Assembly: GCA_003142535.1 (NCBI GenBank)
Contig: PLMQ01000069.1
Span: 2,781 to 38,521 of the forward strand
DNA from: Syntrophaceae bacterium
GTDB lineage: Bacteria; Desulfobacterota; Syntrophia; Syntrophales; Smithellaceae
DNA: 35,741 bases
Direction: 5' to 3'
How positions within the stretch are numbered: position 1 is the first letter of the stretch; each line of letters starts with the position of its first letter. Shown here piece after piece: positions 1-35,741 of the stretch. Below the pieces are notes generated by a model. That model was not told where the DNA came from, did not search any database, and worked only from the letters and a program-made list of their open reading frames with translations. The translations under genes were made by a program, and so were the position numbers.

Positions 1-190
1 AACCTAAAGGTCACAAGCTGAAATTGGCAAGGCGAATTAATGAAACTCAGATATTACAAGCGCAGTGCAGTAATATCTGCAAATTGAATTAATCCCGCGT
101 GCGAAGCTTAGCGGGGTAATATAAATATCCCGCAAAGCGGAGGATACGAACCCCACAGCTTGCTTTGGGGTTCGTATCCGTGATTACCTT
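1..190 (-). repeat. Dispersed long-hairpin repeat, copy 1 (cut by window edge)
   Basis: Read on the minus strand this matches the repeat at 33491-33624: a hairpin with a 13-bp perfect stem (142-154 with 167-179), a small CCGC/GCGG hairpin (129-140), and a 17-bp block (1-17) identical in reverse complement to 33569-33585 and 30656-30672. Compared with the 33.5-kb copy it carries about 95 extra bases between the hairpin and the 17-bp block, including another GC-rich stem (CCCGC 93-97 with GCGGG 111-115). It lies just downstream of pbpC. The large hairpin could stop or protect the transcript, but no T-tract follows it. Confidence 0.75.
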
Positions 191-203
191 ATTTTGTAAC
201 ATT

Positions 204-2339
204 TCACTGCTCTGGTGTTCCGCGGACTTCAAATTGTACTGCATCTAATGTTTCGCCTTGCTGATTGCGGAGGGAAAGAAAATATTTTCCTGTCTGCGGA
301 ATCCATCCCACCGCCTTACCCTTTTCTTCAATGGCCTTTTCATTGAGCACCCAGCGCAGGTCTTCTTCCTGACCACGATAGATAAAAAACACTTTTTGCC
401 GCTCTCCGGGTATATCGGGATCAAGTGCTATTATTGTTCCGGCTAAAGGATAAAGAATTTGCCGCTGATAATTTTCCGTAAGCCGGATATCTGAGCTGGG
501 CTCCGTGCCTTTGATAAACCACTCGTCTGCCCGAATATTCGTTCCCGAAAAATTATTAATTTCCTTTTTTACCAGGCCTGCCGGTATCTGCGGGGCGGAC
601 AGGGTTTGACCACCGTGCAGGTAGTTCATTATCTCCACCCATACCGGCGCTGCCCCGGTGATACCACTGACATTCCACATCGGCTCGCCTGTATAATTTC
701 CCACCCAGACTCCCACCGTGTACTTTCCGGAATAACCGATGCACCAGTTATCGCGCATATCCTTGCTGGTTCCCGTCTTTACCGCCGCCCGGAAGCGTGT
801 CGCGAGCGGATTTTCCAGACCAAAAGTAATGCTGCGGGCTGCCCTGTCGGATAAAATATCCGCGATGATATATGCGCTCTCGGCCGAAAAGATTTTCCGC
901 CGCGGCTGCTGATTTTTTGCATCAACAACTAGGCGCGCCTCACCTGCTTCGCCTAGATTGGCGAGCGTCCTATAAGCGTTGGTCAATTCCCAGAGGCTGA
1001 CATCGGCGGAACCAAGAGCCAGAGCCGGTCCGTAATAATCACCGGCTTCACTGAGATTTTTTATCCCGAGCTTCCGCAATACGCTGACGAATTGCTCCGT
1101 GCCCACCATCATGAGCGTGCTTACTGCCGGTACATTGAGAGATGATGCCAGTGCCGCTCTTGCCGTAACCATACCCTGAAATTCTGAATCGTAATTCTTC
1201 GGCTGATAAATACCGGTATTCACCGAAATATCCAGTGGCGAATCATCCAGAATGGAAGCGGCAGTTAAGAGATGTTGATCAAAAGCCAGCGCATAAAGAA
1301 AAGGTTTGAGCGTGGAACCGGCCTGTCTTTTTGCCCGAACACCGTCCACATACATCGACAATTTCGGCTCACCGCCGATGCTTCCATAGGCCAGCACATC
1401 ACCGCTTTTATTTTCCAGCACCAGAAAAGCGCCATCATTGACATTGAGCTTGTACAAAACAGTTAGCTGCTGATGCAATTGCTCGTGCGCATATTTTTGC
1501 AGGCGGCCATCCAGCGTGCTTTTCACCTGGGCGCTGCCGGACAAATTCCGCAAAAGCTGCCGCGCCACATGCGGGGCAAATCCTGAATTTATTGAGGCTT
1601 CATAATGCACGGATTGGAGTTGTTTGATTTTAGCCTGAGCTTCCGCACCAGCGTCAAGCCAATTTAAAGACTGTCCAAGCCTGCTCACGCGCGAGGCAAC
1701 TTCATCGGCCGCGGCATTAGGCGCTCTGATTAACGCCGCGAGAACAAGAGCCTCCGCTTGGTTCAGGCCGTGCGGGTATTTGCCGAAGAGACAACGGGAT
1801 GCCGCCGCAATTCCCTGATACTCGCCCCGGAATGTTACCAGATTCAAATATGCTTCGAATATTTCGTTTTTTGTCCAACTCTTTTCTATATCCCGCGCCG
1901 CCAGAATTTGTTTACCTTTTTGCCATACCGATTTCCGGCCACGCACCGGTATCAGTTCCTTATCCAGAAAAACGGCTAACTGCATCGTGATGGTGCTGGC
2001 CCCGCGCCTGCCCTCGCCGGACATGCCGCCAAACACAGCCACACCCAGCGACTGGTAATCAACGCCGGAATGCCCGTAGAAGCGCTTGTCTTCGGCGGCA
2101 ATTATCGCCTCCTTCAAGGAAGGCGAAATTGCGTTGAGTTCCGTCCATTCCAGCCGCCGCCGCTGCTTATCGGTCCGCAATTCCTGCAGGATATTGCCAT
2201 TTCTGTCGAGCAGGAACGAATCGGACTGGACATAAGATTTGCGCAGGTTATCGTACGCGGATAAAGCCTGCACATCCGCGCTCATAAGCAGCAGCATAGA
2301 TACTGCCAGAATCAATTGTTTAATTACTCCGGTTACCAC
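204..2339 (-). CDS. pbpC: Penicillin-binding protein 1C (bifunctional transglycosylase/transpeptidase)
   Basis: The 711-residue protein polymerises lipid II and is predicted to cross-link peptidoglycan on the periplasmic face of the inner membrane. It starts with a hydrophobic signal/anchor (residues 5-25). The glycosyltransferase domain follows, with the catalytic Glu in AAEDKRFYGH (about E83) and RGASTITMQ (112-120). The transpeptidase domain has all three active-site motifs: GSTLKPF (Ser342), SLN (400-402) and KTG (521-523). A C-terminal domain of the kind seen in PBP1C (about 620-705) completes it. The start codon is GTG at 2337-2339; no in-frame ATG lies close upstream, and a G-rich stretch precedes it. 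It begins 16 bases after the alpha-2-macroglobulin stop, so the two are co-transcribed, the usual arrangement of this pair in Gram-negatives. The overall length is slightly below that of enterobacterial PBP1C. Confidence 0.95.
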   Translation of the reverse strand: MVTGVIKQLILAVSMLLLMSADVQALSAYDNLRKSYVQSDSFLLDRNGNILQELRTDKQRRRLEWTELNAISPSLKEAIIAAEDKRFYGHSGVDYQSLGVAVFGGMSGEGRRGASTITMQLAVFLDKELIPVRGRKSVWQKGKQILAARDIEKSWTKNEIFEAYLNLVTFRGEYQGIAAASRCLFGKYPHGLNQAEALVLAALIRAPNAAADEVASRVSRLGQSLNWLDAGAEAQAKIKQLQSVHYEASINSGFAPHVARQLLRNLSGSAQVKSTLDGRLQKYAHEQLHQQLTVLYKLNVNDGAFLVLENKSGDVLAYGSIGGEPKLSMYVDGVRAKRQAGSTLKPFLYALAFDQHLLTAASILDDSPLDISVNTGIYQPKNYDSEFQGMVTARAALASSLNVPAVSTLMMVGTEQFVSVLRKLGIKNLSEAGDYYGPALALGSADVSLWELTNAYRTLANLGEAGEARLVVDAKNQQPRRKIFSAESAYIIADILSDRAARSITFGLENPLATRFRAAVKTGTSKDMRDNWCIGYSGKYTVGVWVGNYTGEPMWNVSGITGAAPVWVEIMNYLHGGQTLSAPQIPAGLVKKEINNFSGTNIRADEWFIKGTEPSSDIRLTENYQRQILYPLAGTIIALDPDIPGERQKVFFIYRGQEEDLRWVLNEKAIEEKGKAVGWIPQTGKYFLSLRNQQGETLDAVQFEVRGTPEQ

Positions 2340-2355
2340 CGGCCACCCCCATCGC

Positions 2356-5300
2356 CTACGGATTTACTTCCATTGCCTTATTCGGCAACTCTCCGAACAT
2401 TTCCGGAAAATAAAGCGCTTCGACACGCGTTGTCGGCAAATTCAATTTGCCGCTCTGGTTAAGGCGTATTGTATATTCCGTCATCCATTCGCCTTTGGGA
2501 ACATATTCATAGTAAGCCTTGAACGCATCGAAGGTCCGCTCTTCAAATGCCGGCCAGATCCAACCTTTTTTCTTTTCACCCGCGGTCAGCATCTGTGATT
2601 CCCGCGCTAATCCCTTGCCCAGAATCGTTGCGCCGGCAGGAACAGGATCATTAACCACAACCCAGGTCTGATCGGCCTGCGCCTGCATCTCCAGACGAAT
2701 ACGCAGTACATCGCCTTTACTCCAGCGCCTCGCCTGCTTTTGCTCGACAGGAATAATTGTTTTTTTGATTTTGTATCCGCTGGAAAATGCTTCTTTCAGG
2801 GGAATCGCGGCCAGACTCTGCACAATGAGCCAGGGCTTTCCCGTTCCCTTATGCGTTACATTGAGATTATCGCTGCCCTGCGGCCAGGGGAAAAATTGTG
2901 ACTGTCCTTTGCTGTTGGCTTTCCAGTCCCAATTTTTTGTTTTACCGGCGAGTGTTGCCTGAGACATACCGGTCACCGGTGTTGCTTCAAAAGATTGAGA
3001 AAACTTTTCCATGGCCAGCGTACCCCACGCGTTGGCGGTGGTCAGATCCCAGGCACCATGCTTTTGCCTTGCCAGCGCGCCCTGCACCAGCCTGGGCATA
3101 TCCGCTTTCCATTGTTCCTCGTTCATCAGCGCCAGCAAAACACGGACGGCATTGACGTCATTGGAAACCATCAGCCACCACAGATAATCAGTTCCCTGCG
3201 TGGAAAAGCCCATTGTTGTTCCCTGAAAATTAAGACGGGAACGGATAATCTGCTGCGCTTCCTGCAAACGCTCCTGCCTTCCGGAGATATCATCCATATT
3301 GCGCAGGATGTTTATCCAGTCAATCACCGCCGAGGTCGGCCAGAGATTGGGCTCAATGGTAATGGAATTGAGCATTGCGGCCTGAGCTTTCCTTTCCCGC
3401 GCTAGCGCCTCTATCGCGGAAATTTTTCTCAGATGCAAATCAGTGGTGACAAGTGGCGAAGAGCAGGTGGATATACCCTCAATAAATCTTTTCAATCCCT
3501 CTTCCATTTTTGTCTTACTTGCCTCCGGAATACTCCAGCCCGCCTCATTGGCTATGGCATAAACGTAAGAAGTCAAAGTGGCGCTGCCGCAGACGCAATC
3601 TGGAAAATATTTCACCAGCCCATATTGATCAAAATACCCGGGCAGCGTACTCATTGTTTCCTTCCAGCGGTCCTTGTCCCGTAAGGCCACGGCGACGGAA
3701 ACCTTTTGTTCCATGCACGTGTATGGATAGCTACGCATATAATCGAGAACGCCATTCAATCCGGCGGATATTTTTGGTTTTAAAGTCGCCCTGATGCCGC
3801 CCCTTCCGGGTAGTGCATCGGCAGGCCTTTCCACCGCTAAATCATACCGGTCAGTCAATTGAGTTATGGTTGCCTGAAAAGTGCTGACCGGTATAACCGG
3901 AATAACTTTCTGGGTAATCTTGAGCCTGTCGGAATTAGCACTCCCCTGTTCGCGTACTTCCAGAAGCCATTTCAGAGCCGTAACATCAGCGGGAATTGTT
4001 ATATTCCAGCCTGTTTCTTTTGCTTCTCCGGGCGTAAGCGTAACTGTCAAATTGGCAAGCTGTTCTTTCAAACCTTCCACTTTTGCCGCCAGAACCACAT
4101 TCATCTTGCGATCAGTGGTGTTGCGTACCGTAAAGCCCGCCCAGGTTTTATCGCCTTCTCTGACCAGCGGCGGCAAGCCCGATAAGACCATTAAATCCTG
4201 TGTTGACCTAATCGAGGCCGAACCGGTTCCAAAGAATCCGGCATCTCCTGTGGCCACAGCAATAATCTTAAAGCTTGTCAGCGAATCATTTAGTGGAACT
4301 TCCAGCGCTGCCTCACCATTGGCATTAAGAAAAACCCGGCCTTTCCAGAGCAGCAGAGTATCAAAAAGTTCCCGAGTGGGCTGCTTTCCTCCCCCTCCGC
4401 CCTGCGCCAGAGCTTTCAAACCAAAATGACGCTTGCCGACAACCTGCATCTGCATGGAAGCCGTTTGCACTCCATAACCGCGCCGCCCCATCATCGCCGC
4501 CAGCAGCTCCCAGCTGCGATTCGGCATCAGTTCCAGTAGGCCTTCGTCAACTACGGCCACGGCCACTTCACTACCCACTGGCGGAGCTTTGTCTTCCGCA
4601 GTAACAACTTTGATGTTAATTTTCGCTTTCTGTCTTACCTGATACACTTTCCGATCTGTGGATATGTTGAGTTTCAGTTCATGGCTTTTCCAACCGACAT
4701 TAATTTCTGCAATACCCAACTTGTATGCCGGTTTCCCCAGATCAACCATGCTGGTTGGTTTTACTCCCGCCACGCGCCCGCGCACAACCAAAGCAGAGAC
4801 AAAAACATTGGGAGCATAATTATCTTTCACCGGCACTTCAATAACCGGCGACTTGCCGGATACCTTTTTTACCCAGCTTTCAATAATGCCTTCCCTTTCT
4901 ACTGAAATGAGCACAGTCGCTTCTCTAAAGGGCATACGCACCTGAAATTTCGCTTTTTCTCCCGGCTCATAGCGTTTCTTTTCGGCAATCAGGTCTATCC
5001 GGTCATTGTCGTTAACTTCAAACCACCAGTCGTCCTTGTCTGCCACCCAGATGTCCCTGTTGGCCGTAATTTTTCTTTTCTCCTCGTCATAAGTCTGCGC
5101 CTGCAGAATTACGTTTCCCGCCACTGGCGATTTGGCCTGACAGATCAACAGGCCTTGCTCATCTGTTTTACCATCACATACGCTGCCTATCTTTTTCACT
5201 TCCAGCGTATTTTCATAAGCATAAAAACCGCCGACCAGACGTTTGCGGTGCGAATAATTTTTTCTCTCCAGCAAATCAACCCTGACCGGCGCAGACATAA

Positions 5301-8061
5301 CCGGTTTGCCGGATAAATCCAGCACGGCAACCTGAAATTTGAAATCATCTTTGGCCGCCGCCCAGGAATCCGGTTTTATGCCGATGTTGTATTGTGAATT
5401 CCAGATGGGAACGCGGGCTGCCACCGTTTGAATTTCCCCATTGGGGTCATGAAATTCCATTTCCGTGAGGATTTCCCGGGGAATATCCGCTTTGGTTATA
5501 TTCCCGATACTCGTCCTAAATGTCCCTGCCGCATCCAACACCAAATCTTTCGTTGCTAATTTTTTCGTTTTGCGATCTTGATTATTTTCATCCATCTCCT
5601 CATTATAATCTTCATCAATGTTCTCACCACGCCGCACCAACCCTTCTTTAACGGCACCATTACTGAAAACAAAGTCATCGTAACCCGCAAAGGGAGAAAC
5701 ATTCTTGGAGCTAATTTCACTGCGCAGTTTAATCGGTAAGCTGCCGGCTCCGCCGCCCGCTAAATACTGAACAGCGAGATCCACTGTAACTTCCCGGACA
5801 TTAATCAATGCCTGCTTTGGTGTTTGAATAATTCCTTTCAAAAGAGGAACTCGGTATTCCTCCACGTTGAAATTACCGGAAATATAATTACCGGCACCGC
5901 CATAGTAATAACGCCGGGATTTTTTTTCTGTAGTTTTCTCCCGCAGGCTTACTTCGTATTTGCCCGTTTTGGCCTCCGCGGGAATTTTCCATTCTGTTTC
6001 CGCAATTCCGCCAACGTCCCATTTCAGGGGCATTTCGTATTTTTCATTGCTGCCCTGGTGTTCAATAACTATGACCTGCGGCAATTGTGCCTGGGGGACA
6101 AAAGAAAAACCCTTCGTTGTGTGCCGGCGGAAAACATGCTTCATGTGCACGGTTTCGCCCTTCCGCAGCAGGGTGCGGTCGAAAATCGTGTGCGCGATCA
6201 TCGGTGTATTGGAATCTTCTTCCGGCAACTGAAATCGCCATGATTCTATTCCTTCACTCCAGCTGGAATGGACAAAAGTAAAGTCATTATCAGTTTGCGC
6301 TGTAACAAAAAGTCCACCCTGCAATCCCTGCATGTGACGGCTTTCTCCGTATTGATAATGGCTTCTTTCATCATATTTAAATTCACAGCGGGGAAGATCA
6401 TTATCCTTGGGCAGAGCTTTTTCGATGCGGGCTAGACCTGCAGCATCTGTCCTTCCCTGCCAGACGATTTTATCCCGGCAATCCCGAATGGTCACATCCG
6501 CATCCCATACCGGTTTGGCTTCATCCAACGTCGTTACCCAGACAATTGATGATTCGCGCCCCCATTTGAAATGAGCGGCCATATTGGTCACTAAAACCGC
6601 CGTAGGCACATACATGGGCATTGGCGATTGCAGCAGGTGGCTGCCCAGTATACTGCTTTCCAGCTCCACGACATATAATCCTGTTTTTTCCAGCGGGATG
6701 CCGACAACTTCAAACGCCCGGGCGCCGTTAGGTTTGGGCATTTGAAATGTTTTTGCTTTGCCTGAACTTCCGAATATGGATTTTCCCCTGGGCGATATGG
6801 CAACCCTCCGCAGCCATTCCTGCAGATCTTTGCCGTGATCAGCCTTTACATTCATAATTTTCCCGACTACTTTTCCTACTACGCCTTCATCACTATCTAT
6901 TTTCTGCGATTTTATTTTCAACTGCGGTTCAATATTCCGCAGCGTTACCGGTAGCAGTAGAGGCTCCTCTTTCGATTCCAGAACGCCGAAACGTCCGGAA
7001 AATTTGGCAAGCGGCGGGTATTTATCGGTGCGCACGGACAGAGGAAATTTATCGGCATTAACCAGCGTTCTGCCTGCATCATCTTTTACACCCGCGGGCA
7101 GCTCCAGAAGAAAATTAGTGCTTTCGGGAAACGGCCCCTTAAAGTTTACATATGTGGTGTCATCTTCATTCTTTAGCGGCTCCGGTTTCCAGATTTTATT
7201 GCCCGGTCCTTTGAGGATGATTTTTGTCGCCTGAGACTTGGAAACAGATGAGTTAAAATCAAGCCGCAGCGGAAACATCGGAATGCAGCCGGCCTGCTTA
7301 TTTTCCCTTTCGCAATGAAATTCGGCCAAAAAAGGTTTACGCACCTGATAATTTACCGTCTGATCCTGAACTGTTGCTACACCGGTTAACGATTTCACGC
7401 CTTTTGCCCACACCAGAGACACTTTCGCTTCACTGGGAAAGCGCCGCTGACACTGAATTAATATTACCGGTACTGTCCGAATTTTTCGAAATCTGGATTT
7501 CAGTATTTTATCTCTGAGCTTGCCTTCGATTATTTTTATGCCGACCCGTTCATGAACCCCTTCAATCGAAAAAAATACATTGCTGTAAACGGAATCTAAA
7601 TCCGGTTCGCCATCAAGCGTCAAAACAAAAACCTGCTCTTCATCTATAGTGGTTGAACCTTCATAAGGCATCTTCCTGATGATGGAAGGCCCACCCGTGG
7701 AAAAGGAAAAAACCTTCTGGCCGGTAATCTCTTTCCCGGATAGTGCTTTCAACCCGGCTTTTAATTTGAATTCACATTTAGCTCCGGCGGAGATGTCTTG
7801 GGCGAAATCATAAACCCAGTTTTTATCATCCGCCCAGCGGCTGCTGCCCTTTTCGGTACAATTTATATCAAACGGATCTTTCTCACTGCGCGGATCGCCG
7901 AAAGGGATCATCTGCTCCGAAAAACGTACGCTCACCTGCCGTACATTTTTAATTATGCCCTGCGGGCTGAACATTTCAACTTTCGCCTCTTGGGCAGCCA
8001 AAGCAGTTACAGCGAGGAAAAAAGACAAAATAAAAATAACCAGTGATAATTTTAGTTTCAT
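2356..8061 (-). CDS. Bacterial alpha-2-macroglobulin, thioester type
   Basis: This 1901-residue secreted protein belongs to the large MG-domain family that traps proteases through a bait region and a reactive thioester. It has a Sec signal peptide (hydrophobic residues 4-22, cleavage near ALA-AQ). No lipobox cysteine follows, so it is not an obvious lipoprotein, unlike E. coli YfhM. The thioester motif CMEQ is intact (Cys1449-Gln1452; bases 3706-3717), so trapping by covalent capture should be possible. Numerous beta-rich MG domains precede it, and the A2M domain lies in roughly residues 1200-1320. It is longer than the ~1650-residue enterobacterial form. pbpC follows directly, which matches the known coupling: PBP1C repairs the wall where the macroglobulin guards a breached envelope. 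The start is the ATG preceded by a GGAG-like site (AAGGAGAAAAAA). Confidence 0.95.
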   Translation of the reverse strand: MKLKLSLVIFILSFFLAVTALAAQEAKVEMFSPQGIIKNVRQVSVRFSEQMIPFGDPRSEKDPFDINCTEKGSSRWADDKNWVYDFAQDISAGAKCEFKLKAGLKALSGKEITGQKVFSFSTGGPSIIRKMPYEGSTTIDEEQVFVLTLDGEPDLDSVYSNVFFSIEGVHERVGIKIIEGKLRDKILKSRFRKIRTVPVILIQCQRRFPSEAKVSLVWAKGVKSLTGVATVQDQTVNYQVRKPFLAEFHCERENKQAGCIPMFPLRLDFNSSVSKSQATKIILKGPGNKIWKPEPLKNEDDTTYVNFKGPFPESTNFLLELPAGVKDDAGRTLVNADKFPLSVRTDKYPPLAKFSGRFGVLESKEEPLLLPVTLRNIEPQLKIKSQKIDSDEGVVGKVVGKIMNVKADHGKDLQEWLRRVAISPRGKSIFGSSGKAKTFQMPKPNGARAFEVVGIPLEKTGLYVVELESSILGSHLLQSPMPMYVPTAVLVTNMAAHFKWGRESSIVWVTTLDEAKPVWDADVTIRDCRDKIVWQGRTDAAGLARIEKALPKDNDLPRCEFKYDERSHYQYGESRHMQGLQGGLFVTAQTDNDFTFVHSSWSEGIESWRFQLPEEDSNTPMIAHTIFDRTLLRKGETVHMKHVFRRHTTKGFSFVPQAQLPQVIVIEHQGSNEKYEMPLKWDVGGIAETEWKIPAEAKTGKYEVSLREKTTEKKSRRYYYGGAGNYISGNFNVEEYRVPLLKGIIQTPKQALINVREVTVDLAVQYLAGGGAGSLPIKLRSEISSKNVSPFAGYDDFVFSNGAVKEGLVRRGENIDEDYNEEMDENNQDRKTKKLATKDLVLDAAGTFRTSIGNITKADIPREILTEMEFHDPNGEIQTVAARVPIWNSQYNIGIKPDSWAAAKDDFKFQVAVLDLSGKPVMSAPVRVDLLERKNYSHRKRLVGGFYAYENTLEVKKIGSVCDGKTDEQGLLICQAKSPVAGNVILQAQTYDEEKRKITANRDIWVADKDDWWFEVNDNDRIDLIAEKKRYEPGEKAKFQVRMPFREATVLISVEREGIIESWVKKVSGKSPVIEVPVKDNYAPNVFVSALVVRGRVAGVKPTSMVDLGKPAYKLGIAEINVGWKSHELKLNISTDRKVYQVRQKAKINIKVVTAEDKAPPVGSEVAVAVVDEGLLELMPNRSWELLAAMMGRRGYGVQTASMQMQVVGKRHFGLKALAQGGGGGKQPTRELFDTLLLWKGRVFLNANGEAALEVPLNDSLTSFKIIAVATGDAGFFGTGSASIRSTQDLMVLSGLPPLVREGDKTWAGFTVRNTTDRKMNVVLAAKVEGLKEQLANLTVTLTPGEAKETGWNITIPADVTALKWLLEVREQGSANSDRLKITQKVIPVIPVSTFQATITQLTDRYDLAVERPADALPGRGGIRATLKPKISAGLNGVLDYMRSYPYTCMEQKVSVAVALRDKDRWKETMSTLPGYFDQYGLVKYFPDCVCGSATLTSYVYAIANEAGWSIPEASKTKMEEGLKRFIEGISTCSSPLVTTDLHLRKISAIEALARERKAQAAMLNSITIEPNLWPTSAVIDWINILRNMDDISGRQERLQEAQQIIRSRLNFQGTTMGFSTQGTDYLWWLMVSNDVNAVRVLLALMNEEQWKADMPRLVQGALARQKHGAWDLTTANAWGTLAMEKFSQSFEATPVTGMSQATLAGKTKNWDWKANSKGQSQFFPWPQGSDNLNVTHKGTGKPWLIVQSLAAIPLKEAFSSGYKIKKTIIPVEQKQARRWSKGDVLRIRLEMQAQADQTWVVVNDPVPAGATILGKGLARESQMLTAGEKKKGWIWPAFEERTFDAFKAYYEYVPKGEWMTEYTIRLNQSGKLNLPTTRVEALYFPEMFGELPNKAMEVNP

Positions 8062-8150
8062 TTTTTTCTCCTTCTAAAAATAATGACTTTCATGAATTGC
8101 CTACCTGTGGTCATAATTGAGCTTTGCAGAACATATAAACTAGCAATTAT

Positions 8151-8221
8151 GTCATTCCGGCGAAAGCCGGAATCCAGTATTATCTAGTGCTTCCTGGATT
8201 CCTGGTCAAGCCCGGAATGAC
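8151..8221. repeat. REP/MITE-like palindromic element
   Basis: The outer arms GTCATTCCGG (8151-8160) and CCGGAATGAC (8212-8221) are perfect inverted repeats. Inside are two nested hairpins: ATTCCGGC/GCCGGAAT (8154-8161 with 8166-8173) and GGAATCCAG/CTGGATTCC (8169-8177 with 8194-8202). The first 27 bases recur exactly, in reverse complement, at 30704-30730. Confidence 0.8.
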
Positions 8222-8327
8222 GTATAGAGGAGTTTTGCAGAGGCCTCCATAAATCTACGGGTGCTCTAAAGATGGCAATATAATGCCTAATACCGATAAA
8301 AAATTCCATCAAATAATTAAGGAGAAA

Positions 8328-8397
8328 TCACGGGCATGAACAATCCTTTGACAAATTTTAATTCGCTGCATTCTTATAATTGGAGTTTTACGAATAA
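8328..8397 (+). repeat. Dispersed repeat, degenerate copy 2
   Basis: It begins with the same ATCACGGGCATGAAC block as 33490-33504 and ends with AATTGGAGTTTTACGAATAAA, which matches the end of the 33.5-kb copy (GAATTGGAGTTTCACTAATAAA) with few changes. The middle hairpin arms are lost, so this looks like a decayed or internally deleted copy. Confidence 0.55.
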
Positions 8398-8703
8398 ATT
8401 GAGGATTGCCATTTGTATTGAGGTATCTGATATCGCTAATGAGCTAAGCAAAGACTTGCCCCTATAGCACCACATTTACTTTAGTGTTGAACAAATTTCC
8501 CATGTTTTACGAAGTTCTTTTTTCATCTTTATTATCACAAAATACGAAATGCTATAAATAGATATTCACTTATAATAATAGAACATTTTCCTTTCAAGAA
8601 AAAAGAAGTTATGTTATTTTGATACTCAAAATATCGGAAAAAGCGAAGTTCGTATATTAATTGTTAGTTGGACGATAAAGCGCAATAATTTTTATAATAT
8701 GGC

Positions 8704-9189
8704 ATGCATGAAATGAATACAAATTACGTTTATTTTAATTCTGTTGAAAAAGATTTTGAGATTCTTTCGCTGGAATTAGATGAAGAACTCACCAGAAAGA
8801 AGGGTGAGCTTCAATCAACGTATAATCAATTTAATAAGCTGACTGGAATTAACGATGTTATTATTGCTTATGTAAATTCTGAAGCTGTTGGATGTGCTGC
8901 TATTAAGTTTTTTGATAAAGGTACATTCGAAGTAAAAAGAGTATTTGTTAAAGAAAAATTCCGAGGTTTCGGGATCGCTACAGAAATGATGATTAGAATT
9001 GAAGATATTGCAAAAGAGAAAGGATTGGTAAGTTTGATAGTGGAAACATATAAAGATTTTTCTTCAGCGATCAATCTTTACAAAAAATTATCTTACGAAA
9101 TAATTGAAAATTATGGGCAATATAAAGACATGGAAAAAAGTATCTGCATGAGAAAAATTATTAATGATAATAAGAAAAATAACAACTAA
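8704..9189 (+). CDS. GNAT-family N-acetyltransferase
   Basis: The 161-residue protein has the GNAT fold signature: a beta-strand pair (IIAYVNSEAVGCAAIKFF) followed by the acetyl-CoA binding motif A, with the pyrophosphate loop in EKFRGFGIATEMM (R-G-F-G-I-A, about residues 90-95), and a C-terminal NLYKKLSYE block typical of motif B. The substrate cannot be told; relatives acetylate small amines, antibiotics or proteins. The start could be the first ATG (8704) or the fourth codon ATG (8713). Neither has a Shine-Dalgarno site, and a TATAAT box (8693-8698) sits just upstream, so the mRNA may be nearly leaderless. Base composition is far AT-richer than the flanking genes. The 10-bp inverted repeat around the gene and the attC-like hairpin downstream suggest it arrived as a mobile cassette. 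Confidence 0.88.
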   Translation: MHEMNTNYVYFNSVEKDFEILSLELDEELTRKKGELQSTYNQFNKLTGINDVIIAYVNSEAVGCAAIKFFDKGTFEVKRVFVKEKFRGFGIATEMMIRIEDIAKEKGLVSLIVETYKDFSSAINLYKKLSYEIIENYGQYKDMEKSICMRKIINDNKKNNN

Positions 9190-9249
9190 CAAAGGCAATA
9201 CAGCGGATCGGCAGGTTACGCCCGCCTCCCGCTGATTTTTTCGTTGAGC
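9184..9249 (+). repeat. attC-like (integron cassette) recombination site, candidate
   Basis: Directly after the GNAT gene lie AACTAAC (9184-9190), a hairpin CAGCGG...GGC...GCC...CCGCTG (9201-9234) and GTTGAGC (9243-9249), which fits the GTTRRRY core consensus. AACTAAC is the exact complement of GTTAGTT (8663-8669) just before the gene, as expected when the first bases of a cassette pair with its own attC. The left core deviates from RYYYAAC at one position and the spacers are longer than usual. No integrase is in the window. A second pair of 10-bp inverted arms (9246-9255 and 9393-9402) and ATCCAAC (9407-9413) lie in the following 165 bases. Confidence 0.35.
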
Positions 9250-9414
9250 CTGTAGGATAAGTCGACGAACAGCATTTAGTGGGAGATGCATGAAAAAATG
9301 ACCAAGTAGAATGCCCCACAATCGACGATCGTGTGACGGGGAGGGGTAAAGAGACTCCTGAAAATAGCATAAAAATTATTTCGTGGAGTTTTTCTACAGG
9401 CTCGTTATCCAACA

Positions 9415-9870
9415 TTAACCCTTCTTCTTAAAATGAATTGTTTTTTCGACCAGCGCGCAGATGGTGCCTTCTTTGTCGGATAGCTCGACACGATAAACGC
9501 GGTCGAGTTTGTCTTTTGTTTTTAGTTCTTCACGGATTGCCGCTAATTCCTGATCTTCAATCTTAAATTTTGCATACAGGGTCGAACGACCGGGATTTTT
9601 AAATTGTATGGAGGCCGCTTTGTCCCAAACGATATACTGCGGGCCGAGCATTTTTATCAGCATGACCATATAAATCGGATCAACCGCGCCGTACATACTA
9701 CCGCCGAAAATAGTGCCGACATAATTACGTGTTGTCCAGTTTAAAGGGAGCGAGATGCGCACCTCATGCCAGTCGGCGGAAATATAAGTTATGCGGGCTC
9801 CCGTCCGCCGATATACCGGGAAGAAATTAAAACCCCAACGCATCAATCTTGTCTGGAAAGATTCACTCAT
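9415..9870 (-). CDS. DUF4442 hot-dog-fold protein (putative thioesterase-like)
   Basis: The 151-residue protein resembles DUF4442, a hot-dog-fold family related to acyl-CoA thioesterases. The N-terminal MRWGFNFFPVYRRTGARI, the central NYVGTIFGGSMYGAVDP and the later AASIQFKNPGRSTLYAKF are the recognisable blocks. No catalytic activity has been firmly assigned to the family. The start is supported by AAGGAG six bases upstream. The start codon overlaps the end of the truncated transporter reading frame by 8 bases, so the gene was originally translated downstream of that transporter and has probably lost its native promoter. Confidence 0.85.
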   Translation of the reverse strand: MSESFQTRLMRWGFNFFPVYRRTGARITYISADWHEVRISLPLNWTTRNYVGTIFGGSMYGAVDPIYMVMLIKMLGPQYIVWDKAASIQFKNPGRSTLYAKFKIEDQELAAIREELKTKDKLDRVYRVELSDKEGTICALVEKTIHFKKKG

Positions 9871-10165
9871 ACATGCTCCTTGTGATCCGGCTTAACTGCC
9901 GGCATAAAAACTCTGCTTCATCGCATGAGTTCGATTCAAACTGCAAAATCGGATGATCTATTTTAAATTCATTAAGCAGAATTCCTTTCACCTTTTCCGC
10001 CAGTTCATCCACAGAGCTGAGCATTTGATCGGGTACAGTAATATGCACAGCTAGCGCAATGCTCTCCGCAGAAGGATTCCAGACATGCAGATCATGAATT
10101 TCCTTGACACCTTCGAGCGATTCCAGAGATTTCTGGATATCCCGCAGATCTATACCCGGCGTGTC
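9863..10165 (-). pseudogene. 3' remnant of a cation diffusion facilitator (CDF) metal exporter
   Basis: The frame from about 10165 down to the stop at 9863 encodes the cytosolic C-terminal domain of a CDF zinc/cobalt/iron exporter. GIDLRDIQKSLESLEGVKEI, IHDLHVWNPSAES and VHITVPDQ are hallmark stretches of that domain. The six transmembrane helices that should precede it are missing. Instead the reading frame runs into the end of the methyltransferase gene, whose stop codon (10150-10152) lies inside transporter sequence. No promoter or start is visible for the stub apart from an internal ATG at 10048. It is best read as a gene truncated by insertion or deletion. Confidence 0.85.
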
Positions 10166-11031
10166 GCAAACGCTACTCTATAAAATTCATAACCTTTCAA
10201 TAACTCTTTTCTCTCAGGCATATATTTATTCCGATATTCTGATGCTCCTATGTCCTTAATCATGGTCAAACAGAACTTGGCTAAATAGTCCGATAGTTCT
10301 TCAGGATTAAATCCGAATGTCCAGCGTTCATCTATTTTGCTCAGGTTTCTGAAAAGTTCTACAGCTCCATCAAATGATCGCGGGTTCTCAAGGACATGTT
10401 TATTTACGTATGTAAAAATGATGAACGAGCCTTTTGCTAATTTTTCTACGAACTCAAATGTCTCGTCAACGGCTTGTTGTGTCAGATAATTTGTAACGCC
10501 TTCCCAAATAATTGTCGTGGGGATTGATAGGTTAAAATTATTTCTACTGGCTAAGTCAGCAAGACTTTGTTTATTAAAATCAATTTGATAATAGCAAATA
10601 TTGCTCGGCAGTTTTCCTAAAATCTCTTTTAGCTTTTTGAGCTTTAAATTAGCAGTGTCAGGATGGTCGATTTCAATGACGGGTATTGAATTGAGAAAAT
10701 CAAGTCGTAGCGCCCTTGTGTCAAAACCAGCGCCTAAAATTATCACTTGCTTTACGCCATACCCAATAGTCTGCTGTAACAATTCATCGATGAGTTTTGT
10801 CCGCGAAATACCCGATGATAGCGCTCCAGCCGCTTTTCTATTAATAATTTTTTGGATAAGTCCGCAAAATAAAGGAATTGCCGCAATTTTTACTGCCCGT
10901 TTGAGTTCGTTGTCGAGAAAGTAAATTGCATAAGGATCAGTAAACAGTCGCTTATGAGGATGTCGAACTGTCTCTATGGCTCTGAACAATGCCATATATT
11001 GTGCTGTCCTACTTGCTGTATTTGCTTTCAT
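10150..11031 (-). CDS. Class I SAM-dependent methyltransferase (LCM/TIGR00027-like)
   Basis: About 293 residues. It has the AdoMet-binding motif I in VIILGAGFDTRALRL (about 96-110), a motif-II acidic residue in PVIEIDHPDTA, and the family ending GYEFYRVAFATR. These match the leucine carboxyl-methyltransferase-like group often annotated as a putative SAM-dependent methyltransferase; substrates are mostly unknown. I place the start at the ATG at 11029-11031, which has GAG about ten bases upstream and begins at the conserved TASRTAQYMALFRA segment. A GTG at 11079 would add 16 unconserved residues. The gene is AT-richer than the chromosomal backbone, and its 3' end lies inside a CDF transporter remnant, both signs of insertion. 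Confidence 0.88.
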   Translation of the reverse strand: MKANTASRTAQYMALFRAIETVRHPHKRLFTDPYAIYFLDNELKRAVKIAAIPLFCGLIQKIINRKAAGALSSGISRTKLIDELLQQTIGYGVKQVIILGAGFDTRALRLDFLNSIPVIEIDHPDTANLKLKKLKEILGKLPSNICYYQIDFNKQSLADLASRNNFNLSIPTTIIWEGVTNYLTQQAVDETFEFVEKLAKGSFIIFTYVNKHVLENPRSFDGAVELFRNLSKIDERWTFGFNPEELSDYLAKFCLTMIKDIGASEYRNKYMPERKELLKGYEFYRVAFATRRV

Positions 11032-11170
11032 TGTAATAAGCTCATAATTGATATTGATCTGCCTTAATGAGTGTACCACAATTCAAGTTATAATTCTGTG
11101 GTTTTTGAATATTAAAGGATTAAAATGTTGTTGCAAGCAAATAGAACTAGAAAAAGGCACCTATTTCATC

Positions 11171-11199
11171 TTGACAAATGATCATTCATTTCTTATATT
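11171..11199 (+). promoter_or_regulatory. Promoter of zinc-uptake operon with palindromic operator in the spacer
   Basis: TTGACA (11171-11176), a 17-base spacer, and TATATT (11194-11199) form a near-consensus sigma-70 promoter. The spacer contains the perfect palindrome AATGATCATT (11177-11186) inside AAATGA-TCAT-TCATTT (11176-11191). A repressor bound there would block polymerase. Given the downstream metal-uptake genes, a Zur/Fur-family regulator is the natural candidate; that identity is inference. Confidence 0.7.
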
Positions 11200-11238
11200 C
11201 ATTTACCAATGGAGGAGTATTTTATCCGGAGTGTAAAA

Positions 11239-11532
11239 ATGACGACCATTCCCCCAGCATATCGTAGAATAACATGTTTCTTTTTTGCGATAGTTTTTTT
11301 ATTTGCCTCCCTGGCAATTACGTTCCATCATCACGATGACGGACATCAACATGATGAATGTTCATTGTGCATTGCCGCAAATTTATTTTCCTCCGGCAAT
11401 TTAGAGGTTCACCAATCTTTTGTTTTCTATCCAACAACTACTTATCTTTACCAGCCTGAAGAATCATTTCATCAGGCTTTATCCAAATTTCCCATATATT
11501 CTGACCGAGCACCTCCAGTTTCCTTATCTTAA
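11239..11532 (+). CDS. Small His-rich membrane protein at head of zinc operon
   Basis: The 97-residue protein has one N-terminal membrane segment (about residues 11-29), immediately followed by a metal-binding-like cluster HHHDDGHQHDECSLC, then a polar tail. The cluster and CxxC pattern recall DUF2946-type small proteins, but I cannot assign it firmly. The start at 11239 is chosen because CGGAG lies seven bases upstream; an in-frame ATG at 11209 overlaps the stronger GGAGGAG and would add ten residues. It is the first gene after the promoter and precedes a porin and ZnuA/ZnuB. It may capture or sense zinc in the periplasm or help assemble the uptake system. Confidence 0.75.
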   Translation: MTTIPPAYRRITCFFFAIVFLFASLAITFHHHDDGHQHDECSLCIAANLFSSGNLEVHQSFVFYPTTTYLYQPEESFHQALSKFPIYSDRAPPVSLS

Positions 11533-11604
11533 GCAGTTCCAAGCAAGATAAATAAAAGAACGCATTACTGATAAGCATCCTTTATGAGGATGAAGGAGAC
11601 GTGT

Positions 11605-12960
11605 ATGAAACAAGGAATAATACTGTTTATTCTTCTTTTTCTCCTGTCACTACCAGGCCAGGCATTTGCGGAAAGTGAATTAGAATTGAGGGTTCGCACA
11701 CTGGAGGAGACATTAAAAAAGCAGGAAGAAACGATCAAAGCGCAACAAATAATGATTAATGAACTGAAAGAACAAATTAAAAAAGATGAGGTTGCAATTA
11801 TACCGGAAAGTAAAGAAAACCCTCAGGAAATCAAGAAAGAGACTAAAGCTACCGGTTTGTTCGGTGCATCGGCTATGTCCAATCCTAACATCTCTCTGAT
11901 ACTGAACACATATGCCTATTCCTCAAACCTGACAACAGACGAACTAAAAAACAGGGGAATATCCGGATATACAACCGAGGGACTTGACCGGCGCAACGGC
12001 TTTAATCTCGATTCCGCAGAGCTTGCCTTTTACGCTCCGGTAGATCCTTACTTCAATTTATATGTAACGATTCCTGTAAGCGAAGATGGTGCGACAATTG
12101 AAGAAGCCTATTTTGTAACTACGTCTCTCCCCAAAGGTCATCAGATCAAAGCAGGTAAATTTAAAAGCGGCTTTGGCAGGCTTAATTCACAACATAGTCA
12201 TGTCTGGGATTTTGTGGATAATCCGCTTCCTTATCGGGCGTTTATCAGCTCCGATGATTCGGGAATTGATGAAAAAGGCATCCAATATACCTATCTGACT
12301 CCGTTGCCTTTCTATACAATTTTAGGTGTCGAGATTCTGCAGGGAGAGAATAAAACTTTATTCGGTTCCGATGCGGCAGGAGGAGCTCACGCCTATACTG
12401 CATTTGCCAAAGCTTCTCTGGATGTAAGCGATAACGCAACTATCCTCTTCGGTCCATCAGTCATTACCGGCAAAACGAAAACAGACACGGTGGCAGCCAA
12501 TACCGATTTTACAGGCGATACCACGTTGTATGGCCTGGAATTCACATACAAATGGAAGCCGACAAAATATCAGGGTTTCAAACTGCAAAGCGAATATCTT
12601 TATCGAACCCAATTCGGCAATTTAACTGATCTTAATCCGGGTGGCATTGTGCAACGCCTCGATAGGAACCAGGACGGCCTTTACATTCAGGGAGTTTATC
12701 TGTGGAACCGCTGGGAGTTCGGGGCACGTTACGATACTCTTGGTTTGTTCAAGAATGATTATATTTTAGCCGGCGCAAAACAGGATCAAGGCCGCATGCC
12801 CTGGAGAGTAACAGGAATGGTCGATTACACTTTCTCTGAATTCAGTCTTTTGCGGTTGCAATATAACCATGATGAATCGGACGTAACCGGCAAACCCAAC
12901 GACGAGTTATTCCTGCAATTCATTTTCACTATTGGCGCTCATCCCGCCCACCAGTTTTAA
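11605..12960 (+). CDS. Putative outer-membrane porin of the zinc-uptake operon
   Basis: Starting at the ATG at 11605 (AAGGAG at 11593-11598), the 451-residue protein has a clean signal peptide (cut after GQAFA). A coiled coil of roughly 40 residues rich in Glu/Lys (ELELRVRTLEETLKKQEET onward) follows. The rest is a beta-rich domain ending in an aromatic C-terminus (HPAHQF), as expected of outer-membrane barrels. The layout, a periplasmic coiled coil plus barrel, resembles trimeric or phosphate-selective-type porins. Operon position between a His-rich protein and ZnuA suggests it brings zinc or a zinc complex across the outer membrane; that role is inferred, not shown by a motif. ATG at 11584 is an alternative but less well spaced start. 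Confidence 0.8.
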   Translation: MKQGIILFILLFLLSLPGQAFAESELELRVRTLEETLKKQEETIKAQQIMINELKEQIKKDEVAIIPESKENPQEIKKETKATGLFGASAMSNPNISLILNTYAYSSNLTTDELKNRGISGYTTEGLDRRNGFNLDSAELAFYAPVDPYFNLYVTIPVSEDGATIEEAYFVTTSLPKGHQIKAGKFKSGFGRLNSQHSHVWDFVDNPLPYRAFISSDDSGIDEKGIQYTYLTPLPFYTILGVEILQGENKTLFGSDAAGGAHAYTAFAKASLDVSDNATILFGPSVITGKTKTDTVAANTDFTGDTTLYGLEFTYKWKPTKYQGFKLQSEYLYRTQFGNLTDLNPGGIVQRLDRNQDGLYIQGVYLWNRWEFGARYDTLGLFKNDYILAGAKQDQGRMPWRVTGMVDYTFSEFSLLRLQYNHDESDVTGKPNDELFLQFIFTIGAHPAHQF

Positions 12961-12972
12961 GGAGATAAGACA

Positions 12973-13860
12973 ATGAAAAAAATTCTAATCACATTTTTAA
13001 TTATGTTTACTTTTTCCACACCTGCTTTTGCTAAAGTCAATATCGTAGCGACGCTTCCCTGGATCGGCAGTTTAGCCTCCGACATAGGGAAAGACAAAGT
13101 CGCAATAAAAGTTCTGGTAAAACCAAGCCAGGATCCCCATCAGATAGAGGCAAAGCCCAGCATGATTCTGGCAGCCGGTAAAGCTGATATCCTTATCTAT
13201 AACGGCCTTGATCTGGAGATCGGCTATCTGCCTCTACTAATTGAATCATCAAGAAACCCTAAAATTCAACCGGGGCAGGCCGGTAATCTTGATTGTTCTC
13301 AATTCATCAAAGTCATCGAAAAGCACGAAGCAGTGGATCGTAGCATGGGAGATGTGCACCCCTTAGGAAATCCTCACTATCATCTTTCGGCGCAAAATAT
13401 CTTAAGTGTTGCCCGGGGCATGACCCATGCTCTCAGTACCTTGGATCCGGAGCAAGCCGCCTTTTATAAAACAAACCTTACGGCTTTTGAAGCAAAGCTA
13501 AAAGAGAAACAAAAACAGTGGGCCGGAATATCGCTAAAGGGGAAGAGGTTTGTTGCCTACCACCGGTTCTTTGAGTATTTGGCGCAGGAATATGGTTTTC
13601 AGATTGTGGGTTATGTTGAAGAAAAGCCCGGAATTCCGCCCTCTGCGGGATATATCGAAAAGCTTGTAGAAGATATGAAAAGATCAAAGCCGGACGGGAT
13701 TATCACCACAACCTATTATGGCAAAGATGAGATCGACGCTCTTTCGCAGAAAACCGGTATTAAAAGTATAGTGATTCCCCATGATGTTGGTTCTGCTCCC
13801 GGCGTCACTGACTGGTTTTCTTTAATGGATACTGTTCTGAAATCTTTGCAATCACAATAA
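12973..13860 (+). CDS. znuA: Zinc-type ABC transporter substrate-binding protein (ZnuA-like)
   Basis: The 295-residue periplasmic protein has a signal peptide cut after residue 20 (TPAFA-KVN). It shows the cluster A-I metal-binding pattern: His56 in SQDPHQIEAKPS, His135 in GNPHYHLSA, His197 in FVAYHRFFEYLAQEYGF, and an acidic ligand candidate near Asp271 (VIPHDVGSAPG). The His-rich loop typical of many zinc-specific ZnuA proteins is absent, so manganese or another divalent metal is possible. The gene starts 12 bases after the porin with AAGGAG upstream and is followed ten bases later by the permease. It delivers metal to the permease next door. Confidence 0.9.
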   Translation: MKKILITFLIMFTFSTPAFAKVNIVATLPWIGSLASDIGKDKVAIKVLVKPSQDPHQIEAKPSMILAAGKADILIYNGLDLEIGYLPLLIESSRNPKIQPGQAGNLDCSQFIKVIEKHEAVDRSMGDVHPLGNPHYHLSAQNILSVARGMTHALSTLDPEQAAFYKTNLTAFEAKLKEKQKQWAGISLKGKRFVAYHRFFEYLAQEYGFQIVGYVEEKPGIPPSAGYIEKLVEDMKRSKPDGIITTTYYGKDEIDALSQKTGIKSIVIPHDVGSAPGVTDWFSLMDTVLKSLQSQ

Positions 13861-13870
13861 GGAGATTCTC

Positions 13871-14680
13871 ATGGAAGCTTTTACCTTTTTCATATACCCG
13901 CTGGCAGCATGCATTCTTTTGATCCTGATCCATGCGTATTTCGGCATTCATATTCTGGAGAGAGGGATCGTTTTTGTCGATCTCTCACTGGCGCAATTTA
14001 TCGGTGTTGGCATTGCCTGTTCCTTTCTTTTCAGTCATGATGGCGCAATGAAGTATGTTTTCTCGGTTTGCTTTGCCGTTCTGGGCGCCCTTATTCTTGC
14101 TCTTTCCCGCCGGATAGCGAAACACACCAACATCGAAGCTTTTATCGGTGTGCTCTACATTTTTTCTCTGGGTATCGGCATGCTGATTCTTGATCATACG
14201 CCGCACGGAACGGAAGAATTTAAAACTATTCTCAACGGCAATATCATCTGGATAAACGGGAATGACTTATTTTATACGTTTATCATCTACGCCGTCATCG
14301 GGATTTTTCACTTCATCTTCAGGAAGAAGTTTTTCAACCTTTCCAGTGACGGTGAAGTCAGCTATCTATGGGAATTCCTCTTTTTCTTAAGCTTTGCCCT
14401 GGTGCTGGTCAAATCAGTGCAGATGGCGGGAATACTGCAAGTCTTTGCTTTTCTCATTATTCCCGCGCTGATCGGGAAACTATTTACAAATAAACCATTT
14501 AAAGTATTAATTGGGGGTTGGATGCTCGGATTTATTTCCAGTGCTTTTGGATTATTTGCTTCATATAAATGGGATTTACCCACAGCTCCGCTAATTGTGG
14601 CATCGCTGAGTATTCTCTATTTTTTGATGCTGCTGGTAAAAGCCATTGGCAAAAATAATTTGAGACCATCGCGTAACTGA
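13871..14680 (+). CDS. znuB: Zinc-type ABC transporter permease (ZnuB-like)
   Basis: The 269-residue, strongly hydrophobic protein has about eight membrane segments and the ABC-3 family pattern: ILERGIVFVDLSLAQFIGVG near the N-terminus, and the coupling region LVLVKSVQMAGILQVFAFLIIPALIG-like segment near residues 175-205. It forms the inner-membrane channel for metal handed over by the adjacent binding protein. AAGGAG precedes the ATG. No ATP-binding subunit gene lies in this operon or anywhere in the window, so the ATPase must be supplied from elsewhere or shared. Confidence 0.9.
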   Translation: MEAFTFFIYPLAACILLILIHAYFGIHILERGIVFVDLSLAQFIGVGIACSFLFSHDGAMKYVFSVCFAVLGALILALSRRIAKHTNIEAFIGVLYIFSLGIGMLILDHTPHGTEEFKTILNGNIIWINGNDLFYTFIIYAVIGIFHFIFRKKFFNLSSDGEVSYLWEFLFFLSFALVLVKSVQMAGILQVFAFLIIPALIGKLFTNKPFKVLIGGWMLGFISSAFGLFASYKWDLPTAPLIVASLSILYFLMLLVKAIGKNNLRPSRN

Positions 14681-14719
14681 AGAAAGATTCTGAGCGCAAA
14701 ACTGAGACAGTTTTTCCAC

Positions 14720-14761
14720 AAAAAAGCCGCTGCAATTTGTTTGTGAAGAAATTGCAGCGGC
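14720..14761 (-). terminator. Intrinsic terminator (minus strand)
   Basis: GCCGCTGCAATTT (14726-14738) and AAATTGCAGCGGC (14749-14761) form a 13-bp stem. On the minus strand it is followed by six Ts (14725-14720), so it ends transcripts of the amt operon. On the plus strand no T-tract follows the hairpin, but it may still protect the zinc operon mRNA. Confidence 0.8.
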
Positions 14762-14788
14762 TGTAAAACAAACATCACTTGTGAACTA

Positions 14789-14852
14789 CCCTGCGGCAGA
14801 GACCGCAGGGCGTCAAAAGCCAATGTATTACCCTGTGGCATAGACCACAGGG
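14789..14852. repeat. Tandem pair of hairpins with compensatory base changes
   Basis: CCCTGCGG-CAGAGA-CCGCAGGG (14789-14810) and CCCTGTGG-CATAGA-CCACAGGG (14831-14852) are two 8-bp stems with 6-base loops 42 bases apart. Where the stem sequence differs, both arms changed together (C:G to T:A), so pairing is kept. They lie between the last gene of the amt operon and its terminator. Confidence 0.75.
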
Positions 14853-14864
14853 AGTTGGAAAATC

Positions 14865-15800
14865 TTAAAAAGTGTAACTTAAAGTAACTCCACCATAAAG
14901 ATATGAGCTGTCTCTATCGGATGGATTGGTTACTCCTCGCTTACCATACGCTCTCATCTCGTATCTTGCATCATCGCAAAGTGGAAATACATAAGAAACT
15001 GTCGGAGTAACAGACAATGTCTTATAGACCGCTATGGGCAAAGAAACGGAAACTGTGCCATCATGGAAATTATTGTACTTATCCGTCGTGGCTAATGAAT
15101 TACTGTCATATTTGGCATAAGTGGTTTCATCGTTAGACAACAGGTAACTGGCGGAAGCAGCCAGCTTCAAGCTGATAACTTTATTAAACTCAAAGGTTTG
15201 AGACACACCAAACAAAAAATACCATTGATGGTAATGATCAATTTCCTTATACACAGTAACTGTCGGCGACAAAATCGTATCCAAACCCAATGCCAGAAAG
15301 AGTTCCTGAGAATCAAGCGGGGCAGTTGCACCGGCATAAGGCGCGCCTAGAGCATAATAAATGTAGCCGGGAGTAATCTGCAAGATTCCCAATTTTCGGG
15401 AATAGGAAACGGTCCAGTCGGTTTCTGTGTATTTAGCACTATATTTGGCATCAGTAGCTGAATACGGTCGGCTATCCAGATTTCCCCAGGCATTAATCGA
15501 AAATCCTTTATAGCTTACCGTTACCGCCGGCTGCACAACTATACTGTCGCGGGTCTGCTCGTACCCTCTCCAGATATACGCGCTCATTACACTTAAATCT
15601 ATTTCGCCGGTCACCTTATCTTCTTCTGGCTTTTGTTCCGGTGTGGTCGCCGGAGCGGCTTGCTTCACAGCAGAATTTTGCTCCGGTACTGCCTGCTTTT
15701 GTTCCTCTGCCCAAGAATATACCGGCAGTACGGCAATAATCAGCAGAAGAAAAAGCAAGAGCAAAGCCGCTGCAATTATTTCATTCATATTATTTTTCAT
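14865..15800 (-). CDS. Outer-membrane beta-barrel protein of the ammonium operon
   Basis: From the ATG at 15798-15800 (GGAG eleven bases upstream), a 311-residue protein. It has a signal peptide with a long hydrophobic core (AAALLLLFLLLIIAVLPVYS) ending near SWA-EEQ, then a Pro/Gln/Ala-rich linker (about 35-65). A barrel domain follows, beginning DLSVMSAYIWRGYEQTRDS and ending in GGVTLSYTF with terminal Phe, the classic barrel-assembly signal. The barrel start recalls the TorF/Gcw_chp family of putative porins. It is the last gene after amt, glnK and a small HTH protein, so it probably lets ammonium or a nitrogen compound cross the outer membrane; the substrate is not shown by the sequence. 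An upstream in-frame ATG (15833) would add 11 residues and overlap the HTH gene. Confidence 0.8.
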   Translation of the reverse strand: MKNNMNEIIAAALLLLFLLLIIAVLPVYSWAEEQKQAVPEQNSAVKQAAPATTPEQKPEEDKVTGEIDLSVMSAYIWRGYEQTRDSIVVQPAVTVSYKGFSINAWGNLDSRPYSATDAKYSAKYTETDWTVSYSRKLGILQITPGYIYYALGAPYAGATAPLDSQELFLALGLDTILSPTVTVYKEIDHYHQWYFLFGVSQTFEFNKVISLKLAASASYLLSNDETTYAKYDSNSLATTDKYNNFHDGTVSVSLPIAVYKTLSVTPTVSYVFPLCDDARYEMRAYGKRGVTNPSDRDSSYLYGGVTLSYTF

Positions 15801-15829
15801 AGGGTTTAATTCTCCTTTATATTTCATCC

Positions 15830-16027
15830 TCATCTGAATTGTTCACAATCAATCACGTATTTATGAACCTTATATGCCAGGATGCGCTTTGTAGTTCCCA
15901 AGAGTTTTGCAGCGGCTGATTGATTGCCTTTAGTTCTTGCCAAAGCATGAACGATGACTGATTTTTCGCAGTCGGAAACACACCGCTCCAATACATTTTC
16001 TCTGGTATCTAATTTATCATTCTCCAT
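15830..16027 (-). CDS. Stand-alone Fis/NtrC-type helix-turn-helix protein
   Basis: Only 65 residues, nearly all a Fis-type DNA-binding domain like the C-terminal end of NtrC/NifA: ERCVSDCEKSVIVHALARTK, then the helix-turn-helix GNQSAAAKLLGTTKRILAYKV. No receiver or AAA+ domain is present, and no upstream frame could supply one because glnK ends 20 bases before it. It lies inside the glnK-amt operon. Full-length regulators of this type activate sigma-54 promoters, and a sigma-54-like promoter precedes amt, so this protein could bind NtrC-type sites and compete with or help the real activator. The start ATG has a weak GAGG-like site (TTGAGGTTATCTT). Confidence 0.85.
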   Translation of the reverse strand: MENDKLDTRENVLERCVSDCEKSVIVHALARTKGNQSAAAKLLGTTKRILAYKVHKYVIDCEQFR

Positions 16028-16047
16028 AAGATAACCTCAACCGATGG

Positions 16048-16386
16048 CTATATGGCCACGTCGCCTCGTTCGTCGGTGCGGATCCGCACAGCATCGTCCA
16101 CAGGATAGATGAATATTTTCCCATCTCCGATGTTGCCTGTTTTCGCGGCGTTTATTACCGTTTTAGTAATTTTAGCGACATCAGCATCTTTGACAACTAT
16201 CTCTATCTTGACTTTTGGAAGCAGTGATATCCTGAATTCACTTCCCCGCCATTGCTGTGTTATACCTTTCTGCTTGCCGTGTCCTTTTATTTCAGTAATC
16301 ATGATTCCCGCGTAGCCCGCATCTTCAAGTGCAGCAAGAACATCATCAACTTTTTCAGGCCGGATAATAGCTTCTATCTTTTTCAT
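16048..16386 (-). CDS. glnK: PII nitrogen regulatory protein (GlnK-type) with Phe at the uridylylation position
   Basis: The 112-residue protein is a canonical PII: MKKIEAIIRPEKVDDVLAAL at the start, T-loop KGHGKQKGITQQWRGSEF, B-loop TGNIGDGKIF and a C-terminal VRIRTDERG. PII trimers read ATP/ADP and 2-oxoglutarate and plug the Amt channel when nitrogen is plentiful. Gln39, Lys58 and the B-loop are kept, so ligand binding should work. The uridylylated residue Tyr51 is Phe here, and position 46, often Tyr, is Trp. It lies 30 bases downstream of amt with a strong AAGGAGG site, the standard amt-glnK pairing in reversed gene order. Confidence 0.95.
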   Translation of the reverse strand: MKKIEAIIRPEKVDDVLAALEDAGYAGIMITEIKGHGKQKGITQQWRGSEFRISLLPKVKIEIVVKDADVAKITKTVINAAKTGNIGDGKIFIYPVDDAVRIRTDERGDVAI

Positions 16387-16416
16387 ATATGCCTCCTTTT
16401 ATTTTTTTACCGTTAA

Positions 16417-18042
16417 TTACCTGGAAAACGGGGTTTCGCTATGAGGATCAAGCTTTACTCCCGAATATCCGGGAACTCCCATTTCAGGTACATCGAGACC
16501 GGCTATTTCGGTTTCCGGGGATACCCTGTTGCCAATTGCCAAGTCAATCAGTTTGAATATTATATAACTGATTATACCGACATAAATTATGTTCGCACTG
16601 ACTCCGATTATCTCCGCGACTAGCTGAGACGAGCCGCCGCCGTAAAAGAGTCCCTTAACCGTGCCGGCAACACCGTTCCAGCCGTCGCCGTATGTACCGT
16701 CAGCCAGAAGGCCGAGGGCTATACATCCCCATGCGCCGTTTACACCGTGTACAGCGATTGCGCCGACAGGATCGTCTATCCTGAGCTTTCTTTCAATAAA
16801 GAAAGCGGCCTCGATTACCAGCACACCGGATATAAGTCCGATTACAGCGGCACCGCCCGCGCTGACAAAAGCGCACGGAGCAGTTATAGCGACGAGGCCG
16901 GCTAACATACCGTTACACATCATGCTCGGGTCGGGCTTATTTCCGCGTACCCACCACATCCACAAGGTAGCCGCGAAAGCGCCTGTAGCAGACGCGAGCA
17001 TTGTGTTGACTGCTATCACGCTGATGCGCAGATCAGTTCCGGCAAGTGTGGAACCTGGGTTAAAACCGAACCATCCAAATGCGAGAATGAATGTACCGAT
17101 TACAGCCATCGGGATACTATGTCCCGGTATGGCATTCGGGCTTTTGTCGGCGTTGTATTTACCAATCCTTGCGCCTAGTATCTTTGCGCCGACTATGGCA
17201 ATAACGCCTCCGGTCATATGCACAACCGAAGAACCGGCAAAATCGACGTGTCCGTGGCCCAATCCAAAGTTGGAACCAAGCGTCGAAAGCCATCCTCCAC
17301 CCCAAACCCAGTTACCGAAGACGGGATATATTACTGAGCCGACAAGAAGGCCATATATGACAAACGAAGCATATTTCCAACGTTCGGCCATGGCTCCTGT
17401 CGGGATGGTAGCTGTGGTATCCATAAATACCATTTGGAAAAGGAATAATCCGAACACTCCAACGTCATACACGCCGTTAAGGAAAAATCCCTTGGTACCG
17501 ATAAGGCCAAAGGTCTTGCCAAATAATGATATAGTGAATTCGCTGTCTAAACCCGCGTATCCGCCGAGTGTCCCAAGAGCCCCCATTCCCCCGAACATTA
17601 TCGCGAAACCGCAAACATAAAAACCAATCATACCAAGCGGGTAAATCATCAAGTTCATTGCCATAGTATGAGCAACGTTCTTAGCTCTGGTAAACCCGGT
17701 TTCAACCATTGCAAAACCGGCCTGCATGAACATAACCAGAAATCCGGTAATTAGCGTCCACATCAGGTTGATTGCGATTTTGTTATGTCCAATAGCGTCG
17801 GTGATCTCACCTGTTGTGGGACTTCCTGGTTTAGCCGCTGTAATATCCGAGGTATTCCCTGTGGATATTCCGGATGGATCGGCTAAACGAATCTTTACAT
17901 CCTGAGCCGCCGGAATAGCCGGAGCGGCTGTTGTGACGGCCACCGCCGATTGACCCTGAGCTGCTTCCTCCGCCAGGACCGGTATGCTTGTGATCAGAAA
18001 CAATCCGATCAGAATAAAGAATATACTGCTTAACTTTTTCAT
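16417..18042 (-). CDS. amt: Ammonium transporter (Amt/AmtB family)
   Basis: The 541-residue inner-membrane channel conducts ammonium. A cleavable signal peptide (residues 1-24) and a periplasmic Ala/Thr/Pro-rich extension to about residue 85 precede the eleven-helix core, so the protein is longer than E. coli AmtB (428). The twin pore histidines are present: His275 in SSVVHMTGG and His432 in AIAVHGVNGAWG. The FVMFMQAGFAMVE-like first helix and GWFGFNPGS are family hallmarks. GGAGG lies six bases before the ATG. The gene heads a minus-strand operon with glnK, a small HTH protein and an outer-membrane barrel, and is preceded by a sigma-54-like promoter, so it is expected to be expressed under nitrogen limitation. 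Confidence 0.96.
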   Translation of the reverse strand: MKKLSSIFFILIGLFLITSIPVLAEEAAQGQSAVAVTTAAPAIPAAQDVKIRLADPSGISTGNTSDITAAKPGSPTTGEITDAIGHNKIAINLMWTLITGFLVMFMQAGFAMVETGFTRAKNVAHTMAMNLMIYPLGMIGFYVCGFAIMFGGMGALGTLGGYAGLDSEFTISLFGKTFGLIGTKGFFLNGVYDVGVFGLFLFQMVFMDTTATIPTGAMAERWKYASFVIYGLLVGSVIYPVFGNWVWGGGWLSTLGSNFGLGHGHVDFAGSSVVHMTGGVIAIVGAKILGARIGKYNADKSPNAIPGHSIPMAVIGTFILAFGWFGFNPGSTLAGTDLRISVIAVNTMLASATGAFAATLWMWWVRGNKPDPSMMCNGMLAGLVAITAPCAFVSAGGAAVIGLISGVLVIEAAFFIERKLRIDDPVGAIAVHGVNGAWGCIALGLLADGTYGDGWNGVAGTVKGLFYGGGSSQLVAEIIGVSANIIYVGIISYIIFKLIDLAIGNRVSPETEIAGLDVPEMGVPGYSGVKLDPHSETPFSR

Positions 18043-18138
18043 TGAGCACCTCCAAAAGAATAGATTTTACTTGTAAATATTTTGATCCGGGAAGGCCTTC
18101 TCCTTCTTAAAACTGATATATCCTTAGTCTTAGACAGG

Positions 18139-18153
18139 GCATACTTTGTGCCA
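18139..18153 (-). promoter_or_regulatory. Sigma-54-type promoter of the amt operon
   Basis: On the minus strand TGGCAC-AAAGT-ATGC (18153 down to 18139) matches the -24/-12 consensus TGGCAC-N5-TTGC with one mismatch and the required GG-N10-GC spacing. Transcription would start near 18128, giving an ~85-base leader before amt. I did not find a clear NtrC site upstream. Confidence 0.65.
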
Positions 18154-18596
18154 ATGCTTATATTGGACCCGGTAAAAAAGTTATAAGCCATTATAATAAA
18201 AGGTAAAATAATTGATCAGCGGGTGGGCACGGATGATCTGCCTTACCATGAAATTTGATACAGCTTTGTATTTAATATGATGAAATATAGAGATGGAATA
18301 TACAATGGTGTCTTTATGTGATGTTCAAGAAGGCTATAAACAGCGGTCCGGAGGGAAATGGGCCATGTCTCTGTAAGATGCCGTATCTGTACCTATTATT
18401 TTATTGGTGATTTTGTTGCAGTAAATTGATTCATTTTTCAATGCCTTACTTCGTGGACGTGTAAGCAGTGAAAGCGTGTAATGACACCTAGCAAGGTTGA
18501 GGCTGCCCCAAAATAGTTGGCTGAGGATAGCCACAGAAGACAAGTGGTTACAAGATCGAACATATTATATGCTTCTGACATTTATGAAAAATTTTA
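18154..18596. other. Intergenic region between amt and the cimA leader
   Basis: I see no convincing gene. An open frame of 69 codons on the minus strand (18334-18543) has no ribosome-binding site and no recognisable motif. Activator sites for the sigma-54 promoter would be expected in the first 200 bases but none is obvious by eye. Confidence 0.5.
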
Positions 18597-18625
18597 TTGA
18601 CAAAAAGATGATAAAAAAATATTAT
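18597..18625 (+). promoter_or_regulatory. Promoter of the cimA leader transcript
   Basis: TTGACA (18597-18602), a 17-base A-rich spacer, and TATTAT (18620-18625) form a near-consensus sigma-70 promoter. Transcription would start near 18632, about 20 bases before the leader peptide ATG. Confidence 0.75.
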
Positions 18626-18652
18626 GTAAAAAATTAAGTGTTTAATTTAGCT

Positions 18653-18733
18653 ATGAAGATTATCACGATTGGAACCATAATAATTAGCATCATCATAATT
18701 AGCTTCTCCATAGGAGGCCTGGTCGTGGAATAG
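18653..18733 (+). CDS. Isoleucine-rich leader peptide of cimA attenuator (26 residues)
   Basis: A 26-codon frame ATG to TAG begins about 20 bases after the promoter start site. Eleven of its 26 residues are Ile (positions 3, 4, 6, 9-11, 13-16 and 20), including the run TIIISIIII, and it ends GGLVVE. Four of the Ile codons are ATA, six are split between ATT and ATC in the first half. An intrinsic terminator follows 27 bases after the stop, and the next gene is citramalate synthase, which commits carbon to isoleucine. This is the layout of ilv/leu-type attenuators: a ribosome starved of Ile-tRNA stalls in the peptide and prevents the terminator from forming. The ribosome-binding site is weak. 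A membrane micro-peptide is the alternative reading. Confidence 0.8.
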   Translation: MKIITIGTIIISIIIISFSIGGLVVE

Positions 18734-18760
18734 CTACAATTCAAATCTTAGGAAATTGAA

Positions 18761-18796
18761 AACCGCTGCCAGGAAAACCTGGCAGCGGTTTTTTTT
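18761..18796 (+). terminator. Intrinsic terminator acting as attenuator ahead of cimA
   Basis: AACCGCTGCCAGG (18761-18773), loop AAAA, CCTGGCAGCGGTT (18778-18790), with Ts through 18796. The 13-bp GC-rich stem and T-tract lie only 16 bases before the cimA start, so unregulated it would prevent expression. CCTGG at 18718-18722, in the leader peptide's last codons, can pair with CCAGG (18769-18773) and is a short candidate antiterminator arm. Confidence 0.9.
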
Positions 18797-18811
18797 GAAA
18801 GCGAGGATAAA

Positions 18812-20398
18812 ATGACAAAGAATCAAATTTTAATTTATGACACAACTCTCCGAGACGGCACCCAGGGCGAACAGATAAATTTTTCGGCGGAAGAAAAGCT
18901 GCGCATCACCCGGCGTTTAGATGAAGATCACTTCCATTATATCGAAGGAGGCTGGCCGGGCTCCAACCCTAAAGATGTCCGTTTTTTTGAAATGGCCAAA
19001 GAAATTGAATTTAAGAATTCGCGCCTGACAGCGTTCGGCAGCACCCGCAAACCGCACATCAAACCGGAATCATGCCCTAACCTGAAAGCACTGATTAAAG
19101 CGGATACTGCGGCTGTGGCCATATTCGGGAAATCCTGGGATTTGCACGTGCACGAAATCCTGAAAATCGACCTCGACGAAAATTTGCTGATGATCAGCGA
19201 TTCCATCGAATATCTTAAATCCATGGGCAAGGAAGTCCTTTTTGACGCCGAACATTTTTTCGATGGCTATAAACAAAATCCCCGCTATGCCACCAAGGTC
19301 TTAAAAACAGCTCTGGCTGCCGGAGCCGATATGATCGTTTTTTGCGACACCAACGGCGGATCAATGCCGCATGAAATCAGCGCCATTGTCAATAAAGTTT
19401 CCTCATTTATTCCTTTGAACAGAGCCGGTATTCACGCACATAATGACTGCGGTCTTGCTGTTGCCAATTCGCTCGCGGCTGTACTAGAAGGGGTGAAAAT
19501 GGTTCAGGGCACGATCAATGGTTTTGGCGAAAGATGCGGCAATGCCGATTTAATTGCGCTTATCGGCAATCTGCAGCTAAAAATGGGCAAGAATTGTCTG
19601 CCTGCTGAATCCATTCGCCAATTAACTAACCTCTCCCATTATATTAGCGACGTGGCCAATATTCCGCCATTGAACTCGCGTCCATTTGTCGGCCGCAGCG
19701 CCTTCGCGCATAAGGGCGGTGTGCATGTCAGTGCGGTGGCGAAAAATTCCGCGGCCTACGAGCATATGCAACCGGAGCTTGTCGGTAATCACCGTCGCGT
19801 CCTGGTTTCCGATCTGTCCGGCAAAAGCAATGTCGAATACAAAGCCAAAGAACTGGGCATTGATCTGGCAGGGAACGCCACGCTCAGCAAAAAAATTGTT
19901 CATGAAGTGAAACTAATGGAAGACCGCGGCTTTCAATTTGACGCGGCTGACGGCTCGCTTTCCCTGATAATTAAAAGAGCAATCGGAGAATTTGTTGATC
20001 CTTTCACTTTGGAATGCTTCAGCGTGGTTACTTCACGCACAGAAGATAATCCCTGCCTTTCGCAGGCCACAATCAAAATATCGGTTGATGGCGAGGAAGA
20101 ACTTACCGCGGCCGAAGGGAACGGTCCGGTAAACGCGCTGGATCACGCGCTGCGCAAGGCACTGACGAAATTTTATCCGCAAATCAAGGAAATGCATCTG
20201 ATTGATTTTAAAGTGCGCACGCTGGAAGGCTCGGAAGGCACGGCTGCAGGAGTCCGGGTTCTTCTGGATTCGACAGACGGCAAAGAAGTGTGGAGCACCA
20301 TCGGTGTTTCCGAAAATATTATTGAAGCAAGCTGGCAGGCGCTAGTTGATAGTATCGAATATAAGCTCAGCAAAGACAGGATCAAGCAAAATTCATAA
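18812..20398 (+). CDS. cimA: (R)-citramalate synthase
   Basis: The 528-residue cytosolic enzyme condenses pyruvate with acetyl-CoA to citramalate, the first step of the threonine-independent route to isoleucine. It has the DRE-TIM signature LIYDTTLRDGTQGEQ (residues 7-21), the metal-binding GIHAHNDCGLA and GTINGFGERCGNADL blocks, and a C-terminal allosteric LeuA-dimer domain (about 390-520). The EGGWPGSNPKD segment and overall length fit the TIGR00977 group of citramalate synthases rather than isopropylmalate synthase. GAGG lies seven bases before the ATG. It stands behind an Ile-rich leader peptide and terminator, which suggests control by isoleucine supply. Confidence 0.95.
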   Translation: MTKNQILIYDTTLRDGTQGEQINFSAEEKLRITRRLDEDHFHYIEGGWPGSNPKDVRFFEMAKEIEFKNSRLTAFGSTRKPHIKPESCPNLKALIKADTAAVAIFGKSWDLHVHEILKIDLDENLLMISDSIEYLKSMGKEVLFDAEHFFDGYKQNPRYATKVLKTALAAGADMIVFCDTNGGSMPHEISAIVNKVSSFIPLNRAGIHAHNDCGLAVANSLAAVLEGVKMVQGTINGFGERCGNADLIALIGNLQLKMGKNCLPAESIRQLTNLSHYISDVANIPPLNSRPFVGRSAFAHKGGVHVSAVAKNSAAYEHMQPELVGNHRRVLVSDLSGKSNVEYKAKELGIDLAGNATLSKKIVHEVKLMEDRGFQFDAADGSLSLIIKRAIGEFVDPFTLECFSVVTSRTEDNPCLSQATIKISVDGEEELTAAEGNGPVNALDHALRKALTKFYPQIKEMHLIDFKVRTLEGSEGTAAGVRVLLDSTDGKEVWSTIGVSENIIEASWQALVDSIEYKLSKDRIKQNS

Positions 20399-20448
20399 GA
20401 GCAAATATTTTCTTCGCGCAAACAGGAGAAGCTTTCATTGCTAAAGAA

Positions 20449-20496
20449 CCTGATTCCTGATATATATTTTTGTTAAGATTGATATAAGGAATCAGG
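20449..20496 (+). promoter_or_regulatory. Inverted repeat that can occlude the tsaC ribosome-binding site
   Basis: CCTGATTCCT (20449-20458) and AGGAATCAGG (20487-20496) are perfect 10-bp inverted repeats 28 bases apart. The right arm overlaps the Shine-Dalgarno CAGGAG (20493-20498) ten bases before tsaC. In RNA the hairpin would hide the site; in DNA the pair could be a looped operator. Confidence 0.6.
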
Positions 20497-20506
20497 AGTT
20501 AGGCCG

Positions 20507-21121
20507 ATGATCTCCATTAACAGCCAGAATCCGCAAATGCGTCTTATCAAAAAGGCAGTGGATGTATTGCGTGATGGAGGAATTATAATTTATCCTACCG
20601 ACACGGTTTACGGCCTGGGTTGCGATTTATCCAATAAAAAAGGAATTGAAAAAATTTACGAAATAAAAAGAAGAAACAAGAAAGAGCCACTGAGTTTTGT
20701 CTGTTCGGACTTGAAACACATCAGCCAGTACGCCATGGTTACAGATTACGCCTACAAGACAATGAAGCGTCTCCTGCCCGGTCCCTATACATTCATTCTC
20801 GAAGCATCCCGTTTAGTGCCGAAGATAATTCTGCCGAAAAGACCAACCACAGGAATAAGAGTGCCGGATAATAACATTTGCCTGGCTTTAATCAGGGAAC
20901 TGGAGCAGCCCATTATCAGCACCAGCGTAAAAACACCGGATGGTGAACATTTGGGAAATCCCTATCATATTGCAGAATGTTTTGGTAAGATTGTGGATAT
21001 GATAATTGACGGTGGTATTATTAATCCCGAACCGTCAAGTGTCATCAGTCTTGTTGATGATGATATTGAAATTTTAAGAATTGGCAAAGGCGATGTTAGC
21101 GCCTTTCTATCACGGGGATGA
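20507..21121 (+). CDS. tsaC: Threonylcarbamoyl-AMP synthase (TsaC/Sua5/YrdC family)
   Basis: The 204-residue protein has the YrdC fold: GGIIIYPTDTVYGLGCDLSN near residues 24-43, KRRNKKEPLSFVC (ATP/threonine-binding lysine and arginine region), LPGPYTFILEAS, and GIRVPDN followed by ISTSVKTPDG. It makes threonylcarbamoyl-AMP for the t6A37 modification of ANN-reading tRNAs. It corresponds to the single-domain TsaC form, without the Sua5 C-terminal extension. CAGGAG ten bases upstream sets the start. Its last three codons and stop lie within a dispersed repeat element (21111-21246), so the C-terminus SRG comes from repeat DNA. Confidence 0.92.
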   Translation: MISINSQNPQMRLIKKAVDVLRDGGIIIYPTDTVYGLGCDLSNKKGIEKIYEIKRRNKKEPLSFVCSDLKHISQYAMVTDYAYKTMKRLLPGPYTFILEASRLVPKIILPKRPTTGIRVPDNNICLALIRELEQPIISTSVKTPDGEHLGNPYHIAECFGKIVDMIIDGGIINPEPSSVISLVDDDIEILRIGKGDVSAFLSRG

Positions 21122-21246
21122 ACCCTTAAAGAGAACTTTGTTGTTCATCCCCTCAGCTTAGCTGGATAGTTCGACTAACCAATTTCAATGCGCTTCGTCC
21201 TGCATTCGCTGGGCTTCGCTTTTGAATTTGGGGTCTCACTAATAAA
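21111..21246 (+). repeat. Dispersed long-hairpin repeat, copy 3
   Basis: It begins CACGGGGATGAACCC like the other copies. GGGGATGAAC (21114-21123) and GTTCATCCCC (21143-21152) form a perfect 10-bp stem, and the element ends GAATTTGGGGTCTCACTAATA, matching the end of the 33.5-kb copy. The arms differ from the other copies (GGGGATGAAC against GGGCATGAAC) but pairing is maintained. It overlaps the stop codon of tsaC and separates it from rng. Confidence 0.7.
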
Positions 21247-21336
21247 AAAGGCTGTGCGGCAAATCAGATGGATTGCTCCGGCAGAGAGCTTTCGCAAACG
21301 AATACGCCTGATTACCGCCGACCAAAAAGGACATTT

Positions 21337-23235
21337 ATGAAACACATTATGCTCATTAACGCTGTGCACAAAGAACAGAAGCGCATGGCAACGGTTGATG
21401 AAAAGGGTAAGCTCATCGAATTCAATATTGAAATGTCGGTGAAAGAACCCATTTCGGGCAATATCTACAAAGGCAAGGTACTGAAAGTCGAACGCGGTCT
21501 GCAGGCGGCCTTTGTGGACTTCGGCGGCGGCAAAGACGGATTTCTCCCCCTGCACGATGTCAGTTCCGAATATTTAACCGAACCCGAAAACGGACAGACC
21601 GGCGGCAGACCACAGCTTCGGGCTGGACAGGAAATCATTGTGCAGGCAGTCCGGGAAGTAACCGGCAATAAAGGAGCTCTTTTAACTTCCTATATTTCTC
21701 TTCCCGGCAGATACCTTGTTCTTCTGCCCAACAAACCGGGCACCGGTATCTCGCGGAAAATTGATAGTGACGAAGACCGGCAAAAAATCAAATCTCTCAT
21801 GGAACAAATTAAAGTCCCCGACGATATGGGCTTTATCGTGCGGACAGCGGGAATCAACCGTACCAAACAGGAAATATTCCGCGATTATCAGCTCCTGCTG
21901 CGCCTCTGGAAAGAAATTCAAAAGAAGGCGAAAATCAGCAGCGCACCTCTGCTGATTTATCAGGAAACTGACTTTGGCGTGCGCAGTCTGCGTGATTATT
22001 TGACTCAGGAAATCGAAGAAATTCTTGTTGACGATTTTGATACGTTCCGCACAATGCGTGCTTATCTGAAAGCCGTAGCTCCCCGGCATGTTAAAATCAT
22101 CATAAACTACAAAGAAAAAATTCCTATCTTTGACAAGTTTGCCCTGGAAGATCAGATAAAGGTTATTTATCAGGAACGCGTGGAACTGAAATCCGGCGGC
22201 TATATTATCATCAACCCTACAGAGGCAATGATTACCATTGATGTAAACTCCGGACGCGGTTCCAATAAACGCACCATTGAGGAAACGGCTTTTAAAACCA
22301 ATATCGAAGCCTGCGAAGAAATTGCCCGCCAATTGCGCCTGCGTGATTTAGGCGGATTGCTCGTGATTGATTTTATTGACATGATGGACAAAAAAAATGT
22401 GGCGGAAGTGGAAAAGACTTTCAAAAAAGCGTTGAGTCTGGACCGCGCCCGCATACAGCTCTCCCGCATTTCTAAATTCGGAATTCTCGAGTTATCGCGG
22501 CAAAAGAAACAATCCACGATTCAGGAAATCAGCTACACAACCTGTCCTTACTGCAAAGGAAGCGGCTTGCGGCCGTCTCTGCAATATGCTTCCCTGGGAG
22601 CATTTCGTAAAATTGAATCGGAAGCAGTCAAGGGGATTTATTCCGAATTAAAAATTACCCTGCCTCATGAAATAGCGGACTACATTCTCAATCAGAAAAG
22701 AAGTAAACTTTTAAACCTGGAAACATCTTTTGGCCTTGTTCTGCATATAGCGGGCAGTAACGAAATGGCGTGGGATAAGCTCGAAATCCAACATACTGTC
22801 AAGGAGCGAGATGCGGACGACGCGGTAAAACAGGAAGATACGATATCGAAAACTGAAAAAGATGACACAGTGGCCGATGAACAAAAAGAGGCGTCGGACG
22901 GGGATGTCCCTGTTAAGAAAAAAAGCCGCCGCAGAAACCGCGGCCGGAGAAAAAAACACGTGGATGTGAAGCCGGAAAATGCAGCGGTTGAGGACATAAT
23001 TTCCGAAGCGCCTCACCCTACCATTGAAGATAAACCAGAAAGTGGCGGAGCCGAGAATCTTCCGGCAATAGCATCCGCACCGGAAACCGAAAAACCTGTT
23101 ATACAAAATCCACCGGCGGAGCTGGTTAAGTTGCTTATAACACCAGCAGAACCAAAACAAGCTCTGCCAGTCCACGAGACGAATGACACACTGGTTCTGA
23201 TTGATGAAGCTGATAAAAAAGAGGAAAATAGTTAA
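21337..23235 (+). CDS. rng: Ribonuclease E/G family endoribonuclease
   Basis: The 632-residue enzyme cleaves single-stranded RNA in rRNA and tRNA maturation and mRNA decay. It has an S1 domain (about 38-125), the catalytic Asp pair in TIDVNSGRGS (Asp302) and VIDFIDMMD (Asp345), and the zinc-link CPYCKGSG (Cys403, Cys406). All of these line up with E. coli RNase E positions 303, 346, 404 and 407. After about residue 480 comes a low-complexity tail with an acidic segment, a basic RNA-binding patch (VKKKSRRRNRGRRKK) and a Pro/Glu-rich end; it is longer than RNase G and much shorter than RNase E. The ATG at 21337 has AAGGA upstream and begins at the conserved MKHIMLINAV; an upstream in-frame start is unlikely. 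Confidence 0.93.
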   Translation: MKHIMLINAVHKEQKRMATVDEKGKLIEFNIEMSVKEPISGNIYKGKVLKVERGLQAAFVDFGGGKDGFLPLHDVSSEYLTEPENGQTGGRPQLRAGQEIIVQAVREVTGNKGALLTSYISLPGRYLVLLPNKPGTGISRKIDSDEDRQKIKSLMEQIKVPDDMGFIVRTAGINRTKQEIFRDYQLLLRLWKEIQKKAKISSAPLLIYQETDFGVRSLRDYLTQEIEEILVDDFDTFRTMRAYLKAVAPRHVKIIINYKEKIPIFDKFALEDQIKVIYQERVELKSGGYIIINPTEAMITIDVNSGRGSNKRTIEETAFKTNIEACEEIARQLRLRDLGGLLVIDFIDMMDKKNVAEVEKTFKKALSLDRARIQLSRISKFGILELSRQKKQSTIQEISYTTCPYCKGSGLRPSLQYASLGAFRKIESEAVKGIYSELKITLPHEIADYILNQKRSKLLNLETSFGLVLHIAGSNEMAWDKLEIQHTVKERDADDAVKQEDTISKTEKDDTVADEQKEASDGDVPVKKKSRRRNRGRRKKHVDVKPENAAVEDIISEAPHPTIEDKPESGGAENLPAIASAPETEKPVIQNPPAELVKLLITPAEPKQALPVHETNDTLVLIDEADKKEENS

Positions 23236-23319
23236 AAGATATCCTTTACAGGAATAAGGCTATAGCGAAATTAAATGTCAGGTATATAACAAGAACCGTT
23301 AGGGGAAATATTATTTGGG

Positions 23320-24138
23320 CTACTTTCCGCTGGCAAGTTCTTTCGAACGCTTTGTCGCCGCTTCCACAGCCGACATCAGGATTGCCCGTAATTTTCCTTC
23401 TTCTAACACCTTGAGTCCGGCAACGGTAGTTCCTCCGGGCGAAGTAACCATCTCCCTCAATTGTGCCGGTTGTTTATCACTAGAAATGCAGAGGCGGGCA
23501 GATCCTAACATGGTTTGCATTGCCAGTTTTGCCGCTAAATCCCGCGACAAGCCCATTTGCTCTCCGGCATCAATGAGCGCCTCAATGATCAGAAAACAAT
23601 AAGCGGGACCACTGCCACTCAAGCCGGTTACGGCATCCATGAGCCTTTCCTCAACCTCGACGCTGATCCCCACGGCATTAAAAATAATGTGAGCCAACTG
23701 AACATCGCTTTTTTTAGCGCAGCTTCCTTTGGCCACAGCCGCTGCCCCCTCGCCGACGAGAGCCGGTGTATTGGGCATTACTCTTAAAACCCGGACACCT
23801 TGAACCAGAGCCGATTCAATAAAACCAGTCGTGATTCCAGCGGCGATCGAAATTACAATTTTGTTTTTATCAATAGAGGGACTTATTTCTTTGAGTGTTG
23901 AAGCCATATTCTGCGGTTTAACCGCAAGAATAATTATATCCGCGTTTTTTACAGCTTTTGCGTTGTCATGAGAAACCTTCAGCTTCATAGACGTGCGGAG
24001 GAAATCCAGTCTTTTGGCATCAATGTCGGTAACGATAATATCCTTGCTGGAAATAATTTTATGAGCAATTAAACCCTGAGCAATAATGCTGCCCATTTTA
24101 CCGCCGCCGATGATTGCTATCTTCTTACCTTTAAGCAT
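23320..24138 (-). CDS. proC: Pyrroline-5-carboxylate reductase
   Basis: The 272-residue cytosolic enzyme makes the last step of proline synthesis using NAD(P)H. It has the N-terminal Rossmann motif IAIIGGGKMGSIIAQGL (7-23), the AVKPQ segment, RVMPNTPALVGEGAAAV, and the C-terminal dimerisation block TGLSGSGPAYCFLIIEAL with TSPGGTTVAGL. GGAGG lies eight bases before the ATG. It is convergent with rng, with only 84 bases between their stops and no clear terminator there. Confidence 0.96.
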   Translation of the reverse strand: MLKGKKIAIIGGGKMGSIIAQGLIAHKIISSKDIIVTDIDAKRLDFLRTSMKLKVSHDNAKAVKNADIIILAVKPQNMASTLKEISPSIDKNKIVISIAAGITTGFIESALVQGVRVLRVMPNTPALVGEGAAAVAKGSCAKKSDVQLAHIIFNAVGISVEVEERLMDAVTGLSGSGPAYCFLIIEALIDAGEQMGLSRDLAAKLAMQTMLGSARLCISSDKQPAQLREMVTSPGGTTVAGLKVLEEGKLRAILMSAVEAATKRSKELASGK

Positions 24139-24519
24139 AACTAAAACCTCCGAGCTATCATTATCATAATGGTTTTAAAGAAAATCACAGATTAATGCCT
24201 GCTGTCAATATAAAAGCGGAAGTGCTGGCTGATTTCACATACAACAAGTGGGTAGCAAGCGTGTAAACCCCTCAAACATTACGAAAAGAAATCTTCAAAG
24301 ATTATTCTTGAGGTTGCGGAAAAATATTTCTAAAATCCGAAGTTATTTGTTACATAATAATGATAAGTTATAGCCCTGAGGGATAGTGAGAAAAAACAAA
24401 TGTTTTGTCCTCGTTTGCTGTATAAGGTATTGTGCGCAAGATAATAAAATAAATTAATAAAATTTCTCTTCAGTGCTGTATAATGTGTTTGATAAAATTC
24501 AGCACAAAGGGGGTTATCA
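24139..24519. other. Intergenic region with operator-like inverted repeat
   Basis: No gene seen. Just before 24520 a TATAAT box (about 24479-24484) lies between the arms of GTGCTG...CAGCAC (about 24474-24504), so a regulator bound there could control the small winged-helix gene, possibly its own product. No good -35 element is seen. A small hairpin AATCTTCAAAGATT occurs near 24290. Confidence 0.45.
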
Positions 24520-24723
24520 ATGTATAACAAAAGGGAAACGGAAATATTGCGAAGGCTTTCGGTAAGACCTGAAAAAGATGAATGGACAAGAGTTTCTTAT
24601 ATTACAGATGATATTTATGAAATTGATAACATGATAAAAAATGGATTGGTTGAAGTAAATGGCAAAGATATGAAAATAACTGACTTTGGAAGAAAATATC
24701 TTAAGGACATCGAAAAATCTTGA
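24520..24723 (+). CDS. Small winged-helix-like protein
   Basis: The 67-residue, charged protein has the shape of a winged-helix DNA-binding domain: helix ETEILRRLSV, helix in SYITDDIYEIDNMIKNGLVE, wing VNGKDMKITDFGRKYL. No close family is recognised. GGGGG seven bases upstream sets the start. It ends 26 bases before the ATG of the DUF2971 gene, and base composition in both is clearly AT-richer than in proC or the hydrolase. The inverted repeat over its promoter fits autoregulation. It may regulate the DUF2971 gene. Confidence 0.65.
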   Translation: MYNKRETEILRRLSVRPEKDEWTRVSYITDDIYEIDNMIKNGLVEVNGKDMKITDFGRKYLKDIEKS

Positions 24724-24748
24724 ATGGTATTCTTTGTGTGATCACAAC

Positions 24749-25669
24749 ATGAACATATATGAGTGCCCTGAGAAGATTTATAAATTTCTTTCTTTCGAAG
24801 GTTTGTGCAAGACTCTTGAAAACCAAACTATTCGGTTATCTAAACCGAGCGATCTTAACGACCCTCTTGATATGTATCTTCAAGCAGCTTTCGGAAAAGA
24901 TACAGAAGCCTTTCTCGTAGACTTGAGAGCAAAATTTCTTGACTTCGTTTTGAGTGATATGGATTTTTCTTCTTTGCCGGATAGTCAGTTTAAAACACGA
25001 GTTATGCTTATTGGTTCTGATCTAAAACAAGCACTACCTGAACAAAAAGAGTTTTTACAAAAAGAAATGTTAAACACGCCGATTGAGAAATTATATGATC
25101 TAAAGCGACTGGAACAAACTGGCCAAGATATTATTTCCTTTGTGCAAAGGTCTTTTGAAATAGATGGCGTGTTTTGCTCGACGACAAATTTTAGGAACCT
25201 TTTGATGTGGGCACACTATGCAGATAAACATCGAGGAGCTGTCCTTGAGTTCACACCAAACAGAGAAAAAGATTCCGTTCTTCTTGCGTCAAAGAAGATA
25301 ACATACTCAGATAAACGCCCGTTACTGTATGAGACCGCAAAGGATATGGTTATTCAGAGCTTGATGATGTCAATAGAAGAGTCTGTAAGAGCTATTATGG
25401 ACAAACTGATTTTCACAAAGAGTTGTGATTGGAAATACGAGCAAGAATATCGACTATTTGTTCCTTCTTGCATAGGAGTGAGCCAGTCCTTTACAACATT
25501 ACGGTATCACTCAAAAGAACTATCTTCTATCTTCCTAGGTTGTAGAATGAACCAGCAAAATCGAGCAAAGATAATTAATTTAGCTAAGGCCATTAATCCA
25601 TGTGTTACCATATATAAAGCCTTTGTTATGCCTAGGGAGTTTTCTTTGGATTTCGAAAAAATATCATAA
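24749..25669 (+). CDS. DUF2971 domain protein
   Basis: The 306-residue protein carries the DUF2971 pattern: near the start IYKFLSFEGLCKTLENQTIR followed by LSKPSDLNDPLD, in the middle CSTTNFRNLLMWAHYADKHRG, and later CDWKYEQEYRLFVP. The conserved His, Tyr and Glu residues suggest an enzyme, but no activity is established for the family. I use the ATG at 24749, which gives the usual short N-terminus; a TTG at 24686 overlapping the upstream gene would add 21 residues. There is no strong ribosome-binding site, so translation may be coupled to the small gene before it. AT-rich composition and two-gene packaging suggest horizontal acquisition. Confidence 0.8.
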   Translation: MNIYECPEKIYKFLSFEGLCKTLENQTIRLSKPSDLNDPLDMYLQAAFGKDTEAFLVDLRAKFLDFVLSDMDFSSLPDSQFKTRVMLIGSDLKQALPEQKEFLQKEMLNTPIEKLYDLKRLEQTGQDIISFVQRSFEIDGVFCSTTNFRNLLMWAHYADKHRGAVLEFTPNREKDSVLLASKKITYSDKRPLLYETAKDMVIQSLMMSIEESVRAIMDKLIFTKSCDWKYEQEYRLFVPSCIGVSQSFTTLRYHSKELSSIFLGCRMNQQNRAKIINLAKAINPCVTIYKAFVMPREFSLDFEKIS

Positions 25670-26082
25670 ATGTCATTTTGTTTTAAACGTATCCACTCCT
25701 GATACCTTTACGCCCAAGCCATCATTTGACCTAGGTTTGTCGCATTGCGGCCAGTCATGTTCTACCTAACACTATGAGCCAAGTCGACATTTCACCCACT
25801 ATCGGCCATCCTAAAGGCCAGTAATTATCCGGTCCTATTCCTTTGCTCATTCCTTATCTCTTTCCATTTGAACTATTGGATATCCGGGTAAAATTCAAAA
25901 ATAACGAGTTCAGGAAGCTATGCTTATTCTAAGCGATTTATGTTTCATATTTAATCATCTTAGCGCGGATTCCTTTCATTTCTTCCAACAATTCATGATT
26001 ATCAATAAATTCTCGGCATTCTTTTCTTCCATTGCATAATTTTTTGTTTTTGTGATAGTCAAACGGCGGGAGTTATTGAATT
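25670..26082. other. Intergenic region with possible minus-strand gene remnant
   Basis: No intact gene. On the minus strand a frame of about 45 codons (roughly 26075 to the stop at 25938) reads like genuine protein: KLCNGRKECREFIDNHE, then LLEEMKGIRAKMIKYET. It has no start or ribosome-binding site and is cut by a stop upstream, so I treat it as a possible remnant. The block 25700-25850 is GC-richer and not recognised. Confidence 0.35.
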
Positions 26083-26859
26083 ATGATTAAACAATTTAAA
26101 ATTGGCGGCAGAGAAATAGCCTGCTGGATTAACCCCAGAAAATTCGGTGAATATGAAAAGAGCCTGATATTCATTCACGGCTCCGGCAGTGATCACAGCG
26201 GCTGGGTGCAGCAATATTCTAAACTGCATAAGCAATTTAATATAGTGGCCGTTGACCTGCCGGGACATGGCGCATCCTCTGGCAGCGGCGAAAACACTGT
26301 TGAAAATTACTGCCTGTGGATAAAAAAAATTCTGGATAATTTACAGCCCAAGAAACCTATCCTGATCGGCCATTCACTGGGCGCTGCAATAGCTTTGAGA
26401 TTCGCTCTGGATTATCCACAGGATGCAATAGGCATTGTTCCAGTCGGCGGTGGGATAAAAATGCCCGTCAATCCTGATCTATTGACGGGATTGAAAATAA
26501 GTCCCGCCCTGGCTATTGAGCTGATCTGTAAATTTTCACTGGCAAAAGAAAACAGACCGAAATTTTTTGAACCATTGAAAAAAAGTCTTTCTCAAGCCAA
26601 TATAGATGTTTTGCACGGTGATCTCTCCGCATGCGCCAAACTGGATTTGAGCGGGGAGATAAACAAAATCCATATCCCCGCGCTGGTGGTGTGTGGGGCG
26701 CAGGATAAAATGACCCCTGCTGATTTATCCCGGCAGATTGCCTCCGCTATTAGCGGCGCACAATTGTGTTTGATCGAAGGCGCGGGACACATGCCCATGT
26801 TGGAAAAACCGGCGGAGTTTAATGAGACAATAAGTAAATTTGCTGCATCGATTATTTAA
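26083..26859 (+). CDS. Alpha/beta-hydrolase
   Basis: The 258-residue cytosolic protein has the complete alpha/beta-hydrolase set: oxyanion FIHGSGSDHSGW, strand VAVDLPGHGASSG, nucleophile elbow GHSLG (Ser98), acid in CGAQDKMTP (Asp208) and His236 in GAGHMPMLEKP. It is likely an esterase or small-molecule hydrolase; the substrate is unknown. GGGAG lies about ten bases upstream of the ATG. It leads a tight plus-strand run with YggT, YggU and MurJ (gap of 17 bases to yggT), so it is probably co-expressed with them. Confidence 0.9.
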   Translation: MIKQFKIGGREIACWINPRKFGEYEKSLIFIHGSGSDHSGWVQQYSKLHKQFNIVAVDLPGHGASSGSGENTVENYCLWIKKILDNLQPKKPILIGHSLGAAIALRFALDYPQDAIGIVPVGGGIKMPVNPDLLTGLKISPALAIELICKFSLAKENRPKFFEPLKKSLSQANIDVLHGDLSACAKLDLSGEINKIHIPALVVCGAQDKMTPADLSRQIASAISGAQLCLIEGAGHMPMLEKPAEFNETISKFAASII

Positions 26860-26876
26860 AAGAATTAGGAGTTCCT

Positions 26877-27173
26877 ATGTTTGTTCTCAGTAATTTTCTT
26901 ATTGCCCTGGCAAAAGTGTTGGACATTGCTTTATCAATATATACTTTTATTATAATATTTCGCGTTGTTATTTCGTGGGTAAATGCCGATCCCCATAATG
27001 CCATTGTAATATTTTTGTACCGTGTTACAGAGCCGGTTCTTCGTCCGGTGCGGCGCATACTCCCGATGCACAACTTAGGGATTGATTTTGCACCGGTTAT
27101 TGTCGTCCTGATACTTATCTTTTTGCAGTATTTCCTGGTAGAAACTATAACAGAACTGGCCCGCCGCTTATAG
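26877..27173 (+). CDS. yggT: YggT family membrane protein
   Basis: The 98-residue inner-membrane protein has two hydrophobic segments, the family pattern IIIFRVVISWVNADPHN (residues 24-40) and FLYRVTEPVLRPVRRILP, and a second hydrophobic helix IDFAPVIVVLILIFLQYFL. YggT proteins are linked to cell division, osmotic shock tolerance and plastid/cyanobacterial nucleoid positioning, but the molecular role is unclear. AGGAG five bases before the ATG. It commonly sits beside YggU, as here. Confidence 0.9.
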   Translation: MFVLSNFLIALAKVLDIALSIYTFIIIFRVVISWVNADPHNAIVIFLYRVTEPVLRPVRRILPMHNLGIDFAPVIVVLILIFLQYFLVETITELARRL

Positions 27174-27197
27174 CGTCAGCAAGAAAGGCACCGCTTA

Positions 27198-27512
27198 TTG
27201 GCTAACATACCTCTGGTAAAAGAATCCAAAAAAGGATGTACTTTTGAAATTCAGGTAACACCGCATGCTTCCCGCGCCCAGATAACAGGTATACAGGATG
27301 ATGTATTGAAACTCAAAGTTACAGCGCTGCCTATGGAAGGCGCCGCCAATGAAGCTTGTATCAAACTTTTAACTAAAGAACTGGGGCTGAAAAAGAGTCA
27401 GATGGAAATATTCACCGGACTAAAATCCCGTAAAAAAACCGTCATGGTTAAAGATATAACCGCGGCTGAATTGAAAAAAAAAATCAACCATGTTTTAAAA
27501 ATTGAAGTGTGA
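27198..27512 (+). CDS. yggU: DUF167 (YggU) family protein
   Basis: The 104-residue small soluble protein has the DUF167 pattern: FEIQVTPHASRAQITGIQDD, LKLKVTALPMEGAANEACIK and GLKSRKKTVMV. The function is unknown despite wide conservation. The start is a TTG (27198-27200) with AAAGG upstream; no ATG gives a full domain. Its stop TGA overlaps the murJ start in TGATG. Confidence 0.9.
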   Translation: MANIPLVKESKKGCTFEIQVTPHASRAQITGIQDDVLKLKVTALPMEGAANEACIKLLTKELGLKKSQMEIFTGLKSRKKTVMVKDITAAELKKKINHVLKIEV

Positions 27513-29092
27513 TGGAAAAAAGTAAAACTTCAGAAAATTCCCATGTAGCCAGGGCAGCCGGGATTGTCGGTATTTCCACAATGCTCAGCCGGGTATTCGG
27601 CTATATCCGCGATATAGTTGTCACCGCCTTTTTTGGCGCGAACTGGATCACAGATGCTTTTTATGTCGCCTTCCGCATTCCCAATGTTTTAAGGCGCCTG
27701 CTGGGCGAAGGCTCGCTCACCAGTTCATTCATTCCCGTTTTTACAGAATACCTGCAGAAGAAATCAAAAGAAGAGGCTCTGGAACTGGCTAATGTCGCTT
27801 TTACCTTGTTATCAATAATTTTAGTGATTGTCTCCATCGCCGGCGTCATTCTGTCCCCGGCAATAGTTACGCTGATGGCCCCGGGCTTTATTAAAACACC
27901 TGACCATTTCGCGCTGACCGTCTTTCTGACGCGCTTGATGTTTCCATATATTTTTCTCATCTCACTGGTGGCTTTATGCATGGGCATTTTGAATTCATTT
28001 CGGCATTTTGCCGCGCCCGCACTGCATCCTGTGGTTTTGAATATTTCCATGATTATCGCCGCGCTGACCCTGCGCAACTTTTTTGCCGAACCTATCACCG
28101 CACTGGCCGTAGGTGTGATGGTTGGCGGCATTTTGCAACTGGCGATGCAGTGGCCGTTTCTGGCTAAATTCGGATTGAAATTAAAATTCAAGTTTAACTG
28201 GCGTCATCCCGGAATCCGAAAAATCGCTTTTTTAATGATACCGACTTTTATTGGCACAGCCGTCTATCAAATTAACGTGATTGTCGGCACCATTTTAGCT
28301 TCGCTACTGGACAGCGGCAGCGTTTCGTATCTTTACTGCGCCGACCGCATTATGGAGCTTCCCCTGGGTGTTTTCGCCATTGCCATCGGCACGGCCGCCC
28401 TGCCCACTTTCTCCGAACACGCAGCCAAAGGAAACCTGGCCGAACTCCGAACAACTTTATCTTTTTCCCTGCGGCTGATGCTTTTTGTAACAATCCCCGC
28501 CATGATAGCCCTGATGGCACTGAACTTGCCGATAATCTCCGTGCTGTTTCAGAGGGGCGCATTTGACGCTAAAGCCTCTATCCTTACCGCACAGGCTCTT
28601 TTCTACTATGCTTTGGGCTTGTGGGCATTCGCCTTAATTCGCGTCATTGTCGCCGCGTTTTTTTCCCTGCAGGATACGAAATGGCCGGTTAAAGCAGCCG
28701 TTATTGCTCTAATCGTCAATGTCGTTGCCAGCATAATTTTAATGCAGCCTTTAAAACACAGCGGGCTGGCGCTTGCCAATTCCCTGGCTTCCATGGTCAA
28801 CGTTATTGTTTTAATCATAATCTTGAATAAAAAAATCGGAACATTTTTAGACCGCAATTTTTATCATTCCCTGCTCAAGATAATAATTTCATCACTAGTC
28901 ATGTGGGGGGCAATATTGCTGGTTGGTATTTTTATCCCCTGGAATACGAATGGTAATTTTAAAACCAGACTGACATATTTAGTTTTGGCCATTGCCGTGG
29001 GGGCAATTACATATTTCGTTTGTTCTTATATTTTAAAGAGCCCGGAAATTAACAGTTTCATCAGACAATTGAAAAAGAGATTCAACCGCTGA
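27512..29092 (+). CDS. murJ: Lipid II flippase MurJ
   Basis: The 526-residue, 14-helix inner-membrane protein moves lipid II to the periplasmic side for peptidoglycan synthesis. The MATE-like MOP-superfamily N-terminus is clear: GIVGISTMLSRVFGYIRDIV, FFGANWITDAFYVAFRIPN and LRRLLGEGSLTSSFIPVF, with central arginines and acidic residues needed for transport. I use the ATG at 27512, which overlaps the yggU stop by one base; the GTG at 27509 is an alternative. Its product feeds PBP1C, encoded elsewhere in the window. Confidence 0.95.
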   Translation: MEKSKTSENSHVARAAGIVGISTMLSRVFGYIRDIVVTAFFGANWITDAFYVAFRIPNVLRRLLGEGSLTSSFIPVFTEYLQKKSKEEALELANVAFTLLSIILVIVSIAGVILSPAIVTLMAPGFIKTPDHFALTVFLTRLMFPYIFLISLVALCMGILNSFRHFAAPALHPVVLNISMIIAALTLRNFFAEPITALAVGVMVGGILQLAMQWPFLAKFGLKLKFKFNWRHPGIRKIAFLMIPTFIGTAVYQINVIVGTILASLLDSGSVSYLYCADRIMELPLGVFAIAIGTAALPTFSEHAAKGNLAELRTTLSFSLRLMLFVTIPAMIALMALNLPIISVLFQRGAFDAKASILTAQALFYYALGLWAFALIRVIVAAFFSLQDTKWPVKAAVIALIVNVVASIILMQPLKHSGLALANSLASMVNVIVLIIILNKKIGTFLDRNFYHSLLKIIISSLVMWGAILLVGIFIPWNTNGNFKTRLTYLVLAIAVGAITYFVCSYILKSPEINSFIRQLKKRFNR

Positions 29093-29106
29093 CAATGTTT
29101 TAATGA

Positions 29107-29233
29107 TCATACCATTTCGATTTCACTGGATAACGAGGCGGCAAGGAGGAGGCGACGAGGCGTATTGTACCATACGCTGAGGAAGCCGACAACGCAGCCA
29201 ACGAGATTAGCCAAAGAAAGCGGATTGGTATGA
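29107..29233 (+). repeat. Structured ~127-bp inverted-repeat element before serS
   Basis: Outer arms TCATACCA (29107-29114) and TGGTATGA (29226-29233) are perfect. Going inward, TTTC...TGG pairs with CCA...GAAA, and a central hairpin GGCGTAT/ATACGC with a 7-base loop lies near 29159-29177. The GC-rich body with GGAGGAGGCGACGAGG has the look of a dispersed structured repeat. It lies between murJ and serS, 82 bases ahead of the serS ATG, so it may also affect serS expression. Confidence 0.6.
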
Positions 29234-29314
29234 GGACATAATTATTGACTTCACTTACTCAAAGTGATAGGTGACTTCGGTTTCAGGGGAATTGAGAAAC
29301 TTTTTGGTTTTAAA

Positions 29315-30589
29315 ATGCTGGATATTAAATATTTAAGACAGAATATTGAACTTGTCCGCAAAAAGATGGCGGAAAGAGGCCAAGCGATTGATTTTGACCG
29401 CTTCATCGCACTGGATTCTCAACGCCGCGATATTTTAATGGAAGTGGAAACACTGCGTAATGAACGCAACAACGTTTCCAAAGAAATCGGCGATCTGAAA
29501 AAAAAGAAGGCGGATGCTTCTGCTTTGATCGCCAAAATGAGCGACGTTTCCGCGCAAATCAAGGAACTCGATGATCGCCTGAGAGTCACGGAAGAAGACC
29601 TCAACGGTTTTGTCCTGACCGTTCCGAATATTCAGCATGACTCTGTGACGATTGGCAGCAGCTCTGAAGATAATCAGCTTATCCGCAGTTGGGGAGAAAA
29701 GCCTGTCTTTTCTTTTGAGCCGAAAGCTCACTGGGAAATTGGCGAGAACTTGAATATTCTTGATTTTGCGCGCGGAGCAAAAATTGCCGGCGCCCGTTTC
29801 ACTTTATACCGTGGCTTGGGAGCAGCATTAGAACGGGGTTTGATTAATTTCATGCTCGATTTGCATATAGTTGATCATGGCTACACGGAAGTGTTAACAC
29901 CGTTTATGGCCAACCGCGAGAGTATGACCGGCACCGGCCAGTTGCCGAAATTTGCGGAAGATCTTTTTAAAATAGAGGGAATGGATTATTTCCTGATCCC
30001 GACGGCGGAAGTTCCTGTTACCAATATTTTCCGTGATGAAATATTGGAAGAAAAAAATCTGCCCGTTTATCATGTGGCTTATTCTCCCTGTTTTCGCGCG
30101 GAAGCCGGTTCTTATGGTAAAGATACCCGCGGCCTGATCCGCCAGCATCAGTTCAATAAGGTTGAGATGGTCAAATTCACGAAACCGGAAACATCTTATG
30201 ATGAGTTGGAAAAATTGACGGCCAATGCCGAAGAAGTTCTAAAAAAATTGGGAATAGCATATCGCACAGTCAGCCTTTGCACGGCAGACCTGGGTTTTTC
30301 TTCCGCCAAAACATATGACGTGGAAGCCTGGATGCCGGGACAAAATGCTTACCGCGAAATTTCTTCGTGCAGTAATTTTGAAGATTTTCAGGCACGGCGC
30401 GCCTCCATTCGTTTCCGCAGGGCGGAAAGCGGCAAGGTCGAATTTTTACATACTCTAAATGGTTCTGGTCTTGCTGTGGGCAGAACGGTTGTCGCAATAT
30501 TGGAGAATTATCAGCAGGCCGATGGATCTGTTTTGATTCCCCAAGCCTTGCAGCCTTATATAAGAGGGATTGACCGGATTACGCTCTAA
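29315..30589 (+). CDS. serS: Seryl-tRNA synthetase
   Basis: The 424-residue class II synthetase charges tRNA-Ser. An N-terminal tRNA-binding coiled coil (about 30-100; [18 protein letters not shown]) precedes the catalytic core with motif 2 ([20 protein letters not shown] then QHQFNKVEM) and motif 3 ([19 protein letters not shown]). [14 protein letters not shown] is the standard start, so I use the ATG at 29315 and not the longer frame beginning at 29264. No close Shine-Dalgarno site is seen (AGGGGAATTGAG is about 25 bases upstream). Two tRNA-Ser genes follow 215 and 348 bases downstream. Confidence 0.96.
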
Positions 30590-30647
30590 AGATAAATAGA
30601 GGTAGATCCAAAAGAAAATATATATGATGAGTAGATAAAAAGTCGTC

Positions 30648-30730
30648 ACACCGGTCTTGTGACCTTTAGGTTACGAAGGCCGGTGTCCAGACATTATAAA
30701 TTACTGGATTCCGGCTTTCGCCGGAATGAC
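30648..30730 (+). repeat. Repeat fragments downstream of serS
   Basis: A hairpin ACACCGG...CCGGTGT (about 30648-30687) contains the 17-bp block shared with repeat copies 1 and 4 (30656-30672). It is followed by 27 bases (30704-30730) that are the exact reverse complement of 8151-8177, with the strong ATTCCGGC/GCCGGAAT palindrome. Together they may end the serS transcript, though no T-tract is evident. Confidence 0.7.
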
Positions 30731-30803
30731 ATCTGATAATATAACAAGCTAAAGCAGACTTTTTTACGAAATCATCATATATTAATATTACGAACTAGTA
30801 ACC

Positions 30804-30889
30804 GGAGGGATGGCCGAGTGGTCGATGGCGGCGGTCTTGAAAACCGTTGACCGAAAGGTTCGCGGGTTCGAATCCTGCTCCCTCCGCCA
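30804..30889 (+). tRNA. tRNA-Ser(TGA)
   Basis: Full cloverleaf with acceptor GGAGGGA/TCCCTCC, anticodon loop CTTGAAA (anticodon TGA at 30838-30840), long variable arm, GTTCGAATC T-loop and encoded CCA. Reads UCA and related serine codons. Confidence 0.97.
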
Positions 30890-30936
30890 GAACATACAAA
30901 TGGAACAACAACATTTGTTCCGCACATTTTTAAAAC

Positions 30937-31031
30937 GGAGAGATGGCTGAGTGGCCGAAAGCGATCGCCTGCTAAGCGATTGTACGCCCCTAAAAGGTGT
31001 ACCGCGGGTTCAAATCCCGCTCTCTCCGCCA
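30937..31031 (+). tRNA. tRNA-Ser(GCT)
   Basis: Full cloverleaf with acceptor GGAGAGA/TCTCTCC, anticodon loop CTGCTAA (anticodon GCT at 30971-30973), long variable arm, GTTCAAATC T-loop and encoded CCA. Reads AGC and AGU. Only 47 bases after the previous tRNA-Ser, so probably one transcript. Confidence 0.97.
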
Positions 31032-31180
31032 TTTTTAAACCTCTCGCCCGTCACGACACATCACCCTAGTTAACTTTCGGATGCAATTTTAAATTTCTAT
31101 TCCGGCAACACTCAATCATTATTCTGCCCTTACGAGGCAATCATCGGCACAAAACACGACATTTCGTGATCAATATTGCA

Positions 31181-31209
31181 TTGACTCATGCTGTCGTTCT
31201 TCATATACT
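31181..31209 (+). promoter_or_regulatory. Promoter of the CoA-transferase/SDR operon
   Basis: TTGACT (31181-31186), a 17-base spacer and TATACT (31204-31209) match sigma-70 elements well and lie about 100 bases before the CoA-transferase start. Confidence 0.65.
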
Positions 31210-31309
31210 CCAGCTTCGCTGAAGCAAATTTTTACCCAAAGGCATTCCACATCTGCAAATGGTTTGCCAACAACGTAAAAAATTAAATGCAACAGGAGGC
31301 ATAACAATA

Positions 31310-32461
31310 ATGGCTCAAATATTTTCCGGAATCAGAGTCATCGATCTGACTAACAATCTCGCCGGTCCTATAGCCACAGCGATGATGGCGGATTTTGGCG
31401 CCGAAGTAATCAAAGTAGAGAAACCCATATTCGGGGACGATTCCCGGGCATGGAAAGTACAGATTGGCGGAACGAGCACTTTATTTGTTCAGGCCAACCG
31501 CGGCAAGAAATCGATAGTTCTCGATTTCAAGAAAGAATCCGATATGGAAATTCTGCGGAAGTTGATCAAAAAATCGGACGTCCTCATCGAAAGCTTCAAG
31601 CCCGGAGTAATGAGTAAGCTTAATTTATCTTACGATGAAGTATGCAAACTGAATCCCCAAATTATCATGTGCTCGGTATCTGCTTATGGTCAAACCGGCC
31701 CTTACAGGGACAGGCCTGGATACGACCTTATCGCCCAGGCTATGAGCGGGGTGATGGATATCAATGGTGATCCTGACGGCCCTCCGATGAAATTGGGACC
31801 GGCTGTTGCGGATAATTCTACGGCTTTTCATGCTTTCGGCGGCATTTCCGCGGCATTGTATCACCGGAGTCGTACCGGGGAAGGGCAATTTATTGATGTC
31901 TCGCTTCTCGAATGTATGACATTGCAAATTGATTGCTTTGAAATAGCTTCCGCCGGTGAGGATGTGACAAGAAACGGCAATCATCATAATGCGCTGACTC
32001 CCTACGGAGTATTCGGCAAAAAATCAGGTGGAATGATGATCGCGGCACTGAATCCAAAATTGTGGGGTATATTAACTTCCTTGATGGGCAGACCGGAATT
32101 TGCCAACGATCCCAAATATATCACTGTTGCGGATCGGTGTAAGAATCAAAAGGAACTGATACCGATCATTGATGATTGGGTGGACTCATTTGGCGACTTA
32201 AATAAACTGGAAGAGCTGCTGATGAAAAACGGCATCCCTTGTGCCCGAGTCCGAACAGTGAAAGAAGTCGTTAATGATCCCCACATGAATTATCGGGGAA
32301 CCATAACAGAGGTCGATGTGCCAGACTCGAAAACAATGCCGAAAGTCAAGATAAGAGGAACAGCAATAAAATTTTCCAAAACGCCGGGTAAACCGGGAAG
32401 TGCGCCTGCTCTCGGGCAACACCAGGAGGAGGTTTTACGGCTAATAGCGGAGGAAAAATAA
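31310..32461 (+). CDS. CaiB/BaiF-type (class III) CoA transferase
   Basis: The 383-residue enzyme moves CoA between carboxylic acids. It shows the class III pattern: GIRVIDLTNNLAGPIATAMM, DFGAEVIKVEKPIFGDDSR, NRGKKSIVLDFK, and the catalytic aspartate in RPGYDLIAQAMSG (Asp139). FIDVSLLECMT and the C-terminal PALGQHQEEVL are also standard. Substrate cannot be told; relatives act on formyl-, succinyl-, benzylsuccinyl-, carnitinyl- and bile-acid CoA. AGGAGG eight bases upstream supports the ATG at 31310 over the longer frame from 31259. A short-chain dehydrogenase follows 76 bases later, so the pair may work in fatty or aromatic acid degradation. Confidence 0.93.
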   Translation: MAQIFSGIRVIDLTNNLAGPIATAMMADFGAEVIKVEKPIFGDDSRAWKVQIGGTSTLFVQANRGKKSIVLDFKKESDMEILRKLIKKSDVLIESFKPGVMSKLNLSYDEVCKLNPQIIMCSVSAYGQTGPYRDRPGYDLIAQAMSGVMDINGDPDGPPMKLGPAVADNSTAFHAFGGISAALYHRSRTGEGQFIDVSLLECMTLQIDCFEIASAGEDVTRNGNHHNALTPYGVFGKKSGGMMIAALNPKLWGILTSLMGRPEFANDPKYITVADRCKNQKELIPIIDDWVDSFGDLNKLEELLMKNGIPCARVRTVKEVVNDPHMNYRGTITEVDVPDSKTMPKVKIRGTAIKFSKTPGKPGSAPALGQHQEEVLRLIAEEK

Positions 32462-32537
32462 TGATATCTCGACAAAGGATTTTCGTGAATAAACAACGCT
32501 CGAATATCTGCAAAGAGATAACTAATCAGGAGAATTG

Positions 32538-33302
32538 ATGATGAAGCGGTTTAATGGAAAAGTCGTCTTGATTACCGGCGCTGTCGGCGGGCTGGGCTCG
32601 GAACAATGCCGTGTGTTTGCTGAAGAAGGCGCCTCGGTCGCCGTTAATTACCTTGATATCGGAAATTTTGCGGAGGAAGCCGCCAAACTGGTCCACAGCT
32701 TAAAAGAAAATTACGGCGGAGATCATCAGTGTTATTCAGCCGACATTACTGATGAAGACGCAGTAAAGAATATGATCAAAATAATCCATTCCCATTTTGG
32801 CAAAATCGATGTGCTGGTCAATAACGCCGGCATATCCATTAATGCGGTAAGTTGGGAAATATCCGCTGAAAACTGGTCTAAAGTCCTGGCAGTCAATTTG
32901 ACAGGCACCCTTTACTGTTCAAAGGCAGTATTGCCGGGCATGCGCGAAAGACGTTACGGACGGATTATCTGTCTTTCGTCCGTTGTCGGGCTTTCCGGCG
33001 CCCGCGGGACGGTTGCCTATGCGGCTTCCAAAGCAGCTTTGATCGGCATGAGCAAAACAATGGCCCGGGAAGTAGCTAATCGCGGCATTACCGTCAATTG
33101 TGTTGCCCCTGGCTATATTGATGCCGGGATTATGAGCGATGTCCCTGATAAATTCAAGACAGAGACAGTCCTTCCTTCCATCCCGATGGGCCGGCTGGGT
33201 GAAGCGACAGATATTGCCCGGGCGGTGGCTTTCTTGGCCTCCGACGACGCAAAATATATTACCGGGGAAGTATTGCGGGTGGATGGCGGCCATTCTATGT
33301 AA
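32538..33302 (+). CDS. Short-chain dehydrogenase/reductase (FabG-like)
   Basis: The 254-residue oxidoreductase has the NAD(P)-binding TGAVGGLG (13-20), NNAGIS, and the catalytic Ser148/Tyr161/Lys165 set in LSSVVG and YAASK. It ends in YITGEVLRVDGGHSM, the usual FabG-like C-terminus. It likely reduces or oxidises a hydroxyacyl or ketoacyl substrate, plausibly that of the adjacent CoA transferase. AGGAG five bases before the ATG at 32538 (ATG at 32541 is equally possible). A decayed partial copy of its 5' end lies right after it. Confidence 0.92.
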   Translation: MMKRFNGKVVLITGAVGGLGSEQCRVFAEEGASVAVNYLDIGNFAEEAAKLVHSLKENYGGDHQCYSADITDEDAVKNMIKIIHSHFGKIDVLVNNAGISINAVSWEISAENWSKVLAVNLTGTLYCSKAVLPGMRERRYGRIICLSSVVGLSGARGTVAYAASKAALIGMSKTMAREVANRGITVNCVAPGYIDAGIMSDVPDKFKTETVLPSIPMGRLGEATDIARAVAFLASDDAKYITGEVLRVDGGHSM

Positions 33303-33325
33303 AATAAAACTGCCGTCAACGAAAT

Positions 33326-33450
33326 CCCTTAATTATCGGCACTGCCGGAGGCCTGGACCCAGAAAAATGCCATGCCCACTTTTTCAAAAAGTGCCGCTAT
33401 TCATGGTGTAAATCGATTATTTTCCAACTGATATTTTTCCTTTTGCACTG
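33326..33450 (+). pseudogene. Decayed partial copy of an SDR gene 5' end
   Basis: The frame reads PLIIGTAGGLDPEKCHAHFF, clearly parallel to VLITGAVGGLGSEQCRVFAE in the gene just upstream. By hand about 35 of 47 bases match in the best stretch. The GxxGG coenzyme loop is damaged (TGAVGGLG to GTAGGLD), no start codon is seen, and similarity fades after ~90 bases. It looks like what is left of a second, diverged SDR gene in tandem. Confidence 0.6.
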
Positions 33451-33490
33451 AGGCGATAATGTGCTATATGCCTGCCTCACAATTTTTCAA

Positions 33491-33624
33491 TCACGGGCAT
33501 GAACCCCAAAGCAAGCTTTGGGGTTCATGCCCTCCGCTGCGCGGGATTGTTTAACTTGCCAATTCCGACTTGTGACCTTTAGGTTATATGCTTCGCTTGC
33601 GGAATTGGAGTTTCACTAATAAAT
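33491..33624 (+). repeat. Dispersed long-hairpin repeat, copy 4 (most complete)
   Basis: GGGCATGAACCCCAAAGC (33495-33512) and GCTTTGGGGTTCATGCCC (33515-33532) form an 18-bp perfect stem with almost no loop. A CCGC-TGC-GCGG hairpin, the 17-bp block CTTGTGACCTTTAGGTT (33569-33585) and the end motif GAATTGGAGTTTCACTAATA follow. It ends three bases before tRNA-Arg. Confidence 0.8.
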
Positions 33625-33627
33625 CGT

Positions 33628-33704
33628 GCGCCCATGGCTCAGCTGGATAGAGCGCCAGACTACGAATCTGGATGTCGCAAGTTCGAATCTTGCTGGGCGC
33701 ACCA
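33628..33704 (+). tRNA. tRNA-Arg(ACG)
   Basis: Full cloverleaf with acceptor GCGCCCA/TGGGCGC, anticodon stem CCAGA/TCTGG with loop CTACGAA (anticodon ACG at 33662-33664), GTTCGAATC T-loop and encoded CCA. Reads CGU, CGC and, through inosine, CGA. Its 3' end is next to a tyrosine-recombinase remnant, so it probably served as an integration site. Confidence 0.97.
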
Positions 33705-33711
33705 AAAAAAT

Positions 33712-33747
33712 CAAGGAGTTAGCCATTTGTGGTTGACTCCTTTTTTT
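33712..33747 (+). terminator. Intrinsic terminator after tRNA-Arg
   Basis: AAGGAGT (33712-33718) pairs with ACTCCTT (33736-33742), with an inner CC/GG pair, followed by a run of Ts through 33747. The stop codon of the opposite-strand recombinase stub lies in the T-tract. Confidence 0.75.
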
Positions 33748-33946
33748 AGTTTGTGACCAAATTGTGACTGGTTGTCTGAAAAATAGTGTTTTCTAACTTG
33801 AAAACCGCTTCCTGATTATCCTGTTTTATGAGGTGTGCGTATATGTTTAAAGTAGTAGTCGGATTTGTATGTCCTAACTGATCAGATATGTATTTGATAT
33901 TTTCGCCCTGCTCAATCAAAAAGCTTGCATAGGTAACAAAGACAGG
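33746..33946 (-). pseudogene. C-terminal remnant of a tyrosine recombinase (phage-type integrase)
   Basis: On the minus strand about 67 codons ending in TAA at 33746 encode the catalytic tail of a phage-type integrase: TYASFLIEQGENIKYISDQL then GHTNPTTTLNIYAHLIKQDN. They contain the conserved LGH histidine and the nucleophile tyrosine in NIYAH. The RHT box just before TYAS is already lost (RPVFVTYAS), and all upstream sequence is missing. The stub ends beside tRNA-Arg, the usual place for the integrase of an island inserted in a tRNA gene. Around 33940-33950 the sequence switches directly into an unrelated plus-strand gene remnant. Confidence 0.85.
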
Positions 33947-34245
33947 CCTGACTATAGAAATTCAATTAAAGAATCCATTTCGGCAGTTGAGTCTCTTTGC
34001 AAGACAATCAGTAAAGATGAAAAAGTGACTTTAGGCGCAGCGTTAAAATCGCTTGAGAAAAAGGGGACTCTGCACCCGGCATTGAAGTCGGCGTTCTCAT
34101 CATTATATGGATAATTCAAATGATGCCGAAGGAATACGGCATGCGTTGATGGAGGCAGATAATTTAACTAGTGCTGACGCGCGTTTTATGCTCATAAGCT
34201 GTTCCGCCTTTATAAATTATGTTATCTCAGCCAAGGCAATCAAGA
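33947..34245 (+). pseudogene. Truncated, frameshifted abortive-infection (AbiJ/HEPN-like) gene remnant
   Basis: From 33947 the plus-strand frame reads PDYRNSIKESISAVESLCKT, then TLGAALKSLEKKGTLHPALK and SAFSSLYG before a stop at 34112. The continuation is in the next frame from 34107: DNSNDAEGIRHALMEADNLT, then SADARFMLISCSAFINYVIS. Together these match the C-terminal helical domain seen in AbiJ-type abortive-infection proteins, in which a 'LYGY...GIRHALME' stretch joins the halves. The N-terminal part is missing at the junction with the integrase stub and the middle is frameshifted, so it cannot make a working protein. A 94-codon frame continues to 34391 but loses similarity after about 34245. 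The family name is from memory of its pattern. Confidence 0.6.
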
Positions 34246-34603
34246 TTTTAATAATTCAATCCAGCCGAATCGTTACACTCGAGACTGTTTTTTCGTTAGA
34301 TCAACCATTTCAAATGCAAATCCTCAAAATATTTTACTCGCAATACCTGAGGGCTTGTAGGTGGCATGTGCGACGGTCTTCCTGCAACTAAGCATCCAGC
34401 AATTTTGGCGGGCATACTTCCTTTCAAACGCTAATCCTTATTGACTGATCTGTAATAAGCACAATTCTCTCCCGACGACAAACATCGACACGGCACCCCA
34501 TATTTTGTGGTCAATATAAATTGACATACAAGAATAATTTCTCTATAAACCTTCAGTGGGAAAGCAAGTCCGTTAAAAATTTTCGTTAACAATAGAGATT
34601 GTT
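34246..34603. other. Intergenic stretch with promoter, no intact gene
   Basis: No gene supported. The first part may be decayed coding sequence (a 26-codon frame near 34357-34434 has protein-like composition but no start). A strong promoter lies at 34521-34549. Confidence 0.45.
34521..34549 (+). promoter_or_regulatory. Strong sigma-70-type promoter
   Basis: TTGACA (34521-34526), a 17-base spacer and TATAAA (34544-34549) are close to consensus. Transcription would start near 34556, 48 bases before the ppdK fragment, and read on into the kelch lipoprotein gene. Confidence 0.7.
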
Positions 34604-34771
34604 ATGGCAAAAATGGTTTATTTGTTCGGTGGAAACATAACTGAAGGTAAGACGGAGATGAAAAAGACATTTATTTTCGGAATGATGATTGCTTTGATTT
34701 TGGTCGTTGTATTAAGTGGTTACAGCGGTATTGTTCGACTTACATTTACATACACCGCGTTATTGAGATAG
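34604..34771 (+). pseudogene. 5' fragment of pyruvate phosphate dikinase fused to an unrelated hydrophobic tail
   Basis: The frame starts MAKMVYLFGGNITEGKTEMK, which is the standard N-terminus of pyruvate, phosphate dikinase, where a GGKGANLAEM segment should follow. After residue 20 it changes abruptly into a hydrophobic helix (FIFGMMIALILVVVLSGYSG) and stops at 55 residues. The join looks like a rearrangement that placed the dikinase start, with its ribosome-binding site and promoter, in front of a signal-peptide-like start of another protein (ATG with GACGGAG upstream at about 34658). The short product could still be made. It lies 48 bases before the kelch lipoprotein. Confidence 0.7.
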
Positions 34772-34818
34772 GAGTCGCACTAAAAATATCTTTTGAAAAA
34801 CAAAATATGGAGGATCGT

Positions 34819-35741
34819 ATGGGTAAAAGTACAAGATTGGCTTTGTTTCTTATTTGCATGTTTTCTATTATTTTATCTTCCTGCGGCTCAACTGATAGTT
34901 CACCATCTGCATTTGGAAGGGGCAATTTGTGGACATGGAAAAGCGGTTCTAATACCGTCGATCAGACCGGCACCTATGGTTCAATTGGCGTTACCGACAT
35001 CAACAACGTGCCTGGTGCCAGACTTAACGCAATATCATGGATTGATGTAAGCAACAATATGTGGCTCTTCGGGGGGTATGGCTATGATTCAACTGGTTTA
35101 GGCCATCTCAACGATCTCTGGAAATTTGACAGCACCAACTGGACATGGATAAGCGGTTCTAATATCGTCAGTCAGCACGGCATCTACAGCACACCAGGCA
35201 GCAACGTACCGGGTGCTCGTGAGTTACCAGTTTCGTGGATCGACAACAGCGGCAATCTGTGGCTCTTCGGGGGATATGGCCTTGATTCAACTAACACATT
35301 AGGTTATCTTAACGATCTCTGGAAATTCGATGTCATTGCCTTGACATGGACCTGGGTGAGCGGTTCTAATACCGTCAATCAGACCGGCAACTACGGCACA
35401 AAGGGCGTTCCTGCCGCCAGCAACGTGCCGGGTGCTAGATATGGCGCAGTATCGTGGAGAGACAGCAATGGTAATCTGTGGTTCTTCGGGGGGGCGGGCT
35501 ATGATTCAACTGGCACATTCGGCGATCTCAATGATCTCTGGAAATTCGATGGTACCAACTGGACCTGGGTAAGCGGTTCTAATGTCGTCAATCAGCATGG
35601 CACCTACAGCACACCAGGCAGCAACGTGCCGGGCGCACGCGATAGCGCAGTCTCGTGGATTGACGGCAGTGGCCATCTGTGGCTCTTCGGAGGGTATGGC
35701 ATTGATTCAGTGGGCACAGCCGGCGATCTCAATGATCTCTG
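34819..35741 (+). CDS. Kelch-repeat lipoprotein (3' end beyond window)
   Basis: The frame is open from the ATG at 34819 (GGAGG six bases upstream) to the window end, more than 307 codons. It has a lipoprotein signal peptide with lipobox LSSC (Cys about residue 27), then tandem kelch-type repeats of about 66-74 residues. Each has the pattern W-T-W-x-S-G-S-N, N-V-P-G-A-R, W-I-D, L-W-L-F-G-G-x-G and L-N-D-L-W-K-F-D; four repeats are visible, the last incomplete. Repeats at the DNA level are highly similar and spaced roughly 198-222 bases. Kelch repeats form beta-propellers, often for protein or sugar binding; here a surface or periplasmic binding role is likely but unproven. A run of Gs encodes FGG in each repeat. 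Confidence 0.9.
   Translation, partial: MGKSTRLALFLICMFSIILSSCGSTDSSPSAFGRGNLWTWKSGSNTVDQTGTYGSIGVTDINNVPGARLNAISWIDVSNNMWLFGGYGYDSTGLGHLNDLWKFDSTNWTWISGSNIVSQHGIYSTPGSNVPGARELPVSWIDNSGNLWLFGGYGLDSTNTLGYLNDLWKFDVIALTWTWVSGSNTVNQTGNYGTKGVPAASNVPGARYGAVSWRDSNGNLWFFGGAGYDSTGTFGDLNDLWKFDGTNWTWVSGSNVVNQHGTYSTPGSNVPGARDSAVSWIDGSGHLWLFGGYGIDSVGTAGDLNDL

Follow-up and report, generated by a model that had tools for sequence, protein, structure and literature searches.

What kind of DNA repeats itself as long hairpins with constant ends and changing arms, and how does it spread? A 35,741-nt stretch of a Syntrophaceae bacterium contig (the whole stretch analysed, hereafter the window) raises this question, as it holds several such hairpins in different states of preservation. 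The features that we assigned are as follows.

33489..33617, plus strand: full element copy, noted earlier, with left end AATCAC and right end AGTTTCAC plus a variable base
33495-33511 / 33516-33532, plus strand: stem arms of the first hairpin of that copy
33559-33567 / 33600-33608, plus strand: arms of the T hairpin of that copy
33569..33586, plus strand: mini-hairpin of 18 nt, CTTGTGACCTTTAGGTTA, located where the 5' arm of the T hairpin meets its loop
33618..33622, plus strand: AATAA target motif abutting the right end, already genomic in the empty sites of other copies
33628..33704, plus strand: tRNA-Arg(ACG), directly 3' of the 33489..33617 copy
30656..30673, plus strand: the 18-nt mini-hairpin again, here lacking the large element and lying in the loop of an unrelated hairpin (arms ACACCGG/CCGGTGT)
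21108..21240, plus strand: element copy, with AATAA at 21241-21245
21119-21121, plus strand: stop codon of a TsaC/Sua5-family gene (20507-21121), supplied by the 21108..21240 element
8326..8392, plus strand: relic copy, ends kept and both hairpins lost, with AATAA at 8393-8397
1..185, minus strand: element copy whose left end is at 185 and whose 18-nt unit lies at the start of the window

The preliminary description had reported shared ends at these places, and both were recovered: the right end TTGGAGTTTCACTAATAA (up to 3 mismatches) has three matches in the window where 0.06 would be expected by chance, and the left end AATCACGGGCATGAAC has four where 0.38 would be expected. A 17-bp block reported at 30656-30672 proved to be an exact match. 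Two sets of coordinates needed revision. The copy placed at 33491-33624 is a real element, but its true span is 33489-33617, followed by AATAA at 33618-33622. The copy placed at 1-190 is present, but it lies antisense and runs on beyond the window, its right end being upstream with the sequence continuing across an NN gap; it also carries an extra hairpin with a AGATATTAC arm. The 33489..33617 copy has a perfect 17-bp first stem, a small CCGC/GCGG hairpin between the first hairpin and the T hairpin, and a fold better than all 200 shuffles (z = −6.6). The 21108..21240 copy folds at z = −4.6. The claim that the arms remain paired fails for the relic at 8326-8392, which has lost both hairpins (z = +0.65).

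Further copies, for which a genome-wide count had been proposed, are abundant. In the 2.93-Mb draft genome of origin (70 contigs), TTGGAGTTTCACTAATAA with up to 3 mismatches occurs at 230 places, versus 6 for the reversed control. Among 149 genomes, comprising this one and its relatives, high right-end counts (e.g., 124, 112, 70 and 59) were confined to one family (f1, 51 genomes), while counts in other families of Syntrophales were near the control level. Consistently, a pattern scan of named genomes returned at least 77 stretches, nearly all in records of Syntrophaceae, Smithella or Deltaproteobacteria; among the matches listed, single records were titled Geobacteraceae and Chloroflexi. The host most probably belongs to the Syntrophales family that includes Smithella. 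IMG/VR contigs did not contain the T-hairpin pattern, and plasmids gave no match to an element query, which argues against carriage by viruses or plasmids. We found no description of these repeats in the literature covered, which largely comprised papers outside subscription, nor by word search in PMC12306157 and the accessible part of PMC3733652.

To define the anatomy, we used 381 kb of DNA around copies in the genome of origin, in which both ends could be paired in 82 elements (18 of them containing NN in this draft). The elements span from AATCACGGG to GGAGTTTCACD, directly 5' of AATAA, and measure about 70 to about 340 nt. The conserved left end begins (A)ATCACGGG; the right end consists of GGAGTTTCAC and a variable base, which is A, G or T and hardly ever C, and AATAA follows. 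Both ends are fixed, are not inverted repeats of each other, and have a hairpin nearby. Between them the inner modules are stacked: the first hairpin, which is long, together with small CCGC/GCGG hairpins and at least one T hairpin. The T hairpin has the constant frame CRACYTRC ... GAGTYTCAYDA, into which different arm pairs can be exchanged, including AATTCC/GGAATT, AATTTC/GAAATT, AACTTCAG/CTGAAGTT and GATATTAC/GTAATATC. The elements have no coding capacity, and no gene-bearing long version was seen except for a weak candidate with a poor right end (L149).

The arms change in a coordinated manner across the genome. In 142 T-type hairpins, 7.13 of 11 positions form Watson-Crick pairs, compared with a shuffled mean of 5.29 and a maximum of 5.74 in 1000 trials in which arms were re-dealt at random. 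For the first hairpin, 65 copies from the genome of origin gave 9.29 pairs of 13 (maximum of 2000 shuffles, 8.97) and 44 copies from relatives gave 8.93 (shuffled maximum, 8.89). One-sided changes are nevertheless far commoner than double changes in the first hairpin, and some T hairpins are hybrids that join the left arm of one type to the right arm of another. Pairing of the arms is favoured but not strictly kept. The idea of divergence with maintained pairing is accordingly upheld by covariation beyond all shuffles, and is limited by the frequent one-sided changes and unpaired hybrid arms. The covariation may stem from selection for foldable ends, from self-templated repair of imperfect palindromes, or from both. 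That pairing is kept without any selection, through self-templated quasi-palindrome correction during replication, is a serious if tentative proposition, and one compatible with transposition. Perfect but unusual arms such as GGACATAATACCG/CGGTATTATGTCC, found alongside many imperfect copies, are consistent with it, whereas the spread of the elements and their fixed ends are left unexplained.

The 82 paired-end elements have no matching flanks, i.e., no target-site duplication. When the flanks of 128 elements with both ends were joined and compared among the fetched loci, the span filter retained 9 alignments to another locus; both sides of the junction were visible in 7 of these. In a closer comparison, four genomes were searched with the flanks of 12 MAG fen_1165 elements; 7 elements could be judged on both sides and 5 matched on one side only. 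Four of the 7 judgeable sites were empty in every genome in which both flanks were found, those in G149 with 90–93% identity over the junction, and the other 3 were filled in at least one genome. The two comparisons together yielded about ten distinct empty sites, three of which rest on 68–77% identity. Insertion was clean, with no duplication beyond an ambiguous AA. Since AATAA already exists in several empty sites (e.g., CCGGTAC^AATAAAG and GATAATC^AATAATA), it is the target, or nearly so, and does not belong to the element. Other empty sites carry a merely similar motif (AAAAAG, GATGAA or CATAAG), exact AATAA being found in some cases alone. These sites show that insertion takes place directly on the 5' side of AATAA, or of an A-rich motif like it, which on the other strand is the 3' side of TTATT.

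The presence of elements differs between related species. Three orthologous filled sites have the same ends and different inner modules in different species, and one genome keeps AGTCACG alone at an orthologous site, matching the deletion expected between the TCAC(G) repeats of the two ends. The repeats form a mobile, non-autonomous element family confined to a single family of Syntrophales, whose records are labelled Syntrophaceae or Smithella. Empty sites in relatives, the absence of coding capacity and hundreds of copies bear out the earlier suggestion of a mobile element moved in trans. Taken as a whole, the preliminary observation is partly confirmed and its interpretation partly supported.

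Which enzyme moves them? Transposition of IS200/IS605 elements is not known to produce a target duplication. By analogy, the insertion mode of our elements resembles this single-strand transposition, and they share with IS200/IS605 (Y1 HUH) derivatives the lack of duplication, the fixed short flank at one end (AATAA abuts the right end only) and the subterminal hairpins. Hairpin and tetranucleotide features of IS200/IS605 are described in PMC6006769. The elements are probably moved in trans by a single-stranded-DNA-acting, HUH-type enzyme like that of IS200/IS605, which would recognise the hairpins at the ends, as well as the short target, on the lagging-strand template. They differ from IS200/IS605 derivatives in their many stacked, nested hairpins and exchanging inner modules, and no autonomous partner with these ends was found; because no Y1 partner of this kind turned up, we withhold membership.

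We searched for transposases of the Y1, Y2 and IS110 families. The genome of origin has three Y1 genes, one above the NCBIfam RAYT cut-off (84.4 versus 80 bits) and two below; one of the three has an element copy nearby, the RAYT gene lying 30 nt from a copy. Across the 51 family genomes, Y1 counts did not correlate with element counts (Spearman rho 0.10, P 0.49). A 98% complete genome with 38 ends (G015) gave no match for Y1, Y2 or IS110. None of 32 Y1 loci inspected was framed by the element's ends, and in one (L031) a complete element copy merely sits beside the Y1 gene. The uncorrelated counts, the absence of a framed Y1 locus and the genome without Y1 count against the IS200/IS605-like model, as do the inexact targets in some empty sites and the common one-sided arm changes.

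Part of this evidence suits a different enzyme class that makes no target duplication, namely a Y2 (IS91/Helitron-like) enzyme, an IS110-type recombinase or a factor outside the known families. We regard this as the less probable reading, although one to be taken into account. The absent duplication and fixed flank are equally compatible with it, and IS110-family elements target palindromic repeats according to PMC1525189, but the genome of origin has no Y2 gene and two IS110 genes, and neither family was matched in G015 despite its 38 ends.

Mobilisation as REP/BIME elements by host RAYT (TnpA-REP) genes is unlikely. Our elements are like REP/BIME/REPIN sequences in being high-copy, intergenic, palindromic, mosaic and presumably non-autonomous, and compensatory changes in REPIN hairpins are reported in PMC3116915. 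The three Y1 genes, with a RAYT over the cut-off so close to a copy, and an internal module with GTAG before a palindrome also speak for this origin. Our elements differ from REP sequences in their fixed AATAA flank, in their composite length of about 70–340 nt, in having no link to RAYT counts and in lacking a GT[AG]G foot on the main hairpins. GTAG/GTGG is absent from the main hairpins, the T-hairpin feet reading ...AGTTTCAC / GTGAAACT, and GTAG was found in the accessory module alone, which lies beside a T hairpin in 14 of 15 places and is no free repeat. The elements are not GTAG-tagged REPs. The proposed search for a RAYT-like transposase thus turned up a gene next to one copy, yet the rho of 0.10 and the missing foot leave it without a general tie to the elements; the same rho, G015 without Y1 and the 32 unframed Y1 loci argue against mobilisation by RAYT. 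As a separate observation, the accessory module GCGTAGTCCGCC..GGCGGATT, seen in the fetched pieces of the genome of origin, is shaped like a GTAG-tagged REP, though it sits beside the T hairpin in all but one of its places.

Other known systems were also compared. The ends AATCACGGG and TTTCACD are not inverted copies and no target is duplicated, so a classical MITE of the DDE type was rejected. Integron attC sites have the core sites RYYYAAC and GTTRRRY; here GTTCAAC stands on the 5' side, yet the 3' side reads GTTTCAC, and an attC site was rejected as well. Double-hairpin elements of organelle genomes are mobile hairpins with changing stems, as our elements are; these belong to different genomes.

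We then examined genomic position with a crude gene model and 102 right ends. Most lie between genes (31 −−, 24 ++, 17 −+ and 11 +−), 15 fall inside an open frame and 4 are partial, at piece ends. Given this mixed orientation to neighbouring genes, an orientation-bound regulatory element was rejected. Adjacency to tRNAs, also suggested for checking, is not general: a tRNA lies within 150 nt of 3 of 82 elements, and the 33489 copy before tRNA-Arg sets no rule. A conserved RNA or DNA structure (terminator, mRNA stabiliser or attenuator) held in place by selection is very improbable, for strong folding, covariation, intergenic position and copies in leaders such as that of tRNA-Arg are outweighed by the mixed orientation, the insertion polymorphism between species, the swapping of modules at the same site and the lack of any match to an Rfam family, the last of which also sets aside a known RNA family.

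Element orientation was compared with GC skew as well. The skew was positive on the element strand in 45 of 112 cases (sign test P 0.047, Wilcoxon P 0.011). This direction weakly fits a TTATT-side strand serving as lagging-strand template; the ends being non-independent, we give it little weight. Separately, local element sets with skewed orientation occur on contigs C35, C5, C32 and C55 of G000 (C35, 5 plus and 0 minus).

Of 79 elements, 13 lie at the stop of the upstream gene: an open frame of 100 codons or more enters the left end and stops at nt 12–14. The typical reading is AA TCA CGG GTA TGA, with the new stop three codons downstream. Once the flanks are joined, 12 of the 13 read a stop at the same position, NAA TAA in most cases. 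As background, the same DNA has 975 AATAA sites that lie outside long open frames, and 48 of them are gene stops of this kind, so that the share in elements is about threefold higher. A stop (TGA or TAA) is present at nt 12–14 in 72 of 82 elements. Filled and empty readings of one such site could be compared directly in loci of the relatives (L168 and L202). The many insertions on gene TAA stops would be a side effect of the AATAA target, and the TGA or TAA at nt 12–14 would restore termination after three codons. Landing on stop codons with a built-in replacement stop would give a parasite a simple, harmless route into gene ends.

The smallest repeated part is the 18-nt mini-hairpin CTTGTGACCTTTAGGTTA, found in 132 copies in the genome (up to 1 mismatch) versus 0 in the control. 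The fetched DNA of the genome of origin contains 69 distinct copies, of which 18 are tandem, 11 were dropped owing to nearby N and 40 were scored. Under a criterion (loops of 16 nt or less) that was set once the sites had been seen, 29 of the 40 occupy the 5' arm/loop edge of a stem with 6 bp or more, compared with 4.8% of random positions, and for 20 of 40 that stem has 9 bp or more, compared with 0.23%; the narrower test that it replaced (loops up to 10 nt) gave 5 of 50 sites. Among the hosts are T hairpins of two types, the loop of the unit itself, palindromes of CCGG type (window 30656, L234 and L253) and a CCCGGCA/TGCGCCGGG hairpin. Variant arms of the unit are still paired (TGACC/GGTTA with one G-T, CCACC/GGTGG and TGCCC/GGGTA).

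Among the matches listed, an orthologous element occurs with and without the 18-mer (L018 and L106). The gap before tRNA-Ser is ~45–55 nt in several relatives (G022, G041 and G012), versus ~220 nt in the genome of origin, where it contains the 18-mer and its host hairpin. Of the family's genomes, 36 of 45 carry the 18-mer (42 of 51 in another count), versus 1 of 104 genomes of other families, and some genomes, among them G024 and G036, have it above control with the large element's end near control. In the loci of relatives, T hairpins hold 6 of the 7 copies and one lies elsewhere, which adds no independent host. The 18-mers in T hairpins may have been inherited with the hairpin, in which case independent insertions number fewer than 40.

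We tentatively propose that the 18-nt hairpin could be a mobile unit entering the 5' arm/loop boundary of suitable hairpins, including its own, with composites growing by such nesting and the larger element landing on gene stops with its replacement stop. The unit would be moved by a similar single-strand event. If true, this would be a mobile DNA system with a smallest unit of 18 nt, whose target is a structure, the hairpin loop, beyond sequence alone. The origin of mosaic palindromic repeats would become directly testable, and the several hundred short hairpin DNAs spread through this methane-community bacterium's genome would have been rebuilt from smaller hairpins. Cyanobacterial small dispersed repeats (SDR) are very short, dispersed and apparently mobile units. 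They are similar in this respect, and differ in that the unit here occupies the arm/loop edges of hairpins and also lies inside copies of itself. IS1397 and IS621 likewise insert into palindromes, according to PMC1525189, and differ in being gene-bearing insertion sequences, against a unit of 18 nt here.

A second dispersed palindrome family, ATTCCGGCGAAAGCCGGAAT, lies at window positions 8149-8189 and 30692-30732; its arms are variable and its loop is able to host the 18-nt unit. Elsewhere in the window, diverged tandem repeats of about 200–220 nt occupy about 34930-35741 and run off the window end; we take them to resemble Kelch-type protein repeats. On the minus strand, 204-8061 holds a penicillin-binding protein 1C-like gene adjoining a bacterial alpha-2-macroglobulin gene (Pfam).
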